Positions 1-53,511 of a DNA stretch of 53,511 bases are shown here, piece by piece. A model generated the notes under the pieces. It was not told the DNA's origin and did not search any database. It worked only from the letters and a program-made list of their open reading frames with translations. This stretch comes from an uncultured bacterium (lineage in GTDB: Bacteria > Verrucomicrobiota > Kiritimatiellia > RFP12 > CAIWXQ01). The translations under genes and the position numbers were made by a program. The stretch lies in the NCBI GenBank assembly GCA_903861045.1, contig CAIOST010000360.1:1-53511 (forward strand), written 5' to 3'. Position 1 is the first letter of the stretch, and the number at the start of each line of letters is the position of its first letter.

Positions 1-123
1 CACGGCGTCTGCGTAGTCGCACGCCGCTACGCCAGCGCTCTGAATCTTCTACTTGGAAAGAAAAAACATCCCACTCTCTGCGCGTCCAGTGGCTCCATTT
101 AACTGAGCACGGGCGGCTCCATT

Positions 124-630
124 TTGGTGAGCGCCATAGGGGCCGATGACCGCACCTTCAAGGCACTGTTTCTCGACGTCGGACTGCTTTGCCGCGCGTG
201 CGGGGTTCGCGTGCTGGATGTCGAGAAAGCGGGCGATCCGATGCTGGTCAACGCCGGTGCGGTCTGCGAGCAGTTGGTTGGCCAGCACCTGCTCCTGAGC
301 GGGGCCTTTTACGAGGAACCGTCGCTGTACTGCTGGATGCGCGACAAGCCGAATTCCAGCGCAGAGGTGGACTACCTGCTGGCGCAGGGTCCGCACGTGA
401 TTCCGGTCGAAGTCAAAGCCGGCGCCACAGGGAGGCTCAAGTCCATGCATCTCTTCTTATCGGAGAAGAACCGCGACTTCGGCCTGCGCTTCAACAGCGA
501 CATGCCGTCGCTGCTCGATACACGAACGCCCCCGGTGGATGGCAACACCAGGCCCTTCCGCCTGCTGTCTCTGCCGTTCTATCTGATTGGCCAGGCTCGC
601 CGTCTGTGCGATGCGGCGCTAGAGAGATAG
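124..630 (+). pseudogene. DUF4143 ATPase, C-terminal fragment
   Basis: This 168-residue frame matches only the C-terminal half of the AAA ATPase/DUF4143 family: a nuclease-like fold with RTFKALFLDVGLL, then SAEVDYLLAQG and VIPVEVKAG. The same blocks occur in order in the intact DUF4143 protein at 6668-7990 (RRFKALLFDMG, NAEVDYVIQRG, VCPVEVKAG). The Walker A and ATPase half is absent: the frame upstream carries a stop near base 100 and the only nearby start is a weak TTG. I read it as a truncated gene. The 10-mer GGCTCCATTT occurs twice just upstream (about 91 and 115). It is probably non-functional unless its nuclease-like domain is expressed alone. Confidence 0.75.
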
Positions 631-701
631 CTGGGCACTCGGCGATTGGGTCCCGGAGACTGGCAAACCGCCGATGCCTTCCGAGGCCCCTGCCATGCTT
701 G

Positions 702-1619
702 CTACCTGCCAAATATGCGTGCGTGCCGCTCTTCCATGATCCATCGGACTTTGTCTTGCATCTCCGCCAACAACCGGGATTGCGGAAGTTCCCCCACCAT
801 CAGCGAGTAGCCTTGCCTAAACCGATCGAAGATGCCGACGACGACCTTTGGGGGGATCTTGATCGTCGCGGCGAATTGCTCGAAATCTCCTCGGCCGATC
901 TTGTTCTGCTTGCCGTTCAGGGTCAGGGCGCAGTCCGCTTCCATGGGGATCACGACATTGGAGCAGACGATGTCGTAGGCCGGCGACAGCCGCAGACCGC
1001 CATCGGCCGATTCGAGCATGGAGAAATTCTTGAGGTGGGCGTCGCCATTCCCCAGCAGGAAGTTCAGAAGCACCCGCTCGAAGAACAATTGGACGTCCAG
1101 ACCGGAAACGGCGGACAGCTCGCGGATCTTCTTTCCGATCCGCTCCATCGAGCCGGTGTACTTGTCGTCCTCGCCGAGAATCTGGGCGAAGTCCTCACAC
1201 CGTAGCTTCTTCCCGTCCGGGCTGCGGTCAAATCGGCGGACAAGGTAGGCTGGCGAACCGTCGTGCAGGTCGAACAGCCCGTGCGGAGGGGTATCGATCT
1301 CCAGAAGCCCGGCGATGTTCATGCACAAGTTCTCGTTCTGCGGAAGCAACGGGAACCGCTCCGTCTGCGGCTTAAGGATGAACTGCCCGCCCGTCGCAAC
1401 AGGAACCAGACGGGATCCCTGACGTGACATGGACAGCTTGGGCTGGACTCCAGAGATGGACATACGCCCTGCCATCTCCTGCGCCTTCATCAAGACATCA
1501 CCGTGCGTCAGTTCGATGCTCGGCAAAGCCGGAGTCCCGAACAGACGGCGAAGGCAGGCAGGATGATAGCGGCCGGTCTCGACGGAGGCCCTCCCGCAGA
1601 TGTCGCAGAAGATGTTCAT
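702..1619 (-). CDS. hipT: HipT-like serine/threonine kinase toxin (HipBST system 1)
   Basis: A HipA-family kinase of about 305 residues that lacks the N-terminal subdomain 1 of classical HipA; that subdomain is encoded separately by the gene upstream, the split layout known for HipBST. Visible features are a cysteine-rich start (CDICGR...HPAC, possibly zinc binding), a Gly-rich loop SISGVQPKLS, the catalytic stretch GNGDAHLKNFS and the metal-binding LSPAYDIV. The start is placed at ATG 1619 rather than the track start at 1631 because it forms an ATGA overlap with the stop of the preceding gene. The family phosphorylates a tRNA ligase or related target and is controlled by its partners. The SIS loop supplies the two serines that are autophosphorylated in characterised HipT. 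Confidence 0.88.
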   Translation of the reverse strand: MNIFCDICGRASVETGRYHPACLRRLFGTPALPSIELTHGDVLMKAQEMAGRMSISGVQPKLSMSRQGSRLVPVATGGQFILKPQTERFPLLPQNENLCMNIAGLLEIDTPPHGLFDLHDGSPAYLVRRFDRSPDGKKLRCEDFAQILGEDDKYTGSMERIGKKIRELSAVSGLDVQLFFERVLLNFLLGNGDAHLKNFSMLESADGGLRLSPAYDIVCSNVVIPMEADCALTLNGKQNKIGRGDFEQFAATIKIPPKVVVGIFDRFRQGYSLMVGELPQSRLLAEMQDKVRWIMEERHARIFGR

Positions 1620-1930
1620 ACTTTGATCCACACCGCCCCGATACAGTCGCCACAGGCCTTGATGAGCAGACCAAAATCATCTTTGGAATCGATCTTGAGC
1701 GTCTGGCAGACGATTTCTCGGAACCAGCCTTCGGGCAGCAGCCCCTTGAAGAACGGGAAGAGTGTCTTACTCTCGTAGGGCTGCTCCCGCAGGGGGAAGG
1801 CCACCGCGATGGGGCTGCCATTTGCCAGGTATGCAGGATTGTAGGCAAAGCGATAGCCTTCGCCGGTCTCCTCGATGGACCCGGCGAGCGACTCCTTGAA
1901 CATCACGCTGGCTTTACGCAGAGGTCTCAT
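1616..1930 (-). CDS. hipS: HipS-like small protein (HipA subdomain 1) of HipBST system 1
   Basis: A 104-residue protein equivalent to the HipA N-terminal subdomain 1: it contains the AVAFPL...TLFPFFKGLLPEGWF block followed by KIDSKDDFGLLIKACGDCIGAV. The ATG at 1930 (MRPLRKA) is preferred to the longer track ORF because its upstream part overlaps hipB out of frame. It overlaps hipB by 17 bases and hipT by four, so the three genes form one minus-strand operon. In the characterised E. coli system HipS is the actual antitoxin that blocks the HipT active site; that role is inferred here from layout and homology. Confidence 0.85.
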   Translation of the reverse strand: MRPLRKASVMFKESLAGSIEETGEGYRFAYNPAYLANGSPIAVAFPLREQPYESKTLFPFFKGLLPEGWFREIVCQTLKIDSKDDFGLLIKACGDCIGAVWIKV

Positions 1931-2159
1931 GGTCCTTGGCCGCTTCGACATGGTAGCCAAACAGTGCGAGCACCTGGTTGACCTTATCCATCCTGACTGT
2001 TGGCTTGCCTTGTTCCAGATCCCGTACAAACCGCAACCCGACACCGGTCCGCATGGCCGTTTGCGCCTGTGTCAGCCTTGCGCCTCGGCGCAGCTCCTTG
2101 ACCTGCAAACTGAGCGGCGTAGCTATACCCGATGTGGCTTCTGGCACCTTGTCGTTCAT
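1914..2159 (-). CDS. hipB: HipB-like helix-turn-helix regulator of HipBST system 1
   Basis: A small Cro/C1-type (HTH_3) DNA-binding protein: LRRGARLTQAQTAMRTGVGLRFVRDLEQGK is a typical helix-turn-helix with the RDLEQGK recognition region. It is the first gene of the operon and its 3' end overlaps hipS. The track start is 2168; I prefer the in-frame ATG at 2159 (MNDKVPE), because a candidate -10 box (TATGAT, 2169-2174) directly abuts the 2168 codon and would put the transcript start near 2162. It is expected to repress its own promoter through the CGGGTATA-type half-sites described separately. Confidence 0.85.
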   Translation of the reverse strand: MNDKVPEATSGIATPLSLQVKELRRGARLTQAQTAMRTGVGLRFVRDLEQGKPTVRMDKVNQVLALFGYHVEAAKDHETSA

Positions 2160-2270
2160 TGAAAACATATCATAACGGGTATAGCATCGGGGGTCAACAG
2201 CGTATATTATACCTGAAGAGGACGACGTTTGAGGTGTCGGGCACGCATATATACCCGAACGGGTATTATT
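2121..2270 (-). promoter_or_regulatory. hipBST-1 promoter with CGGGTATA operator half-sites
   Basis: On the minus strand TTGACC (2192-2197) and TATGAT (2169-2174) are spaced by 17 bases and lead straight into hipB. Half-sites related to TATACCCG/CGGGTATA occur at 2124-2131 (inside the hipB start), 2176-2183 (inverted, inside the promoter spacer), 2208-2215 (TATACCTG, one mismatch) and as a full inverted repeat TACCCGAACGGGTA at 2252-2265. Repetition around one promoter suggests cooperative binding by HipB, as is known for HipB operators in E. coli; the sequence here is different from the E. coli one. Confidence 0.6.
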
Positions 2271-2528
2271 ATCGGCGCGCTCAGCCGACTACCGGTCAAG
2301 AGCGTGCTCGACTACGACTACGGCACATACAAGGGCTTTTATGTTCGGCGATTGACGAATGCGCCCATAAGGTCACAGTGGACAAAGCCACCGGCATCCG
2401 GGACATCCCCGCCGCCCGCTTCCTGACCGCGTTTGCGTGAGGGGCGAACGCGGTTCCTCTGTCGCCGTTTTGGCACGACGCCGAAACAGTTAATTGATCC
2501 GCCTGTGCCGAACCGCGGCTCACGTCGC
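2271..2528. other. Intergenic stretch with possible decayed coding sequence
   Basis: No intact gene is seen between the hipBST-1 operator and the end of the sigma gene. On the plus strand two frames look faintly protein-like in succession (VLDYDYGTYKGFYVRRL, then IDECAHKVTVDKATG ending in a stop at 2440), which would fit a frameshifted relic. I do not recognise the family. Confidence 0.3.
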
Positions 2529-4229
2529 CTATGGACGTTCGCCGGCTGCCTGCAGGCCCGCAAGAAGAAGCCGTCCGGCGGTGGCGGCGGGGTGCTTGGC
2601 GTAGTCCTTGTCCTTGACCAGTTGCGCAAGCGCCTTGATGGCTTCGTTGGTGTTCCCGCTTAGGTAATGACACTGCGCCCTGTAAAACAGCGCTGGCGCC
2701 GAGTACTCAACCTGGTTGGGTAAGAAGGCCAACAATTCATCGTAGGTCCTGATCGCCAGAAGGGGCTTACCCATTATCTGCAGACAACGGCCTTGGCGGA
2801 TATTCGAAAAGGGAAAGGAATGCGATATGGGGGCGTACTGCGTGAATTCTTCCGCATACTTCCCGGCGGCATACAGCTCCTCCGCCTTGGCCAGGAGCGC
2901 CGCTTCATCCGCCGGCAGCGGCTGATTGGCTGGCCAAGCTGGGATCTCATAGTCCGGGAAGAAGCCGGCCACGGCAATCACGTTGGACGCCTCGCCGACC
3001 TTGCAGGAAAACCGAAGCCGCCAAATCGAAGCTTCCAAGGGTGGGAGTTTCGCGGCCGTCGCGACGTTGGCGTTGGTCGCCGCATACGGCCCGTCTTTCT
3101 CGTACCGCGCAAAAGACTCCTGAAGCCGTGACCGGGGCGCACTGGTCGGAACATAGCAAGCGACATAGAGGTTCTCTTTGTCATAGCCAAGATGGAACCG
3201 GAGTTGAACTGCACGCGAGGATGCGCCGGTGGCACTGCCGGATGCCGTGGCGGTCGAAGCCGCGTCCCATTCGCCGGCTCTGAACAGGCCGTCGATGGTC
3301 GGTGCCTTGGCTAGGAAAGGAATCCTCACGACAGCATCCGCTGCCGACAGCGGTTGCAACGATTCGACATTATCCGCCGCCTTCCGTTGTGCCACCTCCT
3401 GCGCCACGATCGCGCCACTGCCCGCCACCACCAGACTCGCCGCAACCATCGCCGCCACCATCTTGACTTTTGCTATGAACATGGCCTTCATCGCTCCCTT
3501 CGCCAGCAATCCTGCTGTTGATGTGGCACCCGTGGCCGTGGCGGTTGTCGCCACGGCAGTCTTCACGGTCGCCAGGATGGAAGGAAGGAGTGTTTCCGGT
3601 ACCGCGGCCGAGGCTTCAGAGGTGAGCAGGCCGGCAAGGGCCACGCCGCCCAGCGCGATGCCGCGCTTGGCAAGGCGTTGCCGCAGGCGTTCGATGCCAC
3701 GGCTGGCCCGCGCCGAAAGTGTGCCCACGGCGCAACCGGCTCGTTGTGCAGCCTCGGCTTCGCTGTGATTCTGCAAATAGCGAAGAATCACCGCCTCCCG
3801 ATACCGTTCCGGTAGACTCAGCAGCGCTGCGTCCACCAGCCCCAACAGCGCCGGATCGGCGACGTCGTTCACGGCGAACGCTTCTGTCTGGATGGCTTCG
3901 TCCACGGCGTATGCTTCTTCCCGTTTTGCCCGATGCATGCGCTTCCTCACGGTTTCGGCCGCCACGAGATGTGCCACGCGATACAGCCATGCGGCCAGAT
4001 CGCCTTTCCGCAACCCACCCGCTTTTCGGGCCAGGACCACGAAGACCGCCTGCGTAGCATCCTCCGCTTCATGAGGATCCTTCAGCAACCGATGACAGGC
4101 CCGGTACACCATGGCGCCGTGCCGTCGCATCAGTTCGGTGAAGGCTGCTTCACCCTGAACAACGCCGAAGGGCGCATCCCGCCGGGACGAGTAGGCCTCC
4201 AGTAATTCTGTGTCAGTCATGGTTTGCAT
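2529..4229 (-). CDS. Membrane-anchored ECF sigma factor with C-terminal binding and TPR-like domains
   Basis: A 566-residue fusion. Residues 1-195 are an ECF sigma-70 factor: region 2 with MVYRACHRLLKDPHEAEDATQAVFVVLARKAGG (quoted in part: EAEDATQAVFVVLARKAG) and region 4 with LPERYREAVILRYLQNHSE and a helix-turn-helix. A linker (LLTSEASAAVPETLLPSILA) leads to one hydrophobic segment near 250-275. Beyond it lies an extracytoplasmic part: a family-9 carbohydrate-binding-like module (APTIDGLFRAGEWDAAS) and TPR-like helices near 440-560 (EELYAAGKYAEEF, ALFYRAQCHYLSGNTNEAI). Such sigma/sensor fusions are common in PVC bacteria; the ligand is unknown. It is the only intact one of three paralogues here. 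Expression from the conserved promoter at 4238-4267 gives an almost leaderless message. Confidence 0.85.
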   Translation of the reverse strand: MQTMTDTELLEAYSSRRDAPFGVVQGEAAFTELMRRHGAMVYRACHRLLKDPHEAEDATQAVFVVLARKAGGLRKGDLAAWLYRVAHLVAAETVRKRMHRAKREEAYAVDEAIQTEAFAVNDVADPALLGLVDAALLSLPERYREAVILRYLQNHSEAEAAQRAGCAVGTLSARASRGIERLRQRLAKRGIALGGVALAGLLTSEASAAVPETLLPSILATVKTAVATTATATGATSTAGLLAKGAMKAMFIAKVKMVAAMVAASLVVAGSGAIVAQEVAQRKAADNVESLQPLSAADAVVRIPFLAKAPTIDGLFRAGEWDAASTATASGSATGASSRAVQLRFHLGYDKENLYVACYVPTSAPRSRLQESFARYEKDGPYAATNANVATAAKLPPLEASIWRLRFSCKVGEASNVIAVAGFFPDYEIPAWPANQPLPADEAALLAKAEELYAAGKYAEEFTQYAPISHSFPFSNIRQGRCLQIMGKPLLAIRTYDELLAFLPNQVEYSAPALFYRAQCHYLSGNTNEAIKALAQLVKDKDYAKHPAATAGRLLLAGLQAAGERP

Positions 4230-4237
4230 AACGTGTT

Positions 4238-4267
4238 AGCGTACCAGAATACTTTCCTCTTCCACAA
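4238..4267 (-). promoter_or_regulatory. Putative promoter of sigma paralogue 1
   Basis: Read on the minus strand: TTGTGG (4262-4267), 18 bases, TACGCT (4238-4243), then eight bases to the ATG at 4229. The same arrangement precedes the other two sigma paralogues (see 6595-6624 and 11088-11117). Upstream lies the conserved string CTGCAGGCTTATTG. No Shine-Dalgarno sequence is seen. Confidence 0.45.
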
Positions 4268-4424
4268 TAAGCCTGCAGCCAGGAGTAATTCCCTGCAACA
4301 AATTTTGATTCGGATTGTTCAGGGCAGGCCTGACCGAAATACAGCGGCGGCAGATCTCTTTCTGGGACGCGCTTATTTTGTCGGCCGCCCGCCAAGCCGG
4401 TGCTATGGAAACATGCGTGGCTAT

Positions 4425-4452
4425 ATTTCCACACGTTTAAACGTGTGGAAAT
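4425..4452. repeat. 28-bp perfect palindrome
   Basis: Left arm ATTTCCACACGTTT is followed immediately by its exact reverse complement, with no loop. It lies in the gap between two sigma genes. No T-run follows on either strand, so it is not a standard terminator; a site for a dimeric DNA-binding protein or a cruciform is more likely. Confidence 0.8.
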
Positions 4453-4501
4453 GTTGCGACGTACCGTTTATCAGTGTAATGCTTTGGTGACAAGTATGTT
4501 A

Positions 4502-4539
4502 CGCATGTCGATATCGCGATTTGCATTCAACGACATGCG
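4502..4539. repeat. 9-bp inverted repeat downstream of sigma paralogue 2
   Basis: CGCATGTCG (4502-4510) and CGACATGCG (4531-4539) are exact complements around a 20-base loop, 65 bases beyond the stop of the minus-strand reading frame at 4604. It could end or stabilise that transcript, but there is no U-tract. Confidence 0.5.
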
Positions 4540-4603
4540 GCGGAAACAGGCACATTGAACCCGACCGCCGGGTTATTGGTTGAGTTCTGCCGTAGCGTGA
4601 CCT

Positions 4604-5086
4604 TCATTCGCCGAACACCAGACGCAGATGCAAATCCATAGACTGGTTCACTGGCCAGGGAATTTCGACTGTCCCCTCTACTCCGCCTGGAATGCGTTGC
4701 ACCTTGATCGGCTTGCCAGTAAGCGGATTCATCACCTCCGGCAAAGGATCGCCCTCCGGCGTTGCGGCAGCGCGACAAACGGCAATGATCATCGGACGGG
4801 AGGCGGTTTGGTAACACGCATACCTTTTTTGCAATAAATCCACGTTAACTTTAAGTTCCCGGATACGAGGACCCCAATCGGAAGCCTTCGCCTGGTAACT
4901 ATTGATAGCTTGCACTTGTTCAGACACGGGAAGTGCGGCTATTTGGGCGGCTATTGGCAAGAGATGGTCGTAGTATGCCGTATTTTCTTCCGCCATCCGC
5001 TTGACGAAATCTATCCGCTCTTTAGGAGTTTTGTCGCACCCAGGCGCGGGTATATGTCGGGGCGTAATTCCGCAGCCTTGTCCCAC
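4604..5086 (-). pseudogene. C-terminal part of sigma paralogue 2, after a frameshift
   Basis: This frame continues the protein of the ORF at 5011-6585. The upstream ORF reads PDIYPRLG and then leaves the natural frame; here CDKTPKERIDFVKRMAEEN resumes with the same helical character, so the two overlap by a one-base shift near 5030-5040. The first dozen residues of this ORF (MGQGCGITPRHIPA) are out-of-frame noise. The remaining roughly 143 residues are an extracytoplasmic tail of unknown fold ending in LHLRLVFGE, an ending that recurs in the sigma relic at 15743. No slippery heptamer is present, so a mutation or sequence error is more likely than programmed shifting. Confidence 0.65.
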
Positions 5087-6585
5087 TCTTCAATGGCCTT
5101 TGCATTTCCCTGTCGCAGACGTTCGAAAATCGCATCTACATACTCTTTCTCACCCTTGAGTATCTCCTCAAAAGAACATGCGTCCGGCAATGATGCCAGA
5201 GTCATTGCAAACGGAACAAATGCCTGAGCAGGAACACGAAGTTTCGCCCTTTCCAGTTGTCCGAACATAACAGACTGAATAACATTTTTAACTAAACCGC
5301 CGATTATGCCTCCTTGTGAGGCATGCCTTCCCATCATCCAGGCCCCGTACCACGCATTGAGCCCGCTGGCATCACCATGCTCCACTCGATAGCGTCCGAT
5401 TATCAAGGATAGTTTCGCGAGGTAAATCAACGACTTTGTTTCATTGTCCAAAATATCGGAGTCTGTTTCAATTCTTGAGGCCCATTGCCAATTCACATTC
5501 TCATACTGGGCGGCAATCAGCATTTGTTCGTAGATAGGCAAACAGACCACAATATGCTGCTGTATGACTTCGGCAGGGCCATTAGTAATCCAGGTCAGCG
5601 GACTCGTTTCCGGCAGCGTCTCCAGCATCTTGAAGGCCTTGCGATAAGCTTCGGCGCAGGCGACGGGATCACCCGGATGGACCTTGAATGTCAACGTACT
5701 CGCGGTTGACTGCGTATTTGTCGTCTCGACTATTGCTGCCGTAGCGACCGGCTTCGGTGCCTCCTTCTCCGCCACCGCCTGCACTGCCGCCACACCGCTG
5801 ACGCCCACCACCCCCACACTCACTGCCACCATTGCCGCTGTTTTTACGCTGTTCCAGAACATGGCCTTCATCGCTCCCTTCGCCAGCATCGCTGCTGTGG
5901 ATGTGGCGCCCGTGGCCGTGGCGGTTGTCGCCACGGCAGTTTTCACGGTCGCCAGGATGGAAGGAAGGAGTGTTTCTGGTACCGCCGCCGAGGCTTCGGA
6001 GGTGAGCAGGCCGGCGAGCGCCACGCCGCTGAGCGCGACACCGCGCTTGGCGAGGCGTTGCCGCAGCTTGGCGATGCCGTCACTGGCACGGCGACTCAGT
6101 GTACCCTGCGGACAGGCCGCCAGTTCCGCCGCCTGCTTCTCGCTGTTCCCTTGCAGGTAGCGCAGGACAACAGCCTGCCGCAATACGGCAGATAATCCGG
6201 CCAGTTCCTGGTCCAAAAACTGCAGAGCCGCATCGGCCGGACTGTCCAGACCCGCTTCGTCACTCACCGTTTCATGCCACATGGCGACCTCTTTCTCACG
6301 CTTCGCGCTGGTTGCCCGGCGTTCCAGCGCTTGCAAGGCCACGTTGCGCGCCACCTTGTGAAGCCAACCACCCAGATTGCCTTCACGCCGGAGGGTGCCT
6401 GCCTTCCGGGCAAGGACGATGAACACGGCTTGTGTCGCATCCTGGGTATCGTGGATGTTTCCCAGCATCCGGAAGCAAGTCCGATGGACCATTTGCGTGT
6501 GCCGGACGACAAGTTCCGAAAAGGATCTCTCATCCCCCGCTTCCACGTAGGCCACCACCAGGTCCCTGTCCGTTTTGATCGACAT
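5011..6585 (-). CDS. Membrane-anchored ECF sigma factor paralogue 2 (frameshifted near its 3' end)
   Basis: ECF sigma region 2 (MVHRTCFRMLGNIHDTQDAT, FIVLARKAGTLRREGNLGGWL) and region 4 (LRQAVVLRYLQGNSEKQAAEL, helix-turn-helix) occupy residues 1-190. The linker LLTSEASAAVPETLLPSILA is identical to that of paralogue 1, followed by one hydrophobic segment near 243-270 and a large helical, probably extracytoplasmic domain that is unrelated to the tail of paralogue 1. Because a one-base frameshift near 5030 separates the last part (4604-5086), the original protein was about 660 residues. It may still work as a truncated factor, since the sigma and membrane parts are intact. MSIKTDRDLVVAYVEAGDE is the likely natural start. 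Confidence 0.8.
   Translation of the reverse strand: MSIKTDRDLVVAYVEAGDERSFSELVVRHTQMVHRTCFRMLGNIHDTQDATQAVFIVLARKAGTLRREGNLGGWLHKVARNVALQALERRATSAKREKEVAMWHETVSDEAGLDSPADAALQFLDQELAGLSAVLRQAVVLRYLQGNSEKQAAELAACPQGTLSRRASDGIAKLRQRLAKRGVALSGVALAGLLTSEASAAVPETLLPSILATVKTAVATTATATGATSTAAMLAKGAMKAMFWNSVKTAAMVAVSVGVVGVSGVAAVQAVAEKEAPKPVATAAIVETTNTQSTASTLTFKVHPGDPVACAEAYRKAFKMLETLPETSPLTWITNGPAEVIQQHIVVCLPIYEQMLIAAQYENVNWQWASRIETDSDILDNETKSLIYLAKLSLIIGRYRVEHGDASGLNAWYGAWMMGRHASQGGIIGGLVKNVIQSVMFGQLERAKLRVPAQAFVPFAMTLASLPDACSFEEILKGEKEYVDAIFERLRQGNAKAIEEWDKAAELRPDIYPRLGATKLLKSG
5858..6078. repeat. Copy of the 220-bp dispersed sigma-linker repeat
   Basis: The DNA coding for the sigma linker and start of the membrane anchor is nearly identical in three places: 3478-3698, 5858-6078 and 10353-10572, with a degenerate piece at about 8186-8276. 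Long stretches such as CGCCAGGATGGAAGGAAGGA are shared exactly. Conservation at the DNA level in the linker, stronger than in the sigma domains, is unusual and makes these natural sites for homologous recombination or gene conversion. Confidence 0.75.
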
Positions 6586-6594
6586 AACGTCCTC

Positions 6595-6624
6595 GTATTA
6601 CCTGAAACACATCTTCCTTCACAA
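6595..6624 (-). promoter_or_regulatory. Putative promoter of sigma paralogue 2
   Basis: Minus strand: TTGTGA (6619-6624), 18 bases, TAATAC (6595-6600), nine bases to the ATG at 6585. Spacing matches the other sigma paralogues. The string CTTCCTTCACAAACAAACTCCG around the upstream box recurs at 14928, next to another sigma relic. Confidence 0.4.
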
Positions 6625-6667
6625 ACAAACTCCGGGGAAACGCCAGAATCCTCGGTTATATTTTGAT

Positions 6668-7990
6668 CTACAGAACCAGCGTATCGTCGCACAACCGGTG
6701 TGCGGCATATAATGGCAGGATGCCCGTGTCGTGAATCCGTCCGAAATTCTCCATGGACAATCGCAAACCGAAGGGAACGGCGTGTTCCTTCAGAAACTGG
6801 CGCATGCTCTGCATGCCACCGCGCACACCGGCTTTTACTTCAACCGGGCATACGGTGTTTCCACGCTGAATCACATAATCCACTTCCGCATTCGCCCCGC
6901 GCGCCTCCCGATGCCAATAGAAAAGCTCCGGTCGGCGATGGGCGGCTTGATGGGCAACCAGATGAAGGCCCACAAATAGCTCGGCCAGACTGCCGCCATT
7001 GACCAGGGCCACCTCGCTCGCCGTCAGATGCGCGGGCACATTCAAACCAAGCAGGCGCTGATGAATTCCCATGTCAAACAGCAGCGCCTTGAACCGCCGG
7101 CTGTCCACCTGAGCGCCCAGGGGCAAACCCTGCGCGTGCGTGTGAAAAACCTGATGCGCCAGCGCGGCTTTGGTTAATAGGGCCAGCGTGTCCAGGATCG
7201 CGGTTGACTTGACCTCGCGATTGACCGACGCACACATGAACTTGCCGCCTGTCTGGGCGGCCACGGATCGGAATGTTTCGTTCAAGCGCTCAGTCGGAAT
7301 GCGCTTCCTGTATTTGCCGAAATCATCCTGAAAGGCGAGAATCAGATCGTCCAATACACTCATGACGTGATGCAGGTCATGGGTCTCGGCATACGCGCCC
7401 ACCGCCGCCGGCATGCCCCCCACCAGCATGTAGGTCCGAAGCCTCTCCAACAATCGCCGATGGAACGGAGCATCCACGGGCTTGTCGAAGGTGGCCTGAT
7501 CGCAGATCTCGCGCAGAGCGCCATCGCCTATCGCATCCAGAAATTCCCGAAATGTCATGGGATACATGAAGCGGGAAGTGATGCGCCCAACGCCCAGAGA
7601 TGGGATTTGCTGTAAGGCGAACTCCAGCAAGGAGCCGGCCGCCACAACATGCAACCCCGGGATCTGCTCGTGAAAATACCGTAAGGATGCCAACGCTTCG
7701 GGACAAGCCTGCGCTTCGTCCAGGAAAAGCAATGTTTCTCCCGGTCGAATCGGCACGCCTGTGAATGCGGCGAGTTTTTCGCAGATCGGCGCAGCAGTCA
7801 ATGCCTCGGTAAAGAAAAGACGGGCATCAGGCGTCTCCTCGAAATTCACCTCCACAAAATGGGGGAAATGCCGCCCAAGGGCACGCACGGAGAATGTCTT
7901 CCCCACCTGCCTGGCGCCACGCAAGATCAGCGGCTTATGCTCCGCTTCCGTGCGCCAGTTCTCAAGAACCTTTTCAATATCACGTTTCAT
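6668..7990 (-). CDS. AAA ATPase with DUF4143 domain
   Basis: A 440-residue ATP-binding protein. Walker A is LILRGARQVGKTF, Walker B is ETLLFLDEAQACPE, and the arginine-finger/sensor region VVAAGSLLEFAL follows; the C-terminal DUF4143 part has RRFKALLFDMG, NAEVDYVIQRG and VCPVEVKAG, a restriction-nuclease-like core. The track ORF runs to 8332 but its first 114 residues read through tandem DNA repeats and a sigma relic; ATG 7990 (MKRDIEKVLENW) is the usual family start and has a GAGG Shine-Dalgarno. The family is abundant in genomic islands, and its biological role is not settled; a defence or toxin-like role is only inferred. Confidence 0.88.
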   Translation of the reverse strand: MKRDIEKVLENWRTEAEHKPLILRGARQVGKTFSVRALGRHFPHFVEVNFEETPDARLFFTEALTAAPICEKLAAFTGVPIRPGETLLFLDEAQACPEALASLRYFHEQIPGLHVVAAGSLLEFALQQIPSLGVGRITSRFMYPMTFREFLDAIGDGALREICDQATFDKPVDAPFHRRLLERLRTYMLVGGMPAAVGAYAETHDLHHVMSVLDDLILAFQDDFGKYRKRIPTERLNETFRSVAAQTGGKFMCASVNREVKSTAILDTLALLTKAALAHQVFHTHAQGLPLGAQVDSRRFKALLFDMGIHQRLLGLNVPAHLTASEVALVNGGSLAELFVGLHLVAHQAAHRRPELFYWHREARGANAEVDYVIQRGNTVCPVEVKAGVRGGMQSMRQFLKEHAVPFGLRLSMENFGRIHDTGILPLYAAHRLCDDTLVL

Positions 7991-8016
7991 GCTTGTCCTC
8001 AGCTGCCACAGTTGTT

Positions 8017-8098
8017 CCCACATGTCGGCTCTTAAAAAAACACTTTGCGCCCATTTATCGGCTCTATAAAACACTATATTCGCCCATATGTCAAATCG
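8017..8098 (-). repeat. 33-bp tandem repeats upstream of the DUF4143 gene
   Basis: Two full units (8017-8049 and 8050-8082) and a partial third (8083-8098) begin with CCCA and share ATCGGCTCTtaaa-like cores followed by an ACACT motif. They lie directly upstream of the minus-strand ATPase gene. As promoter-proximal iterons they could bind a regulator; read through, they encode the repeated RADKWAQ/RADMWEQ in the spurious 5' extension. Confidence 0.65.
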
Positions 8099-8290
8099 TA
8101 CCTTGGTGACCATGGGGGTCGTGGCGGCCGTCGCCCTGCGCAAGCGCCAGCTCGAAGGGCCATGCGAATGTCCCAGTGGATTCTGGCCGTGGCTGTTGTC
8201 GCCGCGGTTCCTTGCACGGTCGTCTGAATGGAAGGAAGGGATGTTTCCGGCACAACTGCCGAGGCTTCGGAAATGAGAGCGAAGACTAGC
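8099..8290 (-). pseudogene. Relic of a sigma paralogue (linker/anchor region)
   Basis: The stretch GTGGCTGTTGTCGCC, then GGAAGGAAGGGATGTTTCCGG and GCCGAGGCTTCGGA correspond, with substitutions and small deletions, to the conserved linker DNA of the three sigma genes. No sigma domains remain and no frame is open. It ends just before the operator of the AbiE-1 operon. Confidence 0.6.
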
Positions 8291-8306
8291 TACAGGCACG
8301 ATTGTC

Positions 8307-8354
8307 GCAGAATGTCCATTCGCTCTGGACATTCTGCACCTAAATCGCTATATT
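8307..8354 (+). promoter_or_regulatory. abiE-1 promoter with 12-bp inverted-repeat operator
   Basis: GCAGAATGTCCA (8307-8318) and TGGACATTCTGC (8326-8337) are exact complements with a seven-base centre. The right arm contains TGGACA (8326-8331), a one-mismatch -35 box, spaced 17 bases from TATATT (8349-8354), which ends nine bases before the ATG at 8364. AbiEi-type antitoxins are known to repress their own promoter through inverted repeats, so this is a strong operator candidate. Confidence 0.65.
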
Positions 8355-8363
8355 TCCACCGAC

Positions 8364-9014
8364 ATGACCATTATCATGGATATTCGCGATAGCGTACGCG
8401 CGGAAGTTCTGGACTACCAGCAACTGATGGCGTGTCTACAGGACTACGCCAAGCCGCGCGACCGGATCAGCGCCTTTCTGGCCGATGGCAGTCTGGTGCG
8501 TGTACGCAAGGGGCTGTATGTGTTCGGTGAACGTTACCGACGCACGCTTGTCAGCCGTGAAGTCCTGGCCAACCTGATCTATGGGCCTTCCTACATCAGC
8601 CTCGATTATGCGTTAAGTATCCACGGTCTGATCCCGGAGCGCGTCACGGAGGTAACCTGCATGACCGCCGGCGAAAAGCGGCGCTTCACAACGCCCTTCG
8701 GCGTCTTCTCCTACCGCCCGCTCTCCTTGCATCGCTATGCGCCGGGAATCGTATGGGCTGGAGAGGGCGAAGCCCGATACCTGATGGCCTCACCCGAGAA
8801 GGCGCTGCTGGACAAGGTCTGGGCTGATCCGCGCTTCCGCCCGATGAAGCAGCAGAATTTCGATTCCTATCTGTTCGCGGATCTTCGGGTGGAGGAAGAT
8901 CGCCTGGCCGCACTGGATCACGGCCGGATCGAGGCCATCGCCCAGGCATACTCCTCGCGAAAAGTCACCATGCTGGCCCGTTTTCTGACAAAGCGCTACC
9001 GGAGAGAAACATGA
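8364..9014 (+). CDS. abiEi: AbiEi-like antitoxin/transcriptional regulator (type IV TA, copy 1)
   Basis: A 216-residue protein with an N-terminal winged helix (LMACLQDYAKPRDRISAFLADGSLVRVRKGLYV) and the AbiEi C-terminal domain (YGPSYISLDYALSIHGLIPERV, TTPFGVFSYRPL, YLMASPEKALLDKVW). Family members regulate the operon and neutralise the partner nucleotidyltransferase without direct binding. The stop overlaps the start of the toxin gene as ATGA, so both are co-translated. No Shine-Dalgarno precedes ATG 8364, and the candidate -10 box lies only nine bases away, suggesting a leaderless message. Confidence 0.88.
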   Translation: MTIIMDIRDSVRAEVLDYQQLMACLQDYAKPRDRISAFLADGSLVRVRKGLYVFGERYRRTLVSREVLANLIYGPSYISLDYALSIHGLIPERVTEVTCMTAGEKRRFTTPFGVFSYRPLSLHRYAPGIVWAGEGEARYLMASPEKALLDKVWADPRFRPMKQQNFDSYLFADLRVEEDRLAALDHGRIEAIAQAYSSRKVTMLARFLTKRYRRET

Positions 9015-9868
9015 ATGACGCTATTCAGCAGATGATGGCACGTTACGCTTGCAAGACCCAGGACGACCACATCAACGCGTTACGGGAGATTCTCCAGCAA
9101 ATCGCCTTGCTCGGCCTCTGGCGCGGCAAGTTCTTCGAACATGCCGCATTCTATGGCGGCACGGCGCTGCGCGTGCTGTATGGCCTGGACCGGTATTCCG
9201 AAGATCTCGACTTCTCCCTCCTCAAGCCGTCCAAGACATTCTCGCTGGACACCTATGGCCAGACGCTGCGCCGTGAGATCGCGAGCTTCGGCTTCGAGGT
9301 ATCGTTTGAAGTCCGGCAGAAGACGGCTGATTCGGCCATCGAATCCGCCTTTCTCAAGGCCAATACCGCCGAACAGTTGATTGTCATTCACGCCACCCAC
9401 ACCGCGTTACACCGCCATCAGACATTGAAGATCAAGCTGGAGATCGATACCGATCCTCCGGCCGGGTTCGAGACGGAGAGCCGGACCGTGCTCCTGCCGA
9501 CACCGTTTGCCGTACGCGTGTACCGTCGTCCGGATCTCTTTGCCGGGAAGATGCACGCGATCCTCTGCCGGAAATGGCAGAGCCGGGTCAAGGGGCGCGA
9601 CTGGTACGACCTGGTCTGGTATATCAGCCGTCATCCGCAACTGCATCTGAGCCACTTGGAAGCGCGTATGCGCGCTTCGGGCGACTGGACCGGCGACGCG
9701 AGCCTCACCCGCGCCGACCTGTTCAACCGCCTACGCGCCACCATTGCCGAACTGGACGTCGCCCAGGTGCGGCAGGAAACGAGCCGCTTCATCCGCGATC
9801 CGTCCACGCTGGCAATCTGGTCACCGGAATTCTTCAAGGAGATCACGGAGAAGATCGAGACGGTGTGA
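9011..9868 (+). CDS. abiEii: AbiEii-like nucleotidyltransferase toxin (copy 1)
   Basis: A DNA polymerase beta-type nucleotidyltransferase of 285 residues. The family motifs are clear: AAFYGGTALRVLYGL (glycine-rich GGT site), RYSEDLDFSL (the metal-binding D-x-D), KIKLEIDTDPPAG, FAGKMHAIL and VKGRDWYDLVWYI. Characterised relatives block growth by adding nucleotides to tRNA or otherwise targeting nucleotides, and the AbiE pair can abort phage infection. Its gene overlaps the antitoxin by four bases and is followed after 55 bases by the convergent 3' end of sigma paralogue 3. Confidence 0.88.
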   Translation: MNDAIQQMMARYACKTQDDHINALREILQQIALLGLWRGKFFEHAAFYGGTALRVLYGLDRYSEDLDFSLLKPSKTFSLDTYGQTLRREIASFGFEVSFEVRQKTADSAIESAFLKANTAEQLIVIHATHTALHRHQTLKIKLEIDTDPPAGFETESRTVLLPTPFAVRVYRRPDLFAGKMHAILCRKWQSRVKGRDWYDLVWYISRHPQLHLSHLEARMRASGDWTGDASLTRADLFNRLRATIAELDVAQVRQETSRFIRDPSTLAIWSPEFFKEITEKIETV

Positions 9869-9923
9869 GGCGGATAGACATGTGCGTACGTGCGTGAGTA
9901 TGTAGGTCAGGCCGAAGCATGCC

Positions 9924-10577
9924 CTACATGGACACCGTTACGTCTATGTTGCCTTCCTCTTCTTTCCCGACACAAACGCAAATTTTGGCCACGCTCTTAT
10001 CAAGCCGAATTTCTTGCTCTCTTTTTTCTTCAGCCGGGAGCGTTATCCAGTCCACAAACCGTACTTCGCCCGCAACAAGTTCTTTCATTTTCGCAGGGTC
10101 GATCGGAACTACCTGTAAGTCAACTGGCATGCCGTCAGGACTAGAGAACTTCTGCAACTTCACTCTTACCGTGAAATTTGTTTCCGAGGTCTTCTTCATA
10201 GTCGCGCCCTTGTCTGCCTCATTAGCCACCGCCGGCTGTTCCGCCGCCTTGCGTTGCGCCGCCACTTCCTGCGCCACGATCGCGGCACCGCCCACCACCA
10301 CCACCACCACCGCCGCCGCGGCCACCGCCGCCACCATCTTGACTTTTGCTATGAACATGGCCTTCATCGCTCCCTTCGCCAGCATTGCTGCTGTTGATGA
10401 GGCGGTCGTGGCCGTGGCGGATGTCGACACGGCAGTCTTCACGGTCGCCAGGATGGAAGGAAGGAGTGTTTCCGGTACCGCTGTCGAGGCTTCGGAGGTG
10501 AGCAGGCCGGCGAGCGCCACGCCGCTGAGCGCGACGCCGCGCTTGGCCAGACGTGCGCAGTTTGGCGATACCGTCAC
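9924..10577 (-). pseudogene. Sigma paralogue 3, linker, anchor and tail (after frameshift)
   Basis: From about 10560 downward this frame carries RLAKRGVALSGVALAGLLTS, the conserved linker, a long hydrophobic anchor (VAAVAAAAVVVVVVGGAAIVAQEV) and a short tail of about 95 residues of unknown fold (TNFTVRVKLQKFSSPDGMPV, CVCVGKEEEGNIDVTVSM). Compared with the other paralogues the DNA lacks two bases in the GCGTTGCCGCAG stretch near 10555-10562, which separates it from the sigma domains encoded at 10222-11097. The short tail differs from the tails of paralogues 1 and 2. Confidence 0.7.
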
Positions 10578-11097
10578 TAGCGCGCCACTTCAGGGTGCCA
10601 ACCGTGCAACCGGCCAACGGCGCTGCGACCTCCTGACTGTGATTCTGCAAGTATCTCAGAATCACCGCCTGCCGGTATCGTTCCGGCAGACTCAGCAACG
10701 CGGCATCCACGAGTCCGAACACAGCGGGATCGAACTCTTCGGCCGACGGCGATCCGAAATTCTGAATCGCCTCGTCTTCCGCGTATGTGTCTTCACGCCT
10801 GACTCGGTGCATGCGCTTCCTCACGGTTTCGGCTGCCACATGATGCGCCACCCGGTACAGCCACGCGGAGAGATCGTTTTTGCGTAAGCCGCCGGCCTTC
10901 CGCGCCAGGACCACGAAGACCGCCTGCGAAGCGTCCTCGGCTTCGTGCGCATCTTTTAGCATTCGATGACAGGCCCGGTACACCATCGCACCGTGCCGTT
11001 TCATCAATTCGCCGAATGCCGTATCGTCCTGACGAGACGAATAGGCATCGAGCAATTCCGCGTCTGTCAGGGTCTGCATAGCGTAACAGCGTACCAA
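10222..11097 (-). pseudogene. Sigma paralogue 3, ECF sigma domains (before frameshift)
   Basis: From ATG 11079 (MQTLTDAELLDAYSS, matching MQTMTDTELLEAYSS of paralogue 1) the frame encodes ECF regions 2 and 4 (EAEDASQAVFVVLARKAGGL, LPERYRQAVILRYLQNHSQ) up to DGIAKLR near 10560. After that the frame shifts and the glycine-rich end of this ORF is only the anchor DNA read in the wrong frame. With 9924-10577 it makes one broken gene. The intact sigma domains could still give a soluble, unanchored factor. Confidence 0.75.
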
Positions 11098-11117
11098 AGC
11101 ACTCCTTCCTTCTACAA
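11088..11117 (-). promoter_or_regulatory. Putative promoter of sigma paralogue 3
   Basis: Minus strand: TTGTAG (11112-11117), 18 bases, TACGCT (11088-11093), eight bases to ATG 11079. The upstream string CTGCAGGCCTATTG parallels that of paralogue 1 and of the relic at 15743. No Shine-Dalgarno is seen. Confidence 0.45.
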
Positions 11118-11204
11118 TAGGCCTGCAGTGGAAAGCGATTCGTTGGAAAAAAGGAGGGGGATTCGATTACTTTGTGGTTGAATATGCATGCCAATCCCGT
11201 TTTC

Positions 11205-11241
11205 TATTTGCAATAGATAACACTTATGATATGTTTCGCAT
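11205..11241 (+). promoter_or_regulatory. Putative abiE-2 promoter region
   Basis: TATGAT (11225-11230) lies 11 bases before ATG 11242; a good -35 box is not evident. Two small inverted repeats, CTATTtgcAATAG (11205-11217) and ATATGtttcgCATAT just before the start codon, could be regulator sites. There is no Shine-Dalgarno. Confidence 0.35.
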
Positions 11242-11883
11242 ATGAACTTAGGTGATATTGTCCGGATTGTCGGGGAACTGCCGTGCTTCGATTTGGCGCT
11301 GCTGACGCAGGCGTTCGATGACCGTCGGGAGGGAATCCGGGTGCAACTTTCGCGCTGGATGAAGCAGGGCAAGGTTATCGGACTCCGGCGTGGCATGTAT
11401 GCGCTCGCCGAGCCCTACCGACGCGCGACGCCGAATCCAGCCGTGCTCGCCGGCCGCCTGTACCGGCCGTCCTACCTCAGCGGGTTGTGGGCGCTGGGAC
11501 ACTACGACCTGATTCCGGAACGAGTCGTCAGGTTCACCAGTGTGACGCCACGCGTCCCAAGCCGCTTCGAGAATCCCTTCGGCGTCTTCGACTACCGTAA
11601 CATCAAGCAGGCCTGTTTCTTCGGATTTGCGTCAACCGGCGTTGCGGGTCAGGATTTCTTTGTCGCCGAACCCGAGAAAGCGTTGCTGGATCATTGGCAC
11701 CTGACCGAGGGGGAGTGGACCACGGAACGTATCGATGAGATGCGCTATCAGCATGTCGCTCGGGTTGACGCGGAACGTCTCGGGCGTTACGCGCAACGGT
11801 TTCAAAGTCCGCGCCTGGACCGGGCCGTCCAACGGTGGCTTCGAATGGCGGGTGATGCAGAGGAAGGAACGGTGGCGCTATGA
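11242..11883 (+). CDS. abiEi: AbiEi-like antitoxin/transcriptional regulator (copy 2)
   Basis: A 213-residue AbiEi homologue with the winged-helix start (ALLTQAFDDRREGIRVQLSRWMKQGKVIGLRRGMY) and the C-terminal signature (YRPSYLSGLWALGHYDLIPERV, ENPFGVFDYRNI, FVAEPEKALLDHW). It is clearly diverged from copy 1 in sequence but has the same order, length and ATGA overlap with its toxin, so the two operons were acquired separately or duplicated long ago. It starts 163 bases from the divergent sigma paralogue 3. Confidence 0.88.
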   Translation: MNLGDIVRIVGELPCFDLALLTQAFDDRREGIRVQLSRWMKQGKVIGLRRGMYALAEPYRRATPNPAVLAGRLYRPSYLSGLWALGHYDLIPERVVRFTSVTPRVPSRFENPFGVFDYRNIKQACFFGFASTGVAGQDFFVAEPEKALLDHWHLTEGEWTTERIDEMRYQHVARVDAERLGRYAQRFQSPRLDRAVQRWLRMAGDAEEGTVAL

Positions 11884-12674
11884 AAGAGGAAGCCTTGGCC
11901 TTGGTTCGGGGTGTACCAGATCCGGTGCAAGCCCTGAACCGACTCCGGGAATACCTTCAGGCTTTTGTGTTACGGTCGTTCCACGAAAGCGAGGCGTTCC
12001 GGCCGCTGGCCTTTGTCGGCGGAACAGCGCTGCGTTTCCTGCATGGTTTGCCGCGATTCTCCGAGGACCTCGATTTCTCGCTTGTTTCCATCGATGGCTA
12101 TGCGGGAAAGGAATGGATGGCCAAGGTGAAACGTGACTTGACGCTCGCCGGGTTCGCCCCGGAGGTGACCTGGAATGACCGCAAAGTTGTGCATACAGGC
12201 TGGGTTCGCGTGGCCGACATCCTGCATGAGGCGGGTCTGTCGGCCATGCCGACGGAGAAACTGGCCATCAAGGTAGAAATCGACACCCGGCCGCCGGCGG
12301 GTGGGAGCTGCGAACGACGGATCGTCACGCGCTACGTGACCTTCCTGCTCCAGCACTACGACCTGCCATCGCTCCTGGCCGGGAAACTGCACGCCGTCAT
12401 CACCCGCAAGTATGCCAAGGGGCGGGACTGGTACGATCTCATGTGGTATCTCTCGCAACGCCCGCCGGTGGCCCCGAACCTGCCATTGTTACAGGCGCTC
12501 GACCAGACGCAAGGAGCCGGACGTCGCGATGCTCTGGCCTGGAAGCAACTGGTGCAAGCACGGTTGACGGCCTTGGACATGCGGGCGGTCAGCGAGGATG
12601 TCGGTCCCTTCCTCGAACGGCCTAAGGACGCAGCGTTGCTGATGCGTGACAACCTGGCGGCGCTGCTGGGGTGA
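11880..12674 (+). CDS. abiEii: AbiEii-like nucleotidyltransferase toxin (copy 2)
   Basis: A 264-residue nucleotidyltransferase with FVGGTALRFLHGLPRFSEDL (glycine site and first acidic residue), the DLDFSL pair, KLAIKVEIDTRPPAGG, LLAGKLHAVITRKYAKGRDW and YDLMWYLSQ. These are the same motifs as copy 1 in a different sequence background. Translation is coupled to the antitoxin. Downstream lies a relic of a sigma gene on the other strand. Confidence 0.88.
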   Translation: MKEEALALVRGVPDPVQALNRLREYLQAFVLRSFHESEAFRPLAFVGGTALRFLHGLPRFSEDLDFSLVSIDGYAGKEWMAKVKRDLTLAGFAPEVTWNDRKVVHTGWVRVADILHEAGLSAMPTEKLAIKVEIDTRPPAGGSCERRIVTRYVTFLLQHYDLPSLLAGKLHAVITRKYAKGRDWYDLMWYLSQRPPVAPNLPLLQALDQTQGAGRRDALAWKQLVQARLTALDMRAVSEDVGPFLERPKDAALLMRDNLAALLG

Positions 12675-12699
12675 GAGAAGGGGTAAGGCTGTATTGCCA

Positions 12700-12930
12700 C
12701 CGCCATTCTCCAAGCCATGCGTACATCCCAAACCCAACCCGCGCAGGTAGCGCAGGATCACCGCTTCGCGGAAGATGGCTGGAATGGCATGCAGTTCGAC
12801 GTCCACCTGCCGCAGCACAGCATCCGTGTCAACATCCGACACGTCTATTGTCAGCCTCTGCTGCCAACCGGCGGCATCTTCCTGACGCCGTTCGCGATCC
12901 GATCGCTGCCGCAAAGCCTGCACATGAACA
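12700..12930 (-). pseudogene. Relic of an ECF sigma gene (inter-domain and region 4 start)
   Basis: The minus strand reads QALRQRSDRERRQEDAAG, then HAIPAIFREAVILRYLRGLG, the typical lead into sigma region 4 of this family (compare LPERYREAVILRYLQ). Neither region 2 nor the rest of region 4 is present and the frame then runs into the abiEii-2 gene. It marks another sigma locus next to the Fic gene. Confidence 0.65.
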
Positions 12931-13049
12931 ATCTACCAGAAACAACGATTCCTTCCATACCTATGCTCACAAGATTACGCAAAAGGTTCGCGGAAAATTA
13001 TACCCGTCATTGGCCCATCAACTTCCATCGGGCCTCCGCTCGTAACGCA

Positions 13050-13107
13050 GCAGTTTGCATTAAGGCGTAATCGCGGCGGGTCCGGCGGCCCCGCCCTACC
13101 AGAAACC
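13050..13107 (-). repeat. 58-bp dispersed repeat, copy A
   Basis: Reverse complement of the segment 35323-35380: 50 of 58 positions agree by my hand alignment, with no gaps. It contains GGGCGGGGCCGCCGGACCC-type GC-rich sequence ending in CTACCAGAAACC. No coding function is evident; it behaves like a REP-type intergenic repeat. Confidence 0.7.
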
Positions 13108-13203
13108 TGCCTTGTACCGGAAATGAAAGCATTCACACGGTTATCTCTCAAGTCGGAAGGGAACGTCATCCCATAGAAGATCAGTTCAACGTACAAAAGA
13201 ACA

Positions 13204-13317
13204 ACGGCGCCGGGCTCGGGCACGTCTTTTGCGCGAAGAAAAATGCCAGCCAGAACTACTACACCATTGCGAATTCTATGATAGGGCGCGCAAACGCCGT
13301 CCCGAGCCCGGCGCCGT
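13204..13317. repeat. Long imperfect inverted repeat
   Basis: Arms 13204-13235 and 13287-13317 pair over ACGGCGCCGGGCTCGGG (17 exact) and TTTGCGCG (8 exact) with a small mismatch between, around a 51-base loop. It could fold as a large RNA hairpin or be the ends of a small non-autonomous element. No ORF is inside. Confidence 0.65.
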
Positions 13318-13404
13318 CCTATTTCAATGCCATAACCAGTGTGATTCCCTATCGCACTGGGCAACCCGGCGCGCCTGCTCTTGGCGTGCCCCGCAGAAAA
13401 ATAT

Positions 13405-13450
13405 CGGTTCCGAATAGGGGCGGCCGGTCGGCCGCCCCTATTCGGAACCG
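13405..13450. repeat. 46-bp hairpin with 22-bp perfect arms
   Basis: Left arm CGGTTCCGAATAGGGGCGGC (first 20 bases) plus CG is followed by GT and the exact complement. It sits just upstream of the Fic promoter and is GC-rich in its inner half; it has no T-run on either side. Confidence 0.8.
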
Positions 13451-13455
13451 CCGTC

Positions 13456-13500
13456 GTAACGACTTATCGCTTGAAAAGTGTTAATTTAAGTCGTTACAAT
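13456..13500 (+). promoter_or_regulatory. fic promoter flanked by GTAACGACTT inverted repeat
   Basis: TTGAAA (13471-13476) and TACAAT (13495-13500) are 18 bases apart. GTAACGACTT (13456-13465) and its exact complement AAGTCGTTAC (13488-13497) bracket the -35 box and overlap the -10 box, as expected for a repressor site. An AAAGGTGG Shine-Dalgarno precedes ATG 13531. Confidence 0.55.
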
Positions 13501-13530
13501 AAGGTCTGTTGCGCTAAAAAGGTGGTTACA

Positions 13531-14550
13531 ATGCCTGGAAAACCATTTCAATCCATGCTGCTTCCTTATGAGGAAGAGATCTTTGCTTTGCTGGATGCTG
13601 GCAGGAGTTTCCGTGAAACGGCTGCTGTATTGAACAAGGCGCATGGCTTGTCGGTCACGCACAACGCGGTTTTTTCATTTACCAAAAGCCGGCGCAGGCA
13701 GCGCGGATTTCGTCTCTTTTACGAGGGGCTCTCGCCAGATATCCGTGATCATCTCCTGAAGCAGGTTGCGGCGGTCTGGACGCATGACTCCACGGCCATT
13801 GAAGGTAATACCCTGACGCTGGGCGAAACCCTCAAGGTGCTGGAACTAGGCTTAACGATCAGCGGCAAACCCCTGCGGGAGCATCAGGAAGTTTACGGAC
13901 ATGCCCGGGCCATTGACCTCATCTACCGGATGCTTCGTCGTCCGGAGGTTACGCCGGAGGATCTGTTCGACCTGCATCGCGCGGTCATGCAAGCTTCGGC
14001 GGTGGATGCCCTCAATCCCGTCGGAAACTGGAAGCAGGCCAACAACGGCACCACAGGCGTGGCCAATGGCAAGATCGTCTACATGGAGTACGCCGACCCG
14101 CTGGACGTGCCGCACCTGATGAAGCGCTGGTTGCATGAATTCAACCGCGCACTGCAAGCGATGCGCCGGCCCGAGGACGCCATCCACGCGTATGTCATGG
14201 CGCACATGGGATTCGTGCGCATTCACCCCTTCTTCGACGGCAATGGCCGCGTAGCCCGGCTGGTAGCCAACATTCCCGTCCTGAAGGGTGGCCATCCCCC
14301 GATTGTTGTCCCCAAGGAACGACGCAGCGACTACATTGATTTGCTTTGGGAGTATCAGAACGCGGTTGGCAAGATCAACCGCGATTCGCCATTCGTACCA
14401 CCACATCCGGCTGTCGAACGTCTCATAGTTCTTCTGCGGACCGAATGGCAACACACCCTCGCGCCGATTACGGCCGCCCGCCAACGCGAAGCGGAACGAC
14501 ACGCCGACTCGGCGAAGATTTCTCCGCAGATTTCACAGATTAACGCATAG
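13531..14550 (+). CDS. fic: Fic family protein with N-terminal helix-turn-helix
   Basis: A 339-residue protein. The first 60 residues resemble a DNA-binding helix-turn-helix (EIFALLDAGRSFRETAAVLN, then SVTHNAVFSFTKSRRR). The central Fic core has the catalytic motif HPFFDGNGRVARLV and, upstream, the auto-inhibitory motif STAIEGNT typical of Fic proteins that carry their own inhibitory helix. Fic enzymes transfer AMP or other nucleotide groups to target proteins. ATG 13531 is chosen over the track start because it follows a promoter and Shine-Dalgarno and begins the recognisable domain. No separate antitoxin gene is adjacent, consistent with self-inhibition; the helix-turn-helix may bind the operator just upstream. 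Confidence 0.87.
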   Translation: MPGKPFQSMLLPYEEEIFALLDAGRSFRETAAVLNKAHGLSVTHNAVFSFTKSRRRQRGFRLFYEGLSPDIRDHLLKQVAAVWTHDSTAIEGNTLTLGETLKVLELGLTISGKPLREHQEVYGHARAIDLIYRMLRRPEVTPEDLFDLHRAVMQASAVDALNPVGNWKQANNGTTGVANGKIVYMEYADPLDVPHLMKRWLHEFNRALQAMRRPEDAIHAYVMAHMGFVRIHPFFDGNGRVARLVANIPVLKGGHPPIVVPKERRSDYIDLLWEYQNAVGKINRDSPFVPPHPAVERLIVLLRTEWQHTLAPITAARQREAERHADSAKISPQISQINA

Positions 14551-14702
14551 ACGCGCACGGGTTACGAAGAGGTACTCGTCCACCGTACGCGTCGTCGTAA
14601 GGAGTTGATTGAATCGGTACGCAAGTAGAGCCGAAGGATGACGAAGTGAATTTCGTCTTTTGCGTTTATCGCGCCTGCTACTTTGCGCCTTGTCCTTCCG
14701 CA
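14551..14702. other. Short gap with a possible coding remnant
   Basis: After the fic stop, one plus-strand frame reads EVLVHRTRRRKELIESVRK to a stop near 14628, which looks like a protein C-terminus but is too short to identify. Nothing else is evident. Confidence 0.2.
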
Positions 14703-14945
14703 TCACCCCTGGCCCCCCCGCCTGAGCGTCCCATGCTCTGTCCCGCCTGTCGGCGACAGGACGCCTTCTTTCACCAATGTGTCGTCAGCTGCCGGCGTCA
14801 GCTTCACCGGAAGAAACGAGCCGCCTTTACGAATCTGCTCCATCTGGTACTGCATGAGGAACTTGTCCAAGTCCGCGGGGGCGGCGGTTTCGGCCGCCAC
14901 GAGATGCGCCACCCGATACACGCCTTCCTTCACAAACAAACTCCG
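14703..14945 (-). pseudogene. Relic of a sigma paralogue (YRVAHLVAAET segment)
   Basis: The minus strand contains VYRVAHLVAAETAAP, the end of sigma region 2 in this family, fused directly to an unrelated segment (DKFLMQYQMEQIRKGGSFLP). The next upstream bases repeat the CTTCCTTCACAAACAAACTCCG string found before sigma paralogue 2. The segment between the promoter-proximal string and YRVAH has been deleted. A small CCTGTCGgCGACAGG hairpin lies inside, near 14746. Confidence 0.6.
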
Positions 14946-14984
14946 CAGTCAGGCCGAATACCTCGCATAAAAATGCGATCGGTC

Positions 14985-15033
14985 TTGACTATCGCCCAGT
15001 AATACGTATGATGCTTTTTATCTTATACGTATT
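14985..15033 (+). promoter_or_regulatory. Promoter and ATACGTAT boxes of the RHH/PIN operon
   Basis: TTGACT (14985-14990) and TATGAT (15007-15012) are 16 bases apart. AATACGTAT (15001-15009) and ATACGTATT (15025-15033) are exact complements; each contains the self-palindrome ATACGTAT. They overlap the -10 box and the transcript start, a typical autorepression layout for ribbon-helix-helix antitoxins. GGGAGG follows as Shine-Dalgarno. Confidence 0.6.
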
Positions 15034-15045
15034 GGGAGGCATGAC

Positions 15046-15306
15046 ATGGCAACGGCAAAACTCACGCTCAGCGCGAATGCGGATCTGATCGCGGACGCCA
15101 AGACCGTCGCGGCCCAAAGGAAGACCAGCGTTTCGGCCATGGTTTCCGGTTTCCTGCGGTCGGTATCCCGGCCTGAAGCTGATCCGTCATTGTCGCTGGG
15201 ACCGATCACGCGCCGGGCTTCCGGCATCGTCAAACTGCCGGCCGGACAATCCGACAAGGAGCTGCTCGGCGATGCACTGGCGACCAAGTACGGAGCCGCA
15301 CGGTGA
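15046..15306 (+). CDS. DUF6364/VapB-like antitoxin
   Basis: An 86-residue protein that starts with a ribbon-helix-helix-like segment (AKLTLSANADLIADAKTVAA, KTSVSAMVSGFLRSV), as in small DNA-binding antitoxins, and ends with a probably unstructured, toxin-binding tail. It is the first gene of a two-gene operon and overlaps the PIN toxin start by four bases (GTGA). It is expected to bind the ATACGTAT boxes upstream and to neutralise the neighbouring nuclease. Confidence 0.8.
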   Translation: MATAKLTLSANADLIADAKTVAAQRKTSVSAMVSGFLRSVSRPEADPSLSLGPITRRASGIVKLPAGQSDKELLGDALATKYGAAR

Positions 15307-15734
15307 GGATTCTCGTCGACACCAACGTTCTGCTGGACGTGCTGGCGCGCCGCGAGCCATTCTACGCGGCCGCCGCCGCGATCTGGTCGTTGGCGGAGCG
15401 GGGCGAAGTGCGCGCCGTAGTGTCGGCCATCAGCTTCAATAACGTCTATTACATCGTGCGTCGGGCGGAAGGCCGGACGCAGGCGCTGAAGGCCATGCGC
15501 CTGATCCGCGACGTCTTCGACGCCGTGCCGCCGGACAGCCAGATCATCAACCAGGCCATTGACGCCAACATGGACGACTTTGAGGATGCCGTTCAGTTCC
15601 ATTCGGCGATCCGCGCCAAGGCCACCTACCTCGTAACACGCAACCCCGGCGACTTCCCGAAGTCCGCATTGCCGATTCTCACACCGGACGAATTCCTCGC
15701 GGCATGGCGGAACAAGACAAGCGAACAGCCGTAG
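15303..15734 (+). CDS. PIN-domain ribonuclease toxin (VapC-like)
   Basis: A 143-residue PIN protein beginning ILVDTNVLLDVLARREPF, with further acidic residues in NMDDFEDAVQFHSA and the closing motif YLVTRNPGDFPKSALPILTP. The N-terminal DTN and the DDFED and GDF acidic groups fit the metal-dependent RNase active site. GTG is the start, overlapping the antitoxin stop. Such toxins cut tRNA or rRNA; the target here cannot be read from the sequence. Confidence 0.85.
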   Translation: MRILVDTNVLLDVLARREPFYAAAAAIWSLAERGEVRAVVSAISFNNVYYIVRRAEGRTQALKAMRLIRDVFDAVPPDSQIINQAIDANMDDFEDAVQFHSAIRAKATYLVTRNPGDFPKSALPILTPDEFLAAWRNKTSEQP

Positions 15735-15742
15735 CGGGACCA

Positions 15743-15900
15743 TCATTCGCCGAACACGAGACGAAGACGCACAGGTTTATCCTCCGACCACGGGTTATGG
15801 ACGCCCGCCTTCCGGGCCAGTACCACGAAGAACAACTCTTCCTTCTGCAATAAGCCTGCAGTGACTGCCAAATCCCTCGCAATAAAATGAACGGCAAGAA
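15743..15900 (-). pseudogene. Collapsed sigma gene: 5' region fused to its last codons
   Basis: The minus strand starts with the conserved upstream string CTGCAGGCTTATTGCAGAAG, continues into FFVVLARKAG (sigma region 2) and then jumps to PVRLRLVFGE and a stop, the same ending as sigma paralogue 2 (LHLRLVFGE). The middle of the gene, about 500 codons by comparison, is missing. It looks like an internal deletion that left both ends. Confidence 0.65.
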
Positions 15901-15928
15901 CAATTACCGCCATCGCGGTGTTATTGGC

Positions 15929-15966
15929 GTATAATTTTGACAACGACTAGGTTGTAGTATAATTTT
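15929..15966 (+). promoter_or_regulatory. hipBST-2 promoter
   Basis: TTGACA (15937-15942) and TATAAT (15958-15963) are both perfect consensus but only 15 bases apart. ACAAC (15940-15944) and GTTGT (15951-15955) form an inverted repeat inside the promoter, and the 10-mer GTATAATTTT occurs twice (15929 and 15957), 28 bases apart. The -10 box ends nine bases before ATG 15973, exactly as in hipBST-1, with no Shine-Dalgarno. The short spacing would suit repression or activation by a DNA-bending regulator. Confidence 0.6.
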
Positions 15967-15972
15967 ACCGCC

Positions 15973-16272
15973 ATGACAGCACAAATCGGCCATATTATGT
16001 CCATGCTGGAAGCGCCAGAAATTGGCGCAGTGCTTCGTTACCATAGGCGACGCAGCGGCCTAAGCCAAAGCGAACTCGCCGCTTTGGCCGGTATCGGCAA
16101 AACCTCTGTCTTCGACATAGAAAGCGGCAAGCAAACCGTGCGTCTGGCCACGTTAATGGCCGCTCTGCGCGCCCTCAATATCGCCTTGACGCTTACAAGC
16201 CCGCTGATGGCGGAGTGCTCGCAAGCACTGAAAACCAGCCAGAACGCCACCCAAGGGGAAGACCCATCATGA
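15973..16272 (+). CDS. hipB: HipB-like helix-turn-helix regulator of HipBST system 2
   Basis: A 99-residue Cro/C1-type protein: GAVLRYHRRRSGLSQSELAA and GIGKTSVFDIESGKQTVRLA form the helix-turn-helix with the DIESGK recognition segment. The ALNIALTLTSPL tail resembles the dimerisation strand of HipB. It is the first gene of a plus-strand operon with ATGA overlaps at both junctions. It is only distantly similar to the HipB of system 1, and the putative operators also differ. Confidence 0.85.
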   Translation: MTAQIGHIMSMLEAPEIGAVLRYHRRRSGLSQSELAALAGIGKTSVFDIESGKQTVRLATLMAALRALNIALTLTSPLMAECSQALKTSQNATQGEDPS

Positions 16273-16583
16273 GGCGCGCACGGATTGACGTCATGGGGCA
16301 GCGGGCCGGTGTGCTGGAGGAGCCGGCGCCGGGCCGGTATATGTTTCGTTACGATGACGCTTATTCGGGACCGCCGGTCTCGTTGTCGCTGCCCGTTTCA
16401 AAACGCGAGTTCGTCTTTGAAGTGTTTCCACCTTTCTTCGAGGGGTTGCTGCCGGAAGGCGCGATGCTGGAAGGCTTGTTACGCCAGTGTAAGATAGACC
16501 GTACGGATCTTTTCGGACAGCTTCTGGCAGTTGGCGGCGATACAGTTGGCGCGGTCACGGTCACCGGGGAGGCCCCGGCATGA
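16269..16583 (+). CDS. hipS: HipS-like small protein of HipBST system 2
   Basis: A 104-residue HipA subdomain-1 homologue with VMGQRAGVLEE, FRYDDAYSGPPVSLSLPVSK, FEVFPPFFEGLLPEGAMLEG and TDLFGQLLAVGGDTVGAVTV. ATG 16269 is chosen because it overlaps the hipB stop by four bases; the track ORF extends upstream in error. It has exactly the same length as HipS of system 1. By analogy with the known HipBST system it should be the protein that inhibits HipT. Confidence 0.85.
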   Translation: MRRARIDVMGQRAGVLEEPAPGRYMFRYDDAYSGPPVSLSLPVSKREFVFEVFPPFFEGLLPEGAMLEGLLRQCKIDRTDLFGQLLAVGGDTVGAVTVTGEAPA

Positions 16584-17533
16584 ACCGGTGCCCCATCACA
16601 TACGAGCCGTGCCAGGATGAAGCGCGCTACTCGCCGTCCGGGTTGCTCCTGCTATCGCCGAATCTCAAACAGTTGTTGGACTTCCCCTACGATGCCCAGC
16701 AACAGCGCCGCGAAGCGGTCATCCAAGCCGCGAAGATGTCCATCCAGGGCGTCCAGCCAAAACTGAGTGTCCGTCTCGACGCGAAAGCGGGGCTGTTCGA
16801 AATCGTGGATCGCGGCGGACGCTATATCATCAAACCCCAACATGACGCGTATCCCAATCTTCCCGAGAACGAAGGTCTCACGATGCATCTGGCCGGCCTG
16901 TGCGGGATTGACACGCCGCTCAGCGGCATGGTGCGCTGTGCCGACGGCTCATGGTCCTATTTCATCCGCCGCTTCGACCGTGTCGGTCACAACGGCAAGC
17001 TGCCGGTCGAGGACTTCGCCCAGCTCGCTGGGTTGAGCCGCGAGACGAAGTACGACTTCAGCATGGAGCGGCTCGTGAAGATCCTGGACGTCTACTGCAC
17101 GTTCCCCGCCATCGAGAAAGTGAGGCTTCTCAAGCGGTGCCTGTTCAGTTTCATCGTCGGCAACGAAGACATGCACGTCAAGAACTTCTCCCTGATCACC
17201 CGTGACGGAAAAATCATGCTGGCTCCGGCGTACGACTATCTCAGCACGACCGTTGCCTTCCTGAGCCTCGGCCAACGCCTCGATCAGATCGAGGAGATCG
17301 CCCTACCGCTCCAAGGCAAGAAACGCGGCCTCACGCGCAACACCTGGGTCGAATATTTTGCCAAAGAGCGGCTCGCCCTTCCCGACAAGATCGTCGGAAA
17401 GGTTCAAGCCGACATCCGGTCCGCCGTCCCCTTGTGGAAGACCTGTCTGGCGGAATCCTTGCTTCCGCCAGAACACCAGATGCTCTATGCCCGTCTCCTC
17501 GACCAGCGCCTCGCAGTGCTGGGCATCGCCTGA
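16580..17533 (+). CDS. hipT: HipT-like kinase toxin (HipBST system 2)
   Basis: A 317-residue HipA-type kinase without subdomain 1. Motifs: N-terminal CPITYEPC, the Gly-rich loop KMSIQGVQPKLSV, catalytic VGNEDMHVKNFSLI and metal-binding LAPAYDYL. The loop reads SIQ where system 1 has SIS, so one of the two potential autophosphorylation serines is replaced by glutamine; regulation by phosphorylation may therefore differ. The four-base overlap with hipS couples translation. Confidence 0.88.
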   Translation: MNRCPITYEPCQDEARYSPSGLLLLSPNLKQLLDFPYDAQQQRREAVIQAAKMSIQGVQPKLSVRLDAKAGLFEIVDRGGRYIIKPQHDAYPNLPENEGLTMHLAGLCGIDTPLSGMVRCADGSWSYFIRRFDRVGHNGKLPVEDFAQLAGLSRETKYDFSMERLVKILDVYCTFPAIEKVRLLKRCLFSFIVGNEDMHVKNFSLITRDGKIMLAPAYDYLSTTVAFLSLGQRLDQIEEIALPLQGKKRGLTRNTWVEYFAKERLALPDKIVGKVQADIRSAVPLWKTCLAESLLPPEHQMLYARLLDQRLAVLGIA

Positions 17534-17546
17534 CGCTCACTTCTTC

Positions 17547-17850
17547 TTAGTAGTAGGAGTTCTTCTTGTCCCAGTTGGGTGGGAGTTGGCGCGTCAGTTC
17601 CGCGCCGCGGACCAGGAGCGGATGTTTCACGTCCATGCCGTTGAGCCGGAACAATGCCCCAGAGGAAGCTCTGGCCTGGACTGCCTGCCGGCCGGCAGGC
17701 CGCGGCGGCGGGCCGGGTTGCTGGAAAAGCCAAGGATGGCGCGGGTATTTACCTCTCGGCGACGTTAATCTGCATGTTAAGGGCTACGCCCCAAAGCCGC
17801 TGGTGGCCGGTGCTATTGACGCATGTCCCAACTTTTGCCATGCTCCCCCC
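17547..17850 (-). other. Intergenic stretch with a C-terminal gene remnant and an 18-bp palindrome
   Basis: On the minus strand, a frame from about 17660 down to TAA 17547 reads ALFRLNGMDVKHPLLVRGAE and on to WDKKNSYY; it looks like a real protein C-terminus but I do not recognise it. GCCTGCCGGCCGGCAGGC at 17683-17700 is a perfect 18-bp palindrome. The rest, up to the AraC start, holds nothing I can identify. Confidence 0.35.
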
Positions 17851-18792
17851 ATGACATCGCTGCGTCAGACCGCTAATGGCACGAATTCGCCCCGGGCTGG
17901 CCGAGGCAGCGCGGAGTGTGCCGAAAAGCGATTGCTTATCCCTCCGACACAAATGATGGTTCCAGGCGCGGTATTCGTGCACGGCATCTCGGCGCACCGC
18001 GCCGTCTTGTCCCGGGAACAATGGCGTTCCCAAGGAATGATGAAAGGCAACGCGGTGACCGTCGTCGCCAAAGGCGAGGCCTGGATCACCCTGAGCGGCA
18101 GGAAATACCGCCTGCGCACCGGTGATGCCCTGTTTATGACCAATGACACGGTATATGAAAGGGACCTCGCCCGCATCACGGAATCAATCGATGTCATGTG
18201 GATGTTCTTTGACGCGCATTTTTCCACGCACCTCAGTCTGTTCAAGCTCTACCCTCCGCCGGACTGTCTGACGGGCGGGGCTGCGCGGACGATCCGTCGT
18301 TTGATCGGCGGAGCGATGCGCGAGTGGCGCAGCGCGGATCCCGCCCGGGAGATCAGGCTCGGCAGCCTAAGTCTGGAGGTGCTGGCAACTGCCTACCGGG
18401 CGCCGTGCAACGAGGTGTTGCGTCCGCAAGTAATCTCCTCGCGACCGGCCGCTTGTCCGCCGGATAACTTGGCGCCGGTCCGACGCGCCATCGATTTCAT
18501 CGGTGGCCATTTCAGCGAACCCTTGACCTTCGGTCAGGTCCTCGCCCAAACGGCGTTCTCCTCCGGCTATTTCTGCCGGCTGTTTCATCGCCTCACCGGC
18601 TTGTCGCCCATGCAGTACCTGGAGCATGTGCGCATTCAGGAATCCCGGCGGCTGCTCCTCAACACCGCAGCCACGATACGCGCGGTCGCCGAACAGGTGG
18701 GATTCCCCGACCCGTACCATTACAGCCGTGTCTTCCGGCGTGTCCAGGGCATGAGCCCGGCCCATTTCCGGCAGCGGATCACCCGCGGATGA
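17851..18792 (+). CDS. AraC family transcriptional regulator
   Basis: A 313-residue regulator with an N-terminal cupin-like sensing domain (TVVAKGEAWITLSGRKYRLR, TGDALFMTNDTVYE) and a C-terminal pair of helix-turn-helix motifs (AIDFIGGHFSEPLTFGQVLA, FSSGYFCRLFHRLTGLSPMQ, AVAEQVGFPDPYHYSRVFRR, GMSPAHFRQRI). ATG 17851 is preferred to the long track ORF because the domain starts soon after and the upstream part has no protein-like character. It precedes a glycyl radical enzyme gene in the same direction by 112 bases, so it probably controls that enzyme in response to a small molecule, possibly a sugar or polyol; this is inference. Confidence 0.85.
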   Translation: MTSLRQTANGTNSPRAGRGSAECAEKRLLIPPTQMMVPGAVFVHGISAHRAVLSREQWRSQGMMKGNAVTVVAKGEAWITLSGRKYRLRTGDALFMTNDTVYERDLARITESIDVMWMFFDAHFSTHLSLFKLYPPPDCLTGGAARTIRRLIGGAMREWRSADPAREIRLGSLSLEVLATAYRAPCNEVLRPQVISSRPAACPPDNLAPVRRAIDFIGGHFSEPLTFGQVLAQTAFSSGYFCRLFHRLTGLSPMQYLEHVRIQESRRLLLNTAATIRAVAEQVGFPDPYHYSRVFRRVQGMSPAHFRQRITRG

Positions 18793-18904
18793 TGCGTGGC
18801 AGGTTCGGACCGTTGGGCATGACCTTTTTCAGGTCAATAGCGTCCATCCCAAACATCAACCCGGTCCATGGCCGTGCGCCGCTGTTCCCCGTAGTATTAC
18901 GCGC

Positions 18905-19729
18905 ATGGAAGTCAATAAGAGGATGTCCGGGATATCTTCCCGCTGGCAGGCAAGCCAGCTGTCGGCCGTTCGGGGCGAACTGGAGGCCTACTACGCCGGC
19001 TTTCCGACCCCGCTTTCCTCGTTGGAGGCGGCCTTGCATGAGATCCACGCGCGCCATCCCGGGGGGTCGCCGTTTCGCATGAAGGCTGCCGGCTACCAAT
19101 TGATGGCCGAACATTGCCCGGTGAAGGTATTCCGTCACTATCCGTTCTATTTCGAGATCGATGTGAGCAAACCGCGGACCGACCTGGGAAGCGGCGGCAT
19201 CGGCGGATGGATGCGTGGCACCCCGTTCGGCGCGCAGCTCACCGACCAGGGGAATAACTGGCATGGACCGTGCGGCGCATGCGGGCTGTCGTGGGGATGG
19301 CCGGTGATGGACGACAATCACCTCTGCCTGGGGAACGACGTCGTGTTCCAGTTTGGTCTTAACGGCCTGATTCGGCAGGCCAAAGCGCGGCAGGCGCGGG
19401 CCAGTTCCGACATCGAGCGCGAGTTCCTGGATGCCGTCATCGCCGGAAACTGCGCCCTGCTGCGGATCGCCGACCGGTTGGCCGCGGAGGCGGAGCGGAT
19501 GCTGGCCGGGGAAAGCGAACCGGCCGTGCGCGCGCGACTGGCCCGCATCGCGGCAACGGCCCGCCGTGTTCCGGGCGAACCGCCGGAAACATTTTTTGAG
19601 GCGGCGAACACGCTGCTGTTCATGCGGGAAACCGTGCAGTGCTGGAAGGCTCCGGGATCAGCATGCTCGGACACCTCGACCGCATGCTGTGGCCGTTCTA
19701 CGAGCGAGATGTCGCCCGCGGCACGCTAA
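18905..19729 (+). pseudogene. Glycyl radical enzyme, N-terminal part (before frameshift)
   Basis: The frame encodes the N-terminal portion of a pyruvate formate-lyase-like protein: YYAGFPTPLSSLEAALHEIH, FYFEIDVSKPRTDLGSGGIG, GGWMRGTPFG, and then PGEPPETFFEAANTLLFMRE, the helix that precedes the active-site barrel in this family. The natural frame is lost near 19635-19645; the last 30 residues of this ORF (KAPGSACSDTSTACC) are noise. The protein continues at 19639-21177. Either the gene is inactive or one base is miscalled. Confidence 0.7.
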
Positions 19730-21177
19730 CGCGCGACAGCGCGAAGGAGCTGTTGGCGTGCCTGCTCCTCTTTCCGGCGACGCGCCTGGATCTCCACGCC
19801 AGCGGCAATCATGTCGGGACCAATATCTCGGTGGGCATCGGCGGCTGTGACGCAGACGGCCGCCCGGTCTTCAACGCCGTGACGGAGATCATCCTGGAAG
19901 TATACCGCGAACAGCGGCTGATCGACCCCAAGCTCCACGCCCGCGTCGGCCGGGATTATCCTGCGGCGTACCTGCTGCGCGTCGCGGAGTTGGCCGCCTC
20001 CGGCCAGAATGGCCTGGCGATCTTCAATGACGATGTCATCATCGCCGCGAACGAAAATGCGGGCAAGGCTCTCCGCGACTGCCGGCTGTATGTTGGCGGC
20101 GGCTGCCAGGAAAATGTCCTGGAGAATACCGAACAGAACAGCCGGGCGACCATCTACCTGAACCTTCTGCAGGTGTTGCTGATGGGTTTGGACCCGGGGC
20201 GGTGGCAGTGGTTCGCGGAGCGGGAGTCGCTGCCGATTGACGACGCGGTTCTGTGCGCTACCTTCGACGATTTCTATCGTGGGTTTCTTGGCCGGTTGCG
20301 CCGCGTTGTGGCGGCGTATGTCGCCCAGCGCAACCGCACCGAGCGCGAAGGATGGCGGTACAACCCTTGCCCGCTGCTCTCCTCGACCATGCGGGATTGC
20401 ATCGACAACGCGCGGGACATCACACAAGGCGGGGCGCGTTACCATGCCGGCAGCGTCGGTCTAACCGGGATCGGCACCCTGATCGATTCGCTTTTCGCGA
20501 TCCAGGAGATGGTTTACCGCCGCAGGGAACTGACCCTGGCGGAATTGCGGACCGCGCTGGCGGCCGATTTTTCCGGGTGCGAGGCCTTGCGCGCCGAACT
20601 CCTGCGCCTGCCCAAGTACGGGCAGGACGACGCCGGTATGCGCAACTTTTCGGCAAAAGTGTTTGCTGATCTGGCCCGCGTGGCGGAAGGCGCGACCAGT
20701 TCGCGCGGCGGCCGCTATGAGGCGAGTCTCTTTGCCTTCCGATCCTTCACGGATTTCGGCGAAAAGACCGGGGCCACGCCGGACGGGCGCCGGGCCGGGG
20801 AATACCTTTCGGCCGGCATGGGGCCGAGCCTGCCGGCCCTGACCAAGGACGCGAGCATCGGGCAGACGTTGCGCGCCCTGGAGCCGCTGGACCTGCGCGC
20901 GTACCCGGTCGTCGCGGTCTTTGACCTGAAACTTCCGGCCACGCCCGGATCGTTTCCGCCGGCGATCCTGGTGCCGGTCATCCAACGTTTCATCGCCGCC
21001 GGCGGGTCGGTGCTGCAGATGAACATCGTCGACCCGGAGTTGCTGCGCGAGGCCAAGACGCACCCGGAGCGGCACCCTGACCTGGCGGTGCGTATCAGTG
21101 GGTACAGCGCCTACTTCACCACGCTGCCGGAAAACGTCCAGGATGAGGTGATCAACCGCGCGGAGGCAAGCATATAA
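19639..21177 (+). CDS. Glycyl radical enzyme (PFL-like), catalytic part
   Basis: This 512-residue frame continues with LEGSGISMLGHLDRMLWPFY, LDLHASGNHVGTNISVGIGG, the active-site cysteine region YVGGGCQENVLENTEQNS, the segment FTDFGEKTGATPDGRRAGEY, and the C-terminal glycyl radical motif AVRISGYSAYFTTL. Both catalytic elements, the thiyl cysteine and the radical glycine, are present. Members include formate-lyases, diol dehydratases and decarboxylases; the substrate cannot be set from the sequence alone. An activating SAM enzyme, which the family needs, is not in the window. Only the N-terminal frameshift marks it as damaged. It is followed directly by a URO-D-like fragment. Confidence 0.75.
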   Translation: MLEGSGISMLGHLDRMLWPFYERDVARGTLTRDSAKELLACLLLFPATRLDLHASGNHVGTNISVGIGGCDADGRPVFNAVTEIILEVYREQRLIDPKLHARVGRDYPAAYLLRVAELAASGQNGLAIFNDDVIIAANENAGKALRDCRLYVGGGCQENVLENTEQNSRATIYLNLLQVLLMGLDPGRWQWFAERESLPIDDAVLCATFDDFYRGFLGRLRRVVAAYVAQRNRTEREGWRYNPCPLLSSTMRDCIDNARDITQGGARYHAGSVGLTGIGTLIDSLFAIQEMVYRRRELTLAELRTALAADFSGCEALRAELLRLPKYGQDDAGMRNFSAKVFADLARVAEGATSSRGGRYEASLFAFRSFTDFGEKTGATPDGRRAGEYLSAGMGPSLPALTKDASIGQTLRALEPLDLRAYPVVAVFDLKLPATPGSFPPAILVPVIQRFIAAGGSVLQMNIVDPELLREAKTHPERHPDLAVRISGYSAYFTTLPENVQDEVINRAEASI

Positions 21178-21185
21178 GCGACACG

Positions 21186-21522
21186 GGACAGGGATCGTCT
21201 GCCTGTGGACGGCGGGCAACATCGAAGTGCTGCTGCCAATGCTGATGGACAACGGCATCAACGGTATCTGGTGCCTAGAGCGCGGATCCGGGATGGCCCC
21301 GGCGGCGATCCGGAAAAAATGCGGTCCCTGCTCCTGGGCGGCGGCATTCCCAAGGAAGCGTTGATCGAAGGGCCGGCGGCGATCGACCGGGAGATTGACC
21401 GCCTGTTGCCGCTGATCCGCGAGGGAGGATACCTTCCGGCGCTGGATGACGTGGTGCCGCCGGAGGGCCCCTTCGATACGTATCGCTTTTTTGTGAACGC
21501 CCTGCGCGCCGTGGTGCCGTGA
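21186..21522 (+). pseudogene. Uroporphyrinogen decarboxylase-like protein, C-terminal fragment
   Basis: Two plus-strand frames together give the end of a URO-D/methyltransferase-type barrel: TAGNIEVLLPMLMDNGINGI and WCLERGSGM in one frame, then SLLLGGGIPKEALIEGPAAI, DREIDRLLPLIREGGYLPAL and DDVVPPEGPFDTY in another. The shift falls at a run of six A (21314-21319). The N-terminal two thirds of the gene are missing; the fragment starts right after the glycyl radical enzyme stop. Confidence 0.7.
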
Positions 21523-22209
21523 TCACCGGGCGCCGGCGGATGCCGATCGGACGAGAATCATCTGCAACCCCGTGAGCGGATCAAGAACCTCAAGTAAAGC
21601 AACACTACGGGTAACTGCTCAGGCACCCGTGTGCAGTGTTCGGGGTGGCAGGGCGGGGCCGCCGGGGAGAAGGTGGGTAATGCTAGATGCTACGCGCGCA
21701 AGGAAAAGCCCGCAGATCATCGTCAACCGTACTCGTCGGCCGTACTCGTTGACCGGAGAAAGTGAGGTAGCTGGTGACGCGTACGGGCAACGAGCGGGAG
21801 GGCGAGACAACGATGCCAATTGACAACGATCGCGACAACGATCAACTGATCTTGCGGCGTCGCAGCTCCCCGGTGGGCTGGCCCCACCGGCAGCAAAGAT
21901 CCGAGCAAAGATGCCAAAACTTAAAAAAGGAAATGGTGTGGCGCGAGGAGCAGCCGGTACGTCAACACCTCGCGCAATTACATCTTCTGTTTTTTTTATT
22001 CTTCTAGGTGGCGCGGATTGCTCCGCGCCGGCGGCACAAGGCCTGGCCCCTCGAAGCGCCCCAACGCAAATAAGGATTGTCAGTGGCAAGACAACGTGGC
22101 AATGTTCATACAGAATAAAGTTGGCCGTGGGGGAGTCTGCGTATACGGCTAAGGCGCCGCCATGTGAGGCACGCCTGGCGAGCCGTGCGGGCGTGGAGGA
22201 GTACTTGCG
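21523..22209. other. Gene-free stretch between island and signalling region
   Basis: No convincing gene on either strand in about 690 bases. It contains a GGCAGGGCGGGGCCGCCGG string (near 21647) like the core of the 58-bp dispersed repeat, a double CGTACTCGT (about 21728 and 21741), and a 12-bp tandem GACAACGATCGC/GACAACGATCAA (near 21823). It may be the edge of the accessory island. Confidence 0.4.
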
Positions 22210-22899
22210 ATGTTAAAAACTGGAAGACGCATTCGTGTGCTGCTGGCCGATGACCAGCGGATCATGCGAGAAGGTCTGCGTAAATTGTTGGAAGCAGAGG
22301 ACGATTTCGAGGTGGTCGGGGAGGTGGCTAACGGGCGCGAGGCCGTGGCGAAGACCCAGCAACTGCGGCCGGCGGTAGTGCTCATGGATATCGGTATGCC
22401 GCTACTCAATGGGTTGGAGGCTGCCCGGCAGATTCGGCAGTCTGTGCCGGATGCCAAAGTGCTCGTGCTGTCCGCGCATAGCGAGGATGCCTATGTCCAG
22501 CGCGCGATGGCCAGCGGGGCGGCAGGGTATTTGAGTAAGCAAACCTCGGGCGCGGTGTTGGCCAACGTCATTCGAGCTGTCGCCGGGGGTAAGGTTTGTT
22601 ATTCCCCCCCCGTTGGGCAGCGTCTTCGTCAGCGCGATGCGCAGGCACGGAGTGGCGAAGCGTGGTCAGGGGGGGCTTTCGCCCGGCTGAGTTCGCGCGA
22701 GGTGTCTGTGCTTCAGTTGATCGCCGAAGGCGAGGCCAACAAGCAAGTCGCCGCTAACCTTGGTATTTGCGTCAAGACCGTGGAGAAACATCGGGCTAAT
22801 CTGAGGCGCAAGCTCGATATTCATGATACGGCCAGTCTCACGCGCTACGCCATGGGTGCAGGGATTATCGAAAGTTATGACATGGTGAAGATGATGTGA
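22210..22899 (+). CDS. NarL/FixJ-type response regulator
   Basis: A 229-residue regulator: receiver domain (RVLLADDQRIMREGLRKLLE, phosphorylation aspartate in VVLMDIGMPLLNGLEA, KQTSGAVL with the conserved lysine) and a C-terminal LuxR-type helix-turn-helix (FARLSSREVSVLQLIAEGEA, GICVKTVEKHRANLRRKL). No kinase is adjacent on this strand; the soluble kinase at 30364 or an unlinked one may drive it. It faces the metal efflux cluster convergently, 131 bases away. Confidence 0.87.
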   Translation: MLKTGRRIRVLLADDQRIMREGLRKLLEAEDDFEVVGEVANGREAVAKTQQLRPAVVLMDIGMPLLNGLEAARQIRQSVPDAKVLVLSAHSEDAYVQRAMASGAAGYLSKQTSGAVLANVIRAVAGGKVCYSPPVGQRLRQRDAQARSGEAWSGGAFARLSSREVSVLQLIAEGEANKQVAANLGICVKTVEKHRANLRRKLDIHDTASLTRYAMGAGIIESYDMVKMM

Positions 22900-23030
22900 G
22901 GGGGGGCTGTCAGCGGGATGCGCCCGATGTGGACGCCACAGCGAAAAGGGTAGTGAACGTGGCGGTTTGAAATGGTAGTTTCTTCTTGGCGTCCTTTTCT
23001 TCACTTCCAGACAAAAAGGCTGATGCGGCG

Positions 23031-24785
23031 CTATTTAGCGGCGTGTTGTTTTAGCCAGTTTGCCTCGGCGGTTTTGCCGTGCGCCAGGGTGGCGGTGTCC
23101 ACCAGCGTCATGCCGCACTTCCGGCATTTTTCCGGTTTGTCGGAGACAACTTCGACGTCCTCGCTCATGGGGCAACTGTAGAGTTTGGGTAGGAGGAGGG
23201 CGGTGGGTGGTGCGGCCGGTGGGGGCGGGGGCGCCTTGGGAACCGGGATTAGCGTCATGCCGCATTTCGGGCACTTGCCGGGTTTTTCGGCGTGCACCGC
23301 TGCATGTTCCGGCATGGGGCAGGTGTAATAGTCCACGGCGGTGACCGCTGGCCAGCGCGACCGCGGCTCGGCCTCGGCCGGCACGAGCGCCATGTGGCAA
23401 AGCGGGCAGTCTCCCGGGTGTTGATAAACAATGGCCACATGCTCGGGCATGGGGCAGACAAACGAGGGCGCTGCCAACGGGGTGGGGAGGGGAGCGGCCG
23501 GCGGGGGGGCGGCGGGCGGGGTGACGGAGACAGACGCGCTGGCCGGGGCGGGCACAGGGGTCATCTTTGCGATGGCGTCGCGCAATTGACTTTCCGAATC
23601 GAGCAGGAATTGGCCAGACGTGACGATGCGTTCGCCCTCGGCGAGCCCGCTCAATATCTGGTAGTGCTGATCGGCGCCGCGCGGGCCGAGCGTAACCAGG
23701 CGTGGTTCAAACTTTCCGCCAGCCAGGGCCACGAACACGGTATTGCGCTCGCCGCTGCGCAGGATCGCCGTATCCGGCACGAGCAGTGCCTGTGCGGCCA
23801 GCTCCGCGTGGATTTCCACGGTGGCAAACATGCCGGGCTTGAGATAGTAGCCCGGGTTGTGAAACTCCATGCGAATGCGGACGGTGCGGGTCTTCTCGTC
23901 CACGGTGGGGTAGATGAAGGTTACGCGCCCGCGGAATTTGCGGTCCGGCAGGTAGGCGAGGGTGACGAGCGCCTCCTGCCCAATGCGGAGTAACGGGGTG
24001 TCTTGCTCGAAGATTTCGGCCTGAACCCAGACCAGTCCCAGGTCGGCAATGCGGTAGAGGTTCATGCCGGCCTCCACCATCTGCCCCTCCACGGCGTTGC
24101 GTTCCACCACGATACCGTCGCGCGGGGCAGTGATGCGGAGCGTCTTGCGGGGCTGCTGGGTCAGTTGCAGTTCGGCGATCTGATCGTCGGAGATATCGAA
24201 GTACTTGAGTTTGGTCGCGGCGCTGGCCTTCATGCCTGCCAGCGCGCCCGTGGTGTCGCGGGAGGCCAGGATGTATTCAGTCTGGGCGCTGTACAGTTCC
24301 GGGGAGTAGATTTCAAAGAGCGTATCGCCGCGATGAACCTGCTGCCCCGTGGCATTGACGTGTAGTTTCTCAATCCAGCCGCGGAATTTAGTAGTTACGT
24401 CCGCGAGAGAGGTCTCGTCGTACGCCACCGTGGCCACGGTGCGCAGTGTGCGCTGCAGCGGTCCCAAGGTCGCCAGGGCGGTGCGCAGTCCCATATTCTG
24501 GGCGGTGACCGGGTCGATGGTGATCTGGGGGGTGGCGGTGTTGGCTTGCCCCCGTACCGGAGTGAGGGCCATGCCGCAAATCGGGCAATCCCCGGGGTGA
24601 TCCTGAATCACTTGCGGGTGCATGCCGCAGGTGTAGAGTTGTTTGGCGGGGGCAGTCGCGGATTGTGGCGCGCGCGCGAAAGGGCCGCGCCCCAGCCAGA
24701 TGCCGCCGGCCAAAGCCAGCAGGGCGCAGGCGCATAGCAGCCATCCCGTATGGCGTGGCGTGGGTGCGGTGGGGTGGTCTTTCAT
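23031..24785 (-). CDS. CusB-like efflux adaptor with four heavy-metal-binding modules
   Basis: A 584-residue periplasmic adaptor (membrane fusion protein) of an RND metal exporter. After a signal or anchor segment (LLCACALLALAGGIWLG), the first metal module reads YTCGMHPQVIQDHPGDCPIC. The adaptor core has NMGLRTALATLGPLQRTLRT, the lipoyl-like GWIEKLHVNATGQQVHRGDT and the beta-barrel VTFIYPTVDEKTRTVRIRME. Three more modules, FVCPMPEHVAIVYQHPGDCP, YTCPMPEHAAVHAEKPGKCP and YSCPMSEDVEVVSDKPEKCR, lie after a proline/alanine-rich linker. ATG 24785 follows an AAGGAG Shine-Dalgarno. Copper or silver would be the usual substrates. The inner-membrane pump is not in the window. Confidence 0.88.
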   Translation of the reverse strand: MKDHPTAPTPRHTGWLLCACALLALAGGIWLGRGPFARAPQSATAPAKQLYTCGMHPQVIQDHPGDCPICGMALTPVRGQANTATPQITIDPVTAQNMGLRTALATLGPLQRTLRTVATVAYDETSLADVTTKFRGWIEKLHVNATGQQVHRGDTLFEIYSPELYSAQTEYILASRDTTGALAGMKASAATKLKYFDISDDQIAELQLTQQPRKTLRITAPRDGIVVERNAVEGQMVEAGMNLYRIADLGLVWVQAEIFEQDTPLLRIGQEALVTLAYLPDRKFRGRVTFIYPTVDEKTRTVRIRMEFHNPGYYLKPGMFATVEIHAELAAQALLVPDTAILRSGERNTVFVALAGGKFEPRLVTLGPRGADQHYQILSGLAEGERIVTSGQFLLDSESQLRDAIAKMTPVPAPASASVSVTPPAAPPPAAPLPTPLAAPSFVCPMPEHVAIVYQHPGDCPLCHMALVPAEAEPRSRWPAVTAVDYYTCPMPEHAAVHAEKPGKCPKCGMTLIPVPKAPPPPPAAPPTALLLPKLYSCPMSEDVEVVSDKPEKCRKCGMTLVDTATLAHGKTAEANWLKQHAAK

Positions 24786-24820
24786 CACGTAACTCCTTAA
24801 TTTCACGCCTGCTTGGGGCG

Positions 24821-26206
24821 TTAGGGGGAGGCGGCGGGTGGTAGTTCCGCCGCCGCAGGGTGCGTCGCCAGGTCGGTGTCGAGCGGGACGCCCGTGGCGC
24901 GTTCGAGGCTGGCCGCCTGCATCCCCAGGGTCCCTGCCGCCATGACCGCCATGACACGGGCATTCAGCAGGAAGCGTTGACTCTCCAGTAGATCCATGAA
25001 GTCAACCTGGCCGGCCTGGTAGCCGGCTTCGCTGGTGCGGAAGCGCGCTTCCGCCTGCGGTACGAGTTCCTGCCGGTAGAGTTCTACGGTGCGCCGCGCG
25101 GTATTCAGTTTGAACGCGGCATCCTGTACGTCGAACGCGCTCCGTTGCCGGGCGGCCGTCAGGGACGCTTCGCTCGCGGCCTGCATTAGCTCGGCTTCCC
25201 GCACGCCCGCCGCGCTTTTGTCGCGCCAGATTGGCAGCTCCACGCCGATGGTGACCATCACCATGTCGGCATCCCGGCCTATATGGCGGTATTCCAGTCC
25301 GAGCTGGTAGTCTGGCAGGCGCTCCTTCTGCATCAGTTGACGTTCCAGATCGTAGCGGGAGGCACGTGCGGTTGCGAGGCGCACCTCCGGACGGTTAGCG
25401 GCGGCCTGCGCCTGCAGTTGTTGCAGTTGGGCTGCTGCCGGTAGCGGGGGGATTTCGGTCAGGGGGCCCACCGGCGCATCCGCCGGGCGGCTCAAGAGCG
25501 TGTTGAGGCGCGCTTGCAAGGTGTTTTCCTGGGCCGCGAGTTCCAGCAAGCGCTGCTGCAGCATGGTACTCTCGGCCTTGGCCTTCAGCACATCCTGCTC
25601 GGTGCGCTGGCCGGTAGTGTACATGGCTTCAGCGAGCTTGGCCATGCGACGCAGCATTTCTTCGTCCTTGCGCGTGATCGTGGCGGCCTGGCGTACGGCT
25701 TGCAGATCAAAGTAGGCTTCTTTGACCATCATCCGCACATCGCGCGTCATGGTTTCCAGATCCTGCTGCATGATGGTGACGTCGGCGTGCGCCACTTGTG
25801 CGCGCAGCTCGCGCTTGCCGAACCAGGGGAAGGTCTGTTCGACCATGAAACGTTTTTCGCCCGTGTTGGGCCAGCGCCCCCCCTCGGTCGCATCCATGCC
25901 GCCATATTTGAACATGGGGTTGGGCAGGGCACCCGCCTGCGCTGGACGCTCCTGCATCGCCTCCCACTTGGCGCGCAAACTGGCCAGTTCCGGATTGCTC
26001 TGTATGGCCAGTACCACGGCCGCCGTGAGGGTCAGATTGGTGGCGTCGCTACCCGCTGAAACGAGCGGTGACACGCCGGCTAGCAGGCTAATCAGGAGCA
26101 GCGCCTGCCAGCGGCCGCGGCACGCGGCGAGTTGCGCTACGCTCGTACTGGCCAGCCTGCGTGGGCACGCTACGACGTGCCTGGTTATGCTTTTGCTTGT
26201 CGCCAT
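24821..26206 (-). CDS. TolC/CusC-type outer membrane efflux protein
   Basis: A 461-residue outer membrane factor with a signal-like start (WQALLLISLLAGVSPLVSAG), the duplicated helical TolC architecture (LTAAVVLAIQSNPELASLRA, VKEAYFDLQAVRQAATITRK, then FDVQDAAFKLNTARRTVELY) and the porin strands LPDYQLGLEYRHIGRDADMV. It lies 35 bases upstream of the CusB-like gene, so both form the export route for metal from the periplasm. A purine-rich GGTAGGGGG precedes the start. Confidence 0.85.
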   Translation of the reverse strand: MATSKSITRHVVACPRRLASTSVAQLAACRGRWQALLLISLLAGVSPLVSAGSDATNLTLTAAVVLAIQSNPELASLRAKWEAMQERPAQAGALPNPMFKYGGMDATEGGRWPNTGEKRFMVEQTFPWFGKRELRAQVAHADVTIMQQDLETMTRDVRMMVKEAYFDLQAVRQAATITRKDEEMLRRMAKLAEAMYTTGQRTEQDVLKAKAESTMLQQRLLELAAQENTLQARLNTLLSRPADAPVGPLTEIPPLPAAAQLQQLQAQAAANRPEVRLATARASRYDLERQLMQKERLPDYQLGLEYRHIGRDADMVMVTIGVELPIWRDKSAAGVREAELMQAASEASLTAARQRSAFDVQDAAFKLNTARRTVELYRQELVPQAEARFRTSEAGYQAGQVDFMDLLESQRFLLNARVMAVMAAGTLGMQAASLERATGVPLDTDLATHPAAAELPPAASP

Positions 26207-26367
26207 GTCCCCCCTACCTAATCCTTTTTTCCATCATCATCGGGGTCGATGGTAACAATAAGTAGCAGGCTCGTCATGTATGAAACGTTGGACACGCGGA
26301 AGGTGGCGTTGGAAAGCGGTGCCTCCCTGCGGTTGTCACCGCACGCCCAAACCGCCGCTTGCCAAGG

Positions 26368-26736
26368 TTACTTGCAGCATTTGCTGGCGCAGGCACCACC
26401 CTGCCCGGTGGCTTCCGTGGTGGCTGGTTTTTTGGTCGGGGTGGTCGCAGCTGTTTGTTCCAGCGTGATCCCTTCCTTCTCCATCTTGGCGATGTATTTG
26501 GCTGCATCTTTCTTAAACGTGGCCGGGCAACCGCCGCAGCAGAAGTACACGCGCTTGCCCTGGACATCGGTGAAGAGGTTGGTGTTGATCTCGCTGCCCA
26601 TGATCGGGCAGAGGGTCTGCTTTTTGATCGCCGGCGATTCGGCGCCCTGGGCGGCCGGAGGCGCTTCATTCCCGCGGACGGCGCCAACGGACAGGATCAG
26701 TAACAAGGCGCCAGCCGCGACATGGATCGCTTTCAT
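26368..26736 (-). CDS. Secreted YHS/TRASH-type metal-binding protein
   Basis: A 122-residue protein with a signal peptide (AIHVAAGALLLILSVGAVRG) and a YHS-like module: TLCPIMGSEINTNLFTDVQG, then KRVYFCCGGCPATFKKDAAK. The cysteine pattern (CPIMG...CCGGC) and the C-terminal CASKCCK suggest metal binding, probably copper. It lies between the metal sensor gene and the efflux genes on the same strand and is likely a periplasmic chaperone or buffer. Confidence 0.8.
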   Translation of the reverse strand: MKAIHVAAGALLLILSVGAVRGNEAPPAAQGAESPAIKKQTLCPIMGSEINTNLFTDVQGKRVYFCCGGCPATFKKDAAKYIAKMEKEGITLEQTAATTPTKKPATTEATGQGGACASKCCK

Positions 26737-26756
26737 CGGTGTTCCTTTGTGGTTCG

Positions 26757-27254
26757 TTAGGGTTTGTTTGTCTGGGTGTCGGCACGGTCATTGGCGCAAG
26801 AGCTGTTGGGCTGCTGGCACGGGTGACACATGCACGTGGAGATCAAGGCATCAAAGCGCGGCAGCTGTGAGGCGTGCAGCATGGCGCGCACGGCCCGGAG
26901 GTGGTTGAGCGTGGCACGCTCGCTCTGCGCATAAGCCTGGCACATTTCAGCCAGGATGGCATCCGCCGCGGGGAAGTCATTGGTCTCGGTCGCCAAGGCG
27001 GCGCCCAGCCGGGCACGGGCCGCGCAGTGGCGTTGACAGGAGCGATCCAGATTCGCGCCAAGGCTGGTATGCAGGCTCTTGAGATTTTGGCGCTGGTCCG
27101 CGTCGAGCCTCAGCTCCCGGGTGAGAAACGCGACATCCTGCAGTCGGTCACCGGTGGGTTGCTCGTGCGCACACGGCGCCGCGCGCGTGGCCAGGTAGGA
27201 CGCTCCGCTGGCCAGCAGAATGATGAGAACAGGGATAATCCCGTTGCGCTTCAT
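26757..27254 (-). CDS. Periplasmic heavy-metal sensor, CnrX/ZraP-like
   Basis: A 165-residue protein anchored by an N-terminal hydrophobic segment (GIIPVLIILLASGASYLATR). The rest is helical with FLTRELRLDADQRQNLKSLH, the hallmark of the CnrX/Spy/ZraP metal-sensor family, several cysteine and histidine residues (SCQRHCAARARLG, CMCHPC) and an alpha-hairpin layout. Its ATG overlaps the stop of the anti-sigma-like gene by four bases. By analogy with Cnr, metal binding here would release the sigma factor encoded upstream. Confidence 0.75.
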   Translation of the reverse strand: MKRNGIIPVLIILLASGASYLATRAAPCAHEQPTGDRLQDVAFLTRELRLDADQRQNLKSLHTSLGANLDRSCQRHCAARARLGAALATETNDFPAADAILAEMCQAYAQSERATLNHLRAVRAMLHASQLPRFDALISTCMCHPCQQPNSSCANDRADTQTNKP

Positions 27255-27616
27255 GGGTGATCTCCCGTTAACAGGGTGAGATACGCTCCAGCCAAGGTAT
27301 GGGGGCTCAAGGTCTGTTGGGCGGCACGGGTGGGTGGGCTGTCCGCGTGCGTGGCATGCGCCAGACTGATGCCGAGCACGATGCCGAAGGTAGCGGCGGC
27401 GGCATGAAGCCAGATGGGGCGCGCCGCGGCCCAGATCGCGGGGGAGGGGGCGCTGACGTTGGGGCACGGCCTAGCCTCGGCGCGAATCTTGCGCCATACC
27501 GCGTCCTCAAAGCCGGGTGACGGCTCCATGACCCGCCACGTCCGCAACAGGACACGCAGGCGCGCATCGCGTGGCTCTGCCTGGCGCTGAATTTGCCGGA
27601 AATAGTTGTGGAACAT
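27251..27616 (-). CDS. Membrane anti-sigma-like protein
   Basis: A 121-residue protein with a basic, helical cytosolic N-terminus (RDARLRVLLRTWRVMEPSPG, FEDAVWRKIRAEA) and one transmembrane segment (IWLHAAAATFGIVLGISLAH). The layout, cytosolic domain plus a single membrane helix, between an ECF sigma gene and a CnrX-like sensor gene identifies it as the likely anti-sigma factor (CnrY/RseA role). Sequence alone is weak; the call rests on context. Confidence 0.65.
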   Translation of the reverse strand: MFHNYFRQIQRQAEPRDARLRVLLRTWRVMEPSPGFEDAVWRKIRAEARPCPNVSAPSPAIWAAARPIWLHAAAATFGIVLGISLAHATHADSPPTRAAQQTLSPHTLAGAYLTLLTGDHP

Positions 27617-27711
27617 GACCGCTTCTCCAAAGGCTCTGTTTAGTTAAACGCCGCGTCGCGGAAAAACCCTCGCGTAAAATTGCTCACTTATCGGGAAATC
27701 GCCGGAATGGG

Positions 27712-28287
27712 TTATGAGCCTACCAAGTGGGATAGATGTGCACGCAGAAATTGGCGCGCCCGGTAGAGGCGCGTTTCGACGGACTTTAGCGAGCAGCGCA
27801 TGACGGTGGCGATCTCGGCCTGCGAAAAGTCTTCCACCTCGGACAGCAGGATGGCGGTGCGTTGTTCTTCCGGCAACCGCGCCATGGCCGCCGCAATCTG
27901 TTCGCCGGTTTCCCGGGCGATGGCCTCGGCCGGTGCGGTTTTCGCGGATCCGGCGATGGATGCCCCCTCATCGGCTAGGGAGGCGAGGGGCTGCGCGGGG
28001 TGGCGTTTGCGCCAGCGCAGTTGGTCGATCGCGGCATGCCGCGCGATTTGAAAGAGCCAGGTAGAAAAGGAGGCGGCCGTCTGGCGAAAGCCGGGCTTGT
28101 GAATCCCTTGATAGGCGCGCACAAAGACGTTCTGTGCCAGATCCTCGGCTTCGGCCGCCTGGCCCACCAGACGAAAGATGAAGTTCAGTACCGGGCGCTG
28201 GTAACGGGTCAGGAGTTCGGAAAAAGCGTGGTCATCGCCCTTTTGGACGCGGGCGACGAGTTCCCAGTCTGATGGATGATCCGGCAT
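27712..28287 (-). CDS. ECF sigma factor of the metal-efflux cluster (RpoE/CnrH-like)
   Basis: A 191-residue classic ECF sigma: region 2 (DDHAFSELLTRYQRPVLNFI, AEDLAQNVFVRAYQGIHKPG, FSTWLFQIARHAAIDQLRWR) and region 4 (MARLPEEQRTAILLSEVEDF, SQAEIATVMRCSLKSVETRL). ATG 28287 (MPDHPSDWELVARVQKGD) is chosen over the track start as the usual family start. Unlike the left-island sigmas it has no membrane tail. It heads a minus-strand cluster that runs through anti-sigma, sensor and efflux genes and probably activates it. Confidence 0.87.
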   Translation of the reverse strand: MPDHPSDWELVARVQKGDDHAFSELLTRYQRPVLNFIFRLVGQAAEAEDLAQNVFVRAYQGIHKPGFRQTAASFSTWLFQIARHAAIDQLRWRKRHPAQPLASLADEGASIAGSAKTAPAEAIARETGEQIAAAMARLPEEQRTAILLSEVEDFSQAEIATVMRCSLKSVETRLYRARQFLRAHLSHLVGS

Positions 28288-28411
28288 GCGGTTGGTTTGG
28301 CATGCTAGCAGGGCGGGTGGGCTAACGCGAGGCTGGATACGGCTCGCGGGGGCGACAAGGCAGGCAACAGCCCTGGCCTGCACCGCAGACCACGCTAAAG
28401 CACGCTTGTAG

Positions 28412-28579
28412 GGGTGCGCCAAGCGGGGCTATAGTGGGTCCATCGCCGTGATCCGGGAGCATCCTTCTACCTATGTGACAGGCGATCCGCTTATCGGCCT
28501 GCAGGAGTGGCCCAAGGAGACCGTGCGTCAGAAGTTTGATTTCACGGGATTCATTATGGAAGTCCATGCCGTTAAATGA
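28412..28579 (+). pseudogene. Unidentified C-terminal gene fragment
   Basis: The plus-strand frame reads AVIREHPSTYVTGDPLIGLQ and EWPKETVRQKFDFTGFIMEV to a stop, with convincing codon character but no start other than GTG 28448 and a stop just upstream at 28409. I do not recognise the family. It is one of three short relics in a row. Confidence 0.4.
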
Positions 28580-28736
28580 GGTGGAGTATGCAAACCTGGA
28601 TCATTTCGCCCCAGCGACCCTGCGGTGCTGTCAGCACCACTACCCCTATCACTATGGCGAAACCGATCCCGCCCGGCTCACAGAATTGTTGCCAACGGTG
28701 GCCGGTGTGGAAGGGCGCATACGGGAGTTCCAATAA
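28566..28736 (+). CDS. Small unidentified ORF
   Basis: A possible 56-residue protein beginning MPLNEVEYANLDHFAPATLR and containing CCQHHYPYHYGETDPARLTE; it overlaps the previous fragment by 14 bases. Composition (CC, repeated H and Y) is striking and could bind metal. No family is recognised, so it may be a relic or a small genuine gene. Confidence 0.35.
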   Translation: MPLNEVEYANLDHFAPATLRCCQHHYPYHYGETDPARLTELLPTVAGVEGRIREFQ

Positions 28737-28865
28737 GGAGCGTGGCCCCCATGGTTTTGTTTCGTACGATTTGCGATCCTCTACATGGAACAACCGCTGC
28801 GGCTGAATTTTCTTTGGGCGGGGCTGTGCATGGTGGGCGCGGTGTACTTCATGTTCCGCGCGTAG
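28737..28865 (+). pseudogene. DUF486-type membrane protein, C-terminal remnant
   Basis: The frame ends FVRFAILYMEQPLRLNFLWA and GLCMVGAVYFMFRA, which fits the last helix of the small DUF486/DMT-like membrane protein family. The three preceding helices are missing; the frame begins at the stop of the previous ORF. Confidence 0.5.
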
Positions 28866-28908
28866 CTGGCTATCGGCGGCTGGCGGGGTGCGCTAACGCG
28901 CCAGGGCC

Positions 28909-29310
28909 TCACGGTGTGCCGTCGAGCAGCCGGCGGTCCACATGGCGTTTGCCGTCGGCCACGGTGCGTAAGGCGGGGATGAGTTCCTCGAACGCCCGAC
29001 TCTTGCGGACGTAGCCCAATCCGCCGGCGTCCAGGACGGCCTGCACCAGGCTGGCGCCGAAGTGGTTGGAGAGCGCCAGGATGCGCGTCTGGGGTTGTCC
29101 CGTATGCAGGCGGCGTATGGCTTCCAGGCCGTTCATGCCGGGGAGTAGGATGTCCATAATAACGACATCTGGCTGGCGCTCTTGGGCCAGCAGCAGGGCA
29201 TCTTCGCCGCTGCCGGTCTCGGCGATTACACGCATGTCGGTCTGATATTCGAGCAGCATGCGGATCTCGTCGCGGGTCGGTTTATGATCTTCAACCAGTA
29301 AGATGGTCAT
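28909..29310 (-). CDS. Receiver-only response regulator
   Basis: A 133-residue stand-alone receiver domain: ILLVEDHKPTRDEIRMLLEY, the phosphorylation site VVIMDILLPGMNGLEA, and the conserved lysine in YVRKSRAFEELI. No output domain follows; the protein stops at DRRLLDGTP. ATG 29310 (MTILLVED) is the natural start. It lies 68 bases after the NarL-type regulator on the same strand and may act as a phosphate sink or partner for the kinase at 30364. Confidence 0.83.
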   Translation of the reverse strand: MTILLVEDHKPTRDEIRMLLEYQTDMRVIAETGSGEDALLLAQERQPDVVIMDILLPGMNGLEAIRRLHTGQPQTRILALSNHFGASLVQAVLDAGGLGYVRKSRAFEELIPALRTVADGKRHVDRRLLDGTP

Positions 29311-29378
29311 GGCGGACTCGATTCCGATGCGGGGTGGAGGGGGCATGGGGTGTTCTGGGGGGGGGCACAGTTCGTGAG

Positions 29379-30026
29379 TTATGCGGCGGTGATCTTCGCT
29401 TTGATGGCGTACTTGGTCAGCTCGGCTACGGTGTGCAAATTCAGTTTCCGCATGAGACTGCTGCGAACGCCATCAATGGTCTTGCGGTTGAGGCGCAGCG
29501 TGGCCGCCACCTCTTTGGTGCTGCACCCTTCCGCAATGAGTTGGAGCACTTCCCGCTCCCGTTCGCTCAGGATGGCAAAGGCGGCGTTGTCGGGCGCCGC
29601 CGTCAGGCTCAGGTATTCATCCACCAAAGTGGTCGCGATGTCCGCGCTCAAGTACTTTTTCCCTTCCTGGACGGAGCGGATCGCGCGTACTAAATCTTCG
29701 TAAGCGGTTGATTTCAGCACGTAGGCTGCGGCACCGGCTTGCAGCATCTCGCGTACCAGTTGCGGGTCGCTATGGCCGGACAAGGCTACGATTTTGCAGG
29801 CGGGGCGCGCTTTCACCAGCTTGCGCGTGGTCTCAATGCCATTGAGGCCGGGCATGGAGACGTCCATGATGACCACCTGCGCCTGGTTCTGCATGGCCAC
29901 GGTGAGGGTGTCATGCCCATTGCTGGCCTCGCCGACAATCTCCATGTCCGGCTCCAGTTGGATCAGGGACTTGAGCCCCTCGCGTAGCATGACATGATCA
30001 TCCGCGATGATTATGCGTATAGGCAT
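29379..30026 (-). CDS. NarL-type response regulator
   Basis: A 215-residue regulator with receiver domain (IRIIIADDHVMLREGLKSLI, phosphorylation site VVIMDVSMPGLNGIET, YVLKSTAYEDLV) and LuxR-type DNA-binding domain (FAILSEREREVLQLIAEGCS, TKEVAATLRLNRKTIDGVRS). It is divergent from the soluble histidine kinase at 30364, making the pair a likely two-component system. A perfect hairpin lies in the gap between them. Confidence 0.87.
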   Translation of the reverse strand: MPIRIIIADDHVMLREGLKSLIQLEPDMEIVGEASNGHDTLTVAMQNQAQVVIMDVSMPGLNGIETTRKLVKARPACKIVALSGHSDPQLVREMLQAGAAAYVLKSTAYEDLVRAIRSVQEGKKYLSADIATTLVDEYLSLTAAPDNAAFAILSEREREVLQLIAEGCSTKEVAATLRLNRKTIDGVRSSLMRKLNLHTVAELTKYAIKAKITAA

Positions 30027-30363
30027 GGCGGCGTCGCTTTCTGCTTTCTATGTCCTACATCCTTGTGTGTGCTTCGATCTGCGGTGCCGGTGCGCAGGGA
30101 GGGGCGCGCAAATAGGTATGCATGACCGTCTGATGCAAGTGTAGCTTGCATCAGACGGCCTGCCCGATTCCCAGCACTTGTATGTAGACACCCACCCTGC
30201 CCATGTAACCTCCGCGCCCATTCGTGTGGGCCACAATATAGCGGAAACTGGCGCGCTTGGGGTATGGGATAAAACCTTGTGTGTGGGGTAAAAAAACCTT
30301 GGGTTCGGCGAACGAATTTGCGCGCACGGTGCCCGTTAGAATGGTAAGATGCACGCGTGATTC
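30027..30363. other. Divergent intergenic region of the two-component pair
   Basis: A 337-base gap with a perfect hairpin at 30126-30158: arms CCGTCTGATGCAAG and CTTGCATCAGACGG around TGTAG. No U-tract follows on either strand. It may be a regulator site or mRNA structure in the leader of the minus-strand regulator. No other gene is evident. Confidence 0.55.
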
Positions 30364-31245
30364 ATGACGGTCACGCCGGCGCTTCGGAAGGCGGCTCGTA
30401 CGGAGATAGGTTGTTTTTCCGCGGGTATCGTGGTTGCGATGGGGGGGGGCATGGAGCGGATGGCGCCAACATTGGCGAAAAGCGCGCAGGCGCGTCGGGT
30501 GGGGGCGTATAGGCCACCGCGGCCGGGTATCCGGCCGCCTTTCCATGGACGCGACGAGCGCAAGTACTTATCCTTACAGGAGTGGGCGGAACAGTTGGTC
30601 AATGAGGCGGAGCAGGAGCGCTGTCGGATTGCCCGCTATCTGCATGATACGGTGGCGCAGGATTTGTCGCTGGCCAACATGCGTTTGGGCCCCCTGGTAA
30701 AATGCTTGGGCGAGGTCAGCCGGCCGGATGAGGCGGCCAAGCTGGGGCAGGTGCGTGACTTGTTGGTGCAGGCCATGGAGGAATGCCGTCTGGCGATGGC
30801 GGATCTCGCCCCCCCGCTGTTGTATGAGCTGGGGTTGATGCCGGCTTTGTGCGATTTAGGGCGGCGGTTGGAGAACAAGCATGCCGTGCGGATCGTGGTG
30901 ACCAGCGAGGGGGAGGCCTGCCTGGTGCGGCCGGCGTTGCGCGGGCTGCTGTTTCAGGCGGTGCGGGAGTTGCTGCTGAATGCGATACGGCATGCCCAGC
31001 CGCGGGTGGTCAAGGTGACGGCCACATGGTGCGGCCGGGAGATGCGTGTGGCGGTTGCCGACGATGGCTGCGGCTTTGCGGTGGCCCACCACGGGGGCGG
31101 GGAAAAATCGCCGGCATGCTTGGGGTTGTTTGGCATCCGGCAACGCCTGGAGGGCGTGGGCGGTCGCATGGAGATCACGTCGGTTCCCGGGGGGGGGGCG
31201 ACGGTCATGCTCTATGTGCCGGTGTCGGAGCAGGCGGGGGCGTAA
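30364..31245 (+). CDS. Soluble NarX-type sensor histidine kinase
   Basis: A 293-residue kinase without membrane segments. The HisKA_3 dimerisation helix carries the phospho-accepting histidine in RIARYLHDTVAQDLSLANMR; the ATPase domain has the N box RELLLNAIRHAQ, VADDGCGFAV (G1) and LGLFGIRQRLEGVGG (G2). The first 90 residues, basic and proline-rich, show no sensor domain I recognise, so the true start may be later (for example 30439). It likely phosphorylates the divergent NarL-type regulator. The downstream Ser/Thr kinase starts 30 bases after its stop. Confidence 0.85.
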   Translation: MTVTPALRKAARTEIGCFSAGIVVAMGGGMERMAPTLAKSAQARRVGAYRPPRPGIRPPFHGRDERKYLSLQEWAEQLVNEAEQERCRIARYLHDTVAQDLSLANMRLGPLVKCLGEVSRPDEAAKLGQVRDLLVQAMEECRLAMADLAPPLLYELGLMPALCDLGRRLENKHAVRIVVTSEGEACLVRPALRGLLFQAVRELLLNAIRHAQPRVVKVTATWCGREMRVAVADDGCGFAVAHHGGGEKSPACLGLFGIRQRLEGVGGRMEITSVPGGGATVMLYVPVSEQAGA

Positions 31246-31275
31246 GAGGGGCAGGGGTTACGCAGGAGGTGTGCG

Positions 31276-32499
31276 ATGTATACCAGAGGCGACCAGTCCG
31301 ATGATATTCTGACGTTTGATTTGCGCAAGAACGGGGCGGGTGCGCGGCCCTTGACAGCCATGTTGGCGCCCGCGTCGCGGGTGGTCTCGCCGGCGGGCAT
31401 GACGATGGCCCAGTTGCGGCGCAATTATGAGCTGATTCTCAATACACGCGTCATCCAGTATCCGGTTGCTTATCAGATTATGTGTGAGATCGGCTCTGGG
31501 CGCCAGGGTGCGGTGTTGTTTGCCCTGCGGCATGGCGCCCGCGGTTGTATCACGGAGCACGCCGTGAAACTTTTTGATCCAGGCCTGTATCGCACGCCGG
31601 ATGAATACTGGCTGGACATGGGGCGGATTGCCTTGCAGGTCGGGCAATTGCAGCATTTGCAAAGCCCGAACCTGGTGTTGACCGACATCTATGAAGAGAC
31701 GTACGGGATCGGGTTTGTCCAGATGGAGGCCATTGACGGGTTGGATGTCGGGCGCTGGATGGCCCCCGAAACCTTGGAAATCGGCCGTAAAGGGTATGCC
31801 GCCGCTGAATGGGCCCGCTCCTTTGCAACGATTTTTCATATAGAGGGCGACCGGATCTGCCTGCAGCCCGGCGTGGTGGTGCATATCATGCGGGCGGTTT
31901 TGCGCGGCTTGGAACGCGTGCATGCGCTGGGGTTTGTACATGCGGACATCAAACCCACCAATATCATGATTGACCGGTTGGGGGGGGTGAAGTTGGTGGA
32001 TTTTGGCCGGGCCGCCCGGGTCGGGGAACGGGGTACGTTCCTGCTGGGGTCGCCCCTTTACATGGCGCCGGAAATCCATCGCCGCGAAGCCAGCACGATC
32101 CAGTCGGACTGTTACAGTGTCGGGTTGGTGGCGCTGGAGATGCTGAGCGGTCGTTCCCTCGGCGAGGATGCCACCACGGAGGCGGAGTTGCTGCAACTGA
32201 AGATGGAGCTGCCGCGGCGGCTGACGGAACTGCTGCCGCCGCATTTGCGGGGGAACCAGGTTTTTCTCGATATTCTACATCGGTTCCTGGCGCCTGATCC
32301 GGCCAAGCGCTATGCCACCGCCAGCGAGGCCGATGTGGGCGCGCGAGGGTTGCGCCTGATCGCCAAACAACTGGTACAAGCCGATCTGGACGCGGAATAC
32401 GCGTACGAGCTCTCCTTGTTTATCATGCGGTTTGCACAGGCCGATGATAAGCGGGTGGGGGATTATCTGCCTAAGAGCTGGCTGCGCCCTGCCAAATAG
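31276..32499 (+). CDS. Serine/threonine protein kinase
   Basis: A 407-residue Hanks-type kinase: glycine loop IGSGRQGAVLFALRHG, ATP lysine in HAVKLFDP, catalytic loop GFVHADIKPTNIMIDRLG, metal-binding VDFGRAARV, and activation-segment end GSPLYMAPEIHRRE. No membrane helix or sensor is visible; about 70 N-terminal and 90 C-terminal residues flank the domain. It follows the histidine kinase by 30 bases and is probably co-transcribed, linking two phosphorylation systems. Confidence 0.87.
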   Translation: MYTRGDQSDDILTFDLRKNGAGARPLTAMLAPASRVVSPAGMTMAQLRRNYELILNTRVIQYPVAYQIMCEIGSGRQGAVLFALRHGARGCITEHAVKLFDPGLYRTPDEYWLDMGRIALQVGQLQHLQSPNLVLTDIYEETYGIGFVQMEAIDGLDVGRWMAPETLEIGRKGYAAAEWARSFATIFHIEGDRICLQPGVVVHIMRAVLRGLERVHALGFVHADIKPTNIMIDRLGGVKLVDFGRAARVGERGTFLLGSPLYMAPEIHRREASTIQSDCYSVGLVALEMLSGRSLGEDATTEAELLQLKMELPRRLTELLPPHLRGNQVFLDILHRFLAPDPAKRYATASEADVGARGLRLIAKQLVQADLDAEYAYELSLFIMRFAQADDKRVGDYLPKSWLRPAK

Positions 32500-32565
32500 C
32501 ATATTTTTTGCAGAGGACAGGCTTGACGGCTGCCTGACCTTCTGGCAATATATGACCCGTTTTCT

Positions 32566-32650
32566 GCACCCGTGGTGGAATTGGCAGACACGCAAGATTC
32601 AGGTTCTTGTACCGAAAGGTGTGGGGGTTCAACTCCCTCCGGGTGCACCA
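32566..32650 (+). tRNA. tRNA-Leu (CAG anticodon)
   Basis: An 85-base class II tRNA: acceptor stem GCACCCG paired with CGGGTGC, encoded CCA end, D-arm TGGAATTGGCAGACACGC, anticodon stem CAAGA/TCTTG with loop TTCAGGT, a variable arm, and T-arm GGGGGTTCAACTCCCTC. The anticodon CAG reads CUG leucine codons. Confidence 0.93.
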
Positions 32651-32864
32651 CCGCTGTAACGCTAGCGAGCAGGCTGCGTATCTGTTCACGCCGTGAGCCT
32701 GCCGGAGACCGGCTACTCGCCGCGCGGAGCCGCATCTCGCGCGAGGCGCCACCCGCCAACCCGATCCTTTTTTCAGCGCGAACCACGTGCGCGCCGTGCC
32801 ACCGCCAAGTGCCGCCGTCATGGCAAAAGACAAAACTTCTTATCCTGATAACGGGGTGTTTTTG
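32651..32864. other. Intergenic gap after tRNA-Leu
   Basis: About 210 bases with no gene. The 3' part ends TAACGGGGTGTTTTTG but without a convincing stem. No attachment-site duplication of the tRNA 3' end was noticed in the window. Confidence 0.3.
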
Positions 32865-33791
32865 TTAGCCGGTAAAGGCGCGGTCGGCTGCGTTTCGTAG
32901 CAGCGTCTGTAGCAGCAGTAGGAGCAGGGGGAGCTTGCGGCGGTGGACCCGGATCAACTGGGGCGCGTTCATCTTTGCCATGAGGAGGGCGGCGCGTGAA
33001 GCCAGGCCGGGGCGCGCCGCGGGTTGAAAATCGAGTTGCGTGTGGATGGGCGACCGGGTGGCGAGGGGATCGTGATCGCGAAAGCTGCCGGAGGTGGGGG
33101 GCAAGCCGGCCGCGACCAGAGCTTGGCGGTAGGCGGCGATGTCGAAGGGGATGCGACGCCAGAGAATGGACTGTTCCGTGGTGTCGTAGATGACGTAGCA
33201 GGCGCGCGGATCATTATCGCGCGGGAAACCGACCGAGCCAACATTGATCAGGTAGCGCTTGCCGGTTTCGAGCATGAAATCCTGGGGGGGGATCAGGTTC
33301 GGTGTGCCGCTGGCGCCAATGATAAAAATGCCCGGCAGGTGCGTGTGGCCGACAAACAGCAGCGGTTCGGAGGTCGCTTGCCAGGAGGGGAGTGCCTCGG
33401 CCGCCGTGATAATATAGCGAAAGGCCGCGGGGGAAGAAAATTCGCCGTGGGTGCAGCGGAACCCGTAGCCAACATGCACCAAGGGGCTGGCGGCCAGAAA
33501 TTCATTGGCCTGCTCGGCGAGGGTTGTGCGCGTCCAGTCGAGTGCCGCGCGCGCCCGGCTATTAAACAGCACAGGGTCGAGCTTGCCGCAGAGGGCGGCG
33601 TCATGGTTGCCCAGTAGCAGGGTGTCCACATGGCGCTGGACGGATTGCAGGGCTTCCAGGGGGTTGGGGCCATAGCCCACGACATCGCCGAGACAGATGA
33701 TCCCGTCCACGCGGTTGCTGGAAATGTCACGCAAGACGGCCGTCCAAGCCTGCATGTTGGCATGAATGTCGGAAACGATGGCGAACCGCAT
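32865..33791 (-). CDS. Metallophosphoesterase
   Basis: A 308-residue calcineurin-like phosphoesterase with all metal-ligand motifs: FAIVSDIHANMQAW, IICLGDVVGYGPNP, LLLGNHDAAL, FRCTHGEFSS and LFVGHTHLPG, followed by LINVGSVGFPRDNDP. The YfcE/Icc type fold ends near residue 240; the remaining tail is basic and leucine-rich (RRKLPLLLLLLQTLLRN) and could associate with membranes. The substrate, a phosphodiester or phosphoprotein, cannot be decided. Confidence 0.87.
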   Translation of the reverse strand: MRFAIVSDIHANMQAWTAVLRDISSNRVDGIICLGDVVGYGPNPLEALQSVQRHVDTLLLGNHDAALCGKLDPVLFNSRARAALDWTRTTLAEQANEFLAASPLVHVGYGFRCTHGEFSSPAAFRYIITAAEALPSWQATSEPLLFVGHTHLPGIFIIGASGTPNLIPPQDFMLETGKRYLINVGSVGFPRDNDPRACYVIYDTTEQSILWRRIPFDIAAYRQALVAAGLPPTSGSFRDHDPLATRSPIHTQLDFQPAARPGLASRAALLMAKMNAPQLIRVHRRKLPLLLLLLQTLLRNAADRAFTG

Positions 33792-34030
33792 GGCACCCTT
33801 AACTCGTAATCGGACCGGTCCAAGGGGTGCACGGCGAGCCCCTGGCTCGTCTGATCCCTACGCCACTCCGAATCGAAATCACTATAGCCGGTTGGCGTCA
33901 GGCTGTCGATAATCCCCTTGTCCCCCTGTTTCCAAGCTTGAAAGTTGCCTGGTCAACAAGGGATAATGCGAGGCCAGTGAAACGAACTCATCGCAAAGAG
34001 CCTGCCGAAGGGCGGGCGAGGAGACGCCTG

Positions 34031-34627
34031 TTGAAACCGTTGTTGATTGTGCTGTCCGCGCCATCGGGGACTGGCAAGACCACCTTGTGTGACCGGTTGC
34101 TGCAGGATTACCCGGAGCTCAGCTATTCGATCTCCTGCACCACGCGCGAGTCGCGCGGCTCCGAGGAGGATGGGGAGGATTACTACTTCCTGAAGGCGAC
34201 GGATTTTGCCAAGCGCTTGGCGGCGGGGGAGTTTCTGGAACATGCGCGGGTGCATGGGTTTGAGTATGGCTCGCTGAAGGAGCCGGTTTACGCCGCGTTG
34301 GCCGAGGGGCAGAGCATGCTCATGGACATTGACGTGGCCGGTGCGGCCCAAGTCCGTGAGTATGTGGCCACGCTGCCGCCGACGGATCCGCTGCGGGCCG
34401 GGTTTGTGGATATCTTCATCCGGCCGCCGTCGCTGGAAGCCTTGCGGGAGCGGCTGGAAGCGCGCGGGGAAGATGATGAAGCCACGATCGCGCGCCGACT
34501 GCGCAACGCCGACGCGGAGCTCGCGCGCGCCGGCGAGTACCGGTATCACGTGGTCAATGATGATCTGGAGATTGCCTATCGGGAACTGTGCGGGATCATT
34601 GAGGTCTGCAGTGGCCTGCGCGGCTAG
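34031..34627 (+). CDS. gmk: Guanylate kinase
   Basis: GMP kinase of about 198 residues: P-loop IVLSAPSGTGKTTLC, GMP site SISCTTRESRGSEEDGEDYY, EFLEHARVHGFEYGS and MDIDVAGAAQVRE, with LID-type RLRNADAELARAGEYRYHVV. The track ORF starts at 33827 but the first 68 residues are not family-like; TTG 34031 gives the normal length and has an AGGAG Shine-Dalgarno, while GTG 33977 is a second option. It converts GMP to GDP in purine metabolism. It leads into the coaC-like gene after 43 bases. Confidence 0.88.
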   Translation: MKPLLIVLSAPSGTGKTTLCDRLLQDYPELSYSISCTTRESRGSEEDGEDYYFLKATDFAKRLAAGEFLEHARVHGFEYGSLKEPVYAALAEGQSMLMDIDVAGAAQVREYVATLPPTDPLRAGFVDIFIRPPSLEALRERLEARGEDDEATIARRLRNADAELARAGEYRYHVVNDDLEIAYRELCGIIEVCSGLRG

Positions 34628-34670
34628 CTGTCGGCGGTTCCGTCCGGATGGCAGAGGGGGGGGCAGCGTG

Positions 34671-35237
34671 ATGCAGGCAGGGAAAGTTTCGGAGGTTGTG
34701 CTGGGGGTGACGGGGTCCATCGCGGCATACAAGGCGGCGGAACTGGTCCGGCTCCTGGTGCAGGCGGAGCTGGGCGTTTCCGTGGTCATGACCCAAGGCG
34801 CCACGCAGTTTGTTGGCAAGCTGACGTTTCAGACGCTGTCGCGGCGGTCGGTGGCGGTAGACATGTTTGAGGAGCCGGCCGAGTGGGTGCCTGGGCATAT
34901 TGCGCTGGCGGAGCGGGCGGCGGTGATGGTGGTGGCCCCCTGTACGGCCAACGTGCTCGCCAAATTGGCGCATGGCTTAGCCGATGATATGCTGACGGCC
35001 ACGGCGCTGGCGTGTGCGGCCCCCTTGCTGGTGGCGCCGGCCATGAATGTGCGGATGTGGGATCATCCGGCCACGCAGGCCAATGTGGCGACGCTGCGCG
35101 CGCGCGGCGTTACCCTGCTCGAAGTGGGCACCGGCGATCTGGCGTGCGGTTACGAGGGGCGCGGGCGGATGGCGGAACCCGCCCAGATCCTGGCTGCCAT
35201 CCGGCAGATCATCGATGCCTCCGCTGGTGTGGCATAA
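34671..35237 (+). CDS. coaC: Phosphopantothenoylcysteine decarboxylase (CoaC-type flavoprotein)
   Basis: A 188-residue HFCD flavoprotein: VVLGVTGSIAAYKAAELVRL binds FMN, VVAPCTANVLAKLAHGLADD follows, PAMNVRMWDHP is the substrate motif and GDLACGYEGRGRMAEP carries the conserved cysteine and glycines. It catalyses decarboxylation to phosphopantetheine in coenzyme A synthesis. Most bacteria fuse this to the ligase CoaB; here the protein ends after the CoaC domain, so CoaB must be elsewhere. Its gene lies next to gmk, as in many genomes, but without rpoZ between them. Confidence 0.83.
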   Translation: MQAGKVSEVVLGVTGSIAAYKAAELVRLLVQAELGVSVVMTQGATQFVGKLTFQTLSRRSVAVDMFEEPAEWVPGHIALAERAAVMVVAPCTANVLAKLAHGLADDMLTATALACAAPLLVAPAMNVRMWDHPATQANVATLRARGVTLLEVGTGDLACGYEGRGRMAEPAQILAAIRQIIDASAGVA

Positions 35238-35264
35238 GGGGGGGGCGCGGCCCCGCAAAACACC

Positions 35265-35384
35265 AACAATTCTCATTATGGAGCAGGGCGGGGCCGGCGG
35301 CCCCGCCCTGCTCCATCCGTGTGGTTTCTGGTAGGGCGGACCCGCCGGACCCGCCGTGATTCCCCCATAATGCGAATTGCTGGC
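35265..35384. repeat. Composite palindromic intergenic element with 58-bp repeat copy B
   Basis: The element has an outer inverted repeat (AATTCTCATTATGG against CCATAATGCGAATT, 13 of 14 paired), a perfect 18-bp-arm hairpin at 35278-35316 (ATGGAGCAGGGCGGGGCC, loop GGC) and then 35323-35380, which is the inverted counterpart of 13050-13107. No coding sequence. It resembles a REP/MITE-like unit. Confidence 0.75.
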
Positions 35385-35450
35385 AAAACACACTCGCCTG
35401 TGGCGCGGTGAACTGCTACGCTGGCATTGGTGTCACAGGAGAAGGATTGT

Positions 35451-35981
35451 ATGAGAAACCTTTTGCTCATGCTGGTGGTGGGGTGCCTGTTTTCAGTCGG
35501 GACGCGGGCGGCTGCGGCGTCCGGGCCCGTGATTTGGCTGGATGACTTCGCAAAGGCCCAAAAACAGGCCCAGACCAGCGGGCGTCCCATTCTGGCTGAT
35601 TTTACAGGTTCGGACTGGTGCGGTTGGTGCATGAAACTGGACAAGGAGGTTTTTCGTGAGAAGCTCTTCCAGTCGTATGCCCGGTCAAATCTGGTGTTAT
35701 TTGTGGCGGATTTCCCGCGCGGCAAGCGGCAGGCGCCACGTTTGATCAAGCAGAATGAGGCCTTGCAGCAGAAGTACCAGGTGCAGGGTTTCCCCACGCT
35801 CTTTTTGCTGGATGCGGAGGGGAAGGTCCTGGCACAGACGGGGTACCTGCCCGGCGGCGCGGCGGCGTATGTGACCAATTTACAGGCGTTGCTGCGACAG
35901 GCAGGGTGGACGCCGCCGGTGGCGACCAATGCGGTGAAACAGGCGGCGGCGCCGGCGGGTGTGCCAGCAGTAGCTAGATAA
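35451..35981 (+). CDS. Secreted thioredoxin-like protein
   Basis: A 176-residue protein with a signal peptide (LLLMLVVGCLFSVGTRAAAA) and a thioredoxin fold: PILADFTGSDWCGWCMKLDK has the active-site CGWC, and VQGFPTLFLLDAEGKVLAQT contains the cis-proline. It is probably a periplasmic thiol reductase and may exchange electrons with the DsbD-like protein two genes downstream. ATG 35451 follows a GGAGAAGG Shine-Dalgarno. A flavodiiron gene follows after 15 bases. Confidence 0.85.
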   Translation: MRNLLLMLVVGCLFSVGTRAAAASGPVIWLDDFAKAQKQAQTSGRPILADFTGSDWCGWCMKLDKEVFREKLFQSYARSNLVLFVADFPRGKRQAPRLIKQNEALQQKYQVQGFPTLFLLDAEGKVLAQTGYLPGGAAAYVTNLQALLRQAGWTPPVATNAVKQAAAPAGVPAVAR

Positions 35982-35996
35982 GCAACAGGATCGGTG

Positions 35997-37178
35997 ATGA
36001 ATACACAGCTTTCCAAGAGTGTGACCTGGGTTGGGTATGTGGATTGGGCGGTGCGGGATTTTCATGGCTATCGTACGCCGCGGGGTTCCACATATAACGC
36101 CTACCTGGTGGCTGGGGCACACCCCGCGTTGATCGATACGGTGAAGGCGCCCTACGTGGACAGCCTGCTCGCCCACGTCCGCGAGCGTCTGCCGCTGGAG
36201 CAGATTGCCTATCTGGTCTGCAATCATGCCGAGCCGGATCATGCCGGCGGGTTGGCCCAGGTGGTGGCCGCCTGCCCCAACGCCACGGTGATCTGCAACA
36301 AGAAGTGCGCGGACGCCTTGCGCCATCATTTCGACACCTCCACCTGGAAGATGCGACTGGTGACGGATGGCGAAACACTCGATCTGGGCGGTTGTACGTT
36401 GCAGTTCTTTGATACGCCGATGGTGCATTGGCCGGAGTCCATGGCCACGTACCTGATCGAAGAGCAGGTGCTCTTCTCGATGGATGCCTTTGGACAACAT
36501 TGTGCCGGTCCCTGGCGGTTTGATGATGAGGCGCCGATGGACGTGGTCATGGCGGAGGCCAAGACCTATTATGCCAACATTGTCATGCCTTATGGGCGTC
36601 CCGTGGCGGCTGTGCTGGAGCGGTTGGGTGCGTTGCCGTTGCAGATCGTGGCGCCCAGCCATGGTGTGATCTGGCGCTCGCACTTTGCGCAGATCCTGGA
36701 GGCCTATCAGGCTTGGGTCGTATGCCGGCCGGCACGCAAGGTGGTGATCCTGTTCTCCACGATGTGGGACAGCACCCGCGCCATGGCTCAGGCCATGGCA
36801 GAGGGCGTGGAGGAGACGGCGGCGGATCTGCGGCTGTTGGACCTGGATGCGGTGCACGATACGGAGGTGGCGGCGGAAGTGCTGGACTGCGCCTGTCTGG
36901 CCGTCGGCTCCCCCACGCTCAATCAGGGGATCATGCCGCGCCTAGCGTCGACGCTGACCTACTTGCGGGGCCTCAAGCCGGTCGGCAAGGCCGGCATCGT
37001 GTTTGGTTCCTATGGGTGGGCCGCGCGGGGGGTCGATGAAATGACGCACTATCTGCAGACCATGCAGATTACGTCGCTCGGTGAGGCTGTCACCTGTCGC
37101 TTCCGCCCGGATGCCGCCATGTTGGAAAAGTGCCGCGAGACCGGACGGGTGCTCGCGCGCTATGCACTGACCAAGTAA
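35997..37178 (+). CDS. A-type flavodiiron protein (FprA-like)
   Basis: A 393-residue enzyme: beta-lactamase-like diiron domain with NHAEPDHAGG, VHWPESMATY, FSMDAFGQH and the last ligand in VAPSHGVIW, followed by a flavodoxin domain (VVILFSTMWDSTRAMAQAMA, VGSPTLNQGIMP, VFGSYGWAARGVDEM). It reduces oxygen to water or nitric oxide to nitrous oxide and protects anaerobes from these gases. The ATG at 35997 is preferred to GTG 35994. It fits an anaerobic host and a redox operon with the thioredoxin and DsbD genes. Confidence 0.9.
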   Translation: MNTQLSKSVTWVGYVDWAVRDFHGYRTPRGSTYNAYLVAGAHPALIDTVKAPYVDSLLAHVRERLPLEQIAYLVCNHAEPDHAGGLAQVVAACPNATVICNKKCADALRHHFDTSTWKMRLVTDGETLDLGGCTLQFFDTPMVHWPESMATYLIEEQVLFSMDAFGQHCAGPWRFDDEAPMDVVMAEAKTYYANIVMPYGRPVAAVLERLGALPLQIVAPSHGVIWRSHFAQILEAYQAWVVCRPARKVVILFSTMWDSTRAMAQAMAEGVEETAADLRLLDLDAVHDTEVAAEVLDCACLAVGSPTLNQGIMPRLASTLTYLRGLKPVGKAGIVFGSYGWAARGVDEMTHYLQTMQITSLGEAVTCRFRPDAAMLEKCRETGRVLARYALTK

Positions 37179-37187
37179 GGTTCGCCC

Positions 37188-38876
37188 ATGACAACGATTT
37201 CCTCTGGATGCTCGAAAGGTCGGCGGGCTCCTCGGGAGCGCGTTTCATGGCCGATAAAAAGCTCGGTGTTCGGACGTAGCCCGCTGGGCATGCTGCGTGT
37301 GCGCGCGATCCACGCGGGGGCCCTAGCCTTGGGGTTGCTGGCGGCCGCGGCGGCCCGCGCGTCGGATCCGTTTGTGGTCACCGCACGGCTGGAGCGTGTG
37401 CAGGCGGCGTGGCAGGTGGTGGTTGACGTCGAGATGCCGCCGCAGCATGATCTCTTTGCCGATCAGCGCTTCGCGGTGCAGGTGGATGGGAACGAGGTGG
37501 CAGGGCGTTTTACGCCGGCACCCACTTCCCAGCCCGGGCCGGACGGGAAACCGGATCTGGTATTCACGAGCCGGTTTACGGCGTGTTACCCTTTGGCAAC
37601 CGCCCGTGAAGCACGTATCGTGCGCGTGCGGTATCAAGGCTGCGCGGAGACCATCTGTTTTCCACCGCGTACCGCCACGTTTATGCTGGCCCCCGAGACG
37701 ACGACGGCCGTAGCGCCAGCCGTGTCGGCAGTGGCGGAGCGAGGGGCTACCGGGTGGCTCGGGCAGGTGCAGGTGCGCGGCTCGGCCGCCGGGTATCTAG
37801 GGCGCGAGGAATTTTTGGCCTTTCTGGCGCGTGCGCGCGGCCAACCGGAGGTTGGGGCGCAGAATTGGCTGCGCCAATTTGCCACGGATCCGCTGCAATT
37901 CTGGCGCGCACGGGGCATGGTCGGGACGCTGCTTTTGATGCTGCTGGGTGGTTTCTTGTTGAACTTGACGCCGTGCGTGCTCCCCATGATTCCGATCAAC
38001 CTCGCGATCATTGGTGCCGGTGTGCGCGCCGGTTCGCGAGGGCGCGGTTTGGCGCTGGGATCAGCGTACGGCGCGGGCATTGCCCTCGTGTATGGTGCCT
38101 TAGGCGTGGTGGTGGTGCTGACAGGTTCGTTCTTTGGCGCGCTGCAAGCTTCGCCCATCTTTCAGGGGGGGCTGGCCCTGCTCTTTCTACTGTTGGCACT
38201 GGCCATGTTCGATCTGCTGCCGCTGGACTTTTCCCGGTTTCAGCCACGCGGTAGCGCGGGGGGGGGCTTGCTGACGGCCGCGGTGGCCGGTGGCTTTTCG
38301 GCTTTGTTGGCGGGGGCTTGTGTAGCACCCGTGGTGGCGGCCGTATTACTGCTGACTGGCGTGCTCTATCACCGGGGGGAGCCGGCCGCCCTACTGCTGC
38401 CATTTTTGCTGGGGGTGGGGATGGCTTTGCCTTGGCCGTTGGCGGGTGCCGGGTTGACCGTGCTGCCAAAGCCCGGCGCCTGGATGCGGAGCGTGAAGGT
38501 GGGCTTCGGTATCTTGATTGCGGCGCTCGGTCTCTACTATGGCTGGCTGGCCTGGGGCGGGGTGACGGCGCGGCCCACGGCGGCCGCCAGTGGAAATATG
38601 CTCGTAGCGGGCGATGCGGCGGGGTGGGGGAAATGGCTGGCGGAGGCCCGCCGTCAGCAGAAGCCGCTGCTGCTCGATTTTTATGCGAGTTGGTGCAAGA
38701 ACTGCGATGCCATGGAGCTAACCACCTTCCGGGACCCGGCGGTACGACAGGCCTTGCACGATTTCCTGGTGGTGCGCGTGGCGACGGAACGCCCCAGTGA
38801 AGAACCGGCCCAGTCCATGGTCCGGGCTTTCGGTGTTGCCGGGTTGCCGACCTATGTGGTTGTGGACGCGCGCTAG
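37188..38876 (+). CDS. dsbD: DsbD-type thiol:disulfide interchange protein
   Basis: A 562-residue three-part protein. The periplasmic N-domain has YQGCAETICFPP with its two cysteines; the membrane domain spans about eight helices with NLTPCVLPMIPINL and FSALLAGACVAPVVAAVLLL, the cysteines that pass electrons; the C-terminal thioredoxin domain carries LDFYASWCKNCDAMEL. It brings cytosolic reducing power to periplasmic thiols. The natural start may be ATG 37290 (MLRVRAIHAGALALG, signal peptide). The C-terminus ends soon after the PTYVVVDAR strand and is slightly short for the family. Confidence 0.88.
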   Translation: MTTISSGCSKGRRAPRERVSWPIKSSVFGRSPLGMLRVRAIHAGALALGLLAAAAARASDPFVVTARLERVQAAWQVVVDVEMPPQHDLFADQRFAVQVDGNEVAGRFTPAPTSQPGPDGKPDLVFTSRFTACYPLATAREARIVRVRYQGCAETICFPPRTATFMLAPETTTAVAPAVSAVAERGATGWLGQVQVRGSAAGYLGREEFLAFLARARGQPEVGAQNWLRQFATDPLQFWRARGMVGTLLLMLLGGFLLNLTPCVLPMIPINLAIIGAGVRAGSRGRGLALGSAYGAGIALVYGALGVVVVLTGSFFGALQASPIFQGGLALLFLLLALAMFDLLPLDFSRFQPRGSAGGGLLTAAVAGGFSALLAGACVAPVVAAVLLLTGVLYHRGEPAALLLPFLLGVGMALPWPLAGAGLTVLPKPGAWMRSVKVGFGILIAALGLYYGWLAWGGVTARPTAAASGNMLVAGDAAGWGKWLAEARRQQKPLLLDFYASWCKNCDAMELTTFRDPAVRQALHDFLVVRVATERPSEEPAQSMVRAFGVAGLPTYVVVDAR

Positions 38877-39081
38877 GCGCTTTACGCCTGCCCGGAGCAT
38901 GACGGTGCGCCTGTATTTTCGGCTTCTGCTTGCTTTTCGCGGCTCCCGCCGGTATGCTGCCTGCCTTCTCGCAGGTACGTATAGAGTCGTTGGGTGACGA
39001 ACACCCAGCATGGATGCGCCTGTTGAGACGGTGGATGCGCGGCCGGACGCCGGGTAATGTGTCGTAGCGATAAGGAAAAAC

Positions 39082-40452
39082 ATGGAAACGAAGCCTGCCC
39101 AAATGTGTATTGATGATGCGACACTGAAGATGTATGCCGACAAGGTGCGCGCGCATGGCGTGATCGATCCGGCGTTGTACGAGAAGTATAATGTGAAGCG
39201 CGGCTTGCGCAATGCCGATGGCACCGGCGTACTCGTCGGCCTGACCGAGATCGGCAGCGTGCACGGCTATATCATCTCCGAGAGCGAGAAGGTGGCGGTG
39301 CCCGGCAAGCTCTTCTACCGCGGGATCGATGTGGATGACCTGATCCGAGGGTTCCAGGAAGAGCAGCGCATGGGGTTTGAGGAGTGCGCGTATCTGCTGA
39401 TGTTCGGCGAATTGCCGAGTGCCCCGGAGTTGGCCAATTGGAATGCGTTATTGGATTCGCAGCGGCGCCTGCCGGACGGGTTCAAGGAGGGCGCGATCAT
39501 CCGCGCCCCCGGCAAGGATATCATGAACAGCATCGCGCGGGCGGTGCTGACGGCTTATCTCTACGATCCGCAGCCGGATGTCCTAGCGCTTTCGAACCAG
39601 TTGCGTCAGTGCATTGAGCTGATTGCGCGTTTTCCGGTGATTGCGGCGTACGCCTATCAAGCCAAGGCGCACTATCACATGGGGCAGAGCCTCATGCTGC
39701 GTCATCCGGAAGCCGGCAAGAGCACGGCCGAGAACCTGCTATTGCTCACCCGCGAGAACGGCCAGTACAGCCGTCTGGAAGCCGAGTTGCTGGACCTCTG
39801 CCTAGTGATGCATGCGGAGCACGGCGGCGGCAACAACTCCGCCTTCACCACCCATGTGGTGACCTCCGCCTTTACGGACACCTATTCGGCGATTGCCGCC
39901 GCTACGCTGTCGCTCAAGGGACCGCGGCACGGCGGCGCCAACCTGCGCGTCATGCAGCAGCTGGAGCTGGTCAAGAAGGGGGTCAAGCACTGGGATAACG
40001 AGGGCGAGGTGGCGGACTTCCTGACACAGATCCTGCAGAAGAAGGAGGGCGACGGCACGGGGCTGATCTACGGGCTCGGCCATGCGGTCTACACCATTTC
40101 TGATCCGCGCACGGCCACCCTGCGGGAAAAGGCGCGCGACCTGGCCAAGGTCAAGGGGCGCGAGGACGAACTGCAGTTGTACGAGATCATCGAGCGCATC
40201 GGCCCGGGCTTGTTTAACAAGGGGCGTGCAAAGCCGAAGGAGCTGTGCGCCAATGTGGATTTCTACTCCGGCTTCGTCTACGAGATGTTGGGGATTCCCA
40301 TGGATCTCTTTACCCCCATCTTTGCCATCTCGCGCGTGGTGGGGTGGTGTGCGCACCGGATCGAGGAGATCCTCAACAGCGGACCGATCATCCGCCCCGC
40401 CTACAAGGCGGTGGGCGAGCAGCGCCCCTTCATACCGTTGAATCAGCGCTAA
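39082..40452 (+). CDS. gltA: Citrate synthase
   Basis: A 456-residue citrate/2-methylcitrate synthase: LFYRGIDVDDLI, LPDGFKEGAIIRAPGKDIMN, VMHAEHGGGNNSAFTTHVV with the catalytic histidine, LKGPRHGGANLRV, GLGHAVYTISDPR and FAISRVVGWCAHR with the CoA and citrate residues. It condenses oxaloacetate and acetyl-CoA. The longer N-terminus (DDATLKMYADKVRAHG) matches the variant found in anaerobic bacteria. Its gene is not in an obvious operon with other TCA-cycle genes. Confidence 0.92.
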   Translation: METKPAQMCIDDATLKMYADKVRAHGVIDPALYEKYNVKRGLRNADGTGVLVGLTEIGSVHGYIISESEKVAVPGKLFYRGIDVDDLIRGFQEEQRMGFEECAYLLMFGELPSAPELANWNALLDSQRRLPDGFKEGAIIRAPGKDIMNSIARAVLTAYLYDPQPDVLALSNQLRQCIELIARFPVIAAYAYQAKAHYHMGQSLMLRHPEAGKSTAENLLLLTRENGQYSRLEAELLDLCLVMHAEHGGGNNSAFTTHVVTSAFTDTYSAIAAATLSLKGPRHGGANLRVMQQLELVKKGVKHWDNEGEVADFLTQILQKKEGDGTGLIYGLGHAVYTISDPRTATLREKARDLAKVKGREDELQLYEIIERIGPGLFNKGRAKPKELCANVDFYSGFVYEMLGIPMDLFTPIFAISRVVGWCAHRIEEILNSGPIIRPAYKAVGEQRPFIPLNQR

Positions 40453-40470
40453 CCAGACGGGAGTCGCCCT

Positions 40471-41487
40471 ATGTCGTTGGCGTGGTCCATCCTGGCGGCC
40501 TCGTGGCAGGTGTTGGTCTGGATGGCGCCCTATCTGTTGCTGGGGTTCGTGCTGGCAGGGGTCATATCCGCCTTGCTGTCGCCGGACTGGGTGCGGCGAC
40601 ATATGGCAGGGCGGGGGGTGTGGCAGGTGGTCAAGGCGGCGTTGGTGGGGGTGCCCCTGCCGCTTTGCTCGTGCGGCGTCATACCCGTGGCGCTCTCGCT
40701 GCGACAGCATGGTGCGGGACGGGGGGCCGTGGCCAGTTTTCTGGCATCCACGCCGCAGACCGGGGTGGACAGCATAGTCGCTACCTGGGTGATCCTGGGG
40801 CCGGTTGTAACCGTTTTCCGGGTGCTGGCCGCCTTGGTATCCGGCTTGGTGGCCGGAGGTCTGGTGTCCGCCGCCTATCCGCAGGAAACAGCGGAGGCCG
40901 GCCACACGCGGGATGAGGCGTGCGGCTGCTGTCAGGTGCACACGCCGGTCTGGCGACGCATGGTGCAGCATGGCCTGGTTACCATGCCGCGTGATATTGC
41001 GCGGCCGTTGCTGCTGGGCGTGCTGATTTCCGGGGCTTTGACCGTCGGGCTGCCCGCCGGTTGGCTGTCGTCTTCGTTCGCGCTGGCGTGGGGGGCGTAT
41101 GGCATGGCGCTGCTGGTGGGGATTCCCTTGTATGTGTGCTCCACGGCTTCCATTCCGCTAGCCGCCTCCTTCATTCATTTGGGCGCTTCACCCGGGGCGG
41201 CCATGGTCTTTCTGATTGCGGGCCCGGCGACCAATGCCGCCATGCTGGCGACCATGTGGTGCCGGCTGGGGAGGCTTGGGACGATCCTCTATCTGGTGGC
41301 GATTGCCGGCACGGCGGTGCTCGCGGGATGGCTGCTGGACAGCTTCTTCCCGGCCGCGCTGGCGAACGTGCCACCCTTGGCGGCACACTGTGCGGACGGG
41401 GCGTCGGCCTGGTGGGCGATAGCCTGCGCCCTGGCCCTGTTGCTGCTAATGGCGCCCGGGCTGCGGCTCCGGCGTCCTCGCGTATGA
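40471..41487 (+). CDS. SO_0444-type (DUF318) permease
   Basis: A 338-residue membrane protein with about eight to ten helices. VPLPLCSCGVIPVALSLRQH and FLASTPQTGVDSIVATWVIL are the signature of this permease family, which is linked to copper, zinc or arsenic efflux. The cytosolic loop DEACGCCQVHTP may bind metal, and IPLYVCSTASIPLAASFI adds a cysteine. It starts 18 bases after the citrate synthase gene, so both may share a transcript. Confidence 0.85.
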   Translation: MSLAWSILAASWQVLVWMAPYLLLGFVLAGVISALLSPDWVRRHMAGRGVWQVVKAALVGVPLPLCSCGVIPVALSLRQHGAGRGAVASFLASTPQTGVDSIVATWVILGPVVTVFRVLAALVSGLVAGGLVSAAYPQETAEAGHTRDEACGCCQVHTPVWRRMVQHGLVTMPRDIARPLLLGVLISGALTVGLPAGWLSSSFALAWGAYGMALLVGIPLYVCSTASIPLAASFIHLGASPGAAMVFLIAGPATNAAMLATMWCRLGRLGTILYLVAIAGTAVLAGWLLDSFFPAALANVPPLAAHCADGASAWWAIACALALLLLMAPGLRLRRPRV

Positions 41488-41535
41488 GGTGGCTGCCGCT
41501 TGGGGAGAAGAACGCCAGGGTTTTTGGGACAAGCT

Positions 41536-42543
41536 CTAGGTACCCGCTGGTTGGGCGGGCGCCGCGTCAAGCGGTTCTGTCAACCAGCGGCACTCCTCCG
41601 GGAGGAGTCGCACCTGCAAGGCACCCATGCTTTCGCGGATGTGAGCCGTTGATCGGCTGCCGATGATCGGATAGGTCGGAAACGGCTGGTGCAGCAGCCA
41701 TGCCAATGCCACTTGATTCGCGCTGCAACTTTTTCGCTCCGCCAGGGCCGTGGCTCGCTGCAAACGTAGCCGGTTGGTCTGGTTGTCAAATGCCTTGCCG
41801 CGCGGGGCATCTCCCGGAAAGCCGTGCCTGGCCCACTGCACGTTCGACTCGCCAAAATAGCCGCCCGCTTGGGAAGAATATGCCAGGAGCGTCAAGCCCG
41901 TGCGCTGGTGCCATTCTGCCATGGCGTCATCCACGTAGAGCATGGGCGACGCATCGGCGAAGTTGGTCGCATGCGCGGCGAGACTCCAGCCCAGTTGGTT
42001 TATAACAAAGCCCTGCTCTCCTGCCCGTTGCGCGTACGCATTGGCCTCCTCGATGCGGGCGGGCATCCAGTTTGACACGCCAAAGCAGCCAATGCGACGG
42101 GAACGATTCAGCTCTGCTAGGTTGTCCATGATGGCCGCGACCGGCAGCCCGGGATGATCCCGGTGCAGCCAGTAGATGTCCTCATGCTCGAGCTGCAACC
42201 GATCCAGACTTTCGGCGAAGTCCGAGCGCAGGTCAGCCAGCGTACACCGGCTGCGCTGCATAGCACTGAGCGCCGGGTGCCCGCCCTTGGTGCCGAGAAT
42301 AATCCTATCCCGCACCTTTCGAGCGCTTAGCCATTCGCCCACCGTGCGCTCGCTGGCACCGACACCGCCAGGTTCCCAACTGGAGTAGATGTTGGCCGTA
42401 TCCAGAACGTTCCCACCCGCCGCCAGATAGGCGTCCATAGCCGCAAAGGCTACCTCACGCGGGATGCCGGCCCCGAAGCTACCGGTGCCGAGGACGATAG
42501 GCGACGGAACGGTTCCTGAGGCGAAGGCGTTTGCGAGATCCAT
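41536..42543 (-). CDS. Aldo/keto reductase
   Basis: A 335-residue NAD(P)H-dependent oxidoreductase of the AKR barrel: VLGTGSFGAG, NVLDTANIYSSWEPGGVGAS with catalytic D and Y, RIILGTKGGHP with the lysine, EDIYWLHRDHPG with the histidine, and YPIIGSRSTAHIRESMGAL at the cofactor site. The physiological substrate is unknown. It is convergent with the permease gene and divergent from uvrB. Confidence 0.88.
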   Translation of the reverse strand: MDLANAFASGTVPSPIVLGTGSFGAGIPREVAFAAMDAYLAAGGNVLDTANIYSSWEPGGVGASERTVGEWLSARKVRDRIILGTKGGHPALSAMQRSRCTLADLRSDFAESLDRLQLEHEDIYWLHRDHPGLPVAAIMDNLAELNRSRRIGCFGVSNWMPARIEEANAYAQRAGEQGFVINQLGWSLAAHATNFADASPMLYVDDAMAEWHQRTGLTLLAYSSQAGGYFGESNVQWARHGFPGDAPRGKAFDNQTNRLRLQRATALAERKSCSANQVALAWLLHQPFPTYPIIGSRSTAHIRESMGALQVRLLPEECRWLTEPLDAAPAQPAGT

Positions 42544-42982
42544 CGAATAGCTTTTTTCTTTTTTTCGCCCGGCGAAAACCGGCCTACCGCAACGATGTCG
42601 ATGGCGGGAACATGGCAGAAGCGGAGATCCTCGTCAAGATCCCCGCCCCCTAAGAACTGCGGCAGCGCGCATTCAGTTTGTCGATGCGGCGGGATTATTC
42701 CACCCATGCGAGACGCACCAGGGGTACGGTTCTATTGGTTCTGCAGCCTGTCTGTGACTTCGGCGGACGATTGGGTTGCGGGGGCCAGTCGCCTTGGATT
42801 GCGAGTGGCGCAGAAGCGGCCGGATATGGAAATCCGGCCTACGGCGGGTGGCGTAAGGGCGGCGAACGGATGTAGGCCGGAACTCCGGTGGCGGCCACGC
42901 CACGGCGCAAAAGCGGCCAGATATGGAAATGCGGACTACGGCGGCCTTGACTCGGCGTACCGGTCTGCCGGACAATCCTTGT
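42544..42982. repeat. Intergenic region with paired direct repeats upstream of uvrB
   Basis: AAGCGGCCGGATATGGAAAT and following bases (42814-42847) recur at 42911-42944 with 3 of 34 positions changed. CCGGCCTAC (42834-42842) and GTAGGCCGG (42872-42880) form an inverted repeat between them. No gene is seen. The repeats may be a dispersed genomic family. Confidence 0.6.
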
Positions 42983-45049
42983 ATGTCGTCGCTCTTCCAA
43001 CTGGTAGCTCCCTTCGCGCCCACCGGTGACCAGCCGGAGGCCATCCGCACGCTGGCCGAGGGGCTGCAGGCCGGCTGCCGGCGGTTGACGCTGGAGGGGG
43101 TGACCGGGTCGGGCAAGACCTTCACCATGGCCAACGTCATCGCGTCCTGGGAGCGGCCGGCACTGGTCATCTCGCACAACAAAACACTCGCGGCGCAGCT
43201 TTTTGCCGAGCTCAAGGGGTTCTTCCCTAACAACGCGGTGGAGTTTTTCATCAGCTATTACGACTATTACCAGCCGGAGGCGTATATTCCGCAGACCGAC
43301 ACGTATATTGAGAAGGATTCCGCCATCAATGAAACCATTGAGCGCTATCGTTTGGCCGCGACCAACGCCCTGCTTAGCCGTAAGGATGTCATTATTGTAG
43401 CCTCCGTGTCATGCATCTACGGCCTGGGCTCGCCCGAAGATTATCGTGGCATGCTCGTGGATCTGACGGCGGGGATGGAGCTGACGCGGGAGGCCCTGCT
43501 GGAGAAGCTGGTGGCCATCCAGTATGCGCGCAACGATTATGAACCGCAGCCCGGCGTGTTCCGCGTGCGGGGGGATGTGGTGGACATTTTTCCGTCCTAC
43601 AGCACGGGCGGCATACGCGTGGCCTTTTTCGGCGATCAGGTGGAGTCCCTGCGCCCTCTGGATCCGACCAGCGGACGCACCGGGACGCCTCTGCCGCAGG
43701 TACTCATCTCGCCCGCCAAGCATTTTGTGATGCCCCGCGAGAAGATTGAGCCGGCGTTTGCGCGCATCCGCGGCGAGTTGGAGGCGTGCGTGCGCCAGTT
43801 CGAAGCACAGGGGAAGTTGCTGGAGGCGCAGCGGCTGCAGCAGCGCACGCTGTTCGACTTGGAGATGCTGCGGGAATTAGGGTATTGCACGGGGATCGAG
43901 AACTATTCGCGGCATCTTAGCGGACGCGCCGCCGGCGAACCGGGGTCCTGTCTGATTGACTATTTTCCCTCTGATTTTCTAACTATTATTGACGAGTCGC
44001 ATGTGACGCTGCCGCAGGTGCGCGGGATGTTCCATGGCGATCAGGCACGTAAGCGCACCTTGATCGAGCACGGGTTCCGCTTGCCATCGTCGCTGGATAA
44101 CCGGCCGCTGAACTGGGATGAGTTTCTGGGTCGGACCGGGCCGTTGCTTTTTGTTTCCGCCACGCCCGGCCCGTACGAGCGGCAGGTGTCGGAGCGTCTG
44201 GCCCAACAGGTGATCCGTCCCACCGGACTGCTCGATCCGCCGGTGGTGGTGCGTCCCTTGAAAAACCAGATTGACGATCTGATGGAAGAGGTGCGTCGCA
44301 TGGCGGCTCGCGGTGATCGCACGCTGGTGACAACCTTGACCAAGCGCACGGCGGAAGATTTAACGGACTACCTGCGCGATGCGGGGTTACGCGTCGAGTA
44401 TCTGCATTCCGATATTGTGGCGTTGGAGCGCGTGGCGGTGCTGGGCCGGTTGCGTCAGGGCACCTTTGACTGCCTGGTAGGGGTGAATTTATTGCGCGAA
44501 GGGTTGGATCTGCCGGAAGTGGCGCTGGTGGCGGTGCTGGATGCGGACAAGGAGGGGTTTCTACGTTCCGCTACCTCGCTCATCCAGACCGCGGGACGTA
44601 CCGCGCGGCATATTGCCGGACGCGTGATTCTCTATGCGGATACGATTACGGATGCCATCCGGCAGATGCTGGAGGTAACGGGGGAACGCCGAGCCCGACA
44701 GGCCGAGTATAATCGCGTACATGATATTACGCCACGTAGCACACAGCGCGCCTTGCAAGCGGAGGAAGCGGTGACGGGTGCGGCGCGCGACATCGCGGAG
44801 CGCGCCGTGGCGGAAAGACCCGAACAGTATGACGTGCGTCGTACCATTGCTGACATGGAGCGCGAGATGCTGGAGGCCGCCGAAGCCCTGGAGTTCGAGC
44901 GCGCCGCTCTGCTGCGCGATGAGATTCGTGAGCTGCAGCGGTTGGAAGAGATATTGAAGAAACCCGGTGCCGTGGTGGTGGCGCCGGCCAAAAACAGACC
45001 GCGCAAGCCGCAGGCGTATCCCCTGGCCGGTGGGCGCCGCCGCAAGTAG
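42983..45049 (+). CDS. uvrB: Excinuclease ABC subunit B
   Basis: A 688-residue UvrB: Walker A EGVTGSGKTFTMANV, beta-hairpin YYDYYQPEAYIPQTDTYIEK, DEAD-like IIDESHVTLPQ, helicase motifs LFVSATPGPYE, GVNLLREGLDLPEVALVAVL and QTAGRTARH, and a C-terminal UVR domain (ADMEREMLEAAEALEFERAA). It verifies DNA damage and loads UvrC in nucleotide-excision repair. ATG 42983 (MSSLFQLVAPFAPTGDQPEA) is the natural start. It converges with the pilus cluster, only 12 bases apart. Confidence 0.95.
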   Translation: MSSLFQLVAPFAPTGDQPEAIRTLAEGLQAGCRRLTLEGVTGSGKTFTMANVIASWERPALVISHNKTLAAQLFAELKGFFPNNAVEFFISYYDYYQPEAYIPQTDTYIEKDSAINETIERYRLAATNALLSRKDVIIVASVSCIYGLGSPEDYRGMLVDLTAGMELTREALLEKLVAIQYARNDYEPQPGVFRVRGDVVDIFPSYSTGGIRVAFFGDQVESLRPLDPTSGRTGTPLPQVLISPAKHFVMPREKIEPAFARIRGELEACVRQFEAQGKLLEAQRLQQRTLFDLEMLRELGYCTGIENYSRHLSGRAAGEPGSCLIDYFPSDFLTIIDESHVTLPQVRGMFHGDQARKRTLIEHGFRLPSSLDNRPLNWDEFLGRTGPLLFVSATPGPYERQVSERLAQQVIRPTGLLDPPVVVRPLKNQIDDLMEEVRRMAARGDRTLVTTLTKRTAEDLTDYLRDAGLRVEYLHSDIVALERVAVLGRLRQGTFDCLVGVNLLREGLDLPEVALVAVLDADKEGFLRSATSLIQTAGRTARHIAGRVILYADTITDAIRQMLEVTGERRARQAEYNRVHDITPRSTQRALQAEEAVTGAARDIAERAVAERPEQYDVRRTIADMEREMLEAAEALEFERAALLRDEIRELQRLEEILKKPGAVVVAPAKNRPRKPQAYPLAGGRRRK

Positions 45050-45061
45050 GGCGGGCAACCT

Positions 45062-46075
45062 TCAGAGCACCGGGGGCATCGGTGGCGGCGGTACGGCGGG
45101 TGTGCGCGTGGGATAGAGCGGAATGGTGCGTTGCACCCCTTGTGTATTCACGAGTACGACCCCGGTCGGTTCGATGCGGGCGACGCGCCAGCCGCCATTA
45201 CTGGTCACCAGATCGTCCACCTGCCGCCAGCGGTTGTTGAGCAGTGTCAGGGGTTTGCCGCTGCTGAAGGAGATGCCGCGCAAGACGAAGAGAGGTTCTG
45301 GCGCAGGTGTTGGCTCGGGCGGCGGCGGGGCGATGGCAAGGGCGATGACGTTGGTGGGGGGGGGCGGCGGCACGGGTGGGGGGCTTAGTTGGATGTAGTC
45401 AGCCAGGTTGAGGCCGGTGGCGGCCATATGCAACTGTCGCTGTACGAGGTTGGCTTTCTGTCGGATCAAGGTAATCTGCTGCCGGTCGGCGATAAGTTGC
45501 GCCAGGGTGCTTGGGGTGGCAGGGGGCGCGGTCTGGGGGAGGGATCGCGCAGGGCGTGTGAGCGCATACAGGTGCAGGGTGATATCCGCCACATAGCGTG
45601 GCGGCGTGCTGGGGGAGCCATGATGCAGGTGGAGCGCATCGTAACCTACCAACTGCGGGAAACGCTGAAGATTGTGGAGCAGCAGAATGATCTGGGGGAG
45701 GGGGGCCTCCACGCGGAAGGAGGACCGGATGGGCGGCTTGATCGGATCGCCGGTCGGTTCATTTTTAATGGCTAATTGCTGAAGTTGGATGTAGTGCTGA
45801 TTGCCGGCCTCATTCAGCCAGCGTCCAAAATCCTCGCTCTCACTGAGGTAGCTTGGCGGCGTGTTAGGGATGGCATGTAGGGTGGCGGTGGCGTAGTGCG
45901 CGGTGGCCTGTAGTTCGCGGGCATGCGTCAGCGCCGTTGCGGTAAGGTTGGTTTGCTGATTGGTTACCGCGCAATAATGGCGGGTGCCCAGCAGCAGGGC
46001 ACCTGCCAGCAGGAGCGGACACAACGGCAGGGCTAGGGCGCGGATCAGGCCGAGGCGTGCAAGACCGGATTGCAT
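45062..46075 (-). CDS. PilO/PilP-like pilus assembly protein
   Basis: A 337-residue inner-membrane protein: a short cytosolic start, one membrane helix (ALALPLCPLLLAGALLLGTR), then a PilO/GspM-like part (VEAPLPQIILLLHNLQRFPQ, LVGYDALHL). A long proline-rich linker (PPPVPPPPP, PPPPEPTPAPEP) leads to a C-terminal beta domain resembling PilP/GspC (LFVLRGISFSSGKPLTLLNN, VVLVNTQGVQRTIPL). The join of both roles in one protein is unusual. The start at 46075 lies two bases after the pilN stop. Confidence 0.65.
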   Translation of the reverse strand: MQSGLARLGLIRALALPLCPLLLAGALLLGTRHYCAVTNQQTNLTATALTHARELQATAHYATATLHAIPNTPPSYLSESEDFGRWLNEAGNQHYIQLQQLAIKNEPTGDPIKPPIRSSFRVEAPLPQIILLLHNLQRFPQLVGYDALHLHHGSPSTPPRYVADITLHLYALTRPARSLPQTAPPATPSTLAQLIADRQQITLIRQKANLVQRQLHMAATGLNLADYIQLSPPPVPPPPPTNVIALAIAPPPPEPTPAPEPLFVLRGISFSSGKPLTLLNNRWRQVDDLVTSNGGWRVARIEPTGVVLVNTQGVQRTIPLYPTRTPAVPPPPMPPVL

Positions 46076-46077
46076 GA

Positions 46078-46680
46078 TTATTCCTCTTCCCGTAGGGTGG
46101 CCGTGATGCGCACCAGAAAAGCGGGTTGACCTTCCCATACCATCTGCCGGCTGCTCTCCTCCCGGATGTCCGTCAGATAGCGTTGCACCTCCGCTTTGCT
46201 GCGCCAGGTTTTCAGTTGTTGGGATGGGTCAAGGGGTTTGCCATGGGGGGGCAGGGGGATGGTGAGCTCCATGCGCAGGCTGGGTGAAGACGAAGGGAGA
46301 TCCAGGGTAAGCAGTCGGACATGGGGGGGGAGGGCGGTCGTGATGGCATAGAGCATTTGGGCGGTGGGGTAGCGCCGCTGCAGCAGCTTGCCGGCCGTCG
46401 CCAGGGAGGCGGCGGCTTGCTCCAGTTGCTGTCGCTGAAGCTGGATGTAGCGGAAGGCGTCCGGCTGATCGGGGTGCTGCTGCGCGAAGCGCAGTTGCTC
46501 TTCGGCGACCTGCCGTTGCCGGTTTTGTGTTTGCAGCACCCCCCCGATGGAATAGTAGATGGCGCCGGCCAGTACCCAACCGGCGGCGAGCAGGGCGAGC
46601 AGCAGGAGCCACACGATGGCGGCCCGCTGTGGGAGCGGTATCGGGCGCCCGCGGATCAGGTTGATGCGGAAGACGGTCAT
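46078..46680 (-). CDS. pilN: PilN-like pilus assembly protein
   Basis: A 200-residue bitopic protein starting with FRINLIRGRPIPLPQRAA, the conserved cytosolic N-terminal motif of PilN that binds PilM, followed by a membrane helix (AAIVWLLLLALLAAGWVLAG), a coiled-coil segment and a ferredoxin-like periplasmic domain (HVRLLTLDLPSSSPSLRMEL). It overlaps pilM by four bases. Confidence 0.75.
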   Translation of the reverse strand: MTVFRINLIRGRPIPLPQRAAIVWLLLLALLAAGWVLAGAIYYSIGGVLQTQNRQRQVAEEQLRFAQQHPDQPDAFRYIQLQRQQLEQAAASLATAGKLLQRRYPTAQMLYAITTALPPHVRLLTLDLPSSSPSLRMELTIPLPPHGKPLDPSQQLKTWRSKAEVQRYLTDIREESSRQMVWEGQPAFLVRITATLREEE

Positions 46681-47615
46681 GGGTAGTCTCGGCGCAAGGC
46701 CAGTCCCAGACTGGTGGCCAGACGGGGGCCGACCGTATGGGATAGGCGCGGTTGTAGCTGCTTGTTGATGGCTGGCAGGTCGGGGATGGGGTTCCAGAAA
46801 TTCGTGAGCGGAACCAGCTCCCGGAGACGGTCAATCAGACGAGCCGGATCGGGCACATTGCCGGTTAGCACGAGGCGTGTCACGGGGGGGGCATGGAGGA
46901 TGAATTGGTGGTACTTGAGGCTGTCGGTGACACATTCGCTCAGATAGTCTTCGGCCTTGTTCCACGTGCCACAGGGGGAGAAGACGGTACGGGGGAGCAC
47001 ATTGCCGATGCTGTGTAAGATGGCGATGTCAGCGCGGTCCTGTGTGAGTGCGATAATAGCGGTGGCCTGATCGGTCGCGGGCGCCTTATTCAGGCAATGG
47101 TACAGGTTGCAGACGGCTAGGCAGCCGATGTCCACGATGCGCGGGAAGATGCCGGCCAGGGCGAGCATCTGGAGGTGTTGGTCCACTTCTTTTCTTGGGG
47201 TGGCTGCTAGTACGCCGTCGATTTGATTAGCTGTGGTGAGTTGGCGGTTTTGGTGCCAGTCCATATAGAACTCGGCGCGGGGGAGTTGCAGCATCTCTTC
47301 GGCTTCGATGGCCAGGGCGTGCACCATTTCCGTGGGTTCGAGATTGGGATGGCGGACGTGTTTGACAGCCAGGCTGGGGGTTTCGATGGCGGTGCAAACG
47401 GCGTCGCGTGAGAGACCGGCCTGGCGGAAGAGCTGGCGCACGGCCTCGGCGAGTTGGCGCTCGCTGGCGTTAGGCGGCGGTGTCGCCCAGCCGGCATGTT
47501 CCAGCCGAAACGTGCCATCCCGGGAAAAGCCGAGCTGAACCGCCGCGAGGTGGGTGTCGCTGACATCCAAGCCTACGGTCCGGCGAGGTTGGTGGGTTGT
47601 TTTGGTGGCTCTCAT
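46677..47615 (-). CDS. pilM: PilM-like actin-fold pilus assembly protein
   Basis: A 312-residue cytosolic protein of the PilM/FtsA actin fold: RTVGLDVSDTHLAAVQLGF is the phosphate-1 region, ALAIEAEEMLQLPRAEFYMD and the segment DQATAIIALTQDRADIAIL resemble the PilM core, and VTRLVLTGNVPDPARLIDRL the adenosine region. ATG 47615 gives the family length. It recruits PilN to the pilus base. An 8-bp-arm hairpin (GCACCGGC...GCCGGTGC, 47647-47679) lies between it and the prepilin gene. Confidence 0.75.
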   Translation of the reverse strand: MRATKTTHQPRRTVGLDVSDTHLAAVQLGFSRDGTFRLEHAGWATPPPNASERQLAEAVRQLFRQAGLSRDAVCTAIETPSLAVKHVRHPNLEPTEMVHALAIEAEEMLQLPRAEFYMDWHQNRQLTTANQIDGVLAATPRKEVDQHLQMLALAGIFPRIVDIGCLAVCNLYHCLNKAPATDQATAIIALTQDRADIAILHSIGNVLPRTVFSPCGTWNKAEDYLSECVTDSLKYHQFILHAPPVTRLVLTGNVPDPARLIDRLRELVPLTNFWNPIPDLPAINKQLQPRLSHTVGPRLATSLGLALRRDYP

Positions 47616-47704
47616 GGGGTTGGTTCCGGGCGTGCCTCCGCCACCCGCACCGGCGCTGGCTCGATGCCGAGGCCGGTGCGAGCGGGCTGCGAAGCGTGGC
47701 ATAC

Positions 47705-48157
47705 TTACATGCCCGAGCGTGTGAAGTTGCCGAACGAATCCAAGGTGATCACCACATCCTGCAGGGAGGGATGGCGCGCGCCCCTTGATCCACGGGCTTC
47801 CAGGATGAAGTTCGTCCCGTTTTGCGCGGCCGGCGTGCCATTCGCGGCAAACTCGTAGGCATTCGTGTTCCAGTATTTGCCGGTCATTTCGGTTTGCAGG
47901 ACACCCGGCACCAGCCAGATGTCATTCACGGTCACGCCGTTTTGGTTGTTGGTGTAGCTGCCGGTTTCCGCGTACATGATGCGCAACTGGGTGCGTATCG
48001 TACCCAGCGCCGTCTCGGCTTCCGTGCCCATGGCGCGTTTCTTGTTGCCGGCCATCAGCGGGATGGCCACGGCCGCCAGAATCGCGACAATGATGGCCAC
48101 CACCATCAACTCGACCAAGGTAAAGCCGGCGACCCGGCGATTTTGCGATGTGTGCAT
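47705..48157 (-). CDS. Type IV prepilin-like protein
   Basis: A 150-residue prepilin: short basic leader, cleavage motif AGFTLVELMVVAIIVAILAA with the conserved glutamate at +5, a single hydrophobic helix and a globular domain (AETALGTIRTQLRIMYAETG, WNTNAYEFAANGTPAAQNGT). ATG 48157 with an AAGGGG Shine-Dalgarno is chosen over the track start. It is the likely major or minor subunit for the machinery encoded around it. The C-terminus ends FGNFTRSGM. Confidence 0.88.
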   Translation of the reverse strand: MHTSQNRRVAGFTLVELMVVAIIVAILAAVAIPLMAGNKKRAMGTEAETALGTIRTQLRIMYAETGSYTNNQNGVTVNDIWLVPGVLQTEMTGKYWNTNAYEFAANGTPAAQNGTNFILEARGSRGARHPSLQDVVITLDSFGNFTRSGM

Positions 48158-48332
48158 GTAACCCCTTCCTTTCGCAGACCTGTCTGCGAGTTTGTTGCCC
48201 CCATCTTCATCCCGCGCTATTTTGTTGAGCGGGATGAACGTGTGCGCGGCGGTCGTGACGTACACCTATACGTGCGACTGCCATCGCTACCAACATCGTT
48301 GTCTGTGAGCCGGTTGCTTCCTCCAGGTGCTC

Positions 48333-49580
48333 CTATTGCAGGCCCCGCGCGGCCAGGAAGACCGGCAGGTAAATGGCCAGCACCAATAACAGTACAAAGA
48401 AGCCAAAGCAGCAGATCAGAATCGGTTCCAGCAGCGCAATGGCAATCGTGATAGCCCCTTCCACCTGGTCTTCGTAGGTGTCTGACACTTTGTCTAGAAT
48501 CTGCGGTAGCTTGCCGGAGGCCTCGCCGACGTTGGTCATGCGTACGATCAAGCGCGGGAAAACAGGTTCCTGTTCGAGTGAGGCGGCGATGGTGGCGCCG
48601 CTGATGACCCGTGTGCGTATGCGCCCCAGTGCCACTTCCATAGCCCGGTTGTTACAGACACTGGAGGCAATCTCCATGGCGGTGGCCACCGGCACACCGC
48701 CGCGGAGCATGATGGCCAGATTACGGCAAAAACGCGCGACCGTGAACTTCTGTACGCACGGACCCACGAGTGGGAGCCGGAGTACCAACGTATCCGCCTG
48801 CAGGCGTCCGGTGGCGGTGCGGACATACTGAGCGCCCAGGACCAACAGACCAGCCAGCGCCCCGCCGATCAGTACGATATGCTCGAGCAGGAAGCGATTG
48901 GTGCCGAAGACCACGCGGGAGAGCAGCGGCAGGGTTTGTTCGGCCCCAAAGTTTGCTTGGAATTTCGGCAGTACAAAAATGGTCATGATGGAGCAGATCA
49001 AGACAAAGAAGCCGGCTACGAAGAGAGGATAGGCCAAAATGCTACGGATTTTTCGTTCCAGGCGGTCGCTGCGTTCCAGCGCATTGGCGAGGTAATCCAA
49101 CGTTTGCGGCATGCTGCCGGCTTCCTCGGCCACGCGCAGCAACGCCACGGTTAGCCGGGAGAAAATGGCGGGGTGTTCCGTGGTGGCCTCGGAAAACATC
49201 TGGCCCTCGCGCAACTTGTCGCCAATGGCCAGTAGGCTGCTGCGGAGCGCGGGATGATCCATATCCTCGGCAATCGCCTGCAGGGCGTCACGGATGCCCA
49301 TGCCGGCCCCCACGGATATGGAAATTTGTCGCATCAGGAGGGCTTTTTCGCCATTGCCGCAGGCGCGGAGGTGGCGGCGAGCGGGCCGTGCGCGCGTGCC
49401 TGCTGTTCTGACCGCCAGCGTGGCTATGCCTGACGCGGTGGGGTTATCCTGCCACACATTCAGCACGGTCAGGCCGGCAGCGCGTAACTGCGCGAGCGCC
49501 TCCAGCCGCGATGGCGCATCGGTGGACGCCTGCACGCGCTCGCCCCCTTTATCTTTGGCTTTATAGTTGAAGGTAGCCAT
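48333..49580 (-). CDS. pilC: Type IV pilus/type II secretion inner-membrane platform protein (PilC/GspF)
   Basis: A 415-residue platform protein with the two repeated GspF domains: LLMRQISISVGAGMGIRDAL, VALLRVAEEAGSMPQTLDYL and again FCRNLAIMLRGGVPVATAME, VRMTNVGEASGKLPQILDKV, and three membrane helices (LFVAGFFVLICSIMTIFVLP, the middle helix, ILICCFGFFVLLLVLAIYLP). ATG 49580 (MATFNYKAKDKGG) is the natural start. It transmits ATPase motion to pilus subunits. Confidence 0.9.
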   Translation of the reverse strand: MATFNYKAKDKGGERVQASTDAPSRLEALAQLRAAGLTVLNVWQDNPTASGIATLAVRTAGTRARPARRHLRACGNGEKALLMRQISISVGAGMGIRDALQAIAEDMDHPALRSSLLAIGDKLREGQMFSEATTEHPAIFSRLTVALLRVAEEAGSMPQTLDYLANALERSDRLERKIRSILAYPLFVAGFFVLICSIMTIFVLPKFQANFGAEQTLPLLSRVVFGTNRFLLEHIVLIGGALAGLLVLGAQYVRTATGRLQADTLVLRLPLVGPCVQKFTVARFCRNLAIMLRGGVPVATAMEIASSVCNNRAMEVALGRIRTRVISGATIAASLEQEPVFPRLIVRMTNVGEASGKLPQILDKVSDTYEDQVEGAITIAIALLEPILICCFGFFVLLLVLAIYLPVFLAARGLQ

Positions 49581-49691
49581 TTTCGTCGCTCCCCGTCGCG
49601 TGCGGTTGCGCTTTGCTGCAGGTAGAATCGGACAACATATGCCAGCGGGGCCGTTCATTCCCCCCGGTGCCGTTGGGCGGTCGCTGTGCCG

Positions 49692-51395
49692 CTAATCGGA
49701 TGTGCAGCATGCGAGCACCTCCGCAAGGGTGGTTATGCCGAGTCGGGCTTTTTCCAGGCCGTTGCGCAACAGCGTTTGCATCCCCCGTTCGATGGCTTGG
49801 CGGCGCAGTAGGGCTTCGGCCCCGCCGGCGGCGATGGTTTCGCGCAGCGTGTCGGCGATCTCCATGAATTCCAGGGCGGCCACGCGACCGTGAAAGCCGG
49901 CATGCGCGCACTGGTTGCATCCGGTTCCTTGCTGGTAGGACCAGTCGGCGGCTTCGGCGCACAGAACTTGCAGCAATCGGCGTTCTTCGGGTAAAAGCTG
50001 GTAGGGCGCCCGGCAGGCGGAACAGATGCGACGGGCCAGTCGCTGGGCGATAATCAGTCGCACGGTGGCGGCAATCAGGTAGGACTCCATGCCGATGTTT
50101 TGCAGGCGGGTCACCGCCGAGGGGGCGTCGTTGGTGTGCAAGGTGCTGAGCACCAGATGGCCGGTGAGCGCGGCGCGCATGGCAATCTCGGCGGTGTCGC
50201 GGTCGCGGATTTCGCCGATCATAATGATGTCCGGATCCTGGCGCAGGATGGCCCGCAGGGCCTCGGCGAACCCCAACCCGATGCCGGCTTTGACCTGCAT
50301 CTGATTGATCCCCGCGAGTTGATATTCAACCGGATCCTCGACGGTCTGGATGTTACGCTCCGGGTTGCGCAGGTGGGCGATGGCGCTGTAGAGCGTGGTG
50401 GTCTTGCCGCTCCCGGTGGGGCCGGTCAGCAGGATGATGCCATTGGGTCTTTGCAGGATGCGCTGGAACTGCTCGCGCAATGGTTCCTCAAAGCCGATGG
50501 CGGCCATGTCCACCACCAAGGCCGAGCGGTCGAGCAACCGCATGACGATTTTTTCGCCGTAGATTTCCGGCAGCGAGGAGACGCGCACGTCAATGAGCCG
50601 TTCCTGTGCCTTGAATTGAAACCGGCCATCCAGCGGGAGGCGCCGTTCCGCGATGTCCATGCAGGCCAGGATCTTGATGCGCGTGATGATGGCCGAGTGC
50701 AAGCTGCGCGGGGGTGGGGTGTGTTCGCGCAGCACACCATCCACGCGCATGCGCACATGGACTTCCTTTTCGCCGGGCTCGATATGGATGTCGCTGGCCC
50801 GGCATTCCACGGCTTGCATCAGCAGCAGCGACACGAAACGTACGACGGGCGCCTCGTTGGCTTGGCTGGCCAGTTGGTTGGTGTCTACGGGTGGTTCCCG
50901 GGTGGCGGCGCCGCTGCTGGTCTCGACGTCGGCTATGCTTTGCAGAGAGCGCTGGATGTTAGCGGACGTGCCGTAGTGGCGCTCGATGACGTCGCGGATG
51001 CGCGCCTCGGTGCTGATAGCCTTGTGCACTTCCATGTGCGTGAGCGTGCGTGCCGTATCCACCGCATGGAGGTCAAGGGGATCACGCATGATCAGCGTGA
51101 TGCGCTTCTGGTCGCCCTGACAGGTGGCGAACATACCGTAGCGCCGTACAACGGCTTCGGGCAGGAGGCTGACTTCTTCGGGGCGCAGGGTGTAGGCTTC
51201 CCCCAGTTCGACAAAGGGCACATTCATCTGGGTAGCCAGGGCGCGTGCGATATCCTCGTGGGACGCAAACCCCAGTTCCACCAGGATTTCGCCCAGTTTT
51301 TTGTTCGTGCCAACTTGCTGGCGCAAGGCGGTTGCCAGTTGCGCATCGCTAATGCGCTGCGCGTCTAGCAGAATAATGCCGAGTTCGCGGGTCAT
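49692..51395 (-). CDS. pilB: Type IV pilus assembly ATPase (PilB/GspE)
   Basis: A 567-residue ATPase: N-terminal GspE domain (ATALRQQVGTNKKLGEILVE, EDIARALATQMNVPFVELGE), the N2 domain (ECRASDIHIEPGEKEVHVRM), Walker A ILLTGPTGSGKTTTLYSAIA, the Asp box QTVEDPVEYQLAGINQMQ, Walker B ILRQDPDIIMIGEIRD, and a zinc-binding four-cysteine site (CSACRAPYQLLPEE, GCNQCAHAG). It powers extension of the pilus or pseudopilus. It overlaps the PilT-like gene by four bases. Confidence 0.93.
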   Translation of the reverse strand: MTRELGIILLDAQRISDAQLATALRQQVGTNKKLGEILVELGFASHEDIARALATQMNVPFVELGEAYTLRPEEVSLLPEAVVRRYGMFATCQGDQKRITLIMRDPLDLHAVDTARTLTHMEVHKAISTEARIRDVIERHYGTSANIQRSLQSIADVETSSGAATREPPVDTNQLASQANEAPVVRFVSLLLMQAVECRASDIHIEPGEKEVHVRMRVDGVLREHTPPPRSLHSAIITRIKILACMDIAERRLPLDGRFQFKAQERLIDVRVSSLPEIYGEKIVMRLLDRSALVVDMAAIGFEEPLREQFQRILQRPNGIILLTGPTGSGKTTTLYSAIAHLRNPERNIQTVEDPVEYQLAGINQMQVKAGIGLGFAEALRAILRQDPDIIMIGEIRDRDTAEIAMRAALTGHLVLSTLHTNDAPSAVTRLQNIGMESYLIAATVRLIIAQRLARRICSACRAPYQLLPEERRLLQVLCAEAADWSYQQGTGCNQCAHAGFHGRVAALEFMEIADTLRETIAAGGAEALLRRQAIERGMQTLLRNGLEKARLGITTLAEVLACCTSD

Positions 51396-52534
51396 GGTGC
51401 GTTTCTCCGGCAGGTGGTGTCGTCCACATCGATGCCGCGCGCACGCAACAGGCTGAGCAGTTCTTTGGGGTGGGGGGCCCGGTGGATAGCGGTATCCTGG
51501 GTGATGCGACCGGCCGCGCAGAGTTCACAGAGCGCGTCGGTCATGGTAATCATGTGTTCGTGCCGGTGGGTCTGGATCACGGAGTGAATTTGCTGGGCCT
51601 GTCGTTCCCGGATCAGGTTGCGAATAGCGCTATTGACGTGCAGGATCTCGGTGGCTAGTACGAGCCCTTGGCCGTCGGCGGCTGGCAGCAATTGCTGGGC
51701 GAGCACACCGACTAGCACCATGGATAGCTGGGTGGTGATCTGCTGCTGCTGGTCGGGGGGGAATACGTCCACGATGCGATGCACCGCATGCGCGGTGTCT
51801 TGTGTATGCAGGGTGGACAGGATCAAGTGCCCGGTCTCGGCCAGCGTCAGGGCCAACCGGATGGTCTCCAGATCACGGAGTTCGCCCACCATGATCACAT
51901 CGGGGGATTCGCGAAAAACCGCGCGCAGGGCATCTTCGAAGGACGGTGTGTCGTGATGCACCTCCCGTTGTTCCAGAACACTGCGTTGATGCACATGGAT
52001 ATACTCGATGGGATCCTCGATGCAGACAATATGCGCATGCCGGGTACGATTGATGTGATCCACCATGGTCGCCAGGGTGGTGGACTTGCCGCTCCCCACG
52101 GGCCCCGTGACGAGAATCAGTCCGTTGGGGCGGGCAATCAGTTCGTGTGCGAAGTCCGGGATCCCCAGGGTGTGGAAATCCGGAATCTCCAGGGGAATGG
52201 ACCGCACGGTGATCGAGAGGGTGTCGCGCTGCTGGTAGATATGAATGCGGAAGCGGGATAGTCCTTCCACGCCGATGGAAAAGTCGCAATTCTGCCGGGT
52301 TTCCAATTCGCGCCGCTGCCTATCATTGGCCAGTTGGTGGGCCAGTCGCTGGGTGGTCTGGGCATCCAACGGTTCCGCCGCCATGGCAACCAAGGCGCCG
52401 TGGATGCGGAATTGCGGCGGCGTTCCGACCGTCAGGAGTAGGTCAGACGCTTTCCGGCTGAGCATCTCCCGGAAAAGAAGCTCCATGCTCCACGCTGTTG
52501 CTGGCGCGTTACAAGACGAATGCAGTGGCATCAT
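51392..52534 (-). CDS. pilT: PilT/PilU-family retraction ATPase
   Basis: A 380-residue twitching ATPase: PAS-like N-domain (LLFREMLSRKASDLLLTVGT, FRIHGALVAM), Walker A LVTGPVGSGKSTTLATMVDH, Asp box IVCIEDPIEYIHVHQRSVLE, Walker B FRESPDVIMVGELRDLETIR, His box GHLILSTLHTQDTAHAVHRI. The start at ATG 52534 follows a GGGGGAA stretch; ATG 52486 (MELLFREM) is an alternative. It drives pilus retraction and is first in the minus-strand pilus cluster. Confidence 0.9.
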   Translation of the reverse strand: MMPLHSSCNAPATAWSMELLFREMLSRKASDLLLTVGTPPQFRIHGALVAMAAEPLDAQTTQRLAHQLANDRQRRELETRQNCDFSIGVEGLSRFRIHIYQQRDTLSITVRSIPLEIPDFHTLGIPDFAHELIARPNGLILVTGPVGSGKSTTLATMVDHINRTRHAHIVCIEDPIEYIHVHQRSVLEQREVHHDTPSFEDALRAVFRESPDVIMVGELRDLETIRLALTLAETGHLILSTLHTQDTAHAVHRIVDVFPPDQQQQITTQLSMVLVGVLAQQLLPAADGQGLVLATEILHVNSAIRNLIRERQAQQIHSVIQTHRHEHMITMTDALCELCAAGRITQDTAIHRAPHPKELLSLLRARGIDVDDTTCRRNAP

Positions 52535-52705
52535 CGGTTCCCCCCACACACACAAATAGCGGACCCACTCTAAGCTGGTACGACATCCCCCCTCCTCGTA
52601 CCCATTCCAAATTTATGGATGCATCCTACGTCAGGAAGGCCGAAGAGTGCAATCTTAAATTATCCCCCTTCGCGCGCGGTTGCCGACTTTGGTATGATCG
52701 TCGGC

Positions 52706-53511
52706 ATGCACTATCTGAGTACACGCGGCGGCGGCGACCCGCTCCCTTTTTGTTCCACGGTCATGACCGGGCTGGCTCGGGATGGCGGGTTGTTCCTGCC
52801 GGCGGCGATCCCGGATGTGCGGGAGCGCTTAGCGGCATGGTCACGACTCTCCTACGTGGAGTTGGCCTGTGCGATCATGGGGTTGTATGCGGATGACATC
52901 TCGCCGGCGGTGCTGCGCACGCTGGTCATGCGCAGCTATGCCGGCTTCCGCCACCCGGAAGTCACGCCGGTGGTGCCGGTCGGGGATCTGCATGTGCTGG
53001 AACTCTTTCATGGCCCGACGCTGGCCTTCAAGGATGTGGCCCTGCAGTTCCTGGGCAATCTCTTTGAATATGTGCTGGCGCAGTCCGGCGGCGAGCTGAA
53101 TATTGTGGCCGCTACCAGCGGCGATACCGGCAGCGCCGCCATCCACGGGGTGTGCGGCCGTGACCGCATGCGGATTTTTGTCCTTCATCCGCAGGGCCGC
53201 GTCAGTCCGGTGCAGGAACGCCAGATGACTTCCGTGCTGGACCCCAATGTTCATAATCTTTCTGTGGCCGGCACGTTTGATGACTGCCAGAACCTGGTGA
53301 AGGAGCTCTTCAACGACCTTAGCTTCCGGGACCGCCATCACCTCGGGGCCGTCAACTCTATTAACTGGGCCCGGGTGCTAGCGCAAATCACCTATTACTT
53401 CTACGCCGCCTTTCGGGTGATGGAGCGCACCGGCGCGGCCCGGGTGCGCTTTAGCGTCCCTACCGGGAACTTCGGCGACATTTTTGCCGGCTATGTGGCT
53501 TGTCGTATGGG
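52706..53511 (+). CDS. thrC: Threonine synthase, 5' part (runs off the window)
   Basis: At least 268 residues of a PLP enzyme: YLSTRGGGDPLPFCSTVMTG and LARDGGLFLPAAIPDV at the N-terminus, FHGPTLAFKDVALQFLG with the PLP lysine, AATSGDTGSAAIHG as phosphate-binding loop, and FSVPTGNFGDIFAGYVA. It turns O-phosphohomoserine into threonine. An in-frame ATG also exists at 52694. No stop is reached, so the ORF track lists no matching ORF; the gene is cut by the window edge. Confidence 0.92.
   Translation, partial: MHYLSTRGGGDPLPFCSTVMTGLARDGGLFLPAAIPDVRERLAAWSRLSYVELACAIMGLYADDISPAVLRTLVMRSYAGFRHPEVTPVVPVGDLHVLELFHGPTLAFKDVALQFLGNLFEYVLAQSGGELNIVAATSGDTGSAAIHGVCGRDRMRIFVLHPQGRVSPVQERQMTSVLDPNVHNLSVAGTFDDCQNLVKELFNDLSFRDRHHLGAVNSINWARVLAQITYYFYAAFRVMERTGAARVRFSVPTGNFGDIFAGYVACRM

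Follow-up and report, generated by a model that had tools for sequence, protein, structure and literature searches.

We think it probable that the gene at 13531-14550 of the window, the whole 53,511-nucleotide stretch of DNA analysed here, encodes a solo (monocistronic) autoinhibited class II AMPylase that represses its own gene via an N-terminal helix-turn-helix (HTH) domain. This reading is based on comparison of the domain layout, the catalytic and inhibitory residues, the operator, the restriction of that operator to the HTH-Fic gene, and the solo status of the gene. The gene and the parts of its product are as follows.

13531..14550, + strand: HTH-Fic gene (P0001), 339 aa, from the ORF and its translation, PF02661 and whole-length relatives
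13531..13704, + strand: N-terminal HTH domain, residues 1-58, from weak HTH_38 matches and three helices in the model
13789..13812, + strand: inhibitory helix motif S87-T88-A-I-E91-G92-N93-T94, from the pattern [ST]xxxE[GN]
14224..14259, + strand: Fic catalytic motif HPFFDGNGRVAR, residues 232-243

The start codon is the ATG at 13531, with a purine-rich AGG(TGG) ~9 nt 5' of it, and the stop codon ends at 14550. Relatives are 56-74% identical over the full length of the protein. A Pfam profile search placed the Fic domain at residues 140-247 (PF02661, 62.3 bits against a cut-off of 24). The first-pass annotation had described a complete Fic site, and the site is indeed intact: HPFFDGNGR fits the Fic/FIDO motif HPFx[DE]GN[GK]R, which together with the domain places the protein in this family. 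H232 to R240, A242 and R243 are invariant in an alignment of 9 homologs. From these motifs, the enzyme is predicted to transfer AMP to a target hydroxyl.

The nearest solved Fic cores are those of FICD and BT_2513 (PDB 4u04, 3cuc), in which the inhibitory helix is placed alike; TAIEGNTL of the window protein aligns on AIEGNTL of the FICD helix. S87TAIEG92 precedes the Fic motif within one chain, the arrangement of a class II Fic. The STAIEGNT helix proposed earlier as the enzyme's own inhibitor is therefore present as a motif, and S87, T88, I90, E91, G92, N93 and T94 are invariant across the 9 homologs. Its assignment as an inhibitor is supported by this invariance and by the absence of a conserved neighbouring antitoxin gene (see below). 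Autoinhibition of the enzyme is very likely on these grounds.

Evidence for the N-terminal HTH is weak, but consistent. HTH_38 matches residues 15-39 with 18.9 bits, below the 27-bit Pfam cut-off, and it was matched in 13 of 18 relatives. AlphaFold placed helices at residues 5-22, 27-38 and 44-58 in both the full-length and the domain models. The domain model has a mean pLDDT of 81 (~90 across residues 11-50); the full-length model is of middling quality (mean pLDDT 69, with the inhibitory helix below 50). The best fold neighbours of the domain are HTH proteins (phage small terminase, Mutator-type transposase and RcsB), and no E-value among them is significant. Together, the model and the sub-threshold matches agree with the earlier description of a DNA-binding-like N-terminus, and we take this region to be an HTH with a recognition helix beginning at H44-N45. 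The same HTH (MYGKPFQSKL...) also occurs in small stand-alone proteins encoded directly 5' of a ParA-like ATPase (L067 1495-1821, L070 1492-1833). A gene of this kind on a plasmid or integrative element may have been the source of the Fic HTH.

No neighbour is shared beyond close relatives in an all-against-all comparison of neighbouring ORFs of at least 45 aa at 28 loci, and there is no shared 25-aa ORF within 500-600 bp of the HTH-Fic gene. Since no neighbouring gene is conserved, we infer that there is no separate antitoxin. The separate adjacent antitoxin gene of class I systems such as VbhTA and Phd-Doc is thus lacking. VbhTA, FicTA and Phd-Doc have a similar logic of inhibition and autorepression but split the job over two genes, whereas here all of the parts occur in one protein.

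The genomic setting favours a role in defence or stress, as does a partial match at residues 75-274 to the PADLOC candidate-defence profile PDC-S04 (E 6.6e-30). Within ~5 kb of the Fic gene are two AbiEi/AbiEii pairs, a DUF6364 and PIN_3 pair, and a HipB/Couple_hipA/HipA_C set.

8364-9868, 11242-12674, 15046-15734 and 15973-17533: toxin-antitoxin-type pairs around the Fic gene

The three-gene set, encoding HipB and the HipA N-terminal and C-terminal parts, resembles HipBST. These neighbours and the PDC-S04 match weigh against an alternative in which the protein is a housekeeping AMPylase, regulated by homeostatic feedback and switching a chaperone or some other target in the manner of FICD, and has no role as a toxin or in defence. 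So do the patchy distribution of the gene (in 24 of 388 genomes and in 47 of 346) and the existence of truncated and decayed Fic copies. A housekeeping function would be in keeping with FICD and BT_2513 as the nearest solved relatives, and with the invariance of both the catalytic and the inhibitory residues. The match to these two proteins covers the Fic core only and leaves out the N-terminal HTH, and FICD carries TPR and membrane parts. On balance, we consider a purely housekeeping role possible, albeit unlikely.

One Fic fragment was found elsewhere in the same genome (C352:3039-3362; L016 1501-1824), with 70% identity to residues 151-257. It is in frame with a thioredoxin-like protein, adjoins an undecaprenyl-diphosphatase-like ORF, and is probably a decayed second copy. 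No close copies with the HTH were identified on plasmids, where the best matches begin at residue 56-59, or in phages, where identity is below 35% among the matches listed. A scan of viral contigs returned short local Fic matches alone. In the Streptococcus satellite phage Javan547 (L049, 1472-2732), a gene for a DNA-binding protein lies directly 5' of a Fic gene, near an integrase. The repressor-Fic pairing is here divided over two genes of a phage satellite.

The DNA upstream of the HTH-Fic gene contains the following elements.

13405..13450, no strand assigned: hairpin with perfect 22-nt arms, immediately 5' of the operator
13456..13466, + strand: left operator half-site GTAACGACTTA, with core GTAACGAC at 13456-13463, kept in relatives
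13471..13476, + strand: -35 element TTGAAA, from a consensus scan, at the same place between the arms in relatives
13487..13497, + strand: right operator half-site TAAGTCGTTAC, with core GTCGTTAC at 13490-13497, kept in relatives
13495..13500, + strand: -10 element TACAAT, from a consensus scan and relatives, sharing 3 bp with the right half-site
13522..13530, + strand: third half-site GTGGTTACA, an 8/9 match to the right arm

The two half-sites form a perfect inverted repeat with 11-nt arms and 20 nt between them or, expressed as cores, GTAACGAC-N26-GTCGTTAC. The promoter-like TTGAAA-N18-TACAAT spans 13471-13500, so that the left arm is directly 5' of the -35 element and the right arm overlaps the -10 element. 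The promoter had been described in the first pass as bracketed by an inverted repeat. This holds, with arms one nucleotide longer than given there and the left arm beginning exactly at the 13456 proposed. The third half-site is oriented like the right arm, lies 32 bp 3' of it and adjoins the ATG. The hairpin may insulate the HTH-Fic gene from readthrough; it was not found as the best repeat in the upstream DNA of relatives. Farther upstream, in an apparently non-coding stretch, is a perfect inverted repeat whose 17-nt arms are separated by 80 nt (13204-13220 / 13301-13317).

A two-box repeat of the type TGTNAC...GTNACA occurs in the same place in all HTH-bearing relatives for which upstream DNA was available. 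We scored 46 loci (the window and 45 non-identical HTH-Fic loci of Verrucomicrobiota, Kiritimatiellota included), which are not independent because many belong to one genus (g8). The spacing between boxes is 24-27 bp across these loci and 26 bp in the window. Operator scores of at least 11 were obtained for 82% of HTH-Fic promoters, compared with 1.1% of controls, which were random stretches out of the same loci. At the start codon, 31-33 bp 3' of the right arm and in direct orientation, a third box is present in 31 of the 46 (0.65% in shuffles); it is absent in the HTH-Fic group with 27-bp spacing.

We also searched for a strict form of the operator, TGTAACGAC-N23-27-GTCGTTACA, in 334 whole genomes of the class (~1 Gb, as estimated from listed sizes). 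It occurred in nine places, and a reversed control pattern in none. Eight of the nine are upstream of HTH-Fic genes that were already among the relatives. The ninth (L117, 935-1276; G471:C216:7800-10600) precedes a copy that ends after residue 89, which has kept the operator and HTH and lost the enzyme part. In the 4.7-Mb genome from which the window derives, the only other occurrence of a relaxed form of the operator pattern is a perfect GC-rich hairpin on contig C227. This hairpin (C227:38-86) ends in GTAACGAC and resembles the hairpin at 13405-13450 of the window. A chance origin of the repeat is excluded by its genome-wide rarity, its conservation in relatives and the restriction of its strict form to HTH-Fic genes. 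A wider regulon was considered and rejected for the window's own genome, given that the C227 hairpin is the sole other strict pair. With the strict form confined to HTH-Fic genes in the 334 genomes, and the C227 hairpin as the only other occurrence in the genome of the window, the evidence points to an operator that is local and self-directed and not to a regulon.

An HTH attached to a class II Fic could also serve the enzyme itself. In CbFic2 of Coxiella burnetii, a class II Fic whose HTH lies at the C-terminus, AMPylation is stimulated by DNA (PMC10628234). By analogy, the HTH of the window protein could bring the enzyme to DNA, where binding would switch AMPylation or de-AMPylation, and autoregulation would be secondary. 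CbFic2 resembles the window protein in combining a class II Fic with an HTH, and in CbFic2 DNA binding is tied to the state of the enzyme. Unlike the window protein, it has a DeoR-type winged HTH at the C-terminus, a DUF4172 N-terminus and a host histone target, and it is without a known specific operator. We doubt that such a switch is the primary function, as one specific site per genome, located over the promoter, argues for local regulation. The two ideas are compatible and not mutually exclusive.

The letters of the half-sites shift along with recognition-helix residues 44-45. Where residue 44 is Y (SYNAV or TYNAV), both half-sites carry GTCAC (9 of 9 loci); where it is H, they carry GTAAC or a near form in 35 of 36, with one hybrid (L025). 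SHTSV is paired with GTAAT (L029), and SRGAV with GTATC inside a 14-nt perfect repeat (L105). A tree built from the Fic core requires at least two events for the H44Y change and contains one well-supported independent pair. Because independent events are few, the co-variation of helix and half-site is suggestive and not proven.

Relatives with other N-termini provide natural controls. No inverted repeat of at least 8 nt lies upstream of six Fic homologs that lack an N-terminal DNA-binding domain (L036, L037, L042, L045, L046 and L116). Other DNA-binding N-termini, in small classes of one to three loci apiece, are accompanied by different repeats: TAGACATTT/AAATGTCTA upstream of a gene with an Xre HTH (L040; HTH_3, 49 bits), AAATGGCCGAA/TTCGGCCATTT with a winged-helix-like N-terminus identified by weak matches (L038), and 12-16-nt repeats of CATTCTTTT with an unassigned N-terminus that may be a ribbon-helix-helix (L039, L041 and L044). 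Across L036-L049, one Fic core occurs with varied N-termini or none, and each DNA-binding version has its own repeat. A different regulator, such as a global factor or another HTH protein, could in principle bind the repeat while the Fic N-terminus serves, for example, in target recognition, and the stand-alone HTH proteins beside ParA-like ATPases indicate that this HTH need not be an autorepressor module, but we regard this as very improbable given that the strict operator occurs at HTH-Fic genes only, that its presence tracks the HTH domain and that its letters track the recognition helix.

Autorepression by the N-terminal HTH is thus highly likely. The conservation of the operator, its genome-wide specificity and the co-variation give strong support to the repressor function proposed in the first-pass annotation. 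That annotation had combined toxin, antitoxin and repressor in one gene, an interpretation that is partly supported; CccR and SoFic offer an analogy that makes the toxin component plausible.

The class II Fic toxin CccR (YPK_0951) of Yersinia pseudotuberculosis acts as a repressor at its own promoter (PMC9755527). Its footprinted operator, AGATAATCAT-N26-ATGATAATCT, has boxes near -35 and -10, and its authors tied the 26-bp spacing to the CccR dimer (PMC9755527). As in CccR, where the inhibitory motif is SARIEG, the window protein has the inhibitory helix and the HTH in the same chain, and two inverted boxes 26 bp apart lie across its own promoter; autorepression has been demonstrated for CccR and is predicted here. 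The HTH is C-terminal in CccR and N-terminal in the window protein, so that, judged by domain order and by the match to the 3EQX-like SoFic group given below, the latter is not a CccR ortholog. The operators also differ, with AGATAATCAT boxes in CccR and a different operator in the window, where a third box adjoins the start codon. CccR is a T6SS effector, whereas no link to secretion was seen for the window Fic. Also unlike CccR, its core is closer to FICD/BT_2513 than to the SoFic/3EQX group, which it matches at residues 173-247 only (E 8e-4).

SoFic proteins, including EcSofic (PMC12249575; NF046030, PADLOC SoFic), are likewise class II Fics, and SoFic is dimeric, toxic and anti-phage. The window protein falls outside NF046030 (22.1 bits against a cut-off of 550), and the similarity is local only. 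EcSofic has a 47-aa antitoxin, AS1, encoded downstream (PMC12249575); the window type has no conserved downstream ORF of this kind. An autorepressing class II Fic is not new in principle, as CccR is a precedent; what is new is a differently built variant. We found no description of an autorepressing Fic family with an N-terminal HTH in the literature searched.

We infer binding, repression and bridging by a dimer as follows. A Fic dimer would put its two N-terminal HTHs on half-sites 24-27 bp apart. These flank the -35 element and cover the -10 element, and RNA polymerase would be blocked; in the window's lineage, the third box at the start codon may be occupied by another subunit. While the protein is scarce, the S-T-A-I-E-G helix would keep the enzyme inactive. 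The protein level, the ATP/AMPylation state or a stress signal could then bring Fic off the DNA or displace the helix. Release would derepress the gene and allow the enzyme to AMPylate a cell target, probably in stress or phage defence.

A more speculative and distinctly doubtful extension is that the operator acts as a safety catch. DNA-bound dimers would be autoinhibited, and release would both derepress the gene and arm the enzyme, giving a one-gene toxin-antitoxin-repressor. The Fic core would then be a chassis for swapped N-terminal DNA-binding domains (HTH, Xre, winged-helix and ribbon-like), each with its own operator.

Class II Fics are described as making up ~80% of the family, with function and control almost wholly unexplored (PMC9755527). 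The solo Fic genes occur phylum-wide, with operators readable from sequence and natural co-changes of helix and half-site, and make autorepression in class II directly testable. The 24-27 bp spacing is shared by two proteins that carry the HTH at opposite ends, which suggests repeated origins of dimer-spaced autorepression. The findings also suggest that some single-gene toxins may do without a separate antitoxin.
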